64,000 nucleotides of DNA, taken from Nitrospirota bacterium (lineage in GTDB: Bacteria; Nitrospirota; Leptospirillia; Leptospirillales; Leptospirillaceae). Shown in pieces: positions 1-64,000 of this stretch (position 1 is the stretch's first letter; every line of letters begins with the position of its first letter). The notes under the pieces are model-generated. The model saw nothing but the letters and a program-made list of their open reading frames with translations, ran no database searches and had not been told where the DNA came from. The stretch covers positions 1 through 64,000 of the forward strand of contig JAKADN010000005.1 in NCBI GenBank assembly GCA_021820445.1. Reading direction: 5' to 3'. The position numbers were made by a program, and so were the translations under genes.

Positions 1-133
1 CGGAGGGTCATTCCTCCGAGTCGGTGGCCTGACCATTCAGGCTCCCGATCCATCCCCGTGAAGAGCCGGGGAGATGGCAGGAAGGAATCCCCTCCCTTTC
101 CGCTTTCGCGGCGAGCGAAGCGAGAGGGAGGGG
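1..133. other. Cluster of four strong hairpins at the window edge
   Basis: No gene is recognised here, but the sequence can fold into four successive hairpins. Bases 1-6 pair with 13-18. Bases 27-32 pair with 37-42, extended by 21-24 with 45-48. Bases 53-58 pair with 67-72. Bases 89-96 (CCCCTCCC) pair perfectly with 126-133 (GGGAGGGG), around an inner stem of 101-109 with 115-122. This could be the 3' part of a structured RNA, a REP-like palindromic repeat, or terminators of a gene left of the window. No T-tract follows the stems, so simple intrinsic termination is not the obvious reading. Confidence 0.4.
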
Positions 134-725
134 AGGATGTCAACTCTTCCAATAATTTATCGAGATGTTTCATTCCTTATTCCCGGATTTTGTCCGGATC
201 TCCGTCTATGCTTCAGAGGAATAGTTTTGAGAAATTTTCAAATTTCTTCCGGATCCCCGAAATACTGTCCAGATTTGCTGACGACAATGATCATGGAATG
301 AGTCAATCAAGTTATTTTGGTTGAATGTTTCTGTGAATTAATTCCAATACGGGATGCTTTTTTTTATTGTCCCCAAATCCAGACATGGACGTGATTCATG
401 AGACTGTTCTATTTTTAAAATCCTTCATTTTAAAATGCTTACGTTTGTTTTATGGAAATGATTCTCTTTGTCAGAAGATCGTTTCAGGATTTTGTTTTTA
501 TGAGAGATGTAACCCTATTCCGGGTCTCGATATTTTAATTGGCATGATTATTGTTAGCTAAATAGTGATACATGATCTATCGGAGGGTGGAGCGTCTCGA
601 AAGACGATGTTTATCTTCTCTCATTTTTTCAAAAATCATCCCTCCCTAAATCCCTCAGTGATTCCGATAGCCGATTTCAGGATTCGTAGGTTCCGAGGAC
701 CCAATCTCCAGGGAAGGAGCGGGCC
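134..725. other. AT-rich stretch without a recognisable gene
   Basis: About 590 bases, clearly more AT-rich than the coding DNA that follows, especially 160-620. The open frames here are short, have unusual codons, show no family resemblance and mostly lack a ribosome binding site. It probably holds the promoter of the following gene, but I cannot pick a convincing -35/-10 pair. Confidence 0.4.
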
Positions 726-1487
726 ATGACGATACGCCTTTACGGGAACGAGGCCTTGAAGGAGGCCTATTGTGCGGACCGGAATGTGGATCTCCTCATC
801 AACGCCAAATTTGCGGTCGACGATCGAGGAGAATCCAGACCCCTGGATCCCTTCCAGGCCATCGAACTGGTGAAAGGCCGAAGGATCGATCCTGCCGCCC
901 TTTACTGCGAGGTTCCGTCCGTCTGGGAACATCTGATCTCGGGAGGGTTCGGTGGGGGGACCTTCGAGATTCTTTCCGCTCCCCATACCGTTCTTCTGCT
1001 GACAAGGGATCATGGATATCCCCTCTCGGAGGGGGTTCGGGGCCTCGCGGCAAAGTCATCCCTCTTTGAGAAGGCCGGTGGGTGGGCCAAAGGCGCCCCG
1101 TTGGCCGAACCCGACCGCGACTGGCACTCCTTTGTCAGTCGACTCGAACCCCTTCTTCCTCTCCGAAAAAACGCCTGGCGTCAAAACGAGGATCTCGGAG
1201 CGCATGCCCGGGAGATTGCGGCCCTTCTGATCGACCGCTTTGCTCTCGACCCCTCGCTCATCCGGGAAAATCTCCTGGCCAAGGGGGTCGTCACGTACGT
1301 TCCCGGTCTTCCGACTTATGGCGGAGCGCTTCTCGATGCCGTTCTGGATCAGCTCCGGAGTCGGCATGTTTCTTCCGAAGGTGGCCTGAACCCGGACCCG
1401 ATCCATTTTGTCGTGGAGTCCAGCTCCTGGATGGGAGCCTCGAGGGGGGAAAAAGTATCCCCGAAGGCAGCGGAACTCCAGGGGTGA
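726..1487 (+). CDS. Unknown protein, paralogue 1 of a local three-member family
   Basis: A 253-residue protein I do not recognise. It is clearly homologous to the products at 3170 and 4444. Shared features in order: an N-terminal ALxxAYxAxRN-type motif (residues 10-20), DPFQA (41-45), CEVxSVW (61-67), a hydrophobic VLLLTR strand (89-94), EGVRG (102-106), a PLxxPDxDxxxF segment (125-136), LEPxxPL (140-146), AREI (161-164), a FGLDP-like segment (172-176) and YGGxLLDxVL (198-207). There is no signal peptide, no membrane segment and no obvious cofactor motif, so it is probably a soluble cytoplasmic protein. An AAGGAG site precedes the ATG. The last ~40 residues are unique to this copy and look poorly conserved. 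Neighbours suggest a stress or redox setting, but function is unknown. Confidence 0.8.
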   Translation: MTIRLYGNEALKEAYCADRNVDLLINAKFAVDDRGESRPLDPFQAIELVKGRRIDPAALYCEVPSVWEHLISGGFGGGTFEILSAPHTVLLLTRDHGYPLSEGVRGLAAKSSLFEKAGGWAKGAPLAEPDRDWHSFVSRLEPLLPLRKNAWRQNEDLGAHAREIAALLIDRFALDPSLIRENLLAKGVVTYVPGLPTYGGALLDAVLDQLRSRHVSSEGGLNPDPIHFVVESSSWMGASRGEKVSPKAAELQG

Positions 1488-1950
1488 CCCTGGCCTCGTC
1501 AAGATTCTCAAGGTCTTTTCTGAAAAACATCGATCAAAAATGATTACCCTCGGCCCCGGGAGTCCTCTTCCGCGCGGGGTTTTGACGATCCGGCGGTTTG
1601 GCCATTCCGGATGGCGGATGGAGGTTATCCGGATTGATGTCGGGAAGGCTCGGACAGCCATCGTCCTTTTGGGGAGGATCTGGTCGACTTGTTCCATTCA
1701 TTTATGAAAGGGCTGTCACCCGGGAAAGATCCTTGACCTTGAAGAGGAAGGGGGTAGAGGGCGGGGGATTCGCTGAAGGAGGCAAACGCTGTCATCGACT
1801 TGATTCCGAGCCGAGGACCCCCAGGGGGTGCAGGTACCCCCGCGGATTGGATTGACGGAGTCCCGGCGGCGGAAACGAGGGGGAGGCTCCGGGAAAATGG
1901 CGGATCGAGGAGTACCGAACAAAAAGGTGTGAATCAGGGAGGAGAGGCTT
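1488..1950 (+). other. Intergenic region, no supported gene
   Basis: About 460 bases between paralogue 1 and the CDGSH gene. A 55-residue frame from an ATG at 1540 ends at 1707, but it has no ribosome binding site and no recognisable similarity, so I do not call it. No terminator or promoter is convincing. Confidence 0.35.
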
Positions 1951-2145
1951 ATGGAAAAGATCCGGATGGACTGCATGAAGAATGGTCCCTACAAGGTGGT
2001 CGGCGATCTGCTCATCGTGGATGCGAACGGGAAGAGCGTCAGCGCCCAAGGGGCGACCACCTATCATCTCTGCCGTTGCGGAGGATCCGGAAAAAAACCC
2101 TTTTGTGACGGAACCCACGCGAAAATAAAATTTGTTTCGGAGTGA
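1951..2145 (+). CDS. CDGSH-type iron-sulfur protein
   Basis: A 64-residue protein with one CDGSH (mitoNEET-type) domain. The signature C-x-C-x2-S-x3-P-x-C-D-G-x-H is complete near the C-terminus (CRCGGSGKKPFCDGTH). Its three Cys and one His are known to bind a redox-active, acid-labile [2Fe-2S] cluster in this family. The length is normal for a bacterial single-domain member. There is no membrane anchor, so it is a soluble electron-transfer or redox-sensing protein. The start has a strong GGAGGAGAGG site. It lies between two members of the local unknown family and just before a secreted metal-binding-like protein, which fits redox or metal stress. The physiological partner is not evident. Confidence 0.9.
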   Translation: MEKIRMDCMKNGPYKVVGDLLIVDANGKSVSAQGATTYHLCRCGGSGKKPFCDGTHAKIKFVSE

Positions 2146-2306
2146 CGGCTGATCCGATGCCAGCCCCTCGAACAGGGGCATTCATCATCCGGAATCGGAA
2201 AGCGTCGGGCTCACACCTCGAAAAGGGCAGACGGAATTGGCGAATCGGTGCGAAGGGAGGGACTCCGGTGTTCCGGATTTCCGGTCGCATGGACAAGGAG
2301 GAAGGG

Positions 2307-2639
2307 ATGGGCGGGCGAATCGTTACGGTCGCAATGGCAATCACGCTTTCCCTGGGCACTCTTCTTCCGCTTTTGGCGCTTCCGGCTCTTCCGGGCGCGC
2401 TGGCGGGAGAGGGGACAGTCGCCCTGAAGCTGGGAGGGCAATATTGCAATTTCTACCTGGGCGATGTCAAGAAGGCCTTGATGAAAGTTCCGGGGGTGAA
2501 AGGGGTTTCCTTCGATAAATCGGGGAGCACGGTTGTGGTCACGGAAGATCCCGGAAAGGTGAGCGCAGGGAAGCTGATCCGGACAATTCGGGGCGTCCAT
2601 GGAGAGGCTTGGAGCTGCGATGCGAAAAAGGCGGACTAG
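2307..2639 (+). CDS. Secreted HMA-like (MerP-like) protein with reduced metal motif
   Basis: A 110-residue product. Residues 1-30 form a clear signal peptide (hydrophobic stretch ending near ALAG). The rest resembles a heavy-metal-associated ferredoxin-like fold: a VALKLGG strand, a helix (DVKKALMKVPGVKGVSFD), a VVVTEDPGKVS strand and a final helix. Classical HMA domains bind Cu or Hg through CxxC. Here only one Cys sits in that loop (GGQYCNFY), with a second Cys near the C-terminus (SCDAKK), so metal binding of the normal type is doubtful. The frame is open back to 2142, overlapping the CDGSH stop, but the AAGGAGGA site points to the ATG at 2307. It is likely periplasmic. A role in metal or redox sensing is inference. 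Confidence 0.75.
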   Translation: MGGRIVTVAMAITLSLGTLLPLLALPALPGALAGEGTVALKLGGQYCNFYLGDVKKALMKVPGVKGVSFDKSGSTVVVTEDPGKVSAGKLIRTIRGVHGEAWSCDAKKAD

Positions 2640-2822
2640 TACAGAGGATTGGGGGGCTTCTTTTCGTCTCGTCGCCCCTCGATGGGAGGGAGAAGCCAGG
2701 GGGCGAAGGAATCACTCCCCGACATCCTCAATGCGGGTGAAGCTCCTGAGGAGGAGCGTTGCCAGGGTATCCGGCAGTCTTTATTTGCCGGAGCGATCCT
2801 TACAGCCGATCGGAGGTCCGAC

Positions 2823-3008
2823 ATGAACAGGATGGCCCGAAGAAACCCCATTGTTCTCATCGAGAAGGATGGACTGGTCCGGAATCTCTTCCCCATGGAC
2901 GGGACCCTGCAAAAGGCTCTCGGGAAGGGCTCCGGAGTCCGGAAAACGCCAACGTTGTCCGGCCGATTTCTGGCCGCTCTCCGCAGAAGCCTGATGTTCT
3001 GGAACTGA
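2823..3008 (+). CDS. Possible small basic protein of unknown function
   Basis: A 61-residue frame preceded by GGAGG six bases before the ATG. The product is basic, without recognisable domain or signal peptide, and has a short region reading NPIVLIEKDGLVRNLFPMDG. It lies between the HMA-like gene and the second member of the unknown family. Support is only the ribosome binding site and the position. It could be spurious. The rest of 2640-3169 shows nothing else. Confidence 0.35.
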   Translation: MNRMARRNPIVLIEKDGLVRNLFPMDGTLQKALGKGSGVRKTPTLSGRFLAALRRSLMFWN

Positions 3009-3169
3009 AAGAGACAACTCCATACTTTCATAGTGGAGGAAACAACGACAGCAGGGATTGAGGCGATACCAAGGGCCTGAAGAACCGGCACTCGGGGAAT
3101 GGAGGAGGGCCAAGGGGGTCAAGGGCGTCTCCACCGAGGCGCATTGTCACCTGAAGGAGGAAAGAGACG

Positions 3170-3904
3170 ATGATCAGGCTCAAAGGGCGAGAGGCCCTTC
3201 TTTATGCGTATTATGCCATTCTCTCCCGGGAAACCGGGCCGGATCCTTTCCCCCGATTCCTGGCAGAGGGAGACGAGGGGCGCTTCCTGGAGCCGGAAGA
3301 GATTCTGGCGGGAATCGGCCATGGCCGAATCAAAAGAGAGTCCCTGTTTTGCGACATTCCCTCGGTCTGGGATCTCCTTCTTGAGGCCGAAGCGGAAGGC
3401 TCTCTTGTCATGCACCCCTCCCGGAATACGGTTCTCGTCTTCACTGCGTCCCACGGGGCCGACCTGGGAGACGGCGTCCGGGGCTTCGCCATCCATGCCG
3501 AGGTCTTTGAGCACGCCTCCCTGCAGGCGATGCAGACACCGGTCGAGAATCGCGACTACGACTATGGCAGATTCCTGATTTCGCTCTATCCCCGGATGCC
3601 TCTTCTGCGGGGCCGCTGGGAGAAGGATCTGGACCTCCTCCGCTATTCGATCGAGATTGCGCTCGAACTGATGACCCTCTTTGGACTTGATGCCCCCCTG
3701 GTCTGGAAGGAGTTCTCGGGCGAATCCCCCGAAAAAGGGTTCACGGAGGAGCATGTTGTTCATGGGGGGGTGCTTCTGGACCATGTTTTGGACAGGATCA
3801 GGGAAAAGCCTGTCTCTCTGTCCGATTTGGGGGCGGCTTCCGGAAGGGGGACCTCTCTTCCGGGGCTCTTTTCCAGACCAGCGCTTGCAAAGGAGACGCG
3901 ATGA
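3170..3904 (+). CDS. Unknown protein, paralogue 2 of a local three-member family
   Basis: A 244-residue product homologous to those at 726 and 4444 but the most divergent. It keeps the N-terminal ALLYAYYA motif, the LFCDIPSVWDLL segment, a TVLVFTASHG strand, DGVRGFA, an YDYGRFLISLYPRMPL stretch, an amphipathic helix ending in LFGLDAP, and GGVLLDHVLDRIR near the C-terminus. There is no signal peptide or membrane segment. A strong AAGGAGG site precedes the ATG. Its stop overlaps the start of the CBS-domain gene (ATGA), so the two are translationally coupled, which suggests a functional link with a nucleotide-sensing CBS protein. Function unknown. Confidence 0.8.
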   Translation: MIRLKGREALLYAYYAILSRETGPDPFPRFLAEGDEGRFLEPEEILAGIGHGRIKRESLFCDIPSVWDLLLEAEAEGSLVMHPSRNTVLVFTASHGADLGDGVRGFAIHAEVFEHASLQAMQTPVENRDYDYGRFLISLYPRMPLLRGRWEKDLDLLRYSIEIALELMTLFGLDAPLVWKEFSGESPEKGFTEEHVVHGGVLLDHVLDRIREKPVSLSDLGAASGRGTSLPGLFSRPALAKETR

Positions 3905-4371
3905 ATGTGTCTGAGATCATGACGAAGAAGGTGGCCTCCTGCAGGCCGGAGGCAACCCTGGCCACGGTGGCGGGCCTGATGTGGTCGGAAAACATCGGAA
4001 GTGTGGTGGCCGTTGACGCGCAAGGGGTTCCCGTGGGAATTGTGACCGACCGGGACATCGCCATGGCGTCCTTTCTGAACCACAGATCCCTGTGGGATCT
4101 GACGGTCCAGAATATCATTTCCGGCCATACTCTTCGGACCTGCCGCCCCGAGGATTCTGCGGAATCGGCGGTCGAGGCCATGCGGGCTTATGAGATCCGC
4201 CGTCTTCCCGTCGTCGACGGAAAGGGCCGCCTTTTGGGGATTCTCTCCCTGGGTGACCTGGTTTCGGCCGCCGAACCCGGAATGGGACGAAAAAAACCGG
4301 ATCTTCCGCTCCACGCCCTGGAACCCGCATTGAGGGCGGTTTTTGCACATCATGCGCTGACGACGGCCTGA
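3901..4371 (+). CDS. CBS-pair domain protein
   Basis: A 156-residue protein made of a tandem CBS pair: the first repeat spans about residues 1-60 (MNVSEIMTKKVASCRPEATLA onward, with GIVTDRDIA), the second about 70-125 (HTLRTCRPEDSAESAVEAM, then RRLPVVDGKGRLLGILSLGDL). Such stand-alone pairs bind adenine nucleotides or S-adenosylmethionine and regulate partners. The length is standard. It is soluble and cytoplasmic. The gene overlaps paralogue 2 by four bases and is followed 72 bases later by paralogue 3, which makes the unknown family its best candidate partner (inference). The C-terminal ~25 residues have no clear homology. Confidence 0.9.
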   Translation: MNVSEIMTKKVASCRPEATLATVAGLMWSENIGSVVAVDAQGVPVGIVTDRDIAMASFLNHRSLWDLTVQNIISGHTLRTCRPEDSAESAVEAMRAYEIRRLPVVDGKGRLLGILSLGDLVSAAEPGMGRKKPDLPLHALEPALRAVFAHHALTTA

Positions 4372-4443
4372 TCCACGAAAGTTAGAAGGAGCCTTTTTCC
4401 CAAGGCCCTCGTCGATTTTTATTTATCAGGGAAGGAGAGCGTC

Positions 4444-5154
4444 ATGACGATTCATCTGACCGGATACGAAGCCCTCACCGAGGCCTATTACGCGAACCGG
4501 AATGTGGAGGTCCTGCTTCACGCCCGGTTCACCATCGATGTCGACGGAAGAAAAATACCGGTGGATCCCTTCCAGGCACTCGAAAAGGTTGACCGTTGGG
4601 AGCTTTCCCCGGAAAAACTCTCCTGCGAGGTTTGCTCTGTCTGGGATTTTCTGATGTGTGGCGGGGAAGGGGGGGACTTGTTCCATGTCCACATCGCTCC
4701 GAGAACGGCCCTAGTCCTGACCCGGGAGTACGGGGACAGGCTTGCGGAAGGAATCCGGGCCGTTGCGGTCGCGGGAGCGGTCTTCGAAAGGGCCGTTTCC
4801 TGGGCCGTGAAGGTCCCCCTGACCGATCCTGGCCACGATCTGTACGCCTTTCTGGGGAGACTCGAGCCACGGATGCCGCTCGGAATCCGGGAATGGGCGC
4901 AGAACGGCGATCTCCGGCGCTGTGCCCGGGAGATCGGAATGAGTCTGGTCGATCTTTTCGGGCTGGACCCGGAGTCGGTCGGCGCGACCCTTCGTGCCAG
5001 GCATGTCCTTGACTACGAGTGCGAGGACCGCTCCTATGGAGGAGATCTTCTGGACATCGTCCTGGAGATTCTCCGGAAAGGCGGGTCGCTGTCGGAGCGG
5101 ACGGGAAGAGGGGGAGGCGACACATCGCATTCCCCTTTTGCCTGGGCTCTCTGA
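4444..5154 (+). CDS. Unknown protein, paralogue 3 of a local three-member family
   Basis: A 236-residue product closest to the protein at 726. It shares the ALTEAYYANRNVEVLLHARF start, VDPFQALEKV, the SCEVCSVWDFL segment, TALVLTREYG, EGIRAVAV, a WAVKVPLTDPGHDLYAFL stretch, RLEPRMPLG, CAREIGMSLVDLFGLDPESV and YGGDLLDIVLEILR. No cofactor motif, signal peptide or membrane segment is seen. A GGGAAGGAG site precedes the ATG. It follows the CBS gene by 72 bases and precedes hsp20 by 157. Three copies in 4.4 kb with intervening unrelated genes indicate local duplication and maintenance. Function unknown. Confidence 0.8.
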   Translation: MTIHLTGYEALTEAYYANRNVEVLLHARFTIDVDGRKIPVDPFQALEKVDRWELSPEKLSCEVCSVWDFLMCGGEGGDLFHVHIAPRTALVLTREYGDRLAEGIRAVAVAGAVFERAVSWAVKVPLTDPGHDLYAFLGRLEPRMPLGIREWAQNGDLRRCAREIGMSLVDLFGLDPESVGATLRARHVLDYECEDRSYGGDLLDIVLEILRKGGSLSERTGRGGGDTSHSPFAWAL

Positions 5155-5311
5155 GGCGGTGGAAGGGAGGGGCCTCTTCCGGAGGAGATGGAGAGGATGG
5201 GTTCCCCTTCGGAGAGCAGGAAAGGTGGAAAGGGAGCCCGCCGGAATGGTGGCGGATGCCGCCACTCCCGAGGAGTTTGCCAAAGAACATCAATCTGAAA
5301 GGAGGTTCCTC

Positions 5312-5776
5312 ATGAGCAGTCTGTTGAAGTGGGATCCGGTCCGTGAGTTCGAGGAGTTCGGGCGTCGGCTGGCCCCATGGCTCGGACGGCAGGGCCGGGA
5401 GATCCTGAAGCCGGAGGGGGAGGGGACGATGGCGGTTTTCGACTGGTCCCCTTCGGTGGACGTCACCGAAGGGGAAAAGGAGTATGTCGTCACGGCCGAG
5501 CTTCCGGAGGTGAAGAAAGAGGATGCGAAGGTGACCGTGGAGAACGGAATCCTGACGATTTCGGGAGAGCGCAGGAAGGAGCAGGAAGAAAAGAAGGAAG
5601 GGACTCGCTACCATCGGGTCGAGCGTTGCTACGGGGCCTTCCTCCGGAGTTTCGTCCTTCCGGAAGATGCCGACCCTTCCCGTGTGACGGCCACCATGAA
5701 GGACGGAGTCCTCAAGGTCCGCATCGAAAAAAGACCCGGCACTCCTCCCACGGCCGTCCCGATCGGAGCGTCCTAG
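5312..5776 (+). CDS. Small heat-shock protein, Hsp20 family
   Basis: A 154-residue alpha-crystallin-type chaperone that holds unfolding proteins in a refoldable state. The alpha-crystallin domain spans about residues 45-140, from the WSPSVDVTEGEKEYVVTAEL strand to the GVLKVRIEK strand, with the ENGILTISGERR segment and the LP.DAD..RVTA..KDGVL motif typical of the family. The N-terminal MSSLLKWDPVREFEEFG opening is also typical. The frame is open far upstream, but the GGAGG site seven bases before 5312 fixes the start. The gene closes the stress island. Confidence 0.93.
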   Translation: MSSLLKWDPVREFEEFGRRLAPWLGRQGREILKPEGEGTMAVFDWSPSVDVTEGEKEYVVTAELPEVKKEDAKVTVENGILTISGERRKEQEEKKEGTRYHRVERCYGAFLRSFVLPEDADPSRVTATMKDGVLKVRIEKRPGTPPTAVPIGAS

Positions 5777-5889
5777 AGAGGGAAGGCAATCCGTTGGGAC
5801 TTTATGTGTCCTCGAAAGCCTCCCTGAACATTCGCGGTCATTCAGGATCCGGAGCTTGTTCCGGAGGAGGACGTGGAAATCCTCGGATT

Positions 5890-6028
5890 GTCGTATAAAG
5901 GGAGCCGTTCGTCCGTCGGAACAAGGAGTACATGTCCCTATCCCCTATCCCGCCTTTCCTTATGTGGAAAAGGGGGGGGCGGGGCTAGAGGTTTTCCAAA
6001 AAGAAAGGCCCCTACAAAGGGGCCTTTT
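5890..6028 (+). ncRNA. Possible small structured RNA ending at a terminator
   Basis: The gap between hsp20 and tRNA-Pro contains a long potential stem (CCCGCC...TTTCC near 5949-5959 against GGAAA...GGCGGG near 5966-5982) followed by an intrinsic terminator at 6004-6028. A TATAAA at 5894-5899 could be a -10 element, but no good -35 is visible. A tiny frame (ATG at 5932, 18 codons) follows AAGGAG, so it could instead be a leader peptide. The remaining gap to the tRNA (6030-6205) shows nothing. Confidence 0.25.
6004..6028 (+). terminator. Intrinsic terminator
   Basis: A nine-base perfect stem (AAAGGCCCC at 6004-6012 with GGGGCCTTT at 6019-6027) and a six-base loop, with a short T-run at the end of the 3' arm. 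It ends transcription from hsp20 or from a small RNA in this gap. The A-rich 5' arm means it could also work weakly on the opposite strand. Confidence 0.8.
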
Positions 6029-6205
6029 GCGTGAGCGAAGAAACCATTGCGTCCTTGGTCCCTCCTCCCACATTTTTAATGTACCAGTCTTCGCCGTCTT
6101 GTCAATGTTCGGGCGGGGGAGGGCATGGGCCCCCCTTCGGAGCCAGGCTTTCCCCTCCTTCCCGGCCTTCCGGGTTCGGACGGCTCCGGGTGGCTTCGGT
6201 CGGGA

Positions 6206-6235
6206 TTGTCACAAGGCCAGGGAATAGTGTATAGT
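6206..6235 (+). promoter_or_regulatory. Predicted sigma-70 promoter of tRNA-Pro(CGG)
   Basis: TTGTCA at 6206-6211 and TATAGT at 6230-6235, separated by 18 bases, 53 bases before the tRNA. Confidence 0.6.
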
Positions 6236-6288
6236 AGGTCCGTCTTTCATGATTCCGTGGAGGAGATCCTCGGACCAGGAGCATTGTC

Positions 6289-6364
6289 GGGGCGTGGCGC
6301 AGCCTGGTAGCGCACACCGTTCGGGACGGTGGGGTCGAAGGTTCAAATCCTTTCGCCCCGACCA
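6289..6364 (+). tRNA. tRNA-Pro (anticodon CGG)
   Basis: A complete cloverleaf: acceptor stem GGGGCG(T) with (T)CGCCCC, D arm GCGC...GCGC, anticodon stem CACCG/CGGTG with loop TTCGGGA (anticodon CGG), T arm with GGTTCAAATCC, and encoded CCA. It reads CCG codons. Outside the anticodon arm it is identical to the tRNA at 35218. Confidence 0.95.
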
Positions 6365-6448
6365 TTCGTTTGTCTTTTTTTTTCTTTCGCCAGTCCTTCC
6401 CGTACACTGGTCTCCTTGCCGATGTTTCCGCTTGCTCAGACTTTTTGA

Positions 6449-6766
6449 ATGCCGATCATGCCGATGAAGAGATGCGTCCTCCAGATCAAGGTCACCGGAC
6501 GGGTCCAGGGCGTTGGGTTCCGGGCCTATGTGAAGGCGCGTGCCGACGAGGTTGGGGTTTTTGGCTGGGTCCGCAATCTTGCCGATGGTTCGGTCCATGT
6601 GCTCGCCTTCCTTCCCGAGGAACGGCGTTCCTCCTGGATCGAAAGCGTGAGACGGGGGCCTCCCGGGTCCATGGTGGACTCCCTCGACATCCGGAATCTC
6701 TCCTCCGAGGAGGTTCCAGGATTGTCGGACCTTCGGGAGTTCCGAATCGAGAGGGACGCTGAATGA
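6449..6766 (+). CDS. acyP: Acylphosphatase
   Basis: Hydrolyses acyl phosphates such as acetyl phosphate and 1,3-bisphosphoglycerate; small and cytosolic. The family signature [13 protein letters not shown] carries the catalytic Arg, and [11 protein letters not shown] carries the catalytic Asn. The product is 105 residues (or 100 if translation begins at the third ATG, 6464). Neither start has a good ribosome binding site, so the start is uncertain. The stop overlaps the start of the sigma-factor gene (ATGA), so the two are translationally coupled. Confidence 0.9.
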
Positions 6767-7722
6767 CCGACGATACGCTGGAAGACGCGGAAGAGCCGGG
6801 AGAAGAGGAATCTGTACAGCCCGAGGTTCCAGAAGCGGAGCCGTCTTCCCTCGATGCGGGGTCGCTGGGGCTTTACCTGAAAAAACTCCGGGACTATCCC
6901 CTTCTCTCTGCTGAGGAGGAGGTGGCCCTGGCCCGGGAGATCGGGAAGGGAAATGCCGCGGCCCGGGAGAGGATGATCCTTTCGAATCTCCGTCTGGTCG
7001 TGCTGATCGCCAAGCGGTATGTGGGTCGGGGGCTCGCCTTCTCCGACCTGATCGAGGAAGGGAACATCGGCCTCATGAAGGCGGTCGACCGATTCGATCC
7101 GGAGAAGGGCTTCCGGTTCAGCACATACGCGTCCTGGTGGATCCGCCAGGCGATTGAACGGGCCGCCATCAACCAGGGCCATCTGATCCGACTGCCCGTC
7201 CATATGATGGAAAAGGTCAACCAGTACCTCTCCCAGGTCGAGCAGATGGTCTCCGAAGGCCGGGATCCGGATCCGGAGGCGGCGGCCCGGAAGGCGCGTC
7301 TCTCGGTCTCCGAATTCGAGAGCCTTCACCAGGTTCTACGGGCGGCCGTCTCCCTCGATGCGCCGATCGGGGAACGGGACGAAAACAGCCTCAAGGACAT
7401 TCTCGAGGACAGGGGGGCCGACTCTCCCCTCGACGTCGTGGAAAAAAAGGAAAGCGTTCAGGGAATTTCCGCGGCCTTTGCAGTCCTCAGGCCGAAGGAG
7501 CGCCAGGTCATCTCCCTCCGCTTCGGCCTTGAAGGGGGCGAAACCCTGACTCTCGAGGAGATTGGAAAGATTCTCGGTGTCACCCGGGAGAGGGTTCGCC
7601 AGATCGAGGCGGTGGCTCTCTCCAAGATGCGCGCCTATCTCGACGATGCACGACCCTTTGCGACTCACCCCGTTCCGGAGGCGCCGGGAGGGAAAGAGCG
7701 GGCGGCCCGTCCGTCTATTTGA
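6763..7722 (+). CDS. rpoS: RNA polymerase sigma factor, RpoS-like (group 2)
   Basis: A 319-residue sigma-70 family protein. Region 1.2 begins at [16 protein letters not shown] (about residue 30). Region 2 holds [30 protein letters not shown] and [16 protein letters not shown] (core and -10 binding). Region 3 follows LIRLPVHM, and region 4 ends with the helix-turn-helix [21 protein letters not shown]. It lacks the long region 1.1 and non-conserved region of housekeeping RpoD. Length and the LIRLPVH motif fit a stationary-phase/stress sigma of the RpoS type. The exact regulon cannot be told. The acidic N-terminal ~28 residues are not conserved. It shares an operon with acyP. Confidence 0.9.
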
Positions 7723-7737
7723 GACCCCAGGAGATAC

Positions 7738-8259
7738 ATGATGGATTTTAATAGCTATGTCCGCACCGTTCCAGATTTTCCAAAAAAGGGAATCCTGTTC
7801 TACGATCTGATGCCTCTCTTCGGCTCCCGGGAGGCCTTCCCGAGGCTGGTCGAGCATCTGGCGGCCCCCTACCGGGGCAAGGGGATCACCCGCGTCGTCG
7901 GGATCGAGGCCCGCGGATTCATTCTCGCGGCACCGGTGGCTCAGCTTCTGGGGGCGGGATTCGTGCCGGTCCGCAAGAAGGGAAAGCTGCCGGGGAGCGT
8001 CCGCGAACTGTCCTATGACCTCGAATACGGGCAAGACACGATCGCCATGCAGGAAGGGGCGATTTCGAAGGGGGAACGGGTTCTCCTCGTGGACGATCTT
8101 CTCGCGACCGGCGGGACGGCCCGCGCGGCCTTGGGCCTCGTCCGGCTTCTGGGCGGAGAGGTGGAGGAGCTGCTCTTCGTGGCCGAGCTCGAAGGGCTTG
8201 GTGGACGGGAACGTCTCTCCGGGGAGAGGGTTCGTTCCGTTCTGTCCTACAAGGTTTAG
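7738..8259 (+). CDS. apt: Adenine phosphoribosyltransferase
   Basis: Salvages adenine to AMP using PRPP. The 173-residue length is standard. Visible motifs are FPKKGILFYDL near the N-terminus, GIEARGF (about residue 58), FVPVRKKGKLP, and the PRPP-binding loop VLLVDDLLATGGTA (about 116-129). It is cytosolic. It starts 15 bases after the sigma gene and is followed after eight bases by the YciI-like gene, so the three are probably cotranscribed. Confidence 0.95.
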   Translation: MMDFNSYVRTVPDFPKKGILFYDLMPLFGSREAFPRLVEHLAAPYRGKGITRVVGIEARGFILAAPVAQLLGAGFVPVRKKGKLPGSVRELSYDLEYGQDTIAMQEGAISKGERVLLVDDLLATGGTARAALGLVRLLGGEVEELLFVAELEGLGGRERLSGERVRSVLSYKV

Positions 8260-8267
8260 GCCAAGCG

Positions 8268-8576
8268 ATGAATACCTGGCGGTATTTTGTCGTTCATGTC
8301 GTTTATCTGAAAGATTTTTCGGAGATCGAGCCCCTCGTGGCTCCCCATCGGAGCTTTCTTGACGGGTGCGTGACGGAGGGCTCTCTTCTTTTTTCTGGCC
8401 CGCTGGTTCCTCGAACAGGGGGGCTCCTCTTCATGCGGGGAAGGGACAAAGGCGAGATCGAGACGCTTCTTTCCGCGGATCCCTACGCGACAGCCGGAGC
8501 CGCTCGCCATGACATCCTGGAGTTTCAGCCGGTCAAGGCCTGTCCCTCATTTTCCGGTCTTCTGGGCGGAGGCTGA
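8268..8576 (+). CDS. YciI-like (YCII domain) protein
   Basis: A 102-residue single YCII domain: YFVVHVVYLKD strand, conserved His in APHRSFLDG, GSLLFSGPL, GGLLFMRG and an ADPY motif (Asp is the putative catalytic partner of His in this family). Family members adopt a ferredoxin-like fold. Most have no proven activity, and some act in aromatic degradation. It starts eight bases after apt. Nothing in the context fixes a substrate. Confidence 0.85.
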   Translation: MNTWRYFVVHVVYLKDFSEIEPLVAPHRSFLDGCVTEGSLLFSGPLVPRTGGLLFMRGRDKGEIETLLSADPYATAGAARHDILEFQPVKACPSFSGLLGGG

Positions 8577-8609
8577 CGGTATCGGAGCGGAAACGGTGGA
8601 GGGACTCTC

Positions 8610-9929
8610 GTGAGGCGGGCGCTCCTTTCCTTTCCGCGACTCTTTGTCGAAGCGCTCCGCGGCAGTCTCCTGAGCCGCTCACTGGCCTCGGCCCCCTTTG
8701 TCGCCCTCCTGTTGGCCTTTACCCTCACCCAGTTCAGCGAGGGCATGACCCAGACCGCCCTGACCTGGATCGCCTTCCGGATCCGCCACGACGATGTGAC
8801 GCTCGTGGGCCGGATCGGACTTCTCCAGACAATCATTCCCTTTCTGATCCTCCTTCCCGTCGGGGTCCTCATCGATCTTCTCCCGCGGCAGATTTTCATG
8901 GCGGGGATCAATCTCTTCAAGGGAGCTACCTACGCCGTCATACCGCTCCTGTCCCTGTTCGAGCCTCTGCGGACCTCTTTCATTCTGGCGGTCGTCGTGG
9001 GAACGGCCCTTCTTTCGGCGGGCTTCGGTCCGGCCTTCAACGCGGCGATCCCCGGATTCGTCCCCTTTGACCGCCTGAAGCAGGCCAACGGATGGATCCA
9101 GATCGCAGGGCAGGGGGGATACTTTCTGGGCCCGCTTGCCACGGCCGGACTTCTGCTTTTCTTTCCCGCCCCCTGGATTCTGGCCCTCTCGGGTGGCGGG
9201 TTTGTCCTGTCGGCCTTTCTTTTCGCACTGATCCCCCCCCCGCTGGACCCTCTCGAGAGCCGCCGAAGGGAGGAAAAGGGCAGGGATCGCGCCGGCGCCC
9301 ACTCCGGGGAGTCCCCCGCTGCCAGGGCCGGGAGCCCCGGGATTCTCCATTCGGCAGGACTTTTGTTCCGGAGTCCGGTCCTTTTGCTGTCGGCGCTGCT
9401 CCTCATGATCTTCGCCCTCTTCAATGCCCCCATGTCCCTCGTCTTTCCCCTCCTCTCCTCCCAGGTCTTCCGGATGCCCCCCTCGTTCTACGCCCTTCTC
9501 TCCGGAGCCTACTTTCTTGGCTCCTTTCTCGGGGGAATCCTCCTTCTGGGGCGCCGTCTTCCGGGGCACTTTCCCTTGGTGCTTGGGGGGATGCTGGCCG
9601 CCTCTGTCGCCTTCCTCATCCTTCCACACCAGTCCTGGCCGGGCTCCGGTCTCCTGCTCCTTCTTCTCCTCGGGACCGGCCTTTCCTGGGCCCAGCCGCT
9701 GGCCACCGCACGGATCCAGCAGATCGTTCCTGCCCGGGCCCTGGGCCGGGTTCTGGCTGTGGTGATGACCCTCTTCCTCCTGGCGGCCATCGTGGGGATC
9801 CAGGGGGGGACGGTTTTTCTTCATCGCCACCCGGTCTCCGAATTTCTTCGTCTCGAAGGGGAAGGCCTGATGTCCGTCACGGCAATCCTGTTGCTTTTGG
9901 TAACACTTTTTCGCGCCAGACTGTCCTAG
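8610..9929 (+). CDS. MFS transporter, probable exporter
   Basis: A 439-residue polytopic membrane protein of the major facilitator superfamily, closest in style to the EntS-like drug or siderophore exporters. The first half shows SEGMTQTALTWIAF, LLPVGVLIDLLPRQIFM (the loop 2-3 motif) and GPAFNAAIPG. The central loop (about residues 210-245) is charged, and six more helices follow. Translation starts at GTG 8610. It is paralogous to the transporter at 10094, which follows after 164 bases. Substrate unknown. Confidence 0.85.
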   Translation: MRRALLSFPRLFVEALRGSLLSRSLASAPFVALLLAFTLTQFSEGMTQTALTWIAFRIRHDDVTLVGRIGLLQTIIPFLILLPVGVLIDLLPRQIFMAGINLFKGATYAVIPLLSLFEPLRTSFILAVVVGTALLSAGFGPAFNAAIPGFVPFDRLKQANGWIQIAGQGGYFLGPLATAGLLLFFPAPWILALSGGGFVLSAFLFALIPPPLDPLESRRREEKGRDRAGAHSGESPAARAGSPGILHSAGLLFRSPVLLLSALLLMIFALFNAPMSLVFPLLSSQVFRMPPSFYALLSGAYFLGSFLGGILLLGRRLPGHFPLVLGGMLAASVAFLILPHQSWPGSGLLLLLLLGTGLSWAQPLATARIQQIVPARALGRVLAVVMTLFLLAAIVGIQGGTVFLHRHPVSEFLRLEGEGLMSVTAILLLLVTLFRARLS

Positions 9930-10093
9930 AGGGATACGGATTCCGATTCCTCGCAGGGGAGTTTTCTGGGGACACCATGGGAAACGGAGCTCCTGCCGGT
10001 TGGCCCAAGTTTTGCTATTTTCTCAATGGAAAATGATCCGTTCTGGATCGGGTTGATTGAAAATGGCTGGGTCGTAGGGGGAGAATCGGGATC

Positions 10094-11425
10094 ATGTCCT
10101 TTATCGCCAATATTCGCGACTCAAGGGATCTTCTCGTCGAGCGCAATTTTGGGCTCCTGCTTCTGGGACAGCTGGTCTCCCAGTTGGGGGAGAACCTCAA
10201 CAAGGTGGCCCTTTTCTGGTTTGTCTACCTCTTCACCCATAGCCCAGAGGCGATGATCGTCGTGGGGGTGCTCCAGACCCTGCCCCCCATGCTCTTCTTC
10301 TGGGCCAACGGCGTCATGCTGGACCGATGCTCGAAGCGGAACGTCATGATCGCCGTCGATGCCGTTCGCGGTCTGCTCGTCCTTCTGGTCCCCGTCTTGT
10401 ATGCGATGCACCATCTCTCCCTTCCTGTCCTCTATCTGCTGGTTTTTCTCATTGCGACGGCCAGCGGGATCTTCGGTCCGGCCCTCTATTCGGCCATCCC
10501 TCTCATGGTTCTCGAGCCCCGGAGGGTGGCGGCGAACGCCCTGATGCAGACCACCGGGCAGGTGGGGATCCTCGTTGGTCCGCTTCTGGGGGGGCTTCTG
10601 TCGGCCCTCTACAATCCGGTCTTCGTCATGGTGGCCAACGGGGCGACCTTCCTCGTCTCGGCCCTTTTCCTCCTCTTCATCCGGATTCGGGAGAGCGGGG
10701 AGCGGGAGGGGACTCATGCCGCAGGGGTGGCGGGCATCCTCCAGGAGGTCTCCGAAGGGGTGCGCTTCGTCTTTTCCGGCGACCGTCTTCTTCTGGGGCT
10801 CTTCGTCATCATGACCCTCTACGGCCTGATCACCGGTCCGGTGACCATTCTGCTTCCGGTCCTCTCCCGAGTCATCCTGCACGCGGGCTCCAAGGGATTC
10901 GGCATGCTGCTGTCCTCCTATGGGGTGGGGATGCTCCTCGCCTCCCTGGCCCTGACCGTCAGGCCCCCCCAAAATCTCTTCCGGTGGATCGCGGGAGGAT
11001 TCCTGGCGGGCGGGGTGCTGATCCTGCTCCTTTCGGCCTCCCGGGCGATGCCGGTGGATCTTTTCCTGATGGCCCTCTTCGGGATGGGGGTCTCGGTGGT
11101 GAACCCGCTCGTCCACACCCTTCTCCAGAACCATGCTCCCTCCCGTCTTCTCTCCCGGGTTCTGACGACCATGAGCCTGGGTTTTCTCGGGGGAGCGATC
11201 CTTGGGATGGTCGGACTTCCCTCCCTCGTGACGGTGGTGGGCATCCGGACCGTCCTGATGCTTCTCGGCGCCGTTCTCGTCCTGTCCTGGGGAGCCGTTA
11301 ATTTGATCGAGGCCGGGCATCGCTCGGGCTCAGGCTTCATCCGGCCCCTTCCGGGATTCCTGGCGGCCGCAGTCGGTTTGTCGACCTCGGGCGCAATGAG
11401 CCCGCGAAAGGAGAACAGAGAGTGA
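10094..11425 (+). CDS. MFS transporter, probable exporter (second copy)
   Basis: A 443-residue MFS protein with twelve predicted helices. Visible features are LLLGQLVSQLGENLNKVALFW, FWANGVMLDRCSKRNVMI (loop 2-3) and the AANALMQTTGQVGILVGPLLGG motif typical of EntS-like proteins. It resembles its neighbour at 8610, suggesting an old tandem duplication. The stop overlaps the GTG start of the glycosyltransferase gene, so the transporter and the trehalose genes form one operon. Whether it exports a sugar, a solute or a drug cannot be told. Confidence 0.88.
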   Translation: MSFIANIRDSRDLLVERNFGLLLLGQLVSQLGENLNKVALFWFVYLFTHSPEAMIVVGVLQTLPPMLFFWANGVMLDRCSKRNVMIAVDAVRGLLVLLVPVLYAMHHLSLPVLYLLVFLIATASGIFGPALYSAIPLMVLEPRRVAANALMQTTGQVGILVGPLLGGLLSALYNPVFVMVANGATFLVSALFLLFIRIRESGEREGTHAAGVAGILQEVSEGVRFVFSGDRLLLGLFVIMTLYGLITGPVTILLPVLSRVILHAGSKGFGMLLSSYGVGMLLASLALTVRPPQNLFRWIAGGFLAGGVLILLLSASRAMPVDLFLMALFGMGVSVVNPLVHTLLQNHAPSRLLSRVLTTMSLGFLGGAILGMVGLPSLVTVVGIRTVLMLLGAVLVLSWGAVNLIEAGHRSGSGFIRPLPGFLAAAVGLSTSGAMSPRKENRE

Positions 11426-12522
11426 GAATCGCCCTGGTTTCGACCCCGTTTGTCAGCGTTCCTCCCAAAAAATATGGAGGAACGGAGCTTTTTCTCTACC
11501 ATCTGGCCGAAAAGCTGATCGACCGGGGTCATGAAGTCGTTCTATTTGCCACCGGTGACTCCCGGACGCGGGCCTATGTCGAATGCGCCTTTCCCTCCGC
11601 CCGCTGGCCGATCGTTGCCCGCGACGAGCAGATCCATCTCGCCTTTTCCGCAAAGAGGATCATGGAGCGGGGAGACATCGACATCGTCCACTGGCAGTCG
11701 CCGGTGGCCGTCCCCTATGCCTCCATCACCAACGTGCCTGCCGTCGTGACGCTCCATCATTCCCGAACGCCCGAGTTCTCGGAAATCTATCGCCATTATC
11801 CCGAGAACCATTACGTGGCGATCAGCCACTCCCAGAAGGAGCAGGAAGTTCCCCTCGTCCGATTTTCCGTCGTCCATCACGGTCTCGACCCCGCAGCCTA
11901 TCCTCCCTCCTTCGAGCCGGGGACGCATGCGGCCTTTCTGGGCCGTCTGGCACCGGAAAAAGGCCCGGACAGCGCCTCTCGGGCCGCCATCAAGGCCGGT
12001 CTTCCCCTCCACATCGGAGGGGCGGTCCATCCGTGCGACACCTGGTTCTATAACGAGACCCTCCGCCTCCTTCTCCAGAATCCTCTCGTCAACTGGCTGG
12101 GTCAGGTGGACCATCTCCAGAAGGTGGCCCTTCTCCAGGGGGCCCGGGCCCTCCTCGTTCCGATCCGATGGGAGGAGCCCTTCGGCCTGGTGATGATCGA
12201 GTCGATGCTCTGCGGGACTCCCGTCATCGCCTTCCGGAGAGGGTCCGCCACCGAGCTCGTGGAGGACGGGGTGACCGGATATCTGGTGGACAGCGAAGCC
12301 GAAATGGCGGAGGTTCTGGCCGGAAAGGTCGCACAGATCGACCGGCGGGCCTGCCGTGCCCGGGCGGCGGAGCTCTATTCGACGGAGGTGATGGTGGACG
12401 GCTACGAAGCCCTCTACCGTTCCGTTCTTCGGGAGTCGCGCGGAGGGACGCCCGGTGTTCAAAGAGAGGGAGCCTCCCGGACCGGATCGCTGAACGGCAA
12501 CCTGATGGAGGGAGTCCGCTGA
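11422..12522 (+). CDS. Glycosyltransferase family 4
   Basis: A 366-residue GT-B fold enzyme. The N-terminal domain opens with VSTPFVSVPPKKYGGTELFL, the usual acceptor-side loop. The C-terminal nucleotide-sugar domain holds AFLGRLAPEKG and the EPFGLVMIESMLCGTPVIAF segment with the E-x7-E motif. It is cytosolic or membrane-peripheral. The start is GTG, overlapping the transporter stop. Its own stop overlaps the ATG of otsA, so it is coupled to trehalose synthesis. Possible roles include glucosylation of a compatible solute or glycan synthesis. The substrate is not deducible. Confidence 0.88.
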   Translation: MRIALVSTPFVSVPPKKYGGTELFLYHLAEKLIDRGHEVVLFATGDSRTRAYVECAFPSARWPIVARDEQIHLAFSAKRIMERGDIDIVHWQSPVAVPYASITNVPAVVTLHHSRTPEFSEIYRHYPENHYVAISHSQKEQEVPLVRFSVVHHGLDPAAYPPSFEPGTHAAFLGRLAPEKGPDSASRAAIKAGLPLHIGGAVHPCDTWFYNETLRLLLQNPLVNWLGQVDHLQKVALLQGARALLVPIRWEEPFGLVMIESMLCGTPVIAFRRGSATELVEDGVTGYLVDSEAEMAEVLAGKVAQIDRRACRARAAELYSTEVMVDGYEALYRSVLRESRGGTPGVQREGASRTGSLNGNLMEGVR

Positions 12523-14087
12523 TGGCCTCGATCCTCTCGTCCCTTCCCGGAATTCCGTTCGGGAATTCGGAGCGCACCCGCGAATGCCGGAACTCCGACG
12601 ATATGGTCGATTTCTATCGCCGCGAGTTCGGACGGGCCCCCCTGCTTGTGCTGACGAACCGGGAGCCGATCGTCTGGGAGGGAGCCGGAACCCTTTCATG
12701 TCCTCCGGGAGGGGTGAGTTCGACGATCCATCGTCTCCTTGGACAGGTGGGGGGCGAGTGGATCGCCCTCCGGGATTCGGCCGGTCCCGATCTGTTGCGT
12801 GTTCCGCCTCCCCGTGAGTCTCCGGAATCTCCTGGCTATCTTCTTCATCGGCTCTCCGTGCCCCGGGAATTGCGGGACGCGCATTATGCCGGTTTCTCGA
12901 ACGGGGTTCTCTGGCCGTTCTTCCATGCGGACCCGGAGCGGATCGACGCCTCGCCCGATACCTTTTCCGCCTATGTCCAGGTCAACCGACGGATGGCCGG
13001 AAAGGTGGTGGAGTCGCTCACGACCCTGTCTCCGGGAGCCGTCTGGATCCACGACTACCAGCTGGCCCTGGTGGCCCGGGAGATCCGGCGGATGGCCGGC
13101 GACCACCTTCCCCCCCTGGCCTTTTTCTGGCACATTCCCTGGGTCGACATTCCGACGTCGGAGGGGCTCCCCTGGCTCTCCGAGCTGGTTGACGGACTCC
13201 TCTGCCACGACCGGATCGGCTTCCAGACGGAAGGATATCGCGAACGCTTCCTGGAGACGGTCCGTCTCATCCACGGGTCCCGAGCCTCCTGGGACGGCGA
13301 ACGGCTCTCCGTCCTCACGGAAGGAGGACTCAGGACTCTTTCCCTGGGCGTCTATCCCGTCTCGATCGATCCTTCCCACTTCGACCGTCTTTCCAGGGAT
13401 CCCGAGGGAATACGGGGGGCCCGGGAGATTCTTCGCGAAGCGGGGCTCCTCGATTCCGGAGAGGAAATCGCTCCCTATCTCATTTCCGTCGAGCGGATGG
13501 ATTACTCCAAGGGATTCCTGGAGAGGGTCGAGATCCTGGAGGAGTTCTTTACCCGCTACCCCGAACGGATCGGAGCCCTGTCCCTTCTTCAGGTGGCCCC
13601 TCCCAGCCGGCAGTCGGTGGAGGCCTACCGGAGGTATGCCGGTCAGGTCGAGCGGGCGGTCAACCGCCTTAACGCCCGTTTCGGACGCCCAGACTGGACG
13701 CCGGTGAGGACCATCGCCCGCTCCATTTCCCAGGAGGTCCTGGCTCCGCTTTACCGATCCTCGGCCGGAGCGCTCATCACGGCCACGAAGGACGGGATGA
13801 ACCTTGTGGCCAAGGAGTTCCTGGCCTGTCAGCGTGGAAGGGACGGCGTTCTCTTCCTGAGCCGCCACACGGGAGCCGCCCAGACCATGGAAGGGCTGAC
13901 CATGATCGATCCCTTCGATGCCCCCCTTTCCGCCCGTCTCATCCATCAGGGACTCTCCCTCGATCCGGAGATCCGGAGGCGCAAGAACGACCGGGCCGTG
14001 AGCGCGATCGAGCGCAACAACGTGTGCCGATGGATGGCGGATAACCTGCGGGCGCTCGGATCCATCTCCGTGTCCGCCGGACGATGA
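12522..14087 (+). CDS. otsA: Trehalose-6-phosphate synthase (GT20)
   Basis: Transfers glucose from an NDP-glucose to glucose 6-phosphate, giving trehalose 6-phosphate for osmotic, heat or desiccation protection. The product has 521 residues, longer than the typical ~470 because of a ~35-residue N-terminal extension. Family motifs in order: GGVSSTIHRLL, VWIHDYQLALVARE, FFWHIPWVDIP (about residue 205), GFQTEGY, VERMDYSKGFLERV, and TATKDGMNLVAKEF, the phosphate and nucleotide site. The frame is open upstream to 12168, but the GGAGG site and overlap with the preceding stop fix ATG 12522. The otsB start overlaps its stop. Confidence 0.95.
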   Translation: MASILSSLPGIPFGNSERTRECRNSDDMVDFYRREFGRAPLLVLTNREPIVWEGAGTLSCPPGGVSSTIHRLLGQVGGEWIALRDSAGPDLLRVPPPRESPESPGYLLHRLSVPRELRDAHYAGFSNGVLWPFFHADPERIDASPDTFSAYVQVNRRMAGKVVESLTTLSPGAVWIHDYQLALVAREIRRMAGDHLPPLAFFWHIPWVDIPTSEGLPWLSELVDGLLCHDRIGFQTEGYRERFLETVRLIHGSRASWDGERLSVLTEGGLRTLSLGVYPVSIDPSHFDRLSRDPEGIRGAREILREAGLLDSGEEIAPYLISVERMDYSKGFLERVEILEEFFTRYPERIGALSLLQVAPPSRQSVEAYRRYAGQVERAVNRLNARFGRPDWTPVRTIARSISQEVLAPLYRSSAGALITATKDGMNLVAKEFLACQRGRDGVLFLSRHTGAAQTMEGLTMIDPFDAPLSARLIHQGLSLDPEIRRRKNDRAVSAIERNNVCRWMADNLRALGSISVSAGR

Positions 14088-14917
14088 TGGCTCCCCTTGC
14101 GGGAAGGAACTCCCTGACCCCCGCGCTCTTTCTCGACTTCGACGGAACCCTGGCTCCGATCGCCCCCCGCCCCGACGAGGTGCATCTCGATCCCCATGAA
14201 AGGACGCTTCTGGAGTCCCTCGGCCGTCTTCTCCCCGTGTTCGTCATTTCCGGACGCGCCTTTCCCGATATCGAGGGCCGAGTCCCCCTTCCCGCCCTCT
14301 CCGGTCTCTCCGGCGACCACGGGGCCGTCCGCCGGTTCCGGGATCGTCTCACGGTCCATCCCGAAGCCTTGCGGGCCCGGCAGGCCCTTGCGGACTGGGG
14401 GCCTTCGGTCAGGGCCCTGGCCGGGAAGGTTCCCGGAGCGTTGGCCGAGATCAAGGAGTTCAGCCTGTCCCTCCATTACCGGGGGGTGGAGCCAGAGAAT
14501 CGGACCGGGTTGCTCTCCGAGGTGGAAAGGCTATTCCATAACTGGGGGGAGCGGGATCGCTTCCAGATCTTCGAGGGTAAGATGGTCTGGGAGATCCGGC
14601 CTCTCGGGGGGGTGACGAAGGAAGAAACGATGGATTTTTTTCTGGAACTCCTCGCCCGGGAGGACGGAAAAGAGTCTGGAGGCTTCTTTCCCGTGATGGT
14701 GGGCGACGATACGACCGACCTCGCGGCCGTCAACCATGCCGTGGCCCTTGGAGGTCAGGGGTTCTGGGTCGGAGATCCTCCTCCGGGCCTCGATCCCGGT
14801 GCCATTCTGCTGAAAGACAGTGGAGAAGTCTGGGCTCTCCTGTCGCGGCTTCGGGACGACCTGGAGAAAGGGGCCGACATTCGGTCGCTTTGGGGGGCTC
14901 CCGTCAGGAAGGGATGA
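14084..14917 (+). CDS. otsB: Trehalose-6-phosphate phosphatase
   Basis: Dephosphorylates trehalose 6-phosphate to trehalose. The 277-residue HAD-superfamily protein shows the nucleophile motif FLDFDGTLAPI (Asp about residue 18), motif II VISGRAF, the GDHGA segment, motif III region GGVTKEETMDF and motif IV VGDDTTD. It overlaps otsA by four bases and converges with the leftward rmlD gene, overlapping its end by 14 bases. Confidence 0.95.
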   Translation: MMAPLAGRNSLTPALFLDFDGTLAPIAPRPDEVHLDPHERTLLESLGRLLPVFVISGRAFPDIEGRVPLPALSGLSGDHGAVRRFRDRLTVHPEALRARQALADWGPSVRALAGKVPGALAEIKEFSLSLHYRGVEPENRTGLLSEVERLFHNWGERDRFQIFEGKMVWEIRPLGGVTKEETMDFFLELLAREDGKESGGFFPVMVGDDTTDLAAVNHAVALGGQGFWVGDPPPGLDPGAILLKDSGEVWALLSRLRDDLEKGADIRSLWGAPVRKG

Positions 14918-15836
14918 GGCCGTTCCGCCCAAGGAACTCCTCCAGGGCGCTCTCCAAGGAGGGAAGGACGATCCCGGCCCGGTGGGCCTTTTCGTTCGAG
15001 AGGACGGAGAAGGGAGACCGGGGGGCCACCGGACGGTAGGCGGCCAGGGGGATCGGCGTCAGTTCGGGAGAGAGTCGCGTCAGGGCAAAGATCTTTTCTG
15101 CAAATTCATACCAGCTCACATGTCCCCCGTTGGTCAGGTGCCAGAGTCCGTAGGGAAGGGGTTCCGTCACCATGCGGGCGATGCCGTGGGCGAGATCCCT
15201 TGCAGCGGTGGGACCCACCCTCTGGTCGGAGACCACGCGGAGGGGCTTCCCTTCCCGGGCCAGCCGGATCATGGTGGTGACGAAGTTCCCGCCTTTCTGC
15301 CCCGATCCCGATCCGCCGTAGAGTCCGCAGGTGCGCACGATCCAGGCGCGATCCCAGGCCTCCATGACCAGCCGTTCCCCCGTGGCCTTCGAGAGTCCGT
15401 AGACCGAGAGGGGCCGCGTCGGCGCCTCTTCGGGGTAGGGGATCTGCTCTTCTTCGTGAATGCCGCCGCTCATGACGTAATCGGTCGAGACATGAAGAAG
15501 GGCCGTACCCGCGTCCCGACAGGCCCGGGCCAGGAAGAGGGGAGCGAAGGCGTTCAGCTCGAAGCATTCCCGGACGGCGGTCTCGGCCGCATCGACGGCG
15601 TTGTAGGCGCTCGTGTTGATGACGACGTCGAGCTTCGCTCCGGCAAGGCCTGCGAGCGAGGCCGGGTCGGTGATGTCGAAGGAGGGGCGGTCGAGGGCCT
15701 GAAGGTCGACTCCTGAGGAGAGATCCGGTTCGGAGAAGCGCCGGACAAGCTCCTGTCCGAGCTGGCCGCGGGATCCGATCAGTCCGATCCTGAGGGAAGA
15801 GGGCACGGGCTTGGGTCCTTTCTCTGGATCTGCCAT
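14904..15836 (-). CDS. rfbD: dTDP-4-dehydrorhamnose reductase
   Basis: Last step of dTDP-L-rhamnose synthesis for cell-surface polysaccharide. The 310-residue Rossmann-fold SDR shows GLIGSRGQLGQEL (NAD(P)H binding, about residues 18-30), VVINTSAYNAVDAAE, HVSTDYVMSG and the catalytic YGLSKATGE (YxxxK). Length and motifs are standard for RmlD. It runs leftward between otsB (convergent) and hldD (divergent, 114 bases). No other rhamnose genes lie in the window. Confidence 0.92.
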   Translation of the reverse strand: MADPEKGPKPVPSSLRIGLIGSRGQLGQELVRRFSEPDLSSGVDLQALDRPSFDITDPASLAGLAGAKLDVVINTSAYNAVDAAETAVRECFELNAFAPLFLARACRDAGTALLHVSTDYVMSGGIHEEEQIPYPEEAPTRPLSVYGLSKATGERLVMEAWDRAWIVRTCGLYGGSGSGQKGGNFVTTMIRLAREGKPLRVVSDQRVGPTAARDLAHGIARMVTEPLPYGLWHLTNGGHVSWYEFAEKIFALTRLSPELTPIPLAAYRPVAPRSPFSVLSNEKAHRAGIVLPSLESALEEFLGRNGLIPS

Positions 15837-15950
15837 AATGGAAAAAAGGTTGTCCGGTCCCGGACGGGGACCGGAGAAGGGATCTTACCATATCCGCCGG
15901 TGGAGGCGACAGGCCGGGCCTGGGCACAGGCCGGCGAAAGGGAGGGCGGA

Positions 15951-16871
15951 ATGCGCTATCTGGTGACGGGCGGGGCAGGCTTTATCGGATCGAATCTGGT
16001 TCTTCGCCTCGAGAAGGACCGGCATGACGTGACGGTGATCGACGATCTTTCGTCGGGCCACTTCAAGAACCTGATCGGCTTCCGGGGGGACTTTTTCGCG
16101 GAGGACCTCTCGGAGATGGACCTTGTGGCGACCTTCGACCGAAAGCCTCTCTTCGATGCCATCTTTCATCAGGCCTCCATCACCGACACCACCGTCATGG
16201 ACCAGCGGCTGATGATGCGGCGCAACGTGGAGGGCTTTCATCGGGTGATCGAATATGCCCTCCGCTACCAGATCCCGGTGGTCTATGCCTCCTCGGCCGG
16301 GGTCTACGGGGCCAATCCCAGCCCCCAGTCCGAGGACCAGTCTCCCTCTCCCCTGAATGTGTATGGATTTTCCAAGTCCGTCCTGGACAATGTCGCCCGG
16401 AAGGCCGCCACAGGGTTTTCCCGGACGATCGTCGGGCTGCGGTATTTCAATGTCTTCGGTCCCGGGGAGCAGTTCAAGGGAGCGGCGGCCTCGATGATCT
16501 ATCAGCTCTATCGGCAGATGAAATCGGGGAAGGCGCCGAGGGTCTTCAAGTGGGGGGAGCAGGGTCGCGACTTCGTCTACGTCAGGGACGTGGTGGAGGC
16601 GAACATCCTGGCCCTTTCTGCTCGCCATTCCGGGAGCTTCAACATCGGCTCCGGCTCCGAAACCTCCTTCAACGTCCTGATCGATACCATCCGGACGGCC
16701 CTGGGCCTCGATCTGAAGACGGAGTATTTCGACAACCCCTACGACTTCTACCAGGAACACACCTGCGCCTCCATCGATCAGGCCCGGGAGGTCCTGGGAT
16801 ATACGCCCCGGTATTCGGTTCCCGATGGCATTCGCGACTATCTCGACTATCTGGAGCATCCGGGACGCTAG
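15951..16871 (+). CDS. hldD: ADP-L-glycero-D-manno-heptose-6-epimerase
   Basis: Epimerises ADP-D-glycero-D-manno-heptose to the L form used in the LPS inner core. The 306-residue SDR epimerase shows VTGGAGFIGSNL at the N-terminus, the HldD-type HQASITDTTVMDQ segment, the ASSAGVYG strand and catalytic YGFSKSVLD (YxxxK). The frame extends to a GTG at 15900, but the GGGAGGG site before ATG 15951 and the family N-terminus MRYLVTGG decide the start. It is evidence for a heptose-containing LPS and thus a Gram-negative envelope. Confidence 0.93.
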   Translation: MRYLVTGGAGFIGSNLVLRLEKDRHDVTVIDDLSSGHFKNLIGFRGDFFAEDLSEMDLVATFDRKPLFDAIFHQASITDTTVMDQRLMMRRNVEGFHRVIEYALRYQIPVVYASSAGVYGANPSPQSEDQSPSPLNVYGFSKSVLDNVARKAATGFSRTIVGLRYFNVFGPGEQFKGAAASMIYQLYRQMKSGKAPRVFKWGEQGRDFVYVRDVVEANILALSARHSGSFNIGSGSETSFNVLIDTIRTALGLDLKTEYFDNPYDFYQEHTCASIDQAREVLGYTPRYSVPDGIRDYLDYLEHPGR

Positions 16872-16880
16872 TTCCCGGAC

Positions 16881-18713
16881 ATGAGAGGAGCACGATTGAA
16901 GACGCTCCGGAGCGCCGGAGCCGTTCTGGGGCTTCTCCTGGGCCTTCTTCCGTCGCTTTCGGCCTCCTCCGCTCCCTCCTCCCTCATGGGGGCGGGGGGA
17001 ACCCCGTCTTTTTCCGATCTGACCTCCCTTTCGGTGATCGATCGGGTGGAGAACGAGCGGGAAGACCTCTCCCGGGTGACAACCGAGATCGAGCTTCACT
17101 ACGGAACGGTCAAAAGCCATTCCCTCGCTCTGGCCCTGGGCCGGATCTCCCGCTCCCTCACCCCCTTCCTTCTTCATCCGGAATTTCCTCCCCAGGTCGT
17201 TCTGATCGACGCCGCGAAGCCGGCGGGATTCTATCTTGGGGGAGAAACGGTCGTCCTCACCCGGGGGCTCGTCTTCTCCGGCCTCATCCGGAATACCGAC
17301 ACGATGGCGGGTCTTGTGGCCCTTCTCCTCTCCCGTCATGATCTTCTGGGAGAGAGGGAGAGGCGGATCTCCGCCGCAGGTCCGGCCCTCCTTCTCCAGC
17401 GGAACCGGGAAGCCCGCCACGCCGCCCTGATCCTCCTTCGCGCCGGATATCACTACGCGGGTGCACTCGAGGCGGTTCGCGTCCTTGACGCTCTCCGGAG
17501 CGGGATGGACTGGAAGGAGACTCTCTCATACCTCACCCGCGAGAAGCCCCGGATCGAGGTCGACGCGGCGGAAATCGAAGACGGGGCGTCCCTTCTTCTT
17601 TCGGGGCGACCGGCGGCCTCCGTCCCCTTTCTCACCCGTTTTGTCGACAGCGACCCCCGCTCGATCGAAGGGCGTTTCTGGCTGGGGCTGGCCTACTACC
17701 GGGACTATTTCCGGGCGGTCCGGGTGTCCCGGGAGACACTCCTTTTCTCGGTGGATCCGCTTCCTTCGTCGATCCCTCCACCCCCTCGGGAAGAGAGACA
17801 GAGACGATGGGAGCGCGACTTTGCGAGAACCATCTGGTCGGGAATCCTTCGGGACAGTCCCTCCTTTGCGCCCGCATGGAACGGGCTGGGCCGGATCGCG
17901 TTGATACGGGGCCACCTTCGGACGGCCCTCCGATTCTTCGGAAGAGCCGCTCATCTGAATCCCACGTCTCCCTGGTATGAGGCGGATTTCGCGCTGGCCC
18001 TCTGGATGCGGGACCACAGGATGCAGGGGCTCCGACGATGGAACGACGCCACCGGGCAGGCGGGCTTCGATCCACGGCTTGTCTATGACCAGAGCGTGCT
18101 GTTCCGGATGGGGGAGCCCCTTCAGCCGACGGGATTCGAAATCGTCCGGAACCTCCCCGGATGGGAGTTCGCCAGAACCCTGTGGGGTGAGACCATCGGG
18201 GAAAGGAGAATCCGTCCCATGCCGTCCTTTCTCGGGCAGGTTCTGCCGGCGCCCCTTCTTCCCGGCATGCGGACCGAAGGCGTGAGACGTCTCGTTGGGC
18301 TTCCTTCTTCCGCTCCCGTCCATTCGCACCAGTATCTGATCTGGGATTACCGGCAGAGAAACTACAGGCTGGCCTTTCGGGAGGGAGTGGTCCGGATCGC
18401 GGAGTTTTACGGGAAAATCCGGAAGAAGCTTCCGGTCTATCCCTGGCGGGCCATTGGGCAGAATCCCGGGAAAAATCCGGAGGACGATCCCGTCGAAGTG
18501 GTCCCCTACGCCCGGATCGCCTATCTTCGCTACCGGACAATCCACCACCAGTGGGTGGTACAGCGGGTGGGAACGGTCCTGGACCGCTTCATCGCCCTCA
18601 GTGCACGAACGGACACCCCCGGGGGGATCCCCCGCCCGGGGCATCACACCTCATCGGCCGAGACGGGAAAGCCCGGAGATCGGCAGACGACAAACGGAAA
18701 GGAGCCCAGGTGA
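16881..18713 (+). CDS. Secreted M48-like protein with lost protease motif and TPR-like repeats
   Basis: A 610-residue product. Residues 1-30 are a signal peptide. About 45-200 resembles the M48 metalloprotease region, with FYLGGETVVLTRGLV in the place of the usual NAFALPGG...TGLL. The HExxH zinc motif is replaced by LLLSRH, so proteolysis is unlikely. About 210-400 contains TPR-like helices (ASVPFLTRFVDSDPRSIEGRFWLGLAYYRD; ALRFFGRAAHLNPTSPWYE). The C-terminal half has no recognised domain. ATG 16881 is given; an in-frame TTG at 16896 has a better-placed GAGGAG site. It ends overlapping the cytochrome gene. A periplasmic chaperone-like or assembly role is inference. Confidence 0.7.
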   Translation: MRGARLKTLRSAGAVLGLLLGLLPSLSASSAPSSLMGAGGTPSFSDLTSLSVIDRVENEREDLSRVTTEIELHYGTVKSHSLALALGRISRSLTPFLLHPEFPPQVVLIDAAKPAGFYLGGETVVLTRGLVFSGLIRNTDTMAGLVALLLSRHDLLGERERRISAAGPALLLQRNREARHAALILLRAGYHYAGALEAVRVLDALRSGMDWKETLSYLTREKPRIEVDAAEIEDGASLLLSGRPAASVPFLTRFVDSDPRSIEGRFWLGLAYYRDYFRAVRVSRETLLFSVDPLPSSIPPPPREERQRRWERDFARTIWSGILRDSPSFAPAWNGLGRIALIRGHLRTALRFFGRAAHLNPTSPWYEADFALALWMRDHRMQGLRRWNDATGQAGFDPRLVYDQSVLFRMGEPLQPTGFEIVRNLPGWEFARTLWGETIGERRIRPMPSFLGQVLPAPLLPGMRTEGVRRLVGLPSSAPVHSHQYLIWDYRQRNYRLAFREGVVRIAEFYGKIRKKLPVYPWRAIGQNPGKNPEDDPVEVVPYARIAYLRYRTIHHQWVVQRVGTVLDRFIALSARTDTPGGIPRPGHHTSSAETGKPGDRQTTNGKEPR

Positions 18714-19060
18714 GGGGCAGGAAAAAAAAGGTCTTGGTAGGATCGTTGCTCGTCCTTTTGACGGCAGGCGGGGCGCTGGCCCCGGGGGCGATGGCCGACG
18801 GCGGTGAGGGAAAAAAGATCTATGAAGCCCATTGCCTCTCCTGCCATGGACCCCAGGGGGACGGGAAGGGGCCCGGGGCCCGACATCTCTCTCCACCCCC
18901 GCCGGACTTCACCGATCGGGCCTTTTGGGAAAACCGGACCGACTCCTTTCTCTTTCATGTGATCCAGAATGGGCTGGGGCCCATGCCGGGGTGGTCCGAC
19001 ACGCTTTCCCCCTCCAGCATCGCCGATGTCCTTTCCTATCTCCGGACCTTCCGCCGGTAA
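18710..19060 (+). CDS. Small periplasmic c-type cytochrome
   Basis: A 116-residue class I cytochrome c. Residues 1-29 form a signal peptide (AGGALAPGAMA). One haem site, CLSCH, follows at about residue 42, with a GDGKGPGARHL loop and a likely distal Met in GPMPGW (about 90). The C-terminal helix is SSIADVLSYLRTF. It is a periplasmic electron carrier. The GTG start overlaps the preceding stop and has an AAAGGAG site. Partner oxidase or reductase is not evident. Confidence 0.9.
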   Translation: MRGRKKKVLVGSLLVLLTAGGALAPGAMADGGEGKKIYEAHCLSCHGPQGDGKGPGARHLSPPPPDFTDRAFWENRTDSFLFHVIQNGLGPMPGWSDTLSPSSIADVLSYLRTFRR

Positions 19061-19067
19061 TCCGTCT

Positions 19068-19403
19068 TCAGGAGGGCTTTGACGGGCGGGGGTTCGGGAT
19101 CTGGAGCTCCGTCACGACCCGACCCCCGACCAGGTGCTCCTTCATGACGCGCGCAACCTCCTCCCGGTTCGTCACACGATAATAGATGCCGTCGGGATAG
19201 ACCGCCAGGACCGGCCCCTCCTCGCAGGCGTCGAGACAGCCCGACCGGTTGGACCGGAAGGGGCCGGGAACCCCCGCCCGCGAGGCCTCCTCCTTGACGA
19301 CCTCCAGCAGGGGAAGCGCCCCCCTCTGGAGGCAGGATCCCCGGGGATGGTCGGCCGGACGTTCGTTGGTGCAGAGGAAAAGATGATAGCGGTAGCGGCT
19401 CAT
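19068..19403 (-). CDS. Thioredoxin-like [2Fe-2S] ferredoxin
   Basis: A 111-residue protein with the thioredoxin-fold ferredoxin pattern: a HLFLCTNER strand with the first Cys, a second Cys in RGSCLQRG, and the CLDAC pair (about residues 65-69) followed by GPVLAVYPDGIYYRVT. These four Cys normally bind [2Fe-2S]. It is cytosolic. The frame continues upstream, but the AAGGAG site before the ATG at 19403 and the family N-terminus decide the start. It converges with the cytochrome gene seven bases away. Confidence 0.88.
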   Translation of the reverse strand: MSRYRYHLFLCTNERPADHPRGSCLQRGALPLLEVVKEEASRAGVPGPFRSNRSGCLDACEEGPVLAVYPDGIYYRVTNREEVARVMKEHLVGGRVVTELQIPNPRPSKPS

Positions 19404-19668
19404 GGAACTCCTTTTGTGGTTTTTTGTGGCGCTTTTGGGTGATCCCGGCGTTTTGACCGGATGGACGGGGACCTTGTTCCCGGACCGATTCCGGAAAAAA
19501 AGATACGTTCTTTGTTTGTCCTCTTGATCCAAAATTGTAAAATCCACCGGTTCTTTCCGGGAGAAGAGGGTCGGTTGGTGGCTGGCACGAGGATCTCGGG
19601 TTGCGATTTCGGCGCGTGTTCACCCATTTTACACGGATTCGGACCGGTACGAAACGGAAGTGACCGGT

Positions 19669-19737
19669 CAGCAATTCAAAATCTGGATCTGATTTTTCAG
19701 CAAAAACTTACGGTTACACCTGAAAAACACTGGACAC
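19669..19737 (+). repeat. 69-base IS-end repeat, copy A
   Basis: Begins CAGCAATTCAAAATCTGG and matches 24366-24434 at 68 of 69 positions by eye. The only difference is C/A at the base after TTACAC. Confidence 0.9.
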
Positions 19738-19741
19738 ACCG

Positions 19742-20399
19742 CCGAAGGGCGGATTCCACTGTCTCTTCCATTGCAAGCCCTCCTCACACTCCGCGACCGC
19801 CGAGAGGGTCGACGACTTCGCCCGTGCAGGAAGGACCGGAACCCACAGCGTCGTCCTCGAGAAAAGCCAGGGAAAGCTCAAGGGCAATCGGATCCCCAAG
19901 GTCGTCCGGGAGCTCTGGTCCTTCCGCTTCATGGCCGATCCTCCCCTTCGCGGATCGGACGGCACCCTTCTTTCGAACTGGTTCGAACTCACCGTCACCG
20001 ACTGCGAGACCGGAAAGGTCCTCTATCACAAGGCCTGGATCACCGACCCTCCGCTCACCGAAGACTCTCTCGTCGGGCTCGCCAAGGCCGGCCCGGCCCG
20101 ATGGAAGATCGAAAACGCGCACATCCAGATTCTGAAGCCCGGGGGCTACCGCCTCGAGCACAACTTCGGCCACGGCCAGCGCCATCTCTCCAATCCCTCC
20201 CCTCGATGAACATTCTGGCCTTCCTCGTGCACACGGTCTTCGAGTTCTTCGACGACCGCTACCGCACCCTCCGCTTCCGCTGGCTCCCGGGTCGCCTTCT
20301 TCCAGCGGTTTGCGAGTCTCCTCGAATGGGTCCTCTTCGACGACTGGGAGCATGTCATTGCCGTCAAGTTCGCCAGTCTCCGGGTCGATACCAGCTGAG
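19742..20399 (+). pseudogene. Transposase remnant, N-terminus deleted, frameshifted
   Basis: One frame runs from 19742 to a stop near 20209 and reads like the central and C-terminal part of an IS transposase: FHCLFHCKPSSHSATAERVD, then SNWFELTVTDCETGKVLYH, RWKIENAHIQILK and LEHNFGHGQRHLS. The homologous continuation (NILAFLVHTVFEFFDDRYR) lies in another frame from about 20207, and a further shift restores AFFQRFASLLEW...LRVDTS, ending at 20399. The N-terminal third is missing. Inactive. Confidence 0.8.
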
Positions 20400-20683
20400 C
20401 GTCCTTCCCGACCCCTGATTTTTCTCCCTCCGCTGCACTCCTTATCGGGACGATGCTCCCGCTGTCCCGATTGCCCTCATCTCTCCAGGATTTTTCGTGC
20501 CTGTTTTGGAAAACAGGAGGAGAACCCTCTTCCCTGATCCTGTCTGAACCGCATTCCGAGAACCTTGATGGCCTCCCTTTCCTCTTCCGGAACTCCGAAA
20601 GGAATTGTTTCTGCTCCCTCTCACGGGAGGTTGGGGGACTCATAGCCCCAAACCTGAATCGCTGGAAAGGGCTGGGCCCTCCC

Positions 20684-21250
20684 CTATCCGCCTTCCCGCA
20701 GCATCCGTTCGACCGCCCGGTCCACCAGGGCTCTTCCGAAGGAGGAGAGCGTGTCCCTGCAAACCCAGAAACAGGAATCCACCCGACTGACTGCCCCGGT
20801 CCAGAGGGTTCGTCCGGTGAGGGTCGACACCATCTTCCAGGTGAAGCCAACGACCGGTTCTGTCGAAAGTCCCCGGCGGTATTCGTACTCCGTGACGACC
20901 CCGAAAAGGACGGCATCGATCCGCTCCCGGGACAGCTCCGTGAGAAGCGCCGGTGGCAGGGCTCCGCTCCGGGAGACGGCGGAAATGTCTTTTATGATTC
21001 CGGGAGTCGCGGAGACCAGATACATGGCCCGATGCAGGTCGAGGGAGGAGACGAAAAGTGATGAGAGGGTCCGCCCCGCTTCCGGGGTTTGGCTGAGATT
21101 CTCGAAGGGAAGCACGAGAACGCTCTTGCCCAGAAGGGGGTCCGCGGGAGGCGGAAGGCTTCCTCCGCATCCCCCGGTCAGGAGGAGGAGTGTGAAAAGG
21201 AGGGCGTTCAGGAGCAGGAAAATTCCGAATTTCGAAGACGGGCGGTCCAT
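20684..21250 (-). CDS. Putative lipoprotein of unknown function
   Basis: A 188-residue product. The N-terminal hydrophobic segment ends in a lipobox, LLTGGC (Cys about residue 26), so it should be a lipid-anchored envelope protein. The mature part has LLGKSVLVLPFENLSQTPEAG, reminiscent of the nucleotide-binding-like LpoB/GNA1162 lipoprotein families, and a strand-rich C-terminal half (VGFTWKMVSTLTGRTLWTG). I cannot assign a family firmly. The frame is open upstream; AAAGGA six bases before the ATG at 21250 supports this start. It follows the barrel gene by 13 bases, so the two are one operon. Confidence 0.75.
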   Translation of the reverse strand: MDRPSSKFGIFLLLNALLFTLLLLTGGCGGSLPPPADPLLGKSVLVLPFENLSQTPEAGRTLSSLFVSSLDLHRAMYLVSATPGIIKDISAVSRSGALPPALLTELSRERIDAVLFGVVTEYEYRRGLSTEPVVGFTWKMVSTLTGRTLWTGAVSRVDSCFWVCRDTLSSFGRALVDRAVERMLREGG

Positions 21251-21263
21251 CCGCATTCCTTTC

Positions 21264-22751
21264 TCAGAAAAAGAGGTTGAGGCCCAGCATGAGTTCTTCC
21301 GACGGGCCGGAATAGAGGGTCGATTCTCCGAAATAGACGCTGTTGGCAAAAAGGGACCCGTGGGGAGAGACGGGATAGCGGAGCCCCAGGACCCCTTCGT
21401 AGGAGGTCACGTGGTTGTAGAAGTCGCTGAACCCTCCGAGCTGTCCGTTCAGGGAAAGACCGTTGCCGTAGTTTCTGGCGACGTTCAGGGCGACCATGAG
21501 ATATTGCTGGCGCATGATTTCGGGGACGAGGGCTGCGACGGCAGGCGTTCGGGCTTCGATCGTCCAGTCGTCGTATCCCGCCATCAGGTCGAGGGACGGG
21601 TCTCGGGCCAGCTGGACGTCCATGTATCCGAATGTGTTGTGGAGAAATCCATACGGAATGGCCCCGTTCTCGAGGGTTAGATCGTAGAGCCAGGCGCTGA
21701 GTCCCGCGGAAACCCGGTCCGCGATCTGGAGCACGGCCGACAGGGAGCCGCCGCTCTCCAGTCCTCCCAGCTGGACGGACTGGCCGAAATCCCCCCAGAT
21801 CATGTCGTCCATTCCCTGAAGATCGACGGTGAGGTCCTGGGACTCGTAGAGGACGTGCCCGTAGAATCCTCCCCGGTTCAGGGAGCTGTCTCCCCCTTCG
21901 AAGAGGAGGGCCAGACGGCCCCCCCATTGCAACTCGAAGCCTCCATAGCTCCAGTTGGCGGATCCTGCGGCCCTTCCGGAGGAAAGTCCTTCATATTCGG
22001 TGGAGCCGGCCAGAAACCGGAGATTGTCGGCCATGGGGGTTTCGACCTGGGCGTCGCCGGCGAAGACCGCGCCTCCCTGGTAGCCGATCCCCAGGACCGA
22101 CAGTCCGGACTCCCAGCTGGGCAGAATCTCCGGCAGGAGCGGTTCGGGGGAAAAAGGCGCCTGGATCTCCCCCAATGAAAAGAGGTGCTGGTCCATGGGG
22201 ACCGGATTCGGAAGGCGATTTCCGGTAAAGGAATAGGTGCTCAGAAGATCCTTCCTCACGAGAGCGTTTTCGGGGTGGTTCTTTTGGAGGTCTTTCAGGA
22301 TTCTTCGGGCCTTCTCCACCTCTCCCTCACGGATCAAGATTTCGGCCTTCAGTATGTTGAGGTCCATGTTGCCGGGATCGATCGTCAGCCCGCTTTGCAG
22401 GGTTCTCAGGCTCCGTTGGAAAAATCCGATTTTCTTCTCGACGTAGGCCTCTAGATAGATGGCCGTCAGGTCCCGGGGGTGACGATCGGCATAGCTCTTC
22501 GCGAGGCGGTAGGACTTCGGAAGGCGGCCCTCGCGGATCAGCCTTATGATGTCGTTCACCTCCCGGTCCCGGGACGTTATTCGCGGGAGGTTCGTTCCGG
22601 ATTCTGGAAGTCCGGCCTGCGGATCCGGAGAGGAACCGGTTGCAAAGGCGGAAGGGAGGTCCGGGCAGAGAGAAAACAGCGCGAGAACAGTCCAAAGAAT
22701 CGCGGTAGAGAAAGTGGGACGTATGGGATTTTCATGGGGTATTCCTTTCAT
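21264..22751 (-). CDS. TPR protein with C-terminal outer-membrane barrel
   Basis: A 495-residue product. Residues 1-36 are a signal peptide. About 55-170 contains TPR-like helical repeats (RLIREGRLPKSYRLAKSYAD; LRTLQSGLTIDPGNMDLNIL; VEKARRILKDLQKNHPENALV). From about 220 on it is rich in alternating aromatic and small residues and Gly, and it ends in LNLFF, as expected for a beta-barrel with a terminal Phe. This TPR-then-barrel layout is that of polysaccharide-export porins such as PelB, PgaA and BcsC, though it is shorter. Start chosen at 22751 because of the signal peptide; the ribosome binding site is weak. It is followed by a lipoprotein gene. Confidence 0.75.
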   Translation of the reverse strand: MKGIPHENPIRPTFSTAILWTVLALFSLCPDLPSAFATGSSPDPQAGLPESGTNLPRITSRDREVNDIIRLIREGRLPKSYRLAKSYADRHPRDLTAIYLEAYVEKKIGFFQRSLRTLQSGLTIDPGNMDLNILKAEILIREGEVEKARRILKDLQKNHPENALVRKDLLSTYSFTGNRLPNPVPMDQHLFSLGEIQAPFSPEPLLPEILPSWESGLSVLGIGYQGGAVFAGDAQVETPMADNLRFLAGSTEYEGLSSGRAAGSANWSYGGFELQWGGRLALLFEGGDSSLNRGGFYGHVLYESQDLTVDLQGMDDMIWGDFGQSVQLGGLESGGSLSAVLQIADRVSAGLSAWLYDLTLENGAIPYGFLHNTFGYMDVQLARDPSLDLMAGYDDWTIEARTPAVAALVPEIMRQQYLMVALNVARNYGNGLSLNGQLGGFSDFYNHVTSYEGVLGLRYPVSPHGSLFANSVYFGESTLYSGPSEELMLGLNLFF

Positions 22752-22906
22752 GGGATGGTCTCTTTCGGGGCCCTGTGCCGGAAAAATATGGGACATGGGC
22801 CAATCAGGGTCGGAAGGTCCGGTCCCTCTCAGTCATCGAGTGGATCGGCGGCGATCCGAGCCGATGGGAAGGGGGGAGCCGGGCTCCCCCCTCCGAGTTG
22901 CGAGGG

Positions 22907-24070
22907 TTATTTCCTGTCGGCGTGATGGACGACGGGGTGGGTGCCCGAGCCTCCATGGGAGGAAGACTTGGGGGTCGCATGTCTGCCCGTTTCATCCCGG
23001 CGAAGGTCCGCCCGGGCGATTCTGAGAGACTTGACCGCACTCGAGAGCTTCGATCTCAGGGTCTTGATGGCGCTCCTTTCTGACTTGAGCGTCGATGCGG
23101 ATGCGTCGTCGCTGTCCGAGAGCCCCTTGATGTCCGTCGACAGCAAGCGGCGGTCCTTGGCCACTTCGGCGACGAGCATTTTGACGGCCTTCTTGTCCGA
23201 AGCGAGATCGCCGGGCCCATTCCTGTCCTTCGAGGGCGCCGTGGTCGAATCGGACTTCAGGTCGATCCGGTAGGCCCGGAGCATGTCGCGGTACCTGTCC
23301 TCGAGATTCCTGGCTTTCTGGAGGGCCAGCTCCTCCCTGAGAAGCGTAGTCCGGATACGGGACTCCAGATTCCGGTTCCTCGCCAGATCTTTCCTGTCGG
23401 ACGCGAGATCCTTTTTGGTCGCGGCGACGTTGGCGGCCGTCCCTGTCGAGGAGGGGGCGGATGTGGAGGAAGATGCTACGCCGCCCGACTTGGTGGAGGT
23501 TGTCGAGGGCGTGTCGGAGGAGCGCGAACTCACCGTGGTGGAAGCAGAACCGGAGGGGGAGGTGGTCTTTCCGGATCTCCCGCCCGAAGAGGCGGTGGCG
23601 GAACTGCTCCCCTTGCCGGAGGAAGTTCCCGACGAGGCTGATCCCGTGGAGGCGCTTCCTCCAGTGCCGCGACCGATCTTCGCGGCGGTTGAAGAGGGGT
23701 TGAGAGAGGCGAGATCCGTCCTGATGTCCGAAGCGTTTTTCGAAATGTCGGACGCCAGGCTCTTCCGGTCTGCGACCTCCTTCGCGATCTGGGACTTGAT
23801 CGACGCGACGAGTGTCTTTTCCTTTTTCAGTTTCGCAAGGAGGCTGCTGATGGCTTTTTTGTCGGATGCGACGTGCGTCGAGGATGAAGTCGGCGAGACG
23901 GAAGATGAGGGGGAAGGTGTCGTTGCGCTTGAGGTGGAACCGCTTCCCGAAGAGGAAACGGAAGGGGGGAGTGCCGCCGTCGCCGCTCCGGCTCCCATGA
24001 AGCCGCAGAGAGCCGTAACCGTTCCGGCGACTGTAACCGTAAGAATGGGATTCATTCTCTTTGTTTTCAT
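22907..24070 (-). CDS. Secreted Ser/Thr-rich coiled-coil protein
   Basis: A 387-residue protein of no known family. Residues 1-33 are a signal peptide ending near GAATAA. A Ser/Thr/Pro/Gly linker follows (about 35-65), then a charged helix (ASDKKAISSLLAKLKKEKTL onward), a second very Ser/Thr/Gly-rich linker (about 125-215), and two more charged helices (KKDLASDRKDLARNRNLESR; ASDKKAVKMLVAEVAKDRRL) ending in a His-rich tail. The ASDKKA...LL..L.KEK pattern repeats, suggesting internal duplication. An AAGGAG site precedes the ATG at 24070. It may be exported as a surface or biofilm protein (inference). Confidence 0.75.
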   Translation of the reverse strand: MKTKRMNPILTVTVAGTVTALCGFMGAGAATAALPPSVSSSGSGSTSSATTPSPSSSVSPTSSSTHVASDKKAISSLLAKLKKEKTLVASIKSQIAKEVADRKSLASDISKNASDIRTDLASLNPSSTAAKIGRGTGGSASTGSASSGTSSGKGSSSATASSGGRSGKTTSPSGSASTTVSSRSSDTPSTTSTKSGGVASSSTSAPSSTGTAANVAATKKDLASDRKDLARNRNLESRIRTTLLREELALQKARNLEDRYRDMLRAYRIDLKSDSTTAPSKDRNGPGDLASDKKAVKMLVAEVAKDRRLLSTDIKGLSDSDDASASTLKSERSAIKTLRSKLSSAVKSLRIARADLRRDETGRHATPKSSSHGGSGTHPVVHHADRK

Positions 24071-24365
24071 TGTTCTCTCCTTGCGATATAAGGTGGATGA
24101 GGGAAGTGCCGAATGACGAGGCGACCTTTTCCATCCAGTATGGGAGAAGGCCTCGCAGCCCTGATTGCCATGGAGCATCTTCGGCACGCACTCAGGATAA
24201 CGCAAACCGATCGCGATGGATGTGACGACAGGCAAGCGTTTTCTTGATCTAAGGCATGCAATTTATTGACATGGATCACTTTTTTTATGGCATTACTTTA
24301 TGGAAAATATAAGAACCTGAGTGAATCCCAGGGACATCGGCCTTTCCGAAGGTTTGATCCTCCGG

Positions 24366-24434
24366 CAGCAATTCAAAATCTGGATCTGATTTTTCAGCAA
24401 AAACTTACGGTTACACATGAAAAACACTGGACAC
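24366..24434 (+). repeat. 69-base IS-end repeat, copy B
   Basis: Same sequence as 19669-19737 apart from one base. It forms the left terminal region of copy B. Confidence 0.9.
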
Positions 24435-24752
24435 GCCGCGTGTTTTCAGAATTCTTGGGGCATGGAGACCTTCCGGATTCCAAACTCCATCCCGAATGCC
24501 ATTTCCATCAAGGCCCAGGTCCTTGTCGAGCGGATCGCGGCGGCCTTCCGGGCTCTTCCGGACGGCCGGAAGCCCGGCAACAATCGCAGGCATTCCCGGT
24601 TCGACGCCGCCTGCTCGACCTTTTCCGTCTTCTTCACCCCATGTGCTTCGTTTCTGGCCATCCAGAAGAATCTGACGCAGTCGACCGCTTCGACGACTGG
24701 GGACCATGTCATCGCCGTCATGTTCGCCAGACTCCGGGTCGATACAAGCTGA
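24417..24752 (+). pseudogene. Transposase remnant with central deletion
   Basis: A 111-codon frame. Residues 30-85 look like a transposase N-terminus (ALPDGRKPGNNRRHSRFDAA; FFTPCASFLAIQKNLTQ). It then jumps directly to the transposase C-terminus (GDHVIAVMFARLRVDTS), which matches the end of copy A. The catalytic centre is missing. Confidence 0.75.
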
Positions 24753-25132
24753 AATGCTGCCCCCTTCCGCCTTCCGCTGACAATCTCCACCGCAACCGAC
24801 CCGACATCTCCGTCCTGTGGTCGGGGGCCATCGGGTTTTTTCCTCCTTTGATCCTCATTCCCGAAAAAAGACCCCTCGTGATCCCTCCAAGAGCTCCGAT
24901 CGAGAGCTCTTCTCCCATGGTTTAGCGCTCTTCCCTCCGTCGATACGCCTCCGTCTGGGTTCTTATCCGCCTTTTTTTATCGTCGACTTCCAAAATTTAG
25001 AATTGCTGCCGGAGAGGCGGTCTTGTTTGCAGGACGGAAGTGAATTTGCGATAATCTGGGAAGGGGGCCGGTCTGTGTTTTCCAGCCAACCGGATGTTCC
25101 CCGAACGCTTTTCTGTCACAGCAAGGCATCTC

Positions 25133-26356
25133 ATGTCGGAAGGCCGAGTTCTCAAAATGATGGAATTCAAGCGAATCAATCAGCTTCCTCCCTATGTCTT
25201 CAGCGCAGTCAACGATATGAAGCTCGCCGCCCGCCGCCGGGGTGAGGATATCATCGATCTCGGGATGGGCAACCCGGATCTCCCGACTCCTCCACCCATC
25301 GTGGACAAGCTCGTGGAGGCGGTGCGGAATCCCCGGAACCACCGGTATTCGACATCGAAGGGAATCCCGAGGCTCAGGGAGGCGATTGCCGCCTGGTATG
25401 CCCGTCACCACCAGGTGGCCCTCGATCCTGACACGGAAACGGTCGTCACGATCGGATCGAAGGAGGGCATTGCCCATCTGGCCCTGGCCACCATCGATCC
25501 GGGGGACCGCGTTCTGGTTCCCAACCCCACCTATCCGATCCACGCCTTCAGCTTCGTCCTGGCCGGGGCGACGGTCTGCCACTATCCCATGGTTCCCGGA
25601 CGGGATGTCTGGGCGGACCTTCTGGAGGCCCTTGACCGGGCAGGGGGCCCTGTCAAGGCGGTCCTTCTCTGCTATCCGCACAATCCCACCACCCTCACCG
25701 TCCCCGAAGGGTTCTTCGAGAAGGTGGTGGCCCTGGCCCACGAGCGCAACTTTTTTGTGATTCACGATCTGGCCTATGCCGACATCACCTTCGGAGGCTA
25801 CAAGGCGCCCTCCTTCCTGTCGACGCCGGGGGCCAAGGACGTTGGAATCGAATTCTACACGCTGTCAAAGTCCTACAACATGCCGGGATGGCGCGTCGGC
25901 TTCTGCGTGGGGAATCGGACGGTGGTCAACGCCCTGACGCGCCTCAAGAGCTACCTCGACTACGGGACCTTCCAGCCGATCCAGATCGCCAGCATCATCG
26001 CCTTGAACCAGATGGACGACTTTCCGAAGCAGATCGCCGAAGTCTACGAGCGGCGCTGTCATGTCCTGGTCGACGGGCTGGTGCGGGCCGGGTGGGATGT
26101 GTCGATGCCCAATGGCTCCATGTTCCTCTGGGCCAAGATTCCGCCCCAGTGGGAGTCGATGGGGTCCCTCGAGTTCTCGAAGCTCCTCATGGCCGAGGCC
26201 CAGGTCGGGGTTTCCCCCGGAGTGGGGTTCGGGAGCCTCGGTGACGATCATGTCCGGTTTGCCCTTGTGGAGAACGAGAGCCGCATCCGGCAGGCCACGG
26301 TCAACATCCGGAGGTTCTTCGCGAGAAGCCGTCCGGGACTGGCGGAGGTCCGATGA
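25133..26356 (+). CDS. alaC: Alanine-type aminotransferase (AlaC family, PLP-dependent)
   Basis: Transfers amino groups between glutamate and pyruvate or related 2-oxo acids. The fold-type I aminotransferase has FKRINQLPPYVFSAVNDMK, GMGNPDLPTPP, VTIGSKEGIAHL, VPNPTYPIHAF, PHNPT and the PLP-lysine motif YTLSKSYNMPGWRVGF (Lys near residue 235). All match the AlaC subgroup closely in my memory. It has 407 residues from ATG 25133. In-frame ATGs at 25157 and 25160 would also give the family N-terminus, and none has an ideal ribosome binding site. It heads the amino-acid operon. Confidence 0.9.
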   Translation: MSEGRVLKMMEFKRINQLPPYVFSAVNDMKLAARRRGEDIIDLGMGNPDLPTPPPIVDKLVEAVRNPRNHRYSTSKGIPRLREAIAAWYARHHQVALDPDTETVVTIGSKEGIAHLALATIDPGDRVLVPNPTYPIHAFSFVLAGATVCHYPMVPGRDVWADLLEALDRAGGPVKAVLLCYPHNPTTLTVPEGFFEKVVALAHERNFFVIHDLAYADITFGGYKAPSFLSTPGAKDVGIEFYTLSKSYNMPGWRVGFCVGNRTVVNALTRLKSYLDYGTFQPIQIASIIALNQMDDFPKQIAEVYERRCHVLVDGLVRAGWDVSMPNGSMFLWAKIPPQWESMGSLEFSKLLMAEAQVGVSPGVGFGSLGDDHVRFALVENESRIRQATVNIRRFFARSRPGLAEVR

Positions 26357-27039
26357 TGAAATCCATTCAAAATGCGACAATACACGCCGGCAAGGCCGGA
26401 ACCCTCCTGATGGGGGTCGCGGTGGCCCTGGTTCTTCTTTCGCCGGGGCGGGCCCGGGCCTGGAGCTGGAACCTGGGGGCCTCCCAGGAGACGATCCTGG
26501 CCATTTTCAAAAAAGGGGATCCGACCCTCGTTCCGCGAAAGGGAAGCTCGACCGAGCTTCCGTGCGGGATCTATACCGACTTTGACGCCCATCCGACCGA
26601 CCGGTTCCTCTTTTACTCCCCCACGACCCTTCCGAGCGGGCGCATGACGCCGGAGTTCCAGTTCGAGTTCCGGGACAACGCCCTTCAGGCGGTTCTCGTG
26701 ACCGCTCCCTTCCGGGGGGTGGGAGCCGAGCCGACCTGGCGCCTCCGGGACCTCCTTCCCGCGTCCCTCAGGGAAGTCCCCCCCCGCGTCATCCATGCCC
26801 CTCTTCTGTCCCAGGCCAAGGGGATCAATCTTCCCAAGGACGCCGTTCTCATCTGGGACTACAAGGGGGCCGACGGAAAGAGGCGCGAGCTCCAGGTGCT
26901 GGTCTACAATGCCGACCTGTCTCCGGACTATCTTCCGGATGCCCCGGTCGCGGCCTACCTGAGAGCCTACCAGGAGGTCCTTCTGGACGAAGGGAAGACC
27001 ATCCCTCTTCCGATGTCCAATCCGTTCATGAAAGAATAG
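26353..27039 (+). CDS. Secreted protein of unknown function
   Basis: A 228-residue product with a signal peptide (hydrophobic stretch ~18-35, cleavage after RARA). The mature part opens with WSWNLGASQETI and is a single unrecognised domain with one Cys (STELPCGIYTDF) and several strand-like segments (FQFEFRDNALQAVLVT; DAVLIWDYKGADGKRRELQVLVY). The start overlaps the alaC stop (ATGA), so it is translated with a cytosolic amino-acid enzyme although its product is exported. No function can be assigned. Confidence 0.75.
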   Translation: MMKSIQNATIHAGKAGTLLMGVAVALVLLSPGRARAWSWNLGASQETILAIFKKGDPTLVPRKGSSTELPCGIYTDFDAHPTDRFLFYSPTTLPSGRMTPEFQFEFRDNALQAVLVTAPFRGVGAEPTWRLRDLLPASLREVPPRVIHAPLLSQAKGINLPKDAVLIWDYKGADGKRRELQVLVYNADLSPDYLPDAPVAAYLRAYQEVLLDEGKTIPLPMSNPFMKE

Positions 27040-27064
27040 CCACCCCCTCACCAAGGATGCGTGT

Positions 27065-28414
27065 TTGCTGAACCAGAATGACAAAAATCTCCCCGTCCGG
27101 ATTGGCATCATCGGCCTCGGGACGGTAGGTCAGGGATTTCTGCGTCTTCTTCTTAAAAATCAGGGGCTCATCCATGAACGGCTGGGATTTTCCCTGGCGC
27201 TGGGCGGGGTCTGCGAAAAGAACCCGGAGACGGTCAAGGGGCTGAACCTTCCGCCGGACTGCGTGGTCTACCACGAATGGGAGGTGATGGTCCGGGATCC
27301 CCGTATTTCGATCGTGGTCGAGCTCATCGGCGGCCTTGAGCCGGCCCGTTCCATCCTTCTCGAGGCGATGAAGGCGGGGAAATCCGTCGTGACGGCGAAC
27401 AAGGCGCTTCTGGCCCGGCACGGGGAGGAGATCTTCGGCGCCGCGGCCTCCCACGCGGTCGATCTGGGATTCGAAGCCTCGGTGGGCGGCGGGATCCCCA
27501 TTTTGCGCACCTTGCGGGAGAGCCTTTCCGGGGACAGGATCCTTCGCATGGCGGGCATCATCAATGGGACGGCCAACTACATCCTGACCCGCATGAGCCG
27601 CGAGGGACTCGAGTTCGAGACGGTTCTGGCCGAGGCCCAGCGCCAGGGATATGCCGAATCCGATCCCACCTACGACATCGACGGAATCGACTCCGCCCAC
27701 AAGATCGCCATCCTCGCCACCATGGCCTTCGGGTCGCCGGTGAACCTGGGCGAAATCCCCGTCGAGGGGATACGGCACATCAAGCCGATCGACCTCGAAT
27801 TCGGCAAGGAATTCGGATATGTCCTGAAGCTCCTGGGCATTGCGGCCGATCACGGGGACTCCCTCGACATTCGGGTCCACCCCTCGTTTCTTCCGGAAAA
27901 CAGCCTCCTCTCGGAAGTGGACGGCGTCTTCAATGCCATCGAACTGTCGGGGCAGGCCCTGGGCCCCCTCCTTCTGTATGGGCGCGGGGCCGGGGGCGAT
28001 CCGACGGCCACGGCCGTGATGGGGGACGTCATGGAGTGCGCCCGGGGCCTCTTCCACAACGCCCGGGCCCAGGTTCCTGCCCTCGGGTTTCCTTTTTCGG
28101 GCCGGATCAGGAAGCCGCTCCGTCCGCTTTTCGCCATCTTCTCCGAGTATTATCTGCGGTTCATGGCGCAGGACCAGCCCGGAACGCTGTCGTACCTGGC
28201 GGGCGTCCTGGGTGAGCGCGGGATCAGCATCGAGTCGGTCATCCAGAAAGGGCGGGAGAAAGGCGGGTCGGTTCCGGTGGTCGTGACGACCCATCGCGCC
28301 ACCGAATCCCAGATCCGGGACTCGCTCGCCATTATTGACGCATCGCCCCACGTCACGGAAAAAACGGTCGTGATTCGCATCGAGGATGTTTCCATGGAGG
28401 GTTCCCTGTCGTGA
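27065..28414 (+). CDS. hom: Homoserine dehydrogenase
   Basis: Reduces aspartate semialdehyde to homoserine. The 449-residue protein has an N-terminal NAD(P) domain (GIIGLGTVGQGFL), the VVTANKALLA strand, the catalytic region FEASVGGGIPIL and GIINGTANYIL, and the substrate motif AQRQGYAESDPTYDIDGIDSAHK. A C-terminal ACT domain begins at YYLRFMAQDQPGTLS, giving likely threonine feedback control. The start is TTG at 27065 with an AAGGATG site; no ATG or GTG fits better. The stop overlaps thrC. Confidence 0.95.
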   Translation: MLNQNDKNLPVRIGIIGLGTVGQGFLRLLLKNQGLIHERLGFSLALGGVCEKNPETVKGLNLPPDCVVYHEWEVMVRDPRISIVVELIGGLEPARSILLEAMKAGKSVVTANKALLARHGEEIFGAAASHAVDLGFEASVGGGIPILRTLRESLSGDRILRMAGIINGTANYILTRMSREGLEFETVLAEAQRQGYAESDPTYDIDGIDSAHKIAILATMAFGSPVNLGEIPVEGIRHIKPIDLEFGKEFGYVLKLLGIAADHGDSLDIRVHPSFLPENSLLSEVDGVFNAIELSGQALGPLLLYGRGAGGDPTATAVMGDVMECARGLFHNARAQVPALGFPFSGRIRKPLRPLFAIFSEYYLRFMAQDQPGTLSYLAGVLGERGISIESVIQKGREKGGSVPVVVTTHRATESQIRDSLAIIDASPHVTEKTVVIRIEDVSMEGSLS

Positions 28415-29478
28415 TGAAGACCACCTGGCGCGGAATCATCGCCGAGTATGCCCCTTTCTTCGGCTCTCCCGATCCGGAGGAGGCCGTCACCCTCCAAGAG
28501 GGGGGAACACCCCTGATCCCGCTCGAGACCCTCGTCCGCGAGATTCCCGTTCCGGTCCGCCTGTGGGCGAAGTTCGAAGGCGCGAACCCCACGGGAAGCT
28601 TCAAGGACCGCGGGATGACCCTGGCCGTCTCCCGGGCGGTAAAGAAGGGGGCGCGCGCCCTCATCTGCGCCTCGACGGGGAACACGTCGGCCTCGGCCGC
28701 AGCCTATGGCGCCCGGGCGGGGCTCCGGGTCTTCGTGGTCATCCCAGACGGAAAGATTTCCCGGGGAAAGCTGGCCCAGGCCATCGTCCACCATGCGACG
28801 GTCATCCAGGTGGAAGGGCTTTTCGACCACGCGCTCAGGATTGTCCGGGAGGTGGCCGAAACCCATCCGGTGGCGCTCGTCAACTCCGTCAATCCGGACC
28901 GCCTGGAAGGGCAGCGCTCGGTGGCCTTCGAGATCGTGGACCAGCTGGGATCCGCTCCCGACTATCATTTCCTTCCCGTGGGCAACGCGGGGAACATTAC
29001 GGCCAGCTGGGCGGGATACAAGGCCTACCGTCAGGCCGGGCGCCTCTCGGAGCTCCCGAAAATGACCGGCGTTCAGGCCGAGGGGGCGGCCCCGATCGTT
29101 CTCGGCCACGTGGTCGAAAAGCCGGAGACTCTCGCGTCGGCGATCCGCATCGGAAATCCCGCCTCATGGCAGGGAGCCCTGAACGCCGCGGCCGAATCGG
29201 GCGGGTCGATCCTGTCGGTCTCGGACAGCGAGATTCTCGAGGCCTACCATCTGCTGGCCTCGAAGGAGGGGGTCTTCTGCGAGCCGGCCTCGGCCGCCTC
29301 CCTGGCCGGAGTGCTGAAGCGGGCCCGTGCGGGGGCCTTTTCCGGAGGGGAGCGGATCGTCTGCACCCTGACGGGCCATGGTCTCAAGGATCCCGATACC
29401 GTCTTCCGTTCCTCCCCGCCCGAGATCCGGGTCCCCGCCAGAAAGGAAGAGGTTCTGGCCGTTCTGGGCTTTTCGTGA
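28411..29478 (+). CDS. thrC: Threonine synthase
   Basis: PLP enzyme turning O-phosphohomoserine into threonine. The 355-residue length fits the short class. Motifs: EGGTPLIPL, the PLP-lysine motif NPTGSFKDRGM (about residue 64), CASTGNTSASAAAYGARAG, and the phosphate-binding PVGNAGN. The start is GTG 28411 overlapping the hom stop; the next codon is ATG (28414) and could serve instead. Its substrate must come from a homoserine kinase, which the next gene may encode. Confidence 0.95.
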   Translation: MMKTTWRGIIAEYAPFFGSPDPEEAVTLQEGGTPLIPLETLVREIPVPVRLWAKFEGANPTGSFKDRGMTLAVSRAVKKGARALICASTGNTSASAAAYGARAGLRVFVVIPDGKISRGKLAQAIVHHATVIQVEGLFDHALRIVREVAETHPVALVNSVNPDRLEGQRSVAFEIVDQLGSAPDYHFLPVGNAGNITASWAGYKAYRQAGRLSELPKMTGVQAEGAAPIVLGHVVEKPETLASAIRIGNPASWQGALNAAAESGGSILSVSDSEILEAYHLLASKEGVFCEPASAASLAGVLKRARAGAFSGGERIVCTLTGHGLKDPDTVFRSSPPEIRVPARKEEVLAVLGFS

Positions 29479-30701
29479 GCGAAGGGGGGGAATCCGGCTG
29501 CGACCTTCTGGTGATCCTGGACGGTCTGGCCGAGCCCTCCGGGCCTCGGACGACCCTTTCCGTGGCCAGAACCCCCGCCCTTGACGCCTTGGCCGGGCCC
29601 GCCCGGCTTTGCAGGATCGATCCACAGGATGGGGCCCGGGTCCAGGATATTTCGTCGGAGAGGGGAATTGCCCGGCTTCTTGGCCTGTCCCCTCGGGAGT
29701 CGGGAGCGCTTTCGCGGGGGGGGCTCCTCTCCCTCCTGACGGGGGACCCTTCTCCCTCGGAAGGATTTTTCCTCGCCACGCCTGTTTCCTTCGGGAAGGA
29801 TGGGCGCCTCCTCCGCTATGTCAATCCGAGAGAGGCGGAAGACGCCTTCTGGACCGCTCTTCTTAAGCGCGTGAACGGAGACGAGCCCTGGCGCTTTCTG
29901 CCGGTTCCGGGAGTGGGCGGGCGGATCGACCGGATGCTTCTCTCCCTTCCCCGGTGGAGCGGAGGGGACGCCGGGCATCCCCCGAGACGGGGGGCCTCCC
30001 GGGAGGAATCCGCGTCTGTTCCGGGATTTTCGGAGTGGCTCTCCGGTATCCTTCCTCCTTCCTTCAGCGATTCCTCCGACCCGGAAAGACGGGTCGACGG
30101 TCTCTGGCTGTGGGGAGGGGGGCGGGCTCCCGTAAGAGAGGTTCCCTCCGAGCGGTCCGACCGCCTTGCCGTCTGCGCGACCTCTCTTGTCCGGGCCATC
30201 GGGCGCATGGCGGGGTTTCGCTCCGCACCCCTTTCCCGGGCGACGGGGGACACCGACACCGATCTTTCGGAGAAGATGGAGCGGGTGGAAGAGGGGCTCC
30301 GGCACGCCTGCTCCCGCATTCTTCTCCACTTCGAAGGGTTCGACATGGCCAGCCATCGCCGGGATCCGGAGGAGAAGCGGCGGTTCCTCGAGCGGGTGGA
30401 TCGGGAGGTTTTCGCGAGGATTATCGGATGGTTCGGGGAGGGACGCTTGACATCTCTCTCCATCACGTCCGATCATCAGAGCTCCCCCCTCACGGGAAAC
30501 CACGAAGCCGGACCCGTTCCGGCTCTCTTTCTTTCCCGGAAGGCTTTCGGTGGAAGAAGTCCGGGCGGACTCCGCATGACGGAGTGGGGTGTTCGGGATC
30601 TTCCGCTGGTCCCCATGGAACAATGGACGAAATGGTCGGACCGGCCCTCCGGAGAGGATGAGGCCGGTTATCCCGGAAAGGATCTATGTCTCGCATTGTG
30701 A
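29475..30701 (+). CDS. Phosphoglycerate-mutase-like protein, proposed homoserine kinase
   Basis: A 408-residue alkaline-phosphatase-superfamily protein of the ApgM type. It has [12 protein letters not shown] with TPALDALAG at the N-terminus (metal-binding Asp), [20 protein letters not shown] (conserved His) and [22 protein letters not shown] near the C-terminus (metal DH and His). A subset of this family encoded beside hom and thrC in genomes lacking thrB is catalogued as a proposed homoserine kinase. Here it sits exactly between thrC and lysC. The start is GTG 29475 overlapping the thrC stop, with a weak ribosome binding site. The alternative is a true phosphoglycerate mutase. Confidence 0.8.
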
Positions 30702-31927
30702 TGAAATTCGGAGGGACTTCCGTCTCCAATATCGAACGGATACGCCATGTCGCGGATCTCGTGGAGGAGGAGGCCCGGGCGGGAAACGAGGTCGTCGCGG
30801 TCGTGAGCGCCATGGCCGGGGATACCGACCGTCTCATCCGGCTTGCCCACGAGGTTTCCCCAGAGCCTCCGGAGCGGGAGATCGACATGCTCCTCTCCTC
30901 GGGCGAACGGATCACGAGCGCCCTCCTGGCGATGGCTCTTACGGCGAAGGGCCGGATGGCGCGCTCTTTTTCGGGCCGGCAGGTAGGGATCCACACCGAC
31001 AGCACCCATACCAAGGCCCGGATCGAACATATCGACTCGGGCCGGCTTCTCGGGGCCCTTTCGGCGGGGGTCGTGCCGGTCGTCGCCGGATTCCAGGGGA
31101 TTTCCCCCAGCGAGGATGTCACGACGCTGGGACGCGGAGGCTCGGATACGACCGCCGTGGCCCTTGCCGTGGCGCTTTCGGCAGACCGCTGCGACATCTA
31201 CACCGATGTGACGGGGGTTTTTACCGCCGATCCGAACATGGTTCCCCGGGCCCGGAAGCTCGACCGCATCTCCTATGAGGAGATGCTCGAAATGGCGGCC
31301 CTGGGGGCGAAGGTCCTGCATTCCCGTTCGGTCGAGTTCGCCATGCGCTACCGGATGCCGCTTCGGGTCCTTTCAACCTTTTCGAAGGATCCGGGAACAC
31401 TTGTGACGGAGGAAGACAAAAAAATGGAACAGATGGTGGTTTCGGGGGTCACCCTCGACAGGAACCAGGCCCAGATCGTCGTCTGCGACGTCCCCGACAG
31501 GCCGGGGCTTGCCGCGACCCTTTTCCGGGAGCTTTCGGACAACGCGGTGATCGTGGACATGATCGTCCAGAATGTGGGACAGGACCACCTCACCGACATC
31601 TCCTTCACCATTCCGCGATCCGAGGCCCGAAAGACCATCCGGATCGCCCAGGACGTCGCCCGGAGGATCGGGGCCGGGGAGGTCCGGAGCCGGGAGGACA
31701 TCAGCAAGATCTCCATCGTCGGAGTGGGGATGCGATCCCACTCGGGGGTTGCGGCCCGCATGTTCGAGACCCTGGCGGCCGAAGGGATCAACATCCTGAT
31801 GATCTCCACCTCGGAAATCAAGATCTCCTGCCTGATCGACGAAAAATACGGGGAACTGGCCGCGCGCGTCGTCCACCAGTCCTTCGGCCTCGACAGGGCA
31901 GAGTCCGGAGACCCCGTCCGTGGGTAG
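30686..31927 (+). CDS. lysC: Aspartate kinase
   Basis: First step of the aspartate pathway (lysine, threonine, methionine). The 413-residue product shows [10 protein letters not shown] at the N-terminus, [25 protein letters not shown] and [12 protein letters not shown] in the kinase domain. Two ACT domains follow ([42 protein letters not shown]), implying feedback by lysine and/or threonine. It overlaps the preceding gene by 16 bases. Confidence 0.96.
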
Positions 31928-33515
31928 CGACGCGGGCCAGGTCTCGCTCTACGACACGACCCTTCGCGACGGATCCCAGATGGAGGACATCTCCTTCACC
32001 CTTGAGGACAAGCTCCGGATCGTCTCTCTCCTCGATGGCCTGGGAGTCGGTTATATCGAGGGCGGATGGCCTGGCGCCAATCCGAAGGACCAGGAGTTTT
32101 TTGCCCGCGTTCGGGAGATCCCTCTCGTGAATGCCCGGATCGCTGCCTTCGGGAGTACCCGCAAGGCCTCCAACCGGGTCTCCGACGACCCGGTCGTCCG
32201 GGATCTTCTCGCGGCCGGGACGCCTGTCGTGACGATCTTCGGAAAGTCCTGGAGCCTTCATGTCCGGGAGATTCTCGGACTCTCCGAAGACCAGAACCTT
32301 TCCATGATCGCGGAGACGGTGGACTACCTCAAGCAGCACGGAAAGGAGATCGTCTACGACGCCGAACACTTTTTCGACGGTTACGGGGAGGATGCGGAGT
32401 TCGCCCTCAGAACGGTGGAGGCGGCGAAAAAGGCGGGAGCAGACTGGGTCGTGCTTTGCGACACCAACGGCGGGAGCCTTCCCTGGCAGGTCGAGCAGGC
32501 GACGCGCCATGCGGCGGCCGTTCTGGGAGGCCGTCTCGGCATCCACGCCCACAACGACGCGGAGCTCGCCGTCGCCAACTCGCTGGCGGCCGTTTCGGCG
32601 GGGGCCCGCCAGATTCATGGAACCATCGGCGGGATCGGGGAGCGCTGCGGGAACGCCAATCTGGTCTCCCTCATCCCGACCCTCGTCCTCAAGATGGGCT
32701 TTCCGGTGGTTGGAAAAGAGGCGCTGGCCCGGCTCCGGGACACCGCCGCCTTTGTCTTCGAGCTGGCCAACCGGCCCCTTCCGAAAAACATGCCCTACGT
32801 GGGGGACTCGGCCTTTGCCCACAAGGCCGGGGTCCATGTCCACGCCGTCCGGAAGGTCTCGAAGGCCTATGAGCACATCGTCCCCGAGTCCGTGGGCAAC
32901 CGCCAGCGGATCCTTCTCTCCGAGCAGTCCGGACGTTCGAACCTCGTGGAGAAGGCCCGTCAGTACGGGCTGACGATTGAGGAGGGAGATCGTCACCTCT
33001 CGGCCCTTCTCTCCCGTCTCAAGGAGATGGAGTTCGCCGGATACCAGTTCGAGGGGGCGGAGGCCTCCTTCGAGCTGCTCATGCGCCAGTCCATGGCCTC
33101 CTTCACCCCTTACTTCTCCCTCGACTTCTTCCGGATCGGGATGGGGAAGGGGACGGACCCGGCTTCCGGCTACGCCGAGGCGACCGTCCGGATCCGGGTC
33201 GGCTCCTCCTTCGAGCACACCGCCGCCCTCGGAAACGGTCCGGTCAACGCGCTCGACAACGCTCTCCGCAAGGCTCTCGGGACCTTCTACCCCGAGGTCC
33301 GCCACATCGTCCTTCTCGACTACAAGGTCCGGGTTCTTTCCGGGAGTGCGGGAACGGCCTCCCGGGTGCGTGTCCTGATCGAGTCTTCCGATGGGCACCG
33401 GAAATGGGGAACGGTCGGCGTCTCGGAGAACGTCATCGAAGCCAGTCTTCTGGCGCTGAAGGACAGCATCGAATACTATCTTCTGACATCGGAGGCCCGC
33501 CGGCTTGAAGCCTGA
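31920..33515 (+). CDS. cimA: (R)-citramalate synthase
   Basis: Condenses pyruvate with acetyl-CoA to citramalate, opening the threonine-independent route to 2-oxobutanoate and isoleucine. The 531-residue product begins with [21 protein letters not shown], shows [24 protein letters not shown], the metal-binding [14 protein letters not shown] and [11 protein letters not shown], and has a C-terminal LeuA-type regulatory domain. Length and the GGWPG motif mark the CimA group rather than LeuA. The start is GTG 31920 overlapping lysC. With ilvD at 50720 it supports isoleucine synthesis from pyruvate. Confidence 0.93.
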
Positions 33516-34323
33516 GATCCACCCCTCAGCGGTCGTCGACGCCTCCGTCGAACTGGAAGAGGGCGTGCGGGTCGGCCCTTTTTGCGTCCTCCGGGGACCC
33601 TCCCGGATCGGGGCCGGGACTCTCCTCATGGAGCGTGTCTCGATCGGGCCCTATGTGACGATGGGCGCGCGGAACCGGATCCACATGGGGGCCATCATCG
33701 GCCATGAACCCCAGGACCATTCGTTTTCCGGCGGGGTGTCGGAGACGGTCATCGGGGACGAGAACGAGATCCGTGAATATGTGACCATCCACCGCGGGAC
33801 GAAGGAGCATTCCCGGACATGGATCGGGAGCGGGACTCTTCTCATGGCCGGAAGCCACGTGGCGCATAATTGCCAGGTCGGAGACCGGGCGATCCTTGCC
33901 AACGGGGTCCTTTTGGCCGGTCATGTGTCGGTGGGGGCCGGGGCGTTTCTGTCCGGAGGGGTCCTGGTCCATCAATTCATCCGGATCGGGCGTCTGGCCC
34001 TTCTGCGGGGGGGATCCCGCACGAGCCGCGACGTTCCCCCCTTTGCCATCATGGACGGAACCCACACCCTTCGGACGATCAACCGGGTGGGGCTGAGGCG
34101 GGCGGGATTCTCCAAGGAGGAGATTGCGAAAATCGCGTCCTTTTACCGGAGATTCCTTCTCTCCGGAACGCTCGACCGGGCGGTCCTCGCCTCTTTTGAT
34201 CGTTCCTCACCCGAGATCGGGGAGATCATCGACTTTGTCCTGGAAAGCCGTCGGGGAATCTGTTTTCCCCCACGTCGTGAAACAGCCCGACAGGGGGACG
34301 GGATCGAGGAAGCGGAACTTTGA
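33505..34323 (+). CDS. lpxA: UDP-N-acetylglucosamine acyltransferase
   Basis: First step of lipid A synthesis. The 272-residue left-handed parallel beta-helix has many hexapeptide repeats (IHPSAVVDASVEL onward), the HEPQDHSF and IREYVTIHRGT segments, and the catalytic His in SHVAHNCQVGD. The C-terminal helical part starts at NRVGLRRAGFSKEEI. The start is TTG 33505, with GGAGG nine bases upstream and an overlap with the end of cimA. It ends the amino-acid operon. Confidence 0.92.
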   Translation: MKPEIHPSAVVDASVELEEGVRVGPFCVLRGPSRIGAGTLLMERVSIGPYVTMGARNRIHMGAIIGHEPQDHSFSGGVSETVIGDENEIREYVTIHRGTKEHSRTWIGSGTLLMAGSHVAHNCQVGDRAILANGVLLAGHVSVGAGAFLSGGVLVHQFIRIGRLALLRGGSRTSRDVPPFAIMDGTHTLRTINRVGLRRAGFSKEEIAKIASFYRRFLLSGTLDRAVLASFDRSSPEIGEIIDFVLESRRGICFPPRRETARQGDGIEEAEL

Positions 34324-34428
34324 CGGAGATCCCTCCCCGTGTAGACGGAAGGAAGGCCGATGACGGCCGAGACTTTTGGGAGTATTCCGTGTGGTTCCGG
34401 TCGGGTTGTATTCTGCCCCTAAAAACGG

Positions 34429-34457
34429 TTGACATATCCGGCACTTCTTCGTATCAT
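34429..34457 (+). promoter_or_regulatory. Strong sigma-70-type promoter of the IHF/HU gene
   Basis: A perfect TTGACA at 34429-34434, 17 bases, and TATCAT at 34452-34457. It lies 27 bases before the TTG start with an intervening AAGGAGG. Confidence 0.85.
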
Positions 34458-34483
34458 TATCATCCGAAATAAGGAGGTTTCCT

Positions 34484-34804
34484 TTGAATCGTACCGATAT
34501 CGTCGAGTATACGCGAAATCATGGGGGGGGCGCGGGCCTGCCCCGGAAGACTGTGCGCGAGGCCCTGGACTTTGTGATCGAAGAGATCACCCAGGCGGTC
34601 CTTTCGGGTGAATCCGTGAAGCTGACCGGATTCGGAACCTTCGAGGTCCGAAAGCGTGAAGACCGGCTCGGTCGTAACCCGAAGACGGGAGAGCCCCTTC
34701 TTATCAAGAGCCACCGCGTTGTCGTCTTCCGTCCCACGCGCCATTTTTGGGGAGAGGAAGAGGCTCCGAAGAAGACCTCCTCGTCCCGCAAAAAATCCGT
34801 TTGA
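34484..34804 (+). CDS. HU/IHF-family DNA-binding protein (IHF-alpha-like)
   Basis: A 106-residue nucleoid protein. The typical HU/IHF fold is visible: an N-terminal helix pair (NRTDIVEYTRNHG; VREALDFVIEEITQAVLSGE), the KLTGFGTFEVRKREDRLGRNPKTGEP arm with the conserved NPKTGE tip, and VVVFRPTRHF. A Lys/Ser-rich tail follows. The arm sequence is closer to IHF-alpha than to HU. The start is TTG 34484 with an AAGGAGG site, downstream of a strong promoter. It bends DNA in replication, recombination and transcription. Confidence 0.9.
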   Translation: MNRTDIVEYTRNHGGGAGLPRKTVREALDFVIEEITQAVLSGESVKLTGFGTFEVRKREDRLGRNPKTGEPLLIKSHRVVVFRPTRHFWGEEEAPKKTSSSRKKSV

Positions 34805-34855
34805 TCGCTTCTTTCGGCGAGTGCTTTTCTTCGAAAGCCTGACGGAGAGACGACG

Positions 34856-35185
34856 TTGGCCCTGCCCGGCCGCAAATACAAGATCGGCGAGGCGTCGGCC
34901 TTGCTGGGAATACCGGTAACAACCCTCCGGTCGTGGGAAAAAGCCTTTCCCATGCTGGCCCCTTCAAAAACGAAGGGGGGACATCGGGAGTATTCGGAAT
35001 CCGACCTGAGTTTCCTGACGCGGATCATCGAACTTCTGAGGAATGAAGGTCGCTCGGTTCCGAGCGCTCGCAATATTCTCGAAAAACGTCCTCCAGGCCT
35101 CGACCTCCCCACCGTCGAGACGTTGCTCCTGGAGGTCCGCAAGGGTCTGGCAATTCTTTCCGCCAATGACCGCGAGATCCCCTGA
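34856..35185 (+). CDS. MerR-family transcriptional regulator
   Basis: A 109-residue protein. The winged-helix DNA-binding domain occupies residues 7-75: KYKIGEASALLGIPVTTLRSWEKAF, then GGHREYSESDLSFLTRIIELLRNEG. The C-terminal part is short and without Cys ligands, so it is not a metal sensor of the classic type. The position behind an IHF-like gene is common for MerR-type proteins in many genomes. The start is TTG 34856; the preceding GAGAG is a modest ribosome binding site. The alternative of a slightly later start cannot be excluded. Confidence 0.88.
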   Translation: MALPGRKYKIGEASALLGIPVTTLRSWEKAFPMLAPSKTKGGHREYSESDLSFLTRIIELLRNEGRSVPSARNILEKRPPGLDLPTVETLLLEVRKGLAILSANDREIP

Positions 35186-35210
35186 CAAAAAGGGGCTCCG
35201 CATCTATTCT
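35182..35210 (+). promoter_or_regulatory. Predicted promoter of tRNA-Pro(GGG)
   Basis: CTGACA at 35182-35187 and TATTCT at 35205-35210 with a 17-base spacer, seven bases before the tRNA. It overlaps the end of the MerR gene. Confidence 0.6.
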
Positions 35211-35217
35211 ACCAATC

Positions 35218-35293
35218 GGGGCGTGGCGCAGCCTGGTAGCGCACTCCCTTGGGGTGGGAGTGGTCGAAGGTTCAAATCCTTTCGCCCCGACCA
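35218..35293 (+). tRNA. tRNA-Pro (anticodon GGG)
   Basis: A complete cloverleaf with anticodon stem CTCCC/GGGAG and loop TTGGGGT (anticodon GGG), T arm GGTTCAAATCC and encoded CCA. Acceptor, D and T arms are identical to tRNA-Pro(CGG) at 6289. It reads CCC and CCU codons. Confidence 0.95.
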
Positions 35294-35477
35294 AATTGTT
35301 GCCCCCGACCCATTGCCTATGTGCTCCCGGTTTTCTGTGGTCCGATGCTCAGGGACGAACCCGGGGACCTTTCTTCCCTGTCGTCACCTTGGCGTTCGAC
35401 CGAAAGGACGTTCCTGGTGGTCTTTTTTTCTGAAGTCCCTCTGACCTTCCTTCGCTTCGCCTTCGGAACCCTCCCCG

Positions 35478-36308
35478 ATGGCTTCTGAATCCCGTCCCCT
35501 GATTCTTCTCTCGAACGACGACGGCATCGACTCCCGGGGAATCGCGGTCCTGGAGGAGGCCGTCCGGGATATGGGGGACCTCTATGTGGTGGCTCCCGAA
35601 AACGAGCGGTCGGCGGCCTCCCACGCGCTGACACTCCACAAGCCCCTCCGGATCACCGAAAGGTCCTCCCGTCATTTTGCCGTGTCGGGGACCCCGACCG
35701 ACTGCGTGAACCTGGCCATCTTTACCATCCTTCCGCGCAAACCCGACTTTCTGCTGTCGGGGATCAACCACGGGGCGAACATGGCCGATGACGTGACCTA
35801 CTCCGGAACGGTCTCCGCAGCCTTCGAGGGATCGATCCTGGGTGTGCCCTCCATGGCCTTTTCCCTGACCGTTCCCGAGGACACGTCCCGGCCTCTCGCC
35901 TTCGAAACCGCGCGCCACTACGTCCGCCTTCTGGTGGAGCGCATGCTGGAGGCTCCGCCGCCTCCCTCGATCCTCTTTTCCGTGAACATTCCCGACAGGC
36001 CGCTCTCCGGTATTGCCGGGGTCCGCGTCACCCGACTCGGGAAGCGGGTTTTTGGTTCGGGTGACATCATCCGCAAGGAAGATCCCCGGGGGCGTCCCTA
36101 CTACTGGATCGGCCTCTCCCCCAAGGATTACGAGCCGGATCCTCAGTCGGACCTCCATGCCGTCGACCACGGGTATGTCTCGGTGACGCCGCTCCACCTG
36201 GACCTCACCCATTATCCCTCCCTCTCCCGCTACCAGTCCTGGGAATCCGCAGAGGAATCCTCCCGGGTTCAGGGCCAGGGTCTGGGCACCCGCCCTTTTT
36301 CTCCGTGA
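35478..36308 (+). CDS. surE: 5'/3'-nucleotidase SurE
   Basis: A metal-dependent nucleotidase acting on nucleoside monophosphates, linked to stationary-phase survival. The 276-residue protein shows the N-terminal LILLSNDDGIDSRGI (metal DD), APENERSAASHALTLHKP, SGTPTDCVNLA and the SGINHGANMADDVTYSGTVSAAFEG motif. All are diagnostic. The C-terminal ~20 residues are a variable tail. Its stop overlaps the GTG start of cysS. Confidence 0.95.
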   Translation: MASESRPLILLSNDDGIDSRGIAVLEEAVRDMGDLYVVAPENERSAASHALTLHKPLRITERSSRHFAVSGTPTDCVNLAIFTILPRKPDFLLSGINHGANMADDVTYSGTVSAAFEGSILGVPSMAFSLTVPEDTSRPLAFETARHYVRLLVERMLEAPPPPSILFSVNIPDRPLSGIAGVRVTRLGKRVFGSGDIIRKEDPRGRPYYWIGLSPKDYEPDPQSDLHAVDHGYVSVTPLHLDLTHYPSLSRYQSWESAEESSRVQGQGLGTRPFSP

Positions 36309-37789
36309 ACGCCGTGGACGATCGATCCCTCTCACCCTCCGGTCTCAGACTTTACAACTCTCTGACGCGTCAGGTCGAACCCTTCGTTCCCCAGACTCCG
36401 GGAGAAGTCCGCATGTACGTCTGCGGGGTCACCGTCTATGACGACTGCCATCTCGGACACGCCCGGAGCCAGATGGTCTTCGACACCCTGCACCGGTATT
36501 TTCTGGAAACCGGCCATCGGGTCCGCTATGTGAGGAACATCACCGACATCGACGACAAGATCATCCGGAAGGCCCGGGAGGCGGGGACTTCCATCGGGAC
36601 GATCACCTCCCGGTACATCGACTCCTTCCATCGGGACATGGAGAGACTGGGCATCCTCTCGCCGATGGCCGAACCCCGGGCCACGGAATTTCTGGAGGGG
36701 ATGATCGCACTGATCGACCGCCTCCTTGCCCGCGGTGCGGCCTACCGCTCGGGGGGGGACGTCTACTTCCGCGTTCGGAAGTTTTCCGGGTACGGGGAGC
36801 TGTCCCACCAGGTCTTGGAGGATCTCAGGGCCGGAGCCCGGGTCGAGCCGGGGGAGGAAAAGGAGGACCCCCTCGACTTCGTTCTCTGGAAGGGGGCAAA
36901 GGAGGGGGAACCTTCCTACCCCTCTCCCTTCGGGGCGGGACGTCCGGGGTGGCATATCGAATGTTCGGCGATGAGCCTCCACTATCTGGGGCCGACCCTC
37001 GATCTGCACGGGGGAGGGATGGATCTGCTCTTTCCCCATCACGAAAACGAGCGGGCCCAGAGCGAGGCCGCGACAGGGGTGACCTTCGCCCGGACCTGGA
37101 TGCACAACGGGTTTGTCACCACCCGGGAGACGAAGATGTCCAAGTCTCTGGGAAACACCCGCCAGATCAAAAGCTTCTTCGAGGAATCGCCCTATCCGGA
37201 AGAGGTCACGCGGGAGTGGCTCCGGTATTTCTTTCTCTCGACCCATTACCGTTCGCCCGTCGATTTCACCGACCAGGCCCTGTCTGCGGCCAAGCTGGCC
37301 CTGGACGGCCTCTACCAGTGCCTCTCCCTTCTCGAGGAGAAGGCCGGCCTCTTCCCCGGAAAGGGGGAGGCCGACAGGGAGTTTGCCCCGTCCTTCATGG
37401 AGGCGTTTTCCGGGGATCTGGACACTCCGGTGGCCCTCTCCGTCCTCCATGCGGCCAAGAGCCGGATCAATCCCTGGCTGGCCGGGGGGGGATCGGGGAA
37501 TCCTCCCGCCGATCCCCGGGCCGTCCGCTCCCTGTTCGAGCTGGCCGGACGAACGATGGGCCTTCTCAGGATTCCCCCTTCCCGATGGGTGGGGGGGCTT
37601 CGGGCGGCGGGGGTCCCCTCCGGGGCCGGCCTCTCCGAGGAGGAGATTGCCCATCTCGTCGCGCTTCGTGAGGGTGCCCGTCGAAATCGCGACTTTCGGA
37701 AGGCCGACGAGATTCGGGATCGGCTGAAAGAGTCGGGTGTCGTGCTGGAAGACCAGCCGGGAGGTCCTCCACGGATACGGAGGATCTGA
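36305..37789 (+). CDS. cysS: Cysteinyl-tRNA synthetase
   Basis: Charges tRNA-Cys. The 494-residue class I enzyme has MYVCGVTVYDDCHLGHARS (HIGH-type motif HLGH and the zinc Cys), YVRNITDIDDKI, GRPGWHIECSAMS (second zinc Cys), DLLFPHHENERAQSEA, and the KMSKS motif at about residue 278. The start is GTG 36305 overlapping surE. Confidence 0.97.
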   Translation: MNAVDDRSLSPSGLRLYNSLTRQVEPFVPQTPGEVRMYVCGVTVYDDCHLGHARSQMVFDTLHRYFLETGHRVRYVRNITDIDDKIIRKAREAGTSIGTITSRYIDSFHRDMERLGILSPMAEPRATEFLEGMIALIDRLLARGAAYRSGGDVYFRVRKFSGYGELSHQVLEDLRAGARVEPGEEKEDPLDFVLWKGAKEGEPSYPSPFGAGRPGWHIECSAMSLHYLGPTLDLHGGGMDLLFPHHENERAQSEAATGVTFARTWMHNGFVTTRETKMSKSLGNTRQIKSFFEESPYPEEVTREWLRYFFLSTHYRSPVDFTDQALSAAKLALDGLYQCLSLLEEKAGLFPGKGEADREFAPSFMEAFSGDLDTPVALSVLHAAKSRINPWLAGGGSGNPPADPRAVRSLFELAGRTMGLLRIPPSRWVGGLRAAGVPSGAGLSEEEIAHLVALREGARRNRDFRKADEIRDRLKESGVVLEDQPGGPPRIRRI

Positions 37790-37827
37790 CCGAAGGATCG
37801 GGACTCGTCGGGGGGATCCATCCGGTC

Positions 37828-38538
37828 ATGGAGCTCCTGTCGGGTCGCCCGGGCCAGGTGGTCCATCTCTACCTCCGGGACGACCACCACCACGACTCGC
37901 GCCGTCGGGAGATCATCCGGACCGCCCGAACCCTCGGCATTCCCCTGGACTTTCTTCCGGGACAGGCGCTGGACCGGATGGTCCCCCGGGATTCTCCCCA
38001 CCAGGGAGTGGTCGCCCGGGTTCAGGAGGTCGAGACCTTCCCGTCGATCGAAGACTTTCTCGACGCAAATCCTTCAGGACTCCCGGGGCCCCTCGTGGCG
38101 GTGGACGGCGTCCAGGATCCCCGAAACCTCGGGGCCCTTCTCCGCACCTGCGACGCGGCCGGCGTGGCAGGAATCCTTCTCCCCAAACGACGTGTCGCCC
38201 CCCTCTCCGGCGTGGCCGCCAAGACCTCGGCCGGAGCCCTCTTCACTCTTCCGCTCGTGCGGGTCGGCAATCTTGCGATGAGTCTCCGTCTCCTGAAAAG
38301 GGAAGGCTATGGCGTGGCTGTCCTTGATCTTGGCGGAGAAGTCCTTCCGGAGGGCCGGCTTCCAGGACCCCTCGTCCTGGTGGTGGGCTCCGAAGAGAAG
38401 GGGGTCTCCCGGCCCGTCGCGGATCTTGCCGACTGGCGGATCCGTCTCCCCATGCGGGGCAGGGTCCAGAGCCTCAACCTGTCTGTGGCCGCGGGAATTT
38501 TCCTCTATTCCCAGATGGAGCCCGGCCCGGGGGCGTAA
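37828..38538 (+). CDS. rlmB: 23S rRNA (guanosine-2'-O)-methyltransferase RlmB-like
   Basis: A SPOUT methyltransferase of the TrmH/SpoU family. It has an N-terminal substrate-binding part, then SPHQGVVARV, the cofactor-knot motifs VDGVQDPRNLGALLRTCDAAG, LVVGSEEKGVSR and LPMRGRVQSLNLSVAAGIFLY. The product has 236 residues from ATG 37828. In-frame codons just upstream read GGIHPV, which looks like the normal family N-terminus (GIHxV), yet no ATG, GTG or TTG lies upstream in frame. So the real start may be non-canonical. It lies 38 bases after cysS, the usual neighbourhood. Confidence 0.88.
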   Translation: MELLSGRPGQVVHLYLRDDHHHDSRRREIIRTARTLGIPLDFLPGQALDRMVPRDSPHQGVVARVQEVETFPSIEDFLDANPSGLPGPLVAVDGVQDPRNLGALLRTCDAAGVAGILLPKRRVAPLSGVAAKTSAGALFTLPLVRVGNLAMSLRLLKREGYGVAVLDLGGEVLPEGRLPGPLVLVVGSEEKGVSRPVADLADWRIRLPMRGRVQSLNLSVAAGIFLYSQMEPGPGA

Positions 38539-38543
38539 CGGGC

Positions 38544-39542
38544 CTAATGGGAGTGGAGGGGGAGGCCGTCAGGACTGTGGGCCCCGATCCGATGAAAGGC
38601 GTCCCCGCTTTCGCCCCGGGGATCGATATGGACGAGAAGGTCGCCAAGATGCCTCACGTTGTGGAGAAGGCGATGGCGGACTTCGCGCCCGATCCGGTGG
38701 GCCTCCCGCGTCTCGATGCGGTCGTCCACGGTCAGTCGGATTTCAGCGACCAAGTCCCCTCCGAGCCATCGGGCCCGGATCTCTCCCACCGCCTCCACGC
38801 CGGGAACGGACCCGGCTTCGCGCGCGATCCTGTCGAGTATGTCGGGGTCGACTCCGTCGAGAAGGCGGATCAGGAGGGTTCGCCCTCCCGCCAGTGCGCT
38901 CCTGACAAGGAGGATCCCCAGAAACAACCCTGCCAGGGAGTCGAGCCGGTGAAACCCCAACCGGGATCCCGCGATTCCCGCAAGGACCGAAAGGGCCAGT
39001 CCGGCGTCGGTCAGGGCATGGAGGCCGCTGGCCGCAAGGGCCGGGTTGTTCGATGAACGTCCGGCCGATGTCTGGAGTCCTCCCACGAGAAGATTGATCG
39101 CGACGCTGGCCAGGGCCATTCCTGCGGCAAGACCCGGGTCCTTAAGCGGCACAGGGCCGATAAGCCCCCGGACTGAGAGGAAAAGGGTCGCCAGGGCGCT
39201 GGCCAGGATCATCGCGAGAACGCAAATCCCGGCGAGGGTTTCGACCTTTCCCAGGCCGTAGGGAAACCGCCGGGAGGGGGGCCGGCGCGCCGCCCAGAGC
39301 CCGAGAAAGAGGGGGAGGGTTCCGGCGACATCCAGCAGGTTGTGCAGGCCATCGGCGATCAGTCCCCGGCTCAGGCTCATCTCTCCGGCCCCGATCTCCG
39401 GAAGGGAGAGCAGAAGGAGAAGGAAGAAGAAGGTCCGGAGGGTTTTCGGGACGGGATCCTTCGGGGAGACGGAAGACCGGGAATGGTCATGGCCATGGGG
39501 CTCGTGTGGCGAGTGGGCGCAGCTGTGGCGGAAGAAGGTCAT
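38544..39542 (-). CDS. Cation diffusion facilitator (CDF) metal transporter
   Basis: A proton-driven efflux pump for Zn2+ or related divalent cations in the inner membrane. The 332-residue product has a His-rich N-terminus (HSPHEPHGHDH), six predicted helices with the metal-site motifs ADGLHNLLD (helix 2) and ASGLHALTD (helix 5), and a cytosolic C-terminal domain (about 245-320) of the usual CDF fold ending in His-rich residues. A GGAGAG site precedes the ATG. HxxxD in both helices suits Zn or Cd specificity. It converges with rlmB. Confidence 0.92.
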   Translation of the reverse strand: MTFFRHSCAHSPHEPHGHDHSRSSVSPKDPVPKTLRTFFFLLLLLSLPEIGAGEMSLSRGLIADGLHNLLDVAGTLPLFLGLWAARRPPSRRFPYGLGKVETLAGICVLAMILASALATLFLSVRGLIGPVPLKDPGLAAGMALASVAINLLVGGLQTSAGRSSNNPALAASGLHALTDAGLALSVLAGIAGSRLGFHRLDSLAGLFLGILLVRSALAGGRTLLIRLLDGVDPDILDRIAREAGSVPGVEAVGEIRARWLGGDLVAEIRLTVDDRIETREAHRIGREVRHRLLHNVRHLGDLLVHIDPRGESGDAFHRIGAHSPDGLPLHSH

Positions 39543-39602
39543 GGGGCTCTCCAGGGAAGAATCGGTCCGAATGAGGTCGAGGGGGCCCGGCCCCCTCTGT
39601 TT

Positions 39603-39704
39603 TCAGGGGAGAAGCTTTCCATAGAAGCCTGGTCCTTCGAGAAAGCGGACGAAGGTGCGAACGATCCTCAAAATGGGAGGCAGTTGTTTTCTGAAGAGAC
39701 GCAT
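39603..39704 (-). CDS. Possible 33-residue basic peptide
   Basis: A short frame reading MRLFRKQLPPILRIVRTFVR and thirteen more residues, preceded by AAAGGAG at good spacing. The product is basic and amphipathic. It sits 60 bases upstream of the CDF gene on the same strand and could be a small protein or leader of that unit. Support is limited to the ribosome binding site and position. Confidence 0.35.
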   Translation of the reverse strand: MRLFRKQLPPILRIVRTFVRFLEGPGFYGKLLP

Positions 39705-40057
39705 GATGACACTCCTTTCGTTTCTCCGGCCTTTTGTCGACGGAGAGAGGTGTCTCCTGATGATTCGGAGGAGATGGGTCAAAACTGAAGGCCGAAAGAG
39801 GGGAAAGGGTCTTGCGGGAGGAAAAACGGGAAGGACGACGGTAAAGATTCGGGTCAGCCCTGACCTTCAAATCCTCCTTTCCCTTGTCCCGCCCTGTCGG
39901 CGGATTGTCTGAAACAACACGAACCAGCGTCCATAATGGACCGCTCCTTTGGATGGGGTGATTTCCGTTCCGGCCCGTGAGAAGATGGGGAAGTCCCCTT
40001 CTTCGGGGATTTCAGGACCGAACCGATCAACCGACCGAGATTTTTAGAGGAATTTTT
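39705..40057. other. Divergent intergenic region, no gene seen
   Basis: About 350 bases between the leftward CDF unit and the rightward Sel1-repeat gene. It should hold both promoters. No convincing -35/-10 pair, terminator or extra frame was found. Confidence 0.35.
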
Positions 40058-40918
40058 ATGAATGTCAAGCAAGGGAAATCTGTGGCCTCGAAGGGACTGA
40101 AAATCTTTCCGGGGATCTCCTTTCTCATGGCGATGGCGCTCGCAGTTCTTTTCTGCAGCCTCCCGTTGTCCGGTGAGGCCAGCCCCTTGTCCGGGGCTTC
40201 CTACACGGAGCTCTCCCGGAAGGCGGCAGCCGGAGACCGGGAGGCCATGGTCGAGCTTGGAATGCGCTACGACTATGGACAGAAGGGCGCTCCCCGTGAC
40301 CTTGGAAAGGCGATTCTCTGGTATAGAAAGGCCGCGGTGGCGGGTGACCCGTCGGCGATGATGCTCCTGTCCCAGCGCTACGAGATCGGGCGTGGGGTCC
40401 CCCTTGACGACCGAAAGTCCCTTCGATGGCTGCTCAAGGCGGCCCGGAAGGGCTATCCGCCTGCGGAGGACGAATTGGGGGACCGCTATGCCGGAGGACG
40501 GGGGGTTCCGCAGGATGACAAGTTGGCCCTCCGCTGGTACCTTCGTGCGGGCTCCCACGGTTACGGGGAGTCTCAGGATCTTCTGGGAGAGCGCTACGAA
40601 GCGGGACAGGGGGTTCCGAAAAATCTTGAAAAGGCCGCCTATTGGTATCTTCGGGCGGCCAAGGACGCCGGAAATCCCGACGCATTCGCCCGTCTTGGAC
40701 GCTTTTCCGAAAAGGGGCTGGGGGGGATGAAGAAGAGTCCTGTCGAGGCCTGGTTCTGGTATTCGATGGCAAAAGACACGAGCCTCTCGGCCCGGAAGGC
40801 CCTCGACCGGCTTGGGGCTCGGCTCACCGACGCCGAAAAGACCCGTGCCTGGAAGATGAAGACGGAGTTCCTGGCCCGTTACCGCAGCCGCTGGAACCGG
40901 TGGGTCCTGAGACCCTGA
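40058..40918 (+). CDS. Secreted Sel1-like repeat protein
   Basis: A 286-residue product. Residues 1-40 form a signal peptide. Five Sel1-type (TPR-like) repeats follow from about residue 52: AMVELGMRYDYGQKGAPRDL, AMMLLSQRYEIGRGVPLDD, AEDELGDRYAGGRGVPQDD, SQDLLGERYEAGQGVPKNL, and a degenerate AFARLGRFSEKGLGG. These form a solenoid for protein-protein contacts, here in the periplasm. The frame is open upstream to 39977, but AGAGGA before ATG 40058 and the signal peptide decide the start. The partner is unknown. Confidence 0.85.
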   Translation: MNVKQGKSVASKGLKIFPGISFLMAMALAVLFCSLPLSGEASPLSGASYTELSRKAAAGDREAMVELGMRYDYGQKGAPRDLGKAILWYRKAAVAGDPSAMMLLSQRYEIGRGVPLDDRKSLRWLLKAARKGYPPAEDELGDRYAGGRGVPQDDKLALRWYLRAGSHGYGESQDLLGERYEAGQGVPKNLEKAAYWYLRAAKDAGNPDAFARLGRFSEKGLGGMKKSPVEAWFWYSMAKDTSLSARKALDRLGARLTDAEKTRAWKMKTEFLARYRSRWNRWVLRP

Positions 40919-40958
40919 TCTTCCCGGAAGCGCATTCGACCGGATCCTCAGAAGGTCC

Positions 40959-41325
40959 CTATGTGGTATCGCAGGAATTCCCTGAGGCCGCGATATCCGC
41001 CTTCGTGGCGCGGACACGGTGGTCGCAGCGCCCCGCCAGCCTGTCCGGATTCCTCTCCCCGGCCAGAATGGACCGGACGATTGCCGTTCCACTCACCCCC
41101 GCCACATCCGATAAGACGTCGGCCAACTGGATGTCCATCTCCGCAAACGCCTTCTGCATCAACTGGATCTGCTGACTCTGGATCGTAGACGGCTCTTCTC
41201 CGACCACAGACAGGACATTCGGGACGACTGTTCTTCCGGGGCTGAATTTCAACGACGAGGGTCTCTTTCCCCTTGGAATCGTCAATACAAGCCTTGCCAA
41301 ACACAAACAACTTGAACTTTTTCAT
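40959..41325 (-). pseudogene. Chimeric transposase remnant (ISL3-like N-terminus joined to IS110-like segment)
   Basis: Reading leftward, the first ~40 codons (FKLFVFGKACIDDSKGKETL...IQPRKNSRPECPVCGRR) resemble an ISL3-family transposase N-terminus with its zinc-knuckle Cys pair. After about 41205 the other frame takes over with QLMQKAFAEMDIQLADVLSD and VSGTAIVRSILAGERNPDRLA, typical of the middle of IS110-family transposases. Neither part is complete. This is a junction of two decayed elements and is inactive. Confidence 0.65.
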
Positions 41326-41413
41326 GCGATTGAGTCATGTCTTTACGAGCATTGATCCTCCTTCAAGTGGCGACTGTTTCTAGGTAAAAAAGTTTTACCA
41401 TCAAAGGGTTTCA

Positions 41414-41647
41414 ATGCTCAATTTATTTCCAACCAGTTCTGTTCACGAGGCAGAATATGATTGTTATTATTCATGGAAGCCCGCTGACTCTTATTTTCGA
41501 TTCTGCGGAGAAATCCAAAAGATTGCTGAAGAAATGGCGAATCAAAATCAAATTAAACAACTTCTCTCAAATGATCCTGAGAAAAAATCTTTTCTGAAAC
41601 GGATTGACGAGTTTAATTACGCTAGATTTACACAACACTGGGTTTGA
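41414..41647 (+). CDS. Hypothetical protein in AT-rich patch
   Basis: A 77-residue frame with base composition far more AT-rich than neighbours. No domain is recognised. Features are an aromatic-rich N-terminal part (EYDCYYSWKPADSYFRFCGE) and a charged C-terminal helix. The ribosome binding site is weak. It may be a fragment of a larger acquired gene. Confidence 0.45.
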   Translation: MLNLFPTSSVHEAEYDCYYSWKPADSYFRFCGEIQKIAEEMANQNQIKQLLSNDPEKKSFLKRIDEFNYARFTQHWV

Positions 41648-41687
41648 TTTACCTCCATGATAGTTTTACCAATCCAATAGAGACTGT

Positions 41688-42089
41688 ATGGAATCAGGCA
41701 TTTACCTTGTAACCCTCAACAACTCTAATCCCATTTCTGTAAACGCCCACGATCCGAGGATTGCGGACAGGTGTATCCGGGTGAATCAATCGAACTGCAA
41801 AATAGGGAAAGCGAAGAATCTCGAAGCGAGAAAGAAAAACTATTTCAAAACGTTTGGGGAAGCAAATGTCAATTTTAGGATCTTGGCAAGACTAGCCAAT
41901 ATCGAAGTTGCTGAAAAAGCCATTAAAGCAAACCTTAAAAATTTCAGGATTAGGGGGAATACAGGAATGCCTAATGAATGGCTCGAAAACATTCTCCCAG
42001 AAGAGGTGATCAAGATTGTTGTCCAGACGTTGAAAGATCTGGAAAAAAGGGGGCATATTTCAATCCATACTTGGGGAACTACCCTCTAA
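41688..42089 (+). CDS. GIY-YIG-like nuclease-domain protein (T5orf172/Mug113 type)
   Basis: A 133-residue protein with a GIYLVTL opening strand, the NCKIGKAKNLEARKKNYFKT segment (KIGKT.nl..R motif), a central LARLANIEVAEKAIKANLKNF helix containing the conserved Glu position, and MPNEWLENILPEEVI (EWF-type motif). This is the pattern of the T5orf172/Mug113 branch of GIY-YIG-like domains, found in phages and mobile DNA. It is AT-rich, unlike the rest of the window, so probably acquired. Nuclease activity is not established. Confidence 0.65.
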   Translation: MESGIYLVTLNNSNPISVNAHDPRIADRCIRVNQSNCKIGKAKNLEARKKNYFKTFGEANVNFRILARLANIEVAEKAIKANLKNFRIRGNTGMPNEWLENILPEEVIKIVVQTLKDLEKRGHISIHTWGTTL

Positions 42090-42449
42090 GACTAGTAAGT
42101 CACTATACCAGGATCGAGATAGAATCTGGAACAAATTCAAACTGTTAGAGCATAAATCCTGTCTTCGTCACTTCTCCATGAAAACGAGAAGGATTTTTAA
42201 GTCGTTGATATTTTAAAATCTACCTAATTTCTGCTTATTCTCTGTTACAAAACCCCATAGATCGCTTTCATTTCCGGAGAGAGGAGACTTATTGCCGGGC
42301 GCAATAGCGCTCCAATGAAAGGCCGGTCTTTCAGACGTCCCTTTTCACATTACCCAATGGAACGATCCCCTTCCATTCTCTTCTTACGCCTTCCTGTTGT
42401 TTCTCTTGAGCCACCCGCTGGTTGCCTCTCCCACGATATATGAGGCTTA
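42090..42449. other. AT-rich intergenic region, nothing recognised
   Basis: About 360 bases between the GIY-YIG-like gene and the toxin remnant. No frame, repeat or RNA gene is seen. Base composition changes gradually back toward the chromosomal average. Confidence 0.35.
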
Positions 42450-42785
42450 TTAGACTAAACTTCCAAGAAGAAAACAGATAAAAAGTTTTTTGGCCAGGAC
42501 TTCCGAAACCGGTTCAGGTGGGAAAAGGGTTTTTTCGGAGGATTCGGGGGGAAGGCCGGTCAGGGACATTCGGATAATGAAATCGATTTCTTCCTCGAAG
42601 AACTTCGATTTCAAAAAAGTGGCCTCCTCTTCGTATCCCTCAACCCGATCGCCGGCTCTGTCGTTCAACCTCGGAGAAAGGAATCCGATCCATTGGGGAT
42701 CTCGGATGAACGGGTCGATATCCCGGCTGATTCTGTGGCCCAATGCGAGTCTCAGTCTGGTCCCGCCGCATCTCTGAAAAGTCAT
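42450..42785 (-). pseudogene. Truncated AbiEii/AbiGii-type nucleotidyltransferase toxin
   Basis: A 111-codon frame resembling the core of AbiEii-like toxins: CGGTRLRLALGHRISRDIDPFIRDP (nucleotidyltransferase GG...D.D motif), FLSPRLND, EEEATFLKSKFFEEEIDFI, and EPVSEVLAKKLF. In the family that last motif continues for 50 or more residues; here it ends at once with an unrelated tail. The N-terminus is also short: in-frame codons upstream of the ATG read like family sequence back to a stop near 42830. No antitoxin partner is present. Probably inactive. Confidence 0.65.
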
Positions 42786-42864
42786 GGTCGCCGTGGTTGA
42801 CGGGAGCAGAATTTCGCAGGGAATCCCTGATCACTCCAGGAGACGAGAGAGTGGCCCGGCGTCT

Positions 42865-45288
42865 TCAGTGCGGCGGGAGCATTCCGGGGTGTCCGAGATG
42901 GTATCCCTGGCCGTAGTGGATCCCGATGTCACGAGCCCTTTCGAGGATCGTGGCGTCTTCGACATATTCTCCGATGGTCGGAATCCCGAGGGAATTGGCG
43001 AGGGTGACGATGGAGCGCAGGATGGCCTGGTTGACCGGCGATTCCTCGGCGAGTCCCCGGATGAAATCCCCTTCGATCTTGAGAAAGTCTACCGGGAAGA
43101 AGCGAAGGTAGTTGAGGGAGGCGTATCCTGCTCCGAAGTCGTCGATGGCGAAACGGAATCCATTGAGTTTCAGGTTCTGGATGAACTTTTCCAGGAGACG
43201 GAGATTCCGGACCGTCTCCCGCTCCGTGATCTCGAAGACGATCTGATGCGGAGAGATTCCGGCGATCCGGACGATCGTGGTGACCGTGGCCAGAAAGTCC
43301 GCGATGATGAGGGAGCGGGGGGAGAGATTGACGAAGACCGGGCCCCGGAAGCCGATCCGGACGATTTCAGAAAAGGCCTTCTCCATGGACAGGTAGTCCA
43401 TGCGGGCGATCAGCCCCGCCTCTTCGACGGTTTCGATGAATTCGGAGGCCGGAATCAGGGTTGGGTCGTCGTCGGAGAGGGTGATCCGGCTCAGGACCTC
43501 GTATCCGTAGAGGGTCTCCGACGAAAGCGCGAGGATCGGCTGGAAGACGGGGACGATCCGCTTTTCCTTGATGGCGTTGATGATCAGGACCTGATTTTCT
43601 CCCGCCGCCCGGAAGGCCTCGGCCACGTCGTCCTCGCTCGCCTCGACCACAAGGTCTCTTCCGAGCTTCTTGGCCCGGTACATCATGTGGTCCGCCACGA
43701 CGAAGAGATCCCGGGGCTTCTTTGCGTGGATCGGATAGGTTGCGATGCCGACGGAGACCGTCAGCGTGACCGGCGTCGGGAGATCCGGCGGGAAGACCCG
43801 AAACTTCCGGACCTCTTCCTGGATCCTCTCCGCCACTCCCCGGGCCTGGGCCATGTCGGACTCGCTGGCGATCACGGCGAATTCGTCGCCCCCGTACCGG
43901 CAGACGAGATCCCCCGTCCGGCAAGCCTTCTCCAGAAGCCGGGCCAGGGCCTGGAGCACGAGGTCTCCGACGGCATGGCCGTAGGTGTCGTTGATCCGCT
44001 TGAAGTTGTCGCAGTCGATCAGGAGAAGCGAGGACGGGACATTGTGGCGCAGGGCCCGTTCGGCCTCGTATTCCATGAGATCCCAGAAGATCCGCTGGTT
44101 GTGAAGGCCGGTCAGCGGATCCCGGCTTGCGTAGTACTCGATCTCCTTGGTGTAGAGGTACATGGCCTTGACCGAGCCCAGGACGTTGATCACGGTTGTC
44201 AGCAGGCTCTCCACCACGAGCTGGCCGGTCATGTCCCGCATCTTCCCGGAATGGATCCCGACCCCCGCGATTCCTCCGACTTTGGGGGATTCGAGGATCA
44301 GCGTCTTGGTCGAGAGTCGGAGAACCGAGAGGTCAATTTCGGGAAGAGGGCTGTCGGGATCGAGGATGTTGTGATAGATCGTGAGGGTGGGAAGGCTCCT
44401 GAACTCGGGATGGTTCCGGATCGTCTCGTCGAGGATCTGGTGCATGAGCGTTTTCGTTTTCTCGGAGGGGCGGGCGCGCCAGAAGATGTCGAGTTCGTAG
44501 ACCTCTTCCCGCGTGACGAAGAGGGAGAACAGGAAGTAGCTTCCGATGACTTCGTTGAAGTCGGCGAGCATCTTGCGGACATGCTCCTTCCAGTCCGTGA
44601 TGACGTTCGAGGTGATGATGAAGCGCTCGATCAGCCGGAGTTCGAAGTGCAGGACCCGGATGGTCCGGTCCTCCATCTTCCAGAAGATCAGGAAAAGGAA
44701 GAAGAAGAGAACCATGAGGAGCACGACTCCTCCCGTCGTGGTCGTCTGGAGATGATGGATCTTCTGACGGAGAATAAGCGTCTTCTGCTCTTTGCTCTTG
44801 AGAAGGCGCCAGAGGGAGAGGGTCATTCCGACCATCCGGTTCTGGACGGCCTCCGGGAGGAGGGATGTCCCGCCCCGGGAGGATCGCATGGTCGCGACGG
44901 AATAGGCGGAATAGGAAAAGAGGGAGAGGAGTCCCCGGTAGGTTTCGATCTCCTCGGGGCTCTCGAGAACGCCCTTTCTTGCGATGGCGGAGAGGGCGGA
45001 CATGGCCTGGATCCGGTAGGCGCGGAACAGGGAGAAGCGGTCGGGGGTGACCGGGAGGGTGCCCTTTTCCTGCATGATGGCCAGGCTCGTCAGAACCGAT
45101 TCGGTGTCGGAGAGGGCGGCGGCGAGGCGGCTTTCCTGGCGGTCGAGAGCGGTCTTTTCCCGGTTCTCGGAGAAATAGAACCCCCCGAGGACGATCTCTC
45201 CCGCCAGAATCAGGAACAGGGCAAGACCCAGATAGGAGCTCGCCCCGATCGAACGGAGAAAGCGGAGAGGGGAAAGGGCTCTGTTCAT
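42865..45288 (-). CDS. Membrane GGDEF-EAL protein (c-di-GMP turnover)
   Basis: An 807-residue protein. It has an N-terminal membrane segment (about 17-38), a periplasmic region to about 185, a second membrane segment (VVLLMVLFFFLFLIFW), a cytosolic GAF-like region, a GGDEF domain (RYGGDEFAV, with an RTGD inhibitory site five residues before it) and a C-terminal EAL domain. The EAL signature reads EVL, but catalytic residues in NLSPRS, EITERE, DDFGAGYASL, LKIEG and GEYVE are kept, so both cyclase and phosphodiesterase activity are possible. It probably converts a periplasmic signal into c-di-GMP changes. The ribosome binding site before 45288 is weak. Confidence 0.92.
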   Translation of the reverse strand: MNRALSPLRFLRSIGASSYLGLALFLILAGEIVLGGFYFSENREKTALDRQESRLAAALSDTESVLTSLAIMQEKGTLPVTPDRFSLFRAYRIQAMSALSAIARKGVLESPEEIETYRGLLSLFSYSAYSVATMRSSRGGTSLLPEAVQNRMVGMTLSLWRLLKSKEQKTLILRQKIHHLQTTTTGGVVLLMVLFFFLFLIFWKMEDRTIRVLHFELRLIERFIITSNVITDWKEHVRKMLADFNEVIGSYFLFSLFVTREEVYELDIFWRARPSEKTKTLMHQILDETIRNHPEFRSLPTLTIYHNILDPDSPLPEIDLSVLRLSTKTLILESPKVGGIAGVGIHSGKMRDMTGQLVVESLLTTVINVLGSVKAMYLYTKEIEYYASRDPLTGLHNQRIFWDLMEYEAERALRHNVPSSLLLIDCDNFKRINDTYGHAVGDLVLQALARLLEKACRTGDLVCRYGGDEFAVIASESDMAQARGVAERIQEEVRKFRVFPPDLPTPVTLTVSVGIATYPIHAKKPRDLFVVADHMMYRAKKLGRDLVVEASEDDVAEAFRAAGENQVLIINAIKEKRIVPVFQPILALSSETLYGYEVLSRITLSDDDPTLIPASEFIETVEEAGLIARMDYLSMEKAFSEIVRIGFRGPVFVNLSPRSLIIADFLATVTTIVRIAGISPHQIVFEITERETVRNLRLLEKFIQNLKLNGFRFAIDDFGAGYASLNYLRFFPVDFLKIEGDFIRGLAEESPVNQAILRSIVTLANSLGIPTIGEYVEDATILERARDIGIHYGQGYHLGHPGMLPPH

Positions 45289-45430
45289 GGGGGCGGACGC
45301 CTTCCCTTCAGGATGAATTCCGGTTGGTTCGATCGCCCCTCCCCCAAAGGGACGCTCCCTTCTTCGGGAGAACTGAAGTCAGTCTATAGAAAACGGCAGG
45401 AAGGGTAAAGAACGACCCATACAATATATT

Positions 45431-46159
45431 TTATTCTTTCCGGGAGATCCTGGGAAGAGGAGGGACTGATTGACCGAGGATCGTCCGGGCTTTCGCGAGG
45501 ATCGCCCCCATCATGGCCGGGGTGAGAAGCCCTGTCTGGGTGTTCCGGGCGCTGGGATGGTAGCAGGCCAGAAGCGCCGGAAGTCCGGGGGAGGCGGGGA
45601 TGAAGCGCCCGTGGGCAAACGGGGGAAAAGGGGGAGGCGACGGGGAGGTCACGGAGGCCAGCATTTTCCGGTATTCCCGGTAGGCCACCGCCCCCAGGAC
45701 CAGCACGAGGGACAGACGTTCGAGAGAGCGGAACTCCCGTTCAAGGAAGGGCCGGCACGCGTCATACTCCGCCGGAGTCGGTTTGTTCTGAGGCGGTGCG
45801 CACCGGACGACGGCCGAGACATAGAGATCGTAAAGGCGGAGGCCGTCGTTTTTTGACACCGAGGTGGGCTGGTTGCAGAATCCCGCCTCGTAGAGCGCCC
45901 GGTAGAGAAAATCCCCCGAGCGGTCCCCGGTGAAGACGCGGCCCGTGCGGTTTCCGCCGTGGGCCGCGGGAGCCAGCCCCAGGATCCAGAAGCGGGCGTC
46001 GGGGTCCCCGAAGCCCGGAACGGGTCGGCCCCAGTAGGTCTCCACCGAATGGCGGGCCACCTTTTCGCGGGCCACCTTTTCCCGCCAGTCGACGAGCCGG
46101 GGACAGCGACGGCATTCGACGATTTCTGACGCGAGGGTCAAAAGATCCTTTTGTCCCAA
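45431..46159 (-). CDS. Uracil-DNA glycosylase, family 5 (UdgB) type
   Basis: Removes uracil and some other deaminated bases from DNA. The 242-residue protein has N-terminal Cys pair CRRC for the [4Fe-4S] cluster, motif A GLAPAAHGGNRTGRVFTGD (the Ala-rich form without the usual catalytic Asp/Asn, typical of family 5), further Cys residues in GFCNQP and VVRCAPP, and the C-terminal HPSARNTQTG motif. The stop lies 15 bases past the ThiO gene end in a leftward pair. Confidence 0.9.
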   Translation of the reverse strand: MGQKDLLTLASEIVECRRCPRLVDWREKVAREKVARHSVETYWGRPVPGFGDPDARFWILGLAPAAHGGNRTGRVFTGDRSGDFLYRALYEAGFCNQPTSVSKNDGLRLYDLYVSAVVRCAPPQNKPTPAEYDACRPFLEREFRSLERLSLVLVLGAVAYREYRKMLASVTSPSPPPFPPFAHGRFIPASPGLPALLACYHPSARNTQTGLLTPAMMGAILAKARTILGQSVPPLPRISRKE

Positions 46160-46174
46160 GGAGATCCGCCGAGC

Positions 46175-47314
46175 CTATTCGGTCCGGTTCTTCAGAAACC
46201 GGTCCGGGAGAAAGGGGAGGGAGTCCGGGGGCGCCATTCCTTCGATCCAGTCGGCCATGATCTCCCCCGTCACCGGGGCGAGGAGGATGCCGTTCCGGTA
46301 GTGGCCCCCGGCCACGAAAAGTCCCGGACATTCGGGGTGGGGCCCCAGGACCGGAAGGGCGTCGGGAGATTTGGGACGAAGACCGGACCAGGTATGGTGG
46401 AGCGGAAGCCTGAGAAGCTCCGGGGCGAGATCGGACAGCGGCGAGAGGAACTCCAGGAGTCCGGCCGGGGTGACCCGGGAGCGGGTTCCGATCGACTCTT
46501 CGGTGGCCCCGATCACCACCGTTCCATCGAGTTTCGGGACGAAATAGCCGTGGGGAGGATAGAAGACGACCCGGCGGTAGAAGGAGCCGGGGGAACGGAC
46601 CGCCAGGATCTGCCCGTTGACAGGGGCCACCGGGATGCGCGTTCCCGGAATCTCGATGTCGGAGAGCAGGGCCCCGGCGGCGAGGATCACCTTTTCGGCC
46701 TCCCGGCACCCGCCTTCGCGGTCGTGGACGAGGAGCGTCCCGTGGCCCGAGGGGACGATCCGGGTGACGGTGACGCCCTGTTCGAGAGGGATCCGCCGGC
46801 GGGTGAGGGAGCCCAGGAGGGCCTTGATGAGCCGGGGAGCGTAGACATGGCCCTCGTCGGGATAGTAGATCGCGCTGTCGAGGGAGCCGGTCAGGGCCGG
46901 CTCGAGGACCCGCGCCTCGGAGGCCTCGCAGAAGACGAGGGAGGAATCGAGGGCCGACTGCCAGGCGAAGCGGCTGCTAAGAGCCGGGCGATCCTCGGGC
47001 CTGGGGGCGACTGCGAGGATGCCGCTCCGGGCAAAGTCCGGGGAAAGCCCCGTTTCCTCCTCGAGACGGGCGACGAAGTCGGGATACAGGGACAGGCTTC
47101 GCCGCATGAGATCGAGGAAGGGGCCGGGGCTGTCGGTTTCGTTCATGGGGCCAAGGATCCCCGCGGCGGCATGGGTGGCCAGCCCTCCGGGCTCCTGGCA
47201 CTCGAGGATGCGCGACTTCCTCCCCCGGCAGGAGAGATGCCAGGCGATCGAACAACCGACGATTCCCCCTCCGACAATGATCACCTCGTCCTGGCTTCCC
47301 GTCTTGCCTCCCAT
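46175..47314 (-). CDS. thiO: Glycine oxidase ThiO (FAD-dependent)
   Basis: Oxidises glycine to iminoglycine for the thiazole half of thiamine. The 379-residue DAO-family flavoprotein has EVIIVGGGIVGCSIAWHL (FAD-binding GxGxxG), the HAAAGILGPMNE segment, VNGQILAVRSP, VIGATEES and the C-terminal LFVAGGHYRNGILLAPVTG. These match ThiO rather than amino-acid dehydrogenases. No other thiamine gene is in the window. Confidence 0.88.
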   Translation of the reverse strand: MGGKTGSQDEVIIVGGGIVGCSIAWHLSCRGRKSRILECQEPGGLATHAAAGILGPMNETDSPGPFLDLMRRSLSLYPDFVARLEEETGLSPDFARSGILAVAPRPEDRPALSSRFAWQSALDSSLVFCEASEARVLEPALTGSLDSAIYYPDEGHVYAPRLIKALLGSLTRRRIPLEQGVTVTRIVPSGHGTLLVHDREGGCREAEKVILAAGALLSDIEIPGTRIPVAPVNGQILAVRSPGSFYRRVVFYPPHGYFVPKLDGTVVIGATEESIGTRSRVTPAGLLEFLSPLSDLAPELLRLPLHHTWSGLRPKSPDALPVLGPHPECPGLFVAGGHYRNGILLAPVTGEIMADWIEGMAPPDSLPFLPDRFLKNRTE

Positions 47315-47339
47315 GTCCGACCTTTTCCCTTTCGCTGTG

Positions 47340-47369
47340 TTGTGGGACTTTTCCCCTTTGGTGTAGTAT
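47340..47369 (+). promoter_or_regulatory. Candidate promoter of the UDP-glucose dehydrogenase gene
   Basis: TTGTGG at 47340-47345 and TAGTAT at 47364-47369, 18 bases apart and 46 bases before the GTG start. Moderate match to consensus. Confidence 0.45.
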
Positions 47370-47415
47370 CACACCGACGGGACCATTTCATCAATCGTTT
47401 CCGGAGGGAGGGATC

Positions 47416-48753
47416 GTGAAACTCTGTGTGGTGGGATCGGGATATGTGGGGCTGGTGACGGCGGTCGGATTTGCCGAAATGGGCCACACCGTCATCGGTG
47501 TGGATCGGGACGAGCGAAAGATCGCGCTTCTCTCCCAGGGCCGCTCTCCGATCTACGAACCCGGACTTGAGGAACTCCTCCGGAGGAACATGGAGGGGGG
47601 ACGTCTGTCCTTCACCACCGATCTGGCTTCAGGTGTCGCGTCGAGCCTGTTCTGCTTTATCGCCGTCGGGACTCCGAACGCCGACGACGGGTCGGCCGAC
47701 CTGGGGGCCGTGCTCGAGGTGGCGGGCGATATCGCAAAAAACATCAAGGAATACCGGATCGTCGTCGTGAAATCGACCGTTCCGGTGGGAACCTCGACGA
47801 AGGTGGCCGAGTCCATCCGGAAGGTTCTGGAGCCATCCGGGAAGGATTCCCGGAGCCTGTTCGACGTGGTCTCGAATCCCGAGTTCCTGAAGGAGGGATC
47901 GGCCCTGGACGACGTGCTCCGACCGGATCGGGTGGTGGTCGGGGTCGACAACCCCCGCGTCGGGGAGCTGATGAAGGAACTCTATGCTCCCTTCACGCGA
48001 AACGGCCATCCGGTCTATCTCATGGACATTCCCTCCGCCGAACTCACCAAATACGCTTCCAACGCCTTTCTGGCGACCAAGATCTCCTTCATCAACAAGA
48101 TGGCCGAGATTTGCGACAAGACCGGGGCGGACATCATGAATGTCAGGCTCGGCATGGGATCGGACCCCCGGATCGGCATGCCCTTTCTTTATGCCGGCGT
48201 CGGCTACGGCGGTTCCTGCTTCCCGAAGGACGTGAAGGCCCTCATCCATACCGGAGCGGCCCTCGATATCCCCATGGGGATCCTTTCCGAGGTCGAGGCG
48301 ATCAACGAAGAGCAGAAACGGATCCCCGGCCGTCTCGTCGATGCCCTCTTTCCTGGGCGGTCGGATCTGTCGGTCGCGATCTGGGGCGGAGCCTTCAAGG
48401 CCGAAACCGACGACATCCGGGAGGCCTCCTCCCTCGTGCTCCTCGACCATCTCATCGCCCGGGGGGCGCACATCGCCCTCTACGATCCGGAGGCCATGGG
48501 AAACCTCAAGGCCCGGTACGGCGACCGGGTCCGCTTTGGAAAGGATCCCTACGATGTCGTGGCCGGGGCGAATGTCCTCTGTCTTCTCACCGAATGGCGC
48601 ATCTTCCGGACGCCAGACTGGGACCGGGTCAAGGCCCTCATGGAGCGTCCGGTGGTGATCGACGGCCGCAACCAGTACGATCCCCGGGACCTTTCATCCC
48701 GCGGAATCGAATGTTATGGAATCGGCCGGGGCCGTTCGAGGGACGCCAGGTAG
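47416..48753 (+). CDS. ugd: UDP-glucose 6-dehydrogenase
   Basis: Oxidises UDP-glucose to UDP-glucuronate, the precursor for UDP-xylose and acidic polysaccharide. The 445-residue product has KLCVVGSGYVGLVTAVGFAEMG (NAD site), VGTPNADDGSADL, VVSNPEFLKEGSA, the catalytic GYGGSCFPKDVKAL (Cys about 260) and the C-terminal AFKAETDDIREASS. Standard length. The start is GTG 47416 with GGAGGGAGG upstream. Its last 40 bases overlap the convergent DUF488 gene. UDP-xylose synthase lies at 52402. Confidence 0.96.
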   Translation: MKLCVVGSGYVGLVTAVGFAEMGHTVIGVDRDERKIALLSQGRSPIYEPGLEELLRRNMEGGRLSFTTDLASGVASSLFCFIAVGTPNADDGSADLGAVLEVAGDIAKNIKEYRIVVVKSTVPVGTSTKVAESIRKVLEPSGKDSRSLFDVVSNPEFLKEGSALDDVLRPDRVVVGVDNPRVGELMKELYAPFTRNGHPVYLMDIPSAELTKYASNAFLATKISFINKMAEICDKTGADIMNVRLGMGSDPRIGMPFLYAGVGYGGSCFPKDVKALIHTGAALDIPMGILSEVEAINEEQKRIPGRLVDALFPGRSDLSVAIWGGAFKAETDDIREASSLVLLDHLIARGAHIALYDPEAMGNLKARYGDRVRFGKDPYDVVAGANVLCLLTEWRIFRTPDWDRVKALMERPVVIDGRNQYDPRDLSSRGIECYGIGRGRSRDAR

Positions 48754-49106
48754 TCCCGGAGAACGATGGCGTTGTTGTGCTCGGGGTCCTTCGCTCCATA
48801 CAGGAGCAGGAGACGGGGATGGGATGCGGTGTCCTCCTTTTCCCGAAGAAGACGGAGATCTTCTTCGATCCGGGAGCGACCCTCTTCGAGTTCGGCCCGA
48901 TAGCGCTCCCGAAAGATCCCGAATTCGTCGGGATGGGCATGAAACCATTGCCGGAGGGACGGGGAGGGGGCCCAGTCCTTCATCCACCGGAGGCCGGGGA
49001 TGGCCTCCTTTCTGATCCCCCTGGGCCAGAGCCGGTCCACCAGCAGTGGGATTTCTCCCTTTTCAACCGTCGGGGAGCCGTAAATTCGTGCGACCCGGAT
49101 CTTCAT
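48714..49106 (-). CDS. DUF488-family (YeaO-like) protein
   Basis: A 130-residue protein with the family's RIYGSPTVEKGEIPLLVDRLWPRGIRKE opening, WMKDWAPSPSLRQWFHAHP, FRERYRAEL and LLLLYGAKDPEHNNAIVLRDYL. The function of this family is unknown. The frame is open upstream to 49250, but AGAGGAGG before the ATG at 49106 decides the start. It overlaps ugd by 40 bases, tail to tail. Confidence 0.88.
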   Translation of the reverse strand: MKIRVARIYGSPTVEKGEIPLLVDRLWPRGIRKEAIPGLRWMKDWAPSPSLRQWFHAHPDEFGIFRERYRAELEEGRSRIEEDLRLLREKEDTASHPRLLLLYGAKDPEHNNAIVLRDYLASLERPRPIP

Positions 49107-49139
49107 GCCGTCCTCCTCTGAAAGGAATTCCCGTCGACC

Positions 49140-49862
49140 ATGCGCTATGAAGCCGATCTCCTTCCCGCCCTCTTCCGGCGCCGGGAGAAGAGATTCTCCG
49201 TCCTCGCCGACATTGTAACACCCGAGGGTCCGAATGAAGTCTGGTGCCATTGCCCCAATCCGGGGCGGCTCACGAGCTGTCTCGAATCACCGGGGACGCC
49301 GCTCTTTTTGTCCGCTCTTCCTCTCAATCCCAAAAAACCGGAAGGACTTCGCTTCCGGACGGAGCAGTCGGAGCCTCTACCCGGCGTCCGGGTGGGGATC
49401 AACCCCAATCGGGCCAACGCCCTCGCCCGGGAGATTTTGTCCGGTCCCGCCCAGGGATTCGTTTCGGGATGGACCCACGTGGGTTCCGAGGTTCCCTACG
49501 GGAAGGGGAGCCGCATCGATCATCTCTACCATGACGAGACGGGGCGGCCGGTCTATGTGGAGGTCAAGAGCGTCACCTACCGTGAGGGAGACCGGGCCCT
49601 CTTTCCCGACGCGGTCTCGGAGCGAGCCCTCCGCCATCTGGCAGAGATGCTTGACCGGATTGCGGCCGGAGACCGGGCCCTTCTCCTCTTTGTCGTCCAG
49701 AGGGCGGACTGCCGGGTGGCGGCTCCGGCCGACAAGATTCATCCTGCCTACGGGGAGGCCCTCCGGAAGGCGGTCGAAAAGGGACTCGAAGTGCGGGCGG
49801 CCCAATTCGAGCCAGACCCGGTTGGAATCCACTACCGGGGAGAGATGCCGGTCGTCTTTTGA
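49140..49862 (+). CDS. sfsA: SfsA family protein
   Basis: A 240-residue nuclease-like protein of the sugar fermentation stimulation family. Features: RREKRFSVLADI, HCPNPGRLTSCL, GINPNRANALARE, SRIDHLYHDETGRPVYVEVKSVTYREGDRALFPD (PD-(D/E)XK-like core) and ERALRHLAEML. The length is standard. The biochemical role is uncertain: nucleic-acid binding and regulation of sugar use have been proposed for the family. Confidence 0.93.
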   Translation: MRYEADLLPALFRRREKRFSVLADIVTPEGPNEVWCHCPNPGRLTSCLESPGTPLFLSALPLNPKKPEGLRFRTEQSEPLPGVRVGINPNRANALAREILSGPAQGFVSGWTHVGSEVPYGKGSRIDHLYHDETGRPVYVEVKSVTYREGDRALFPDAVSERALRHLAEMLDRIAAGDRALLLFVVQRADCRVAAPADKIHPAYGEALRKAVEKGLEVRAAQFEPDPVGIHYRGEMPVVF

Positions 49863-49986
49863 CGGGTTTTTTGCGGGATCACGGGGAGTCGAGGCTTCGG
49901 GTCTGACGCGGCTCAGGGTCCTTGTCTGAAAAGGGAACGAGGATCTCGGGATTCCCTGGATCGGCTTGGGATGTGGTCGAATTTCC

Positions 49987-50253
49987 TCATTCGTAATATG
50001 TCCACATGCGGAGAACTTTCACGACTTTTTCGTCTGCGAGGACCTGATACACGAGGCGGTGGTGGATATTGATGCGCCGGGAATACGCTCCGGACAAATC
50101 GCCGACCAATTTTTCGTAGGGGGGCGGATTCCGGAACGGATCCTCCGCCAGGATGGAGAGCAGTTTTTCTGTCTTGGGTCTCAGGCCAGAGCGGGAAATC
50201 TTCCTGGCATCGATCTGGGCTTGTTTGGTATAGACGATTTTCCAATTCACCAT
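49987..50253 (-). CDS. yoeB: YoeB-type mRNA interferase toxin
   Basis: An 88-residue RelE-superfamily toxin that cleaves mRNA at the ribosome. Visible: WKIVYTKQAQIDARKI, KTEKLLSILAEDPFRNPPPYEKLVGDLSGAYSRRINIHHRLVYQV and KVLRMWTYYE, with catalytic Glu, Arg and His and the terminal Tyr-Tyr of the YoeB group. It overlaps the antitoxin gene by seven bases, antitoxin first, as usual. Confidence 0.93.
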   Translation of the reverse strand: MVNWKIVYTKQAQIDARKISRSGLRPKTEKLLSILAEDPFRNPPPYEKLVGDLSGAYSRRINIHHRLVYQVLADEKVVKVLRMWTYYE

Positions 50254-50489
50254 TCAGGTTCAATGGCGCATTCGTCAACCGCCTGAGCGAGGCCTTCCCG
50301 TATCGTCTCCCGCATTCCGGGGATGGATAGCAAATACAATGTCTCGTTTATGGCAGTCCAGTCGCTCTCCGAAAGCAATACGGCATTATGCCTTTTTCCA
50401 GTAATGACAATTGGTTTGTGAGTTTCCGCCGCCTCATCGATCAGATTGTAGAGGTTTGATCTGGCATCGGTCGCTTTTATGGTCGTCAA
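50247..50489 (-). CDS. yefM: YefM-type antitoxin (Phd/YefM family)
   Basis: An 80-residue antitoxin that neutralises YoeB and represses its own operon. The N-terminal DNA-binding half reads TTIKATDARSNLYNLIDEAAE and HKPIVITGKRHNAVLLSESDW. The C-terminal helix (ETIREGLAQAVDECAIEPEW) binds the toxin. The start is TTG 50489 with GGAGG six bases upstream, downstream of a recognisable operator. Confidence 0.93.
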   Translation of the reverse strand: MTTIKATDARSNLYNLIDEAAETHKPIVITGKRHNAVLLSESDWTAINETLYLLSIPGMRETIREGLAQAVDECAIEPEW

Positions 50490-50507
50490 GGGGCACCTCC
50501 ATTTTCT

Positions 50508-50536
50508 GTCGTACGGTTTTGCGTACGTTTTGGCAA
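50508..50536 (-). promoter_or_regulatory. Promoter and paired palindromic operator of yefM-yoeB
   Basis: On the minus strand, TTGCCA (50536-50531) and TACGAC (50513-50508) are 17 bases apart. Two CGTACG palindromes at 50510-50515 and 50522-50527 lie in the spacer and -10, with centres 12 bases apart. That is the layout known for the E. coli YefM operator, whose core is TGTACA. It explains autorepression. Confidence 0.65.
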
Positions 50537-50719
50537 GGGGAAGACTCCAGTCATTCCATTGCTATGAACAGCATTTGGCTCAGAAAGACCGGACCTCATC
50601 GACAGGCGGTGGTGCGTGGATCTCTCTTGAGCTTTTTTCCCAAAAAAGGGACAATCGAGGCTTGCCTGATCTTTTGCCCCAAAGGAAAAAACGGATAGGA
50701 ATTGCGAAGGAGTCTGACG

Positions 50720-52405
50720 ATGCGCAGCGACATCATGAAAAAAGGGGTCGACCGGGCCCCCAACAGGAGCCTTTTGAAGGCCTGCGGGCTGACCGACGCG
50801 GACATGGAGAAACCCTTCGTGGCGGTCGCGAACTCCTATGTGGGGATCGTTCCCGGCCACGTCCATCTGAACCGGCTGGGCGAGATTGCCCGGGAAGAAA
50901 TCCGGGCGGCGGGCGCCGTTCCCTTCGAATTCAACACCATCGGGGTCGACGACGGCATCGCCATGGGCCATGGCGGGATGCGCTACTCCCTGGCCAGCCG
51001 GGAACTGATCGCCGACGCCATTGAGACGATGGTCATGGCCCATCCCTTCGACGGAATGCTCTGTCTCACGAACTGCGACAAGATCACCCCCGGGATGATG
51101 ATGGGCTCCCTCCGGGTCAACATCCCCACCGTCATGGTCTCCGGCGGCCCCATGGAGGCGGGGCGCCTCAAGAGCGGCGAGGTGGTGGACCTCATCTCCG
51201 TCTTCGAGGGGGTGGGGGCGCTCAAGGCCGGGAAGATCTCCGAAGAGCGGCTGAAGGAGATCGAGGACGAGGGATGTCCGACCTGCGGATCCTGCTCCGG
51301 AATGTTCACCGCCAATTCGATGAACTGCCTGGCCGAGGTGCTGGGCATCGCCCTTCCGGGCAACGGGACGATCCTCGCGACCGATCCCGCCCGGGAGGAG
51401 CTTGTGAGAAAGGCCGCGCGACGGGCTGTCGACCTTGCCCGGTCCGGACGGAACATCCGGGAGTTCGTCAATGCCCGCTCCCTCGCCAATGCCCTGGTGC
51501 TCGATATCGCCATGGGAGGCTCTTCCAACACGATCCTGCATGCCATGGCCGTCGCCCACGAGGCGGAGATCCCCTTCTCCATGAAGCGGATCAACGAACT
51601 CGCCGACCGGGTCCCCTATATCTGCAAGGTCTCGCCGGCCGGCTCCTACCACATCCAGGACGTCGCCCAGGCGGGAGGCGTGATGGCGATCATGAAGGAG
51701 CTGTCGACGATTCCCGGCCTTCTGGATCTCGAGGTCGAGTCGGTGTCGGGAAAGACCCTGGGACAGATGGTCGCCGAGGCGGAGGTCCGGGACCGGGATG
51801 TGATCCGGACCATTGATCGTGCCTACAGCGCCAAGGGAGGGCTCGCCATTCTCTACGGTTCGCTGGCCCCCGAAGGAAGCGTGGTCAAGGTCGGGGCCGT
51901 GGATCCCGCCATGCGCCGCTTTGAGGGGCCTGCAGTCATCTTCGAATCCCAGGAGGCCGCCTGCGACGGGATCCTGGGGGGGAAGGTCCGGGCAGGGGAT
52001 GTGGTCGTGATTCGCTACGAGGGACCCGCCGGCGGCCCCGGCATGCAGGAGATGCTGGCGCCGACCGCCAATCTGATGGGGATGGGGCTGGGGGACAAGG
52101 TGGCTCTGGTGACAGACGGCCGCTTCTCCGGTGGCACCCGCGGAGCCTGCATCGGCCACATCTCGCCCGAGGCCTCGGCCGGCGGCCCGATCGGCCTGGT
52201 GATGCCGGGCGACCGGATCCGGCTCGACCTCGACGCCAGGACCCTCGACCTTCTCGTCTCCGAAGAGGAACTGGCCCGGAGACGGAAGAGCTTCAAGCCA
52301 CTTCCTCCCAAGGTGACCCGGGGCTATCTGGCCCGGTATGCAGCCCTCGTGGAAAGCGGAAGCCGGGGCGCCGTCCTCAGGACTCCCGGGCAGGCGATCT
52401 CTTGA
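50720..52405 (+). CDS. ilvD: Dihydroxy-acid dehydratase
   Basis: Dehydrates 2,3-dihydroxy acids to the keto acids of valine and isoleucine. The 561-residue product shows [25 protein letters not shown], the Fe-S ligands in [13 protein letters not shown] and [30 protein letters not shown], and [21 protein letters not shown] near the C-terminus. The frame is open to 50702, but GAAGGAG points to ATG 50720. It complements cimA at 31920. It shares an operon with UDP-xylose synthase (TTGA overlap). Confidence 0.96.
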
Positions 52406-53373
52406 AAAGGGAAGGGCTCGATCTGTCCGGCAGAACCGTTCTGGTAACGGGGGGTGCGGGCTTCGTCGGCTCGCATCTGTGCGACCAGCTTCTGGCCCAG
52501 GGGGCGAGGGTCGATGTCCTGGACAATCTCTCCACAGGGTTTGCCCACAATCTTCCGGCAGGAGTCGGGACCTTCTGGAAGGAGGACGTGGCCGCCCCCC
52601 CGGATCTTCCTCCCTACGACCTGATCTTCCATCTGGCCTGTCCCGCCTCGCCTCCCCGCTACCAGGCCGACCCGGTGGCGACCTTCCGGACCGCCGTTTT
52701 CGGGACGGTGGCCATGCTCGAGGAGGCCCGGCGCCACCGTTCGAGGATCCTTATCGCCTCCACCTCGGAAATCTACGGAGATCCCCTGGAACACCCCCAG
52801 AAAGAGACCTACTGGGGCCATGTGAACCCGATCGGCTTCCGTTCCTGCTACGACGAGGGAAAGCGCGCGGCCGAGACGATTGCCACCGACTACAGCCGAA
52901 AATACGGGATCGACCTCCGCATTGTTCGCATCTTCAACACCTACGGTCCCCGGATGGACCCCTTCGATGGACGGGTTGTGAGCAACTTCATCCGGCAGGC
53001 CCTGGCAGGGGAACCGCTCACCATTTACGGAGACGGCTCCCAGACCCGATCCTTCTGCTACGTGTCGGACCTCGTGGAGGGGATCCTGCGGGCAGGGCGG
53101 GCGGAGGCGCTCCCGGATCCGGTCAACCTGGGGAATCCCGGGGAATTCACCATCAGCGAGCTCGCCGACCTTCTCGAGGAGGTGGTGGGCCATCCCCTTC
53201 GGCGGGAGCTGAGACCCCTTCCGGACGACGATCCCCGCCGCAGACGCCCGGACATCACACGGGCCCAGGAGCTCCTCGGATGGCGGCCTGAGGTCGCTCT
53301 TCGGGCAGGGATCACGCGCACCATCGAAAACTTCCTGGCCCAAAAGACCTGGGACGGGGGTTCCGGAGCCTGA
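52402..53373 (+). CDS. uxs: UDP-glucuronate decarboxylase (UDP-xylose synthase)
   Basis: Converts UDP-glucuronate to UDP-xylose for surface glycan. The 323-residue extended SDR has [28 protein letters not shown] (the characteristic UXS ASP segment), [33 protein letters not shown] (catalytic YxxxK) and [10 protein letters not shown]. The start is TTG 52402 overlapping the ilvD stop. Its substrate would come from ugd at 47416. The next gene, a flippase-like membrane protein, starts on its stop codon. Confidence 0.93.
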
Positions 53374-54434
53374 TGGGACGGGGACGCGGCGCCAATCTCG
53401 CGGTCGCCCTCGCCATCAGCGGGGCGGCCCTTTTTTTCGCGCTTCGCCACGTCTCCCTCCACCGGCTGGGACATGTCCTCTGGAAAGGGCATTACGGGTG
53501 GCTCATTCCGGCCTCCTGTCTTCTCCTGGCGATCTTCGCCCTCCGGGCCCTGTTCTGGCGGCAGACCCTCTCGGTGACACGGCGGGTTCATTATCCCTCC
53601 CTCTACGCCTCGGTCATCGTCGGAACCATGGCCAACAATATCCTTCCCTTCCGGGCGGGAGAGATGATCCGGGCCCTCTATGCCAGAAGGCTTGAAAACC
53701 TGCCCCTGACGCTTCTTCTGTCGACCATCTTCATCGAACGCCTCTTCGACCTGGTCTCCCTCTCCCTGATGCTCTTTCTGTTCCTGACCACGGCCGGCCA
53801 GCCCCTGGGCCACAAGGGGATCTGGGTCATCGGGGGAACCTTTGGACTGTTCGCCGGCCTCTACCTTCTTGTCCACGGCCGGGAGCCGATCCTTCGCTTT
53901 CTGGACCGGAGAGTCATGCCCCTGACGCGGGGCCATCGCCTTGCGGCGCGCCTTTTCACCATGATCGAGGAGGCCCTCCACGGCCTGTCGAGCCTGACCT
54001 CTCCGGTCCTCCTGCTCCGGCTCTTTGTGACGAGCCTTCTGATCTGGTTCCTGACCCTCCTCTTCACCTGGCTGTGCCTCGTCACCTTCGACGTGACCCA
54101 AAGTCCGGTCGAGGTCACCCTGGCCTTCCTCGTTTTCACGAACCTGGCCCTTCTGCTCCCCTCCTCTCCGGGCGGGATCGGGGTGGTGCAGCTGGCGGCG
54201 GTCTACGCCCTGGCGCCCTATCATGTCTCGGACAACCGGGCCGTGGCCCTGTCTCTCGTCAATCAGGCCCTCGTCATCGCGGTCACGGCGATCCTGGGCT
54301 ATCTCATCCTCTCCCGGTCCCACCTTTCGCTGTCGGCGATGCGGGAGCAGGCTCTGGACCTTTCCGCGGCAGGCGGCGTTCCGTCGACGGAGCCGGAGGA
54401 AAGCCCGAAGAAGCCGAAGAAGGAGGATTCGTGA
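53373..54434 (+). CDS. Lysylphosphatidylglycerol synthase TM-region-like membrane protein
   Basis: A 353-residue integral membrane protein with about eight helices, of the UPF0104/LPG_synthase_TM family. Diagnostic segments are VGTMANNILPFRAGEMIRALY (about residues 86-106), STIFIERLFDLVSL and the LLLPSSPGGIGVVQLAAVYAL motif. Members act as lipid or polyprenyl-linked glycan flippases or accompany glycosyltransferases; the MprF membrane domain is one. The position behind UDP-xylose synthase suggests a role in xylose-containing glycan or glycolipid (inference). It has a Lys/Glu-rich C-terminal tail. Confidence 0.88.
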   Translation: MGRGRGANLAVALAISGAALFFALRHVSLHRLGHVLWKGHYGWLIPASCLLLAIFALRALFWRQTLSVTRRVHYPSLYASVIVGTMANNILPFRAGEMIRALYARRLENLPLTLLLSTIFIERLFDLVSLSLMLFLFLTTAGQPLGHKGIWVIGGTFGLFAGLYLLVHGREPILRFLDRRVMPLTRGHRLAARLFTMIEEALHGLSSLTSPVLLLRLFVTSLLIWFLTLLFTWLCLVTFDVTQSPVEVTLAFLVFTNLALLLPSSPGGIGVVQLAAVYALAPYHVSDNRAVALSLVNQALVIAVTAILGYLILSRSHLSLSAMREQALDLSAAGGVPSTEPEESPKKPKKEDS

Positions 54435-55384
54435 GTCGCCTCGTCAACACCTTCTCCTACTCCCATTCCCGGGGAGATCTCTTCCGGAGCTGCCCCAGGC
54501 GCTACTGGTTCGTGCGCTACGGCTCCTGGGGCGGCTGGGAGCGGGACGCCGATCCGGAGACCCGGGAGATCTACCGGCTCAACAAGCTCTCCAACCGCTA
54601 TCTCTGGACCGGCCACCATGTCCACGAGACGATCCGCCACTTCCTCGAGCCGGTGAGGGCCGGGCAGCCTCTGCCGCCTTCGGAAAAGCTCCGGGAGGAT
54701 CTGCTTGCGGTCTTCCGCCGGGAGTTCGCGCACTCCCGGAAGGACCGTTCCGGAGCCGATCCTGTCCGCAAGGGCTTCTTCGGGCTTCTGGAGCACGAGG
54801 GAGGCCCTTTCGCCATCGACGAGACGGAATGGAAGCCGACCGTGGACCGGGCTCTTTCCGCCCTGGAAGGCTTCACGCGAAGCTGGGTTCTTCCGGAGAT
54901 TGCGGGCCTTCCACCCGGGGATCTTCTGGACCGGGACGAGGAGCTTCGGACGGCGATCCTGCCGGTGGACGGCCGCTCCGTTCCCGTCCACCTGAAAATC
55001 GATCTGGCCTTCCGGAGCCGGTCGGGGGAGGTCCTGGTGGTAGACTGGAAGACCGGACGGCCAGGAAAGGCGGGGGACCACGACCGCCAGCTCGGACTCT
55101 ACGCCTGGTATTTCGAGGGGGAGCGGGACATTCCCGTCGAGTCCCTCCGTCTGGGGCCCGTCTATCTGGCCTATCGCCCCGAACGGCAGGAGACGGCGGC
55201 TGTGAGCCGGGAGGAGGTCGATGCGGTGGTGGAGGAGACGCGGTCGACGATCCGGGAGATCCTCTCCTGCGTGGACGATCCCGACCGGGGGGTGGCCCGG
55301 AAGGAGCGATTTCCCGTGACGCTCCGATCCTTTGAGTGCCGGGACTGCCCTTTCACCCGCTTCTGTCCGGACCGTCCCCGATGA
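54431..55384 (+). CDS. Orphan PD-(D/E)XK nuclease, Cas4/RecB-like with Fe-S Cys set
   Basis: A 317-residue protein. The nuclease core reads HLKIDLAFRSRSGEVLVVDWKTGRPG, followed by RQLGLYAWY (motif QxxxY). One Cys lies near the N-terminus (RSCPRRYWF, about residue 21) and three at the C-terminus (CRDCPFTRFC), the arrangement that binds [4Fe-4S] in Cas4 and AddB. The GTG start overlaps the preceding gene. No CRISPR array, cas gene or recombination helicase is in the window, so a DNA-repair role is only inferred. Confidence 0.88.
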   Translation: MSRLVNTFSYSHSRGDLFRSCPRRYWFVRYGSWGGWERDADPETREIYRLNKLSNRYLWTGHHVHETIRHFLEPVRAGQPLPPSEKLREDLLAVFRREFAHSRKDRSGADPVRKGFFGLLEHEGGPFAIDETEWKPTVDRALSALEGFTRSWVLPEIAGLPPGDLLDRDEELRTAILPVDGRSVPVHLKIDLAFRSRSGEVLVVDWKTGRPGKAGDHDRQLGLYAWYFEGERDIPVESLRLGPVYLAYRPERQETAAVSREEVDAVVEETRSTIREILSCVDDPDRGVARKERFPVTLRSFECRDCPFTRFCPDRPR

Positions 55385-56523
55385 ACACGCGGGAGCGCGG
55401 GGTGCGGGAGATGGCCCGGATCAGCGGGGGAACGGGGGAGGGCATCGCGGAGCGCCTCGAGCGCCTCTCGCCCACCATGGCCGCCCTTCTGGTGGAGCAG
55501 GGGTATGGCGCGGTCTACGGATCCCCGGAGCTCTCCCGTCAGGCGCGGGAGATCGCCACCGTCGCCCTGCTGGCCGCCGGGGGATTCTCTGCCGAGCTCC
55601 GGATCCACGTCGAGGCCGCGCTCCGGGTCGGGGTCGACCTCACGGAGCTCGTGGCCCTGGCCGAGCATCTGAGCCTCTATGCAGGACTGCCCCGCATGAT
55701 CGAGCTGTCCGATGTGCTGGCCGAATTTGCCGAAGGAAGGAGCACGCCTCTTCTGGGGCGAACGCTGTCCCTCTCCGACCATGACACCCGTCTCCTCGAC
55801 ACGGGGGGAGACGTCCCCCCGCTGGTCTTCCTCCATTCGGTCGGAACGAGCCGATGGACCTTCCGCCCTTTGCTGGACCGGGTCGGATCCCGGTTCCGCG
55901 GGCTCGCCTACGACCTTCGGGGCCACGGATCTGCGCTGGTGCCGGCGGAGACACTCTCCATCGACCGGTGGGTGGAGGATCTCCGGGAGATTCTGGAGCT
56001 TCTCGGCCTTGGAAAAATACACCTGGTGGGGCTCTCCCTCGGCGGGTCGGTGGCGCTGGCCTTTGCGGACCGCCATCCCGAGAGGCTTCTCTCCCTGACT
56101 CTCCTCTCCCCTCCGCCGCCCGCTCCGGAAAAATTCAGGGAACGGGCCCGGCTCATCCGGAATGAGGGGAGCGAGCCCCAGATCGGACCGACCCTGGCCC
56201 GATGGTTCACTCCGGCATTTTTGGGGGCCAATCCCTGGGAGGTCCGGATCTGTCGGGAGGATCTCCGGGTCATGGATCCCGCGGCCTGGTCCGGGGCCTT
56301 CGAAGCCCTGGCCGGGATGGAGCCTCTTCCTCAGGGCCGGACTTTTCCGTTTCCGGTGAGGGTCCTGGGAGGAGCGTGCGACCAGTCGGTTCCGGTGGAG
56401 ATCCTCCGCCCCTTCGCCGAAGGGATCGAAGGGGCCACCTTTGATGTCGTTCCCGGGGCTCCCCATCAGATGGCCCTCGAGACCCCCGATCTTCTCCTCC
56501 CTCCCCTTGTGGCCGGGCTCTGA
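55381..56523 (+). CDS. Fusion of carboxymuconolactone-decarboxylase-like and alpha/beta-hydrolase domains
   Basis: A 380-residue protein. Residues 15-125 look like a CMD/AhpD-type domain (SRQAREIATVALLAAGGFSAELRIHVEAALRVGVDLTEL; the AhpD CxxC is absent). Residues 145-380 are an alpha/beta hydrolase: VFLHSVGTSRWTF (oxyanion), LAYDLRGHG, the nucleophile elbow VGLSLGGSVAL, Asp in GGACDQSVP and His in GAPHQMALETP. It recalls 3-oxoadipate enol-lactonase/PcaC fusions (PcaL), but those place the hydrolase first. The ATG overlaps the nuclease stop. Substrate unknown. Confidence 0.85.
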   Translation: MNTRERGVREMARISGGTGEGIAERLERLSPTMAALLVEQGYGAVYGSPELSRQAREIATVALLAAGGFSAELRIHVEAALRVGVDLTELVALAEHLSLYAGLPRMIELSDVLAEFAEGRSTPLLGRTLSLSDHDTRLLDTGGDVPPLVFLHSVGTSRWTFRPLLDRVGSRFRGLAYDLRGHGSALVPAETLSIDRWVEDLREILELLGLGKIHLVGLSLGGSVALAFADRHPERLLSLTLLSPPPPAPEKFRERARLIRNEGSEPQIGPTLARWFTPAFLGANPWEVRICREDLRVMDPAAWSGAFEALAGMEPLPQGRTFPFPVRVLGGACDQSVPVEILRPFAEGIEGATFDVVPGAPHQMALETPDLLLPPLVAGL

Positions 56524-56644
56524 TCAGAATGACCTGTCATGAAGACGGGTCTTTTTGCCGATGAGGTCTTGCCGGGATGGGTCGCACCCGATTCTTCCTG
56601 CATTTGACCCCTTGCCGATTGGACTTATAGAGAAGGAGGACTTC

Positions 56645-57772
56645 ATGGCTTTTTTTAGAAAATCAGCGGTCGGAGGGCCTCTGGGCGACGACCCGGAGAA
56701 GATTCCTCCCGGAAAGACGGTGCCTTCCTCCTATCTGCCACCGGGAGATCCTCTTCCCAAGGATCTCGACGAGATCATCAGAATGGCCCCCGGTGTGATC
56801 GCGCCCCTGCTCGATGCCATCCAGTCGGACGGAATCGCCATCGCCTCTCCCGACATGGGCCAGGGCAAATCGGGGAACGTCATTCTCTACATGAACCGGA
56901 AGATGCATGAGATCGTCGACCGGATGGAAGGGGAGCTGCGATCGAACTTCGGGATCTCTTCTTCGGATGTGGTGGGGGGATCGATCCACCGCTTCCACAA
57001 GAGTCCCGACCGGATCCGTGGGATCCTGTCGGAGATGAAGCCGGGGGAGACCCGCTTCAACCAGATCATCCCCGTCGGGAATCGCCGGATCAGTTCGGTG
57101 ACCGAGGTTCTGACCGACCAGAGCGGTCGGAGGATTGGTTATCTGACCATTTTTACCGACGTGACCTCCCACTCCCATCTCGAAGAGGTGTCGAAGAACG
57201 CCGAAAGCATCGCCCGGATGGTGGAGTCGATCGCCTCCCGTCTTGGCAGTCTTGTGTCGCAGGCCGAACAGAGCCGGGAGACCATCACCATGATGAGCCA
57301 GGGGGTTCTGGAAAACGAATCGGCCATGCAGAATCTGGGGGAGGGTGTCGGCAACCTGGGCAAGCGCTCCGAGGAGATCGGCTCCATCATCGAAACGATC
57401 AGCCAGATCGCCTCCCAGACGAATCTCCTGGCGTTGAACGCCGCGATCGAAGCCGCCCGGGCGGGCGAGCAGGGACGGGGATTCGCGGTGGTGGCCGACG
57501 AAGTTCGAAAGCTCGCGGAGCGAACCGCGCACGCGACCAAGGAGATTGCCGCGACCATCCGCAAGGTCCAGGAGGAGACCGCCCGGACGGTGAAGCTTCT
57601 GGACGAGAGCCGTTCCCGTACCTCGAAGAACCGGGAATATGCCGGTCGTGCCGGAGAGGCGCTCGAGGTCATCCAGAAGGGCCATCGCGAGCTGATGGAG
57701 GCGATGGGAGAAATCGCCGCGGCCGCCAAGAACCAGGACCAGTCGGTGCGATCCTTCATCGAAGAAAATTAG
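56645..57772 (+). CDS. Soluble PAS-domain methyl-accepting chemotaxis protein
   Basis: A 375-residue cytoplasmic chemoreceptor without membrane segments. An N-terminal PAS-like sensor (about residues 45-170, with [29 protein letters not shown] and [12 protein letters not shown]) leads into a coiled coil and an MCP signalling tip: [52 protein letters not shown]. The frame is open upstream, but GAAGGAGG before ATG 56645 decides the start. It probably senses an internal redox, haem or ligand state and signals to CheA. No che genes are nearby. Confidence 0.93.
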
Positions 57773-57794
57773 AGTTCTGCCCTCCGGGAAGCGT

Positions 57795-58935
57795 TCAGGC
57801 CCCTTCCGGGGAGGACAGCTCCGTTTCCGGGAAGGCGATGGCGGGGTCCGATGACGATTCTTCCCGGGCGCACACGCTGTTTTTCCCCCCGCGCTTGGCC
57901 TTGTACATCAGGTGGTCGGCCCGCCGGAGGAGATCGGTCATCGGCTCTCCCGGACGGTACTGGGTCAGGCCGATGCTGACCGTCACCCGCGTTCCGTCGG
58001 AGCGGAGGACGCTCTGCTCGATCCGCCGGCGGAGATTCTCCGCCAGCGGATCGGCTTCGGCCAGTGACCGGCCCGGCATGACCAGCAGAAACTCCTCCCC
58101 TCCCAGACGGACGAAGAGGTCTCCCTTCCGGACGATGCTCCGGATGGATTCGGCGACATTCGAAAGGACCCCGTCTCCCGACTGATGACCCTCCTGGTCG
58201 TTGATCCGCTTGAAGTCGTCGATATCGAGAAGGGCGATGGATACGGCCATCTCCGGGATGCGCACGGCTTGGGCCATGAGCTTCGAGAGCTGCTCGAGCC
58301 CCGCCTTCCGGCGGAGGGCCCCCGTGAGCCCGTCGAGCACCGCCTCGTGTGTCAGTCGAATCTGGTAGGCGTGAATGACCCGGTAGTGGTACCAGGCAAG
58401 GGCCACGGCCACGCCGTAGGCGAAGAGCGCGCTCAGAAACAAAGAGGGGGGGGACAGGGGAAATGCGGTTTAAAACGGGGAAGAGAATGTATCCCGCCGC
58501 AATGCCGACCATGGCGACCGCGTTCCATCCCAGCGCCCGCCGGAATCCCAGAAGAAAAAAGTAGGTGAGGGGAAAGACCGGATACCAGATCAGCATCAGG
58601 ATTTCGTTTGCGGAGAGGAAGGCGCCCGCGATCTGCTGCACGAGAATGAGTCCGGCGAAGCCGGTGAGGATCTTCCTTAAATCTTCGGGCCGCCGCCAGA
58701 GCCAGAGAAGAAGGAGAGGGCCGACGACCGAAAAAAGGAACGAGGGAACGACCCGGAAAAGGTCGTCCCGGAAGAACTCGACCCCTGCCATGACGAAGGA
58801 GGAGAGGATGCCGATGGCCCCTCCGACCTGGAGAAAGCGGATCCGGTCGCGGATGAATCTCCGGTCCTCCGGGAGGTCGTCACAATCGGGCGAATCCCTG
58901 AAAGACAGCATCAACGTCCCCCGGATCTCTGTCAT
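57795..58935 (-). pseudogene. Membrane GGDEF protein (diguanylate cyclase) broken at a G8 tract
   Basis: Two frames together make one protein. The N-terminal part (from about 58935) holds five or so helices (GAIGILSSFVMAGVEFF; FLFSVVGPLLLLWLW; ILMLIWYPVFPLTYFFLLG; GWNAVAMVGIAAGYILF). After a run of eight Gs at 58446-58453 the homologous continuation, FLSALFAYGVAVALAWYHYR and then the GGDEF domain, lies in the other frame and ends at 57795. The GGDEF domain is intact (RLGGEEFLLV, with an RKGD inhibitory site). One base change in the tract restores a ~380-residue diguanylate cyclase. It could be a mutation, phase variation or a sequencing error. Convergent with the chemoreceptor. Confidence 0.8.
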
Positions 58936-59133
58936 TATGGTCGGCAGGAATTCTGAGAAGACCGAGAAGGCAGGAAAAAGGACGGGAAAACGGTTTCGGA
59001 GTCGATATGACAAGACGCCTGATCTCCGAAAAAGCCCCCATGCAATACGGTCATTTTAGGATCCCTTGAACCGGATTGCAATCGTCCTGGATCAGAGTGT
59101 AAGGGGCTGGAACCCTCCTAATGGAGCGGAAAG

Positions 59134-60192
59134 TCAGGATTTTTTCCCGGATGGGCGCCGGGAAATCGGAAGGCTCCCGGCAAAAAAGATCCCCGAAAAG
59201 AAGAAAAAACCCAAAAAAAGCCCCAGATTCCGCTTTTCCAGTCCGGGCTTTTCCGTTCCAGTCCGGACCACCTCCCGGAGGATCTGGAGTCCCGCTCCCC
59301 TCTGCCGGGGACGAACGAGTGTGGCCCGAAGGCGGCCCGCCTCCGGAAGAGAGACGACCGGAGCCGTCTCTCCTCCTCCCCAAATGATCGGACCCCGGAA
59401 GAGAAGGCGGTCGTCTCCGATCGTGTCCCATTCTCCGATTCCTCCCTGCCGGACCTGTTCCCGGATCGAGAGAATCCCCTCCATGCGGGAGGTGATTCCC
59501 TTCTTGACGGGGAGGGTCACGGGGGCTTTTGCCGGTCTCTCGGCCAGGGATCCGAAGATGAACAGGGCGGACAGGTCCAGAAGAAGTGCCACCATCATGA
59601 AGCGACCCGTTCGGCTCGGAAAAGCCAGCTGTTTTCTGGCGAGGGCGCCCGATCCGGCCCCGGCCAGGGAAAGGGCGGCCAGAAGCAAAAGGGTATTCCC
59701 CAGAAAGGAGGCCGGCACCACGACGCGAATCGTCCGGGAGAAGAGGGAAGACCCTGTCGCGGAATCGGTGATCCGGATCCGGTAGAGGCCGGGGTCCTGG
59801 AGCCCGAGGAATACGGAGCGGGATTCCGGTGATGGGGCCAGGGCGAATCGCATGACCACCCCGGGAGCGGGCCAGATCCCCGGGGCATAGGGGGCCCCGA
59901 CCTCTTTCGTCACGACGAGGCGGAGCGTGGTGCGAGGGTTTGCGGCTGTCGGAGGGATCACGATGCGGAAGGGACGGCCCGCCCGTGGAAAGGTCGGTTG
60001 GATGGTCCGGTCTCCGGTGACCGAGAGGCGATAGAGGTGGACGAGGAGCCCCGTTCCTCCGACAAGGAGAAGGGCCGCGAAGAGCGGGAGCAGAAAGGCG
60101 AGTCGCGGAAGGGGGCGGGGTCGAATCCGAGCAGGATGATCCAAGAAGATCAGGATCCTGATCCGGAAGGGTTCTTGGCTCCCTTTGCCCAC
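59134..60192 (-). CDS. Membrane protein of unknown function
   Basis: A 352-residue frame. It has an N-terminal helix (LAFLLPLFAALLLVGGTGLLVHLY, about residues 32-54), a periplasmic strand-rich region to about 165, two further helices (LGNTLLLLAALSLAGAGSG; FMMVALLLDLSALFIFGSL), a second soluble region and a C-terminal helix (LFLGFFFFSGIFF). The periplasmic part (FRIVIPPTAANPRTTLRLVV) resembles an Ig-like or YtkA-like fold, but I assign no family. The start is uncertain: GTG 60192 overlaps the previous gene by 43 bases, and an in-frame TTG at 60144 would begin just after that gene's stop. The segment 58936-59133 after it shows nothing. Confidence 0.65.
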   Translation of the reverse strand: MGKGSQEPFRIRILIFLDHPARIRPRPLPRLAFLLPLFAALLLVGGTGLLVHLYRLSVTGDRTIQPTFPRAGRPFRIVIPPTAANPRTTLRLVVTKEVGAPYAPGIWPAPGVVMRFALAPSPESRSVFLGLQDPGLYRIRITDSATGSSLFSRTIRVVVPASFLGNTLLLLAALSLAGAGSGALARKQLAFPSRTGRFMMVALLLDLSALFIFGSLAERPAKAPVTLPVKKGITSRMEGILSIREQVRQGGIGEWDTIGDDRLLFRGPIIWGGGETAPVVSLPEAGRLRATLVRPRQRGAGLQILREVVRTGTEKPGLEKRNLGLFLGFFFFSGIFFAGSLPISRRPSGKKS

Positions 60193-60377
60193 AGAAGAAT
60201 GCCGGCGACGAAAAGAAAGACTCCGGACAAGGTGATGGCCTGAAGTCCCAGATCCCCGACCCGGGAATGGGCGTGGATGTCGTCGCGGACGATCCCCAGG
60301 ATCAGGGGACCCAAAGCGGGGATCAGGGACAGAAGGGCGATGGCCCCTCCGAGTAGGCGAACTGTTTTCTGGGTCAT
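60150..60377 (-). CDS. Small membrane protein, two helices
   Basis: A 75-residue protein with two hydrophobic helices (LLGGAIALLSLIPALGPLILGIV and AITLSGVFLFVAGILLW) linked by DDIHAHSRVGDLG. No family is recognised. AAAGGA lies seven bases before the ATG. It sits in the leftward metal/redox cluster and overlaps the start region of the next gene, suggesting coexpression. Confidence 0.7.
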   Translation of the reverse strand: MTQKTVRLLGGAIALLSLIPALGPLILGIVRDDIHAHSRVGDLGLQAITLSGVFLFVAGILLWAKGAKNPSGSGS

Positions 60378-60436
60378 GGGAGGTCCTTTGTCATGAGAGA
60401 GGGGTTTGACGGCTCCGTTTTTCGAGAGCGGCTCCT

Positions 60437-61060
60437 TCAGGGAGCCGTCGCAATTGTGTCCAGCAGGGCCGGGATGTCGGCCGGAAGGCCGATTGATTCC
60501 TGGACGGCACCCCGGGTGTCCGTGTACAGAAGGGTGGGAGTCGCCACCTTCCCGGTCCAGAGCCGGAGAAGCATGGTGTTTTTTGTCACCGACTCCCGGG
60601 CCTCCCGGGAAATGGGGCCCGTGACGGGATAGCCTCCTTCTTCCCGCCGGTCGTCGAAATGGTCTTCGTTTTCGGCCAGGGCTGAGGCGGGGTCTTTAGC
60701 CGAGAGAATGGCGGCGGAGCGGGCCATCGAGGCGGGCTTGAGTGAAAAAGAGACCGGAATCCAGTGGACGGTCAGGTCGGAGACCCCCGACAGCTCCTTC
60801 CAAAGGCGGTGGCAGTAGGAGCAGTCGGGGTTGAAGTAGACCCAGAGGGTTCGGGAGCCGTGGCCGATCGCGATCGAGGTCGTCTCCCTCCTCGTTTTCG
60901 AAAGAAACTGCATTCTGTCCGCGGGGGTATCCCCCGTCAGATCCGGAAAGTCCGAGAGGCCCGCGCCCTTCGCGACAATCGGAAAGAAAAGGATCAACAC
61001 CAGAAGGATCCCCGAAAAAAGCGGAAGCCCCCTTCTCCATGCGCCCTTAAAGAGGATCAT
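60437..61060 (-). CDS. Periplasmic DsbC/DsbG-like thiol-disulfide protein
   Basis: A 207-residue exported thioredoxin-fold protein. The N-terminal hydrophobic segment (LPLFSGILLVLILFFPIVA) is a signal or anchor. The active site is CSYC in YFNPDCSYCHRLW (about residue 80), as in DsbC/G-type folds, and the cis-Pro loop is ATPTLLYTD. It should reduce or isomerise disulfides in the periplasm, or keep metal-binding Cys reduced. The ATG overlaps the stop of the Met/His-rich gene, a direct hint that the two products work together. Confidence 0.88.
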   Translation of the reverse strand: MILFKGAWRRGLPLFSGILLVLILFFPIVAKGAGLSDFPDLTGDTPADRMQFLSKTRRETTSIAIGHGSRTLWVYFNPDCSYCHRLWKELSGVSDLTVHWIPVSFSLKPASMARSAAILSAKDPASALAENEDHFDDRREEGGYPVTGPISREARESVTKNTMLLRLWTGKVATPTLLYTDTRGAVQESIGLPADIPALLDTIATAP

Positions 61061-61572
61061 GGCGTTTTCTCCCGGACGTCGAGGGTCAGATGGGCCAGAT
61101 ACCCCTTCCTGGACGGGGGAGCGCTCTCTTTCATGCCGTTCATGTCCATGCTCCCCATGTCCATCCCTTCCATCCCTCCGTGATCCCTATCCATTCCTTC
61201 CATTCCCGGCATGGCTCCTTTTTCCCTGTGGGTCAGGGCGTCGGCTTCCACGACCCTCACCTCGTGGCGTCCCGCCGCGAGGGCGGCAAGGGTGACGGTG
61301 ACGGGGGAGGTCGAAGCCGTCGTCATGAGGGCCATCCGTCCGTCCACATAGAGGTGGAGGTGCAGGGGATGGGAATGGGTGGGAGCGGGAAGGATGCGAA
61401 GACGCAGGAGAATGGGAGCGCCTTCCACCGCGGCGTGGACAGGCTGGATTGTGACCTTCGGTGATCCCTCAGCCGCGACAAGGGGGGAAGGCGTTTCCGC
61501 CAGAAGGAGGAGAAGGGAGGGGAGGAGGAAGAGAAGAAGTTTTCCTCCAAGGGAGAAGGATGAGGGTTTCAT
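61057..61572 (-). CDS. Secreted Met/His-rich protein, probable copper-binding
   Basis: A 171-residue protein. Residues 1-33 are a signal peptide ending near LVAA. The central part (about 35-110) is a strand-rich domain with THSHPLHLHLYVDGR, and a Met/His/Asp-rich loop (about 118-145) reads MPGMEGMDRDHGGMEGMDM and continues in kind. Such Met-rich motifs bind Cu(I) in periplasmic copper-handling proteins. The overall layout resembles CopC- or YtkA-like secreted domains, but I cannot fix a family. AAAGGA precedes the ATG at 61572. It is coupled to the DsbC/G-like gene. Confidence 0.75.
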   Translation of the reverse strand: MKPSSFSLGGKLLLFLLPSLLLLLAETPSPLVAAEGSPKVTIQPVHAAVEGAPILLRLRILPAPTHSHPLHLHLYVDGRMALMTTASTSPVTVTLAALAAGRHEVRVVEADALTHREKGAMPGMEGMDRDHGGMEGMDMGSMDMNGMKESAPPSRKGYLAHLTLDVREKTP

Positions 61573-61682
61573 GGGAATCCTTTCATGTTCAATCCGTTTT
61601 GTGGAGAGGAGAGCAATGTCTCTCCCCTCCCGTTTATTGAATCGTTTGGGTTTTTCAGCGTGTCTCCTGATCACACAGGTCT

Positions 61683-62372
61683 CTAGAAAGCGTACCGGAT
61701 CCCCACCATGACCGGAAGAGACCAGGTGTCGCTCACATGGGCGATCGTTCCCGGAGGATTCCCGATGGAGGTGTTGATCCCCAGCGGGGCCGTCTCGTAA
61801 TAGGCGTCGGCCTCCAGGAAGACCCCAAGACGTTCCGAAACCGGATAGAGGGCCCCGGCCCCCAGCATCCAGGCATATCCCGCCTGGGCATCGACCCCTC
61901 CATAGGTATTGTAGGAGGCTCCGAAGGTCGCATTCAAATAGGGAATGACCGGAAGGTGCTCGGTCCCCGGCAGGTGGTAGTTCCCGCCGAAGCCGACCAG
62001 TGTGTGTGTATTCTGGGAAAAATAGCTCTGCTGGAAGGTCAGGTACAGAAACAGCCTGGAAAAGGCCATCTTGCCGATCCGGAGCCCCCAGAAGGTGGCC
62101 GATCCAAAGGCATAGGGCACGGTCTGTCCGGCGGTGGTTCCAAAGGATCCGGAGAGGGAGGTGTCGCCTCCCGCGAACCCCTCGACCGCGAACCCAGTCC
62201 CGGGAATGCTTCCGCCGGAAGACGAGGGACCGGAGACGTGGGAGGACGACGTGGGGGCCATGGACCCCATTGTCGAGCCCTGGGTCCCGGCCATGGAGAA
62301 TCGGGGAGATCCGGCCATCCCCACAAAGGCAAGGGCGACCCCAAGAAAAATCGTGATCATGCGTCTTTTCAT
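61683..62372 (-). CDS. Outer-membrane beta-barrel protein
   Basis: A 229-residue product. Residues 1-28 are a signal peptide (ALAFVGMAGSPRFSMA). A Ser/Gly-rich linker follows to about 60, then an eight-stranded-type small barrel with alternating strands (VEGFAGGDTSLSGSFG; FGGNYHLPG; LGVFLEADAYYETAPLG) and a terminal VGIRYAF ending in Phe, the outer-membrane insertion signal. The family cannot be fixed. It lies between the Met/His-rich gene and another barrel gene. Confidence 0.8.
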   Translation of the reverse strand: MKRRMITIFLGVALAFVGMAGSPRFSMAGTQGSTMGSMAPTSSSHVSGPSSSGGSIPGTGFAVEGFAGGDTSLSGSFGTTAGQTVPYAFGSATFWGLRIGKMAFSRLFLYLTFQQSYFSQNTHTLVGFGGNYHLPGTEHLPVIPYLNATFGASYNTYGGVDAQAGYAWMLGAGALYPVSERLGVFLEADAYYETAPLGINTSIGNPPGTIAHVSDTWSLPVMVGIRYAF

Positions 62373-62396
62373 CTCTTCATCCTTCGTATTGGTGGT

Positions 62397-63464
62397 CTAG
62401 AACATCCACATGAATCCCAGGTTGGCCTTGAAGGTCGGAAAAGGAGCCAGGTTGTTGCTGGCGAGATTCTGTCCCGGGTCCGACCAGTAGAGGTATTTGA
62501 TGACGTTGGCGAAGAGCATGAGGTTGGGGAGGCTCTTGGGGATCATCCAGGCCCCGACTCCCACCTGTTCGGTGAAGGCCTCGGTCCCCAGGATGGGACC
62601 TGCGGGGGTCAGGACGCCGTTTATGGTCTCGGGGTTGACCTGGATGTTGGCCGAGTTGTAGTGGATATAGTCGCCCAGTGTCACCCAAAGCTCCGGCATG
62701 TCGGAATGAAGTCCCGTCACCCGGTAGCCGACCATGTAGTCGGTGTTGATGGTGTCTCCGGTCTGGACTCCCAGATTGTTGGGAAGCTCGAAGGAGTTGA
62801 GAAAGTCTCCCACCAGCATCCATCGACCGTTGGAGAAGGTGTGCATGGCTTCGATCCCGAAGGTCAGCTCGTAGCTGCCGGCTCCCGTGAGATCGCTGTT
62901 GACATACTGGTTGTTGAAGGTCTGAAGGGTCGGCGAGGTCGGAAAGTGGACTCCCTGGACCAGAACGATCCGGGTCGCTCCGGAGAAGGTGTTCCGGTCG
63001 TAGACGTCGAGAAGGTTCGCGATCCAGAGGTCGCCGGGGACGGCGACCATGCCGGGATTGTTGTTGCCAAGTCCCGGAGTGTATCCGGAGGACATGTTCC
63101 CCGGCCAGTTCCAGCGGTAGTAGAAGGGTTCGGTCACCTGGACCATCCACCGCTTCGTGGCCAGAAGCTGGAGTGTATTCTCCTGGGTCATCAGGAGTTC
63201 TGAGGCCGAGAGGCCGTGGACGTTGGATCCGAACCAGGCGCTGTTGCTCACCAGGGTGCTGGCGTAATCCCATCGCATGGACTCCATGACGTCGCTCGTC
63301 CAGAACATGGCGGCGTCCACCCCCATGTGCTCGAGGCAGAAGACGCAGGCCCGGGCCCGGGGGGGTGCGGAAAAAAGAAGGAGAGCGAGGACGGACACGA
63401 TCAGAAGTCCTCGAACAGGTCGAAAGCGGCCGCCGTCTTCGGGGCCATCTTGAATGAATGGCAT
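62397..63464 (-). CDS. Outer-membrane protein with CxxC at the mature N-terminus
   Basis: A 355-residue product. The signal peptide ends at RARA, so the mature protein would start with CVFCLEHMGVDAAMFWTSD, carrying a CxxC plus His that could hold metal or haem. The rest is rich in aromatic strands (TFGIEAMHTFSNGRWMLVGD; ANLGFMWMF at the end) like porin-type barrels related to the MetA-pathway outer-membrane family. Start chosen at ATG 63464 because GGAGG stands five bases before it. An ATG at 63476 overlaps that site. It follows the next gene with no gap. Confidence 0.75.
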   Translation of the reverse strand: MPFIQDGPEDGGRFRPVRGLLIVSVLALLLFSAPPRARACVFCLEHMGVDAAMFWTSDVMESMRWDYASTLVSNSAWFGSNVHGLSASELLMTQENTLQLLATKRWMVQVTEPFYYRWNWPGNMSSGYTPGLGNNNPGMVAVPGDLWIANLLDVYDRNTFSGATRIVLVQGVHFPTSPTLQTFNNQYVNSDLTGAGSYELTFGIEAMHTFSNGRWMLVGDFLNSFELPNNLGVQTGDTINTDYMVGYRVTGLHSDMPELWVTLGDYIHYNSANIQVNPETINGVLTPAGPILGTEAFTEQVGVGAWMIPKSLPNLMLFANVIKYLYWSDPGQNLASNNLAPFPTFKANLGFMWMF

Positions 63465-63475
63465 GCGTTCCTCCA

Positions 63476-63985
63476 TCAGGACTGAATGATTGATTGCGGG
63501 ATTCGTGTCAGCGGCTGAATGGAGGGGGCGCGGGGGGGCGGGTCGGGAAGGATTCCGTCATGAGAGGGCCGGGTTGGAGGCGTTCGGAAGACTCCATGAA
63601 GGGGATGCAGTGGGAGTCGGAGCGTCAGGGGCCGGGGCAGGGAGAGATCCGGGACGACCCCCGGGGCTCTTCCCGGAGGGAATCCCTCATGGGGGCATTC
63701 CAGGGAGCAGCCCGTTGTCCGGAAATGATGGCAGGGAAGCGCTCCCTGGGTATTTTCAATGGCATTCCCAATCGCAAGGCGGAGAATCGTCTCCTCCGGG
63801 CGAGTCGAAGGACCCGGGGAGGCAAGGATTCTCAGGGAGTGGAAGACGTCATGAATGTCAGGGGATGCAAGCCGGTAAAAGAGCGTCCCCACGATTCCCA
63901 GGAGAAGACACAGGAAAAGAATTCCGGCCGGACACCGACGGGCTTGGCTTGGCTTGCCGTGCCCGCGGGCGTGGAATGGAGTCAA
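63476..63985 (-). CDS. Possible membrane-anchored protein, open at window edge
   Basis: A 169-residue frame whose stop directly precedes the ribosome binding site of the outer-membrane protein gene. It has one hydrophobic segment (GILFLCLLLGIVGTLFYRLA), a Cys/His stretch (ALPCHHFRTTGCSLECPHEG) and a proline-rich C-terminus. The nominal start is TTG 63985 without a ribosome binding site, and the frame stays open to base 64000, so the gene may begin beyond the window. No family is recognised. It may be an assembly partner in the metal cluster, or a spurious frame. Confidence 0.5.
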   Translation of the reverse strand: MTPFHARGHGKPSQARRCPAGILFLCLLLGIVGTLFYRLASPDIHDVFHSLRILASPGPSTRPEETILRLAIGNAIENTQGALPCHHFRTTGCSLECPHEGFPPGRAPGVVPDLSLPRPLTLRLPLHPLHGVFRTPPTRPSHDGILPDPPPRAPSIQPLTRIPQSIIQS

Positions 63986-64000
63986 ATATTGGTGAAACGG

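Follow-up and report, generated by a model that had tools for sequence, protein, structure and literature searches.

The window analysed here is a stretch of 64,000 nucleotides at the start of a contig from a Nitrospirota bacterium of the Leptospirillaceae (contig JAKADN010000005.1, forward strand; genome G000 in what follows). Three genes of an unrecognised protein family, here called a, b and c, lie near its beginning, together with the following genes and sequence elements:

1..143, no strand assigned: repeat at the contig start, with stretches 88% and 85% identical to it at L037:7013-7089 and L033:14393-14521
266..281, + strand: box 1, TGTCCAGATTTGCTGA, putative enhancer site of a sigma-54 enhancer-binding protein (EBP), conserved in the orthologous intergenic regions
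368..385, + strand: box 2, a TGTC-N10-GACA dyad and putative enhancer site of the EBP, recurring as the identical dyad at the corresponding position in G006, G008 and G013
467..480, + strand: box 3, half-site TTTGTC, some 100 bp beyond box 2
540..555, + strand: sigma-54-like promoter, TGGCATGATTATTGTT, with GT instead of GC in the -12 element
706..719, + strand: hairpin CTCC-AGGGAA-GGAG, covering the Shine-Dalgarno sequence of gene a
726..1487, + strand: family gene a, 253 aa
1951..2145, + strand: CDGSH iron-sulphur protein, accessory, 64 aa (PF09360, E 2e-18)
2307..2639, + strand: exported HMA (MerP-like) metal-binding protein, accessory (PF00403, E 8e-6; MerP, E 7e-7)
2823..3008, + strand: orf61, basic 61-aa microprotein of an unannotated family
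3170..3904, + strand: family gene b, 244 aa, its stop overlapping the CBS start (ATGA)
3901..4371, + strand: tandem CBS-domain protein, 156 aa, two CBS domains (PF00571, E 6e-26)
4444..5154, + strand: family gene c, 236 aa
5312..5776, + strand: cassette-specific Hsp20, a small heat-shock protein (PF00011, E 2e-24)

The three family reading frames all have ATG starts and good Shine-Dalgarno sites, and their products align from end to end with pairwise identities of 34% (a and b), 46-48% (a and c) and 39% (b and c). Searched against the whole genome, c retrieves the other two with E values of 4e-57 (a) and 3e-26 (b), and the three paralogues that the initial annotation had placed at 726, 3170 and 4444 are thereby borne out by full-length alignment and by whole-genome search. 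A weak hit at G000:C105 (E 0.07), considered as a possible fourth copy, was put down to chance, and no other convincing copy was found genome-wide. Compared with the orthologues in G009, dN/dS is 0.26 for a, 0.31 for b and 0.28 for c, and the differences between orthologues fall mostly at third positions; the third-position excess and these ratios indicate that the reading frames are not chance. The flanking apt gene has a lower dN/dS in the same comparison (0.05), and the ratios of all three family genes are well under 1. Judged from these substitution patterns, a, b and c are real paralogues under purifying selection, if fairly fast-evolving, and the claim that the copies have been retained holds. 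The motif series said to be shared by the three products does occur in the same succession, but it is looser than listed, since copy b deviates (CDIPSVW, DGVRG, LYPRMPL, FGLDA, HGGVLLD) and lacks DPFQA. The proposed translational coupling of one copy to the CBS gene is matched by the ATGA at 3901-3904, in which the stop codon of b overlaps the CBS start.

To characterise the family, 24 members were collected. None has a significant match in Pfam, NCBIfam or PHROGs, the 24-member profile has no match among PDB sequences, and searches for viral, phage or plasmid carriage of the family gave no match. We considered a defence-system identity and dropped it, because a, b and c are without a match in PADLOC. 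Seven positions are invariant in all 24 members (W67, G97, L140, P142, L168, G200 and D204 in the numbering of c); these residues look structural and not catalytic, though the proteins may yet be enzymes. Two AlphaFold2 models, built from an alignment of limited depth (7 sequences only, from the window, L029 and L030), reached a mean pLDDT of 67 and 75 and a pTM of 0.53 and 0.67. They predict a mixed alpha/beta N-terminal part, with a beta-alpha-beta-beta-alpha-beta-like arrangement in both models, and a mainly helical C-terminal part. With these models, Foldseek found no match at E <= 0.001 in the PDB or among viral models; the best matches, CorA fragments and SUMT-like domains, were rejected at this threshold and had TM-scores, normalised to the query, no higher than about 0.2. 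With only seven sequences usable for modelling, a new fold is not established. The profile search that had been suggested thus matched no characterised domain, and the suggested structure prediction, with models of only moderate confidence, gave no match in the fold libraries; the family deserves the description "unrecognised" in respect of the profile and sequence collections (Pfam, NCBIfam, PHROGs, PADLOC, PDB).

The family is present in 10 of the 21 genomes of Leptospirillaceae, the taxonomic family of the window, and is absent from all 375 of the other Nitrospirota genomes searched. A contig scan with patterns too narrow to judge other phyla returned two loci, both in Nitrospirae MAGs. Among the Leptospirillaceae without the family is a complete genome, G015. 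The family tree falls into three groups, one a/c-like, one b-like and one distant, the last found in two other genera. The orthologues of a, of b and of c each cluster across species, indicating that the copies arose before the species diverged. G012 carries five copies on four contigs. Contigs G012:C37 and G017:C41 (L039, L088) share, across genera, 2,720 bp that are 99.8% identical and carry a family gene, reflecting either recent transfer or a mis-binned contig. At L039:1391-2896 a 501-aa protein without a Pfam match reaches, and perhaps overlaps, the start of a family gene, and at L042:6508-7263 (G012:C23) a DUF6891 protein lies immediately 3' of one.

Some copies show signs of decay. In G008 and G013 the last 150-160 residues of copy b are constrained (dN/dS about 0.34) and no in-frame counterpart of the first 55-60 residues can be recognised; the members at G016:C25 and G017:C11 are in a similar N-terminal state. 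Either the N-terminal part is dispensable in these copies, or the copies are decaying. One outcome named beforehand as speaking against a real role was a lack of homologues outside this genome together with disrupted copies in related strains. It applies in part: homologues do occur elsewhere, but in two relatives the N-terminus of b is degenerate.

G000, G009, G008 and G013 share the gene order b-CBS-c-Hsp20, and a contig of G002 begins with CBS-c-Hsp20. In G016:C25, which belongs to another genus, a family member is followed by CBS and by an Hsp20 gene broken by a stop; a member adjoins Hsp20 in G009:C65 and G012:C23, and in G017:C11 a member precedes a CBS remnant. At several further loci (G018, G014, G016:C76 and G012:C16) neither CBS nor Hsp20 adjoins the family gene. 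Co-occurrence, the other suggested check, was scored among these genomes, many of which are incomplete: an orthologue of the cassette CBS gene is found in 7 of the 10 family-positive genomes and in none of the 11 family-negative ones (p 0.001), although in G017 it is located apart from the family members. For G006, which was counted as negative, a cassette truncated at the contig end is probable, since its contig stops just after the EBP gene and orf61. The linkage of the family to CBS and Hsp20 is genuine, occurring in several species and at different sites. The cassette Hsp20 is an extra copy; the genome encodes two others. orf61 has no match in Pfam, is of identical length in the G000, G009, G008, G013 and G006 cassettes, and its relatives are 41-69% identical to the copy in the window. 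All four neighbours named in the initial annotation (CDGSH, HMA, CBS and Hsp20) were confirmed by Pfam, but two of them are not core: CDGSH and HMA accompany the family in no more than two genomes, the closest ones, and a CDGSH orthologue at the equal position was found only in G009, so that we rejected them as core parts. The gene context was otherwise as described, with the omission of orf61 (2823-3008) and of the regulatory region upstream of a.

The cassette is located between CobB/CobD and acyP-sigma-apt. In G003, G005, G011 and G015 these flanks are separated by 2.7-3.8 kb without any cassette gene, and in the window the GC content and GC3 of the cassette are near the values of the flanking genes. 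The sigma-70-family sigma factor gene that adjoins the cassette (6763-7722) is kept also in cassette-free genomes. An Rfam search found only a tRNA (6288-6361) above the cut-off. From gene content and order, the family genes occupy a stress-gene cassette that is conserved among iron-oxidising bacteria of the Leptospirillum type.

In G008, G013 and G006 the cassette is preceded by the gene of an EBP with a VpsR-type (VpsR-like receiver) domain, an AAA+ domain with GAFTGA and a Fis-type helix-turn-helix. In G000 a 71% identical orthologue is the last gene before a contig end, on C109, where CobB is also encoded, and we infer that C109 joins the window contig, C12. A transposase-like reading frame starts after the EBP gene at this end of C109, and the repeat at 1..143 probably marks one end of an insertion element lying, in G000, between the EBP gene and the cassette. 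For gene a of G009, the EBP was not seen on the same contig and its neighbourhood was taken from synteny; the EBP of G009:C45 is degenerate, without GAFTGA and without the helix-turn-helix. At L037:2075-3361 an EBP paralogue that has lost both elements adjoins an intact family gene. The sigma-54 factor itself is encoded in the genome (rpoN, G000:C28; PF04552, E 2.7e-62).

The three TGTCC-type boxes upstream of gene a have counterparts in G006, G008 and G013 that follow each other in the same order and at like spacing, 88-115 bp apart in the four genomes. Box 1 accumulates 5 mismatches in total over three orthologous intergenic regions, compared with 10 for the best of 60 shuffles, and its exact matches in the 21 genomes occur only at the cassette locus. 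Sigma-54-like sites scoring at least 9.4 precede 6 of the 7 first genes after an EBP gene (the site in the window included) and 8 of 241 controls, with a p of 7e-8 that is optimistic because the threshold was chosen afterwards and the loci are related. The -24 element TGGCA is present, the four closest orthologues have GT or GA in the -12 element where two other loci have GC, and the TGGCA and TTG elements hold their spacing across genomes; before the G008 cassette no good sigma-54-like site was found. The hairpin over the Shine-Dalgarno sequence of a belongs to a wider pattern, such hairpins preceding 13 of 20 family genes and 9 of 46 controls, and is absent before b and c in the window; translational control or an RNA thermometer is a possible function. 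Hairpins of the form CTCC-ANGGAA-GGAG at related loci show matching changes in the flanking pairs. Taken at the level of sequence, the view that the cassette is switched on by the adjacent sigma-54 activator is moderately supported, and the stress role suggested initially is strengthened by this activator and by the promoter and enhancer region.

CBS-domain proteins often sense nucleotides, and the stretches GIVTDRD and GILSLGD of the cassette protein fit the adenine-nucleotide signature of CBS domains. In the mycobacterial DosR dormancy regulon, the tandem-CBS protein Hrp1 and the alpha-crystallin Hsp20 HspX are induced together under stress. The cassette encodes the same two kinds of protein; DosR differs in its regulator class, does not involve sigma-54, includes universal stress proteins and has no known counterpart of the orphan family. 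Among the scanned cassette proteins there was no Usp (universal stress protein) match. The excerpted account of the NmpR regulon of Myxococcus xanthus describes a sigma-54 activator, paired enhancer sites and an operon that starts with the CBS-domain gene mxan_4236 and is induced in hypoxia (PMC11841059). The two systems share a sigma-54 activator and a CBS gene, and we make no claim of common ancestry; in M. xanthus, as far as that excerpt extends, the CBS gene is accompanied by a histidine-kinase cascade, the regulon has a universal stress protein, and there is no mention of the orphan family, orf61 or a cassette Hsp20 (PMC11841059). Redundancy of Hsp20 has been described in extreme acidophiles, Nitrospiria included, where the contexts given in the excerpted text for the hsp20 groups are alcohol dehydrogenase, HtrA/YidC and Lon, with a CBS or orphan-family context unmentioned (PMC10490939). 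By comparison with NmpR and DosR, the content of the cassette matches known stress and low-oxygen gene sets.

We therefore propose, with a probability of about 0.5, that this is a stress cassette induced by the EBP and sigma-54, and that its family proteins serve the CBS protein and Hsp20 as non-catalytic partners in the cytosol. The EBP would bind the spaced TGTCC boxes upstream of the first cassette gene and drive the sigma-54 promoter ahead of it, and transcription would yield orf61 together with the family, CBS and Hsp20 proteins, presumably from one transcript. Hsp20 would then hold unfolding proteins, the CBS protein would report the adenine-nucleotide state, and the family proteins would act as partners or adaptors of the two. 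We infer the use of the promoter, co-transcription, the inducing signal, the nucleotide gating and the partner role of the products. A non-catalytic function is suggested by the nature of the invariant residues (W, G, P, L and D), among which there is no catalytic-looking set of C, H or K. Against the proposal stand the GT or GA in the -12 element, the G008 cassette without a good site, the degenerate EBP of G009:C45 and the family loci with neither CBS nor Hsp20 beside them; the 463-bp gap between a and CDGSH, and others like it, leave room for further promoters.

This proposal has to be weighed against other readings, one of which concerns its promoter. An ordinary sigma-70 promoter may drive the cassette, the sigma-54-like sites being coincidental: a weak sigma-70-like site at 539-566, TTGGCA-N16-AATAGT, overlaps the sigma-54-like site, and the GC of the -12 element is not retained in the cassette orthologues. 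The repeated adjacency of the EBP, the constant TGGCA/TTG spacing and the conserved boxes upstream of the promoter site argue otherwise, and we find this reading rather unlikely. As for the proteins, they may be enzymes or ligand-binding proteins of a known but much-diverged fold, close to CBS and Hsp20 only through shared stress regulation. The mixed alpha/beta models and their beta-alpha-beta-beta-alpha-beta-like N-terminus are compatible with this, as is the shallow basis of those models; given that neither a profile match nor, at E <= 0.001, a structural match in the PDB or among viral models was obtained, and that the 24 members have no invariant catalytic-looking residues, we consider it doubtful.

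The locus may also be a variable accessory island, a hotspot beside insertion elements where genes accumulate and in which a selfish or defence-like family spreads and decays. Its patchy presence (10 of 21 genomes), the many copies near contig ends, the repeat or insertion element that adjoins the copy in the window, the degenerate copies and the multiple copies of G012 are what such an island would produce, but conserved gene order, purifying selection, the lack of a PADLOC match, the GC and GC3 values and the recovery of the orthologous groups a, b and c across species make it an unlikely account. A more specific version of the proposal that we prefer, the sigma-54-controlled stress cassette, would make the protein family, so far seen only in Leptospirillaceae, a dedicated co-chaperone or adaptor. 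It would couple the Hsp20 holdase to a CBS protein that senses adenine nucleotides, and the resulting protection of proteins would be ATP-independent and energy-gated; this is more speculative still, and we regard it as quite improbable.

A family that was an orphan in sequence thus gains a testable physiological frame, the proposed stress cassette under EBP/sigma-54 control in which a CBS sensor and an Hsp20 are encoded. The organisms that carry it are acidophilic iron oxidisers, important in mine drainage and bioleaching, and if the family proteins do partner Hsp20 or the CBS protein, they would represent a new kind of small-chaperone accessory.
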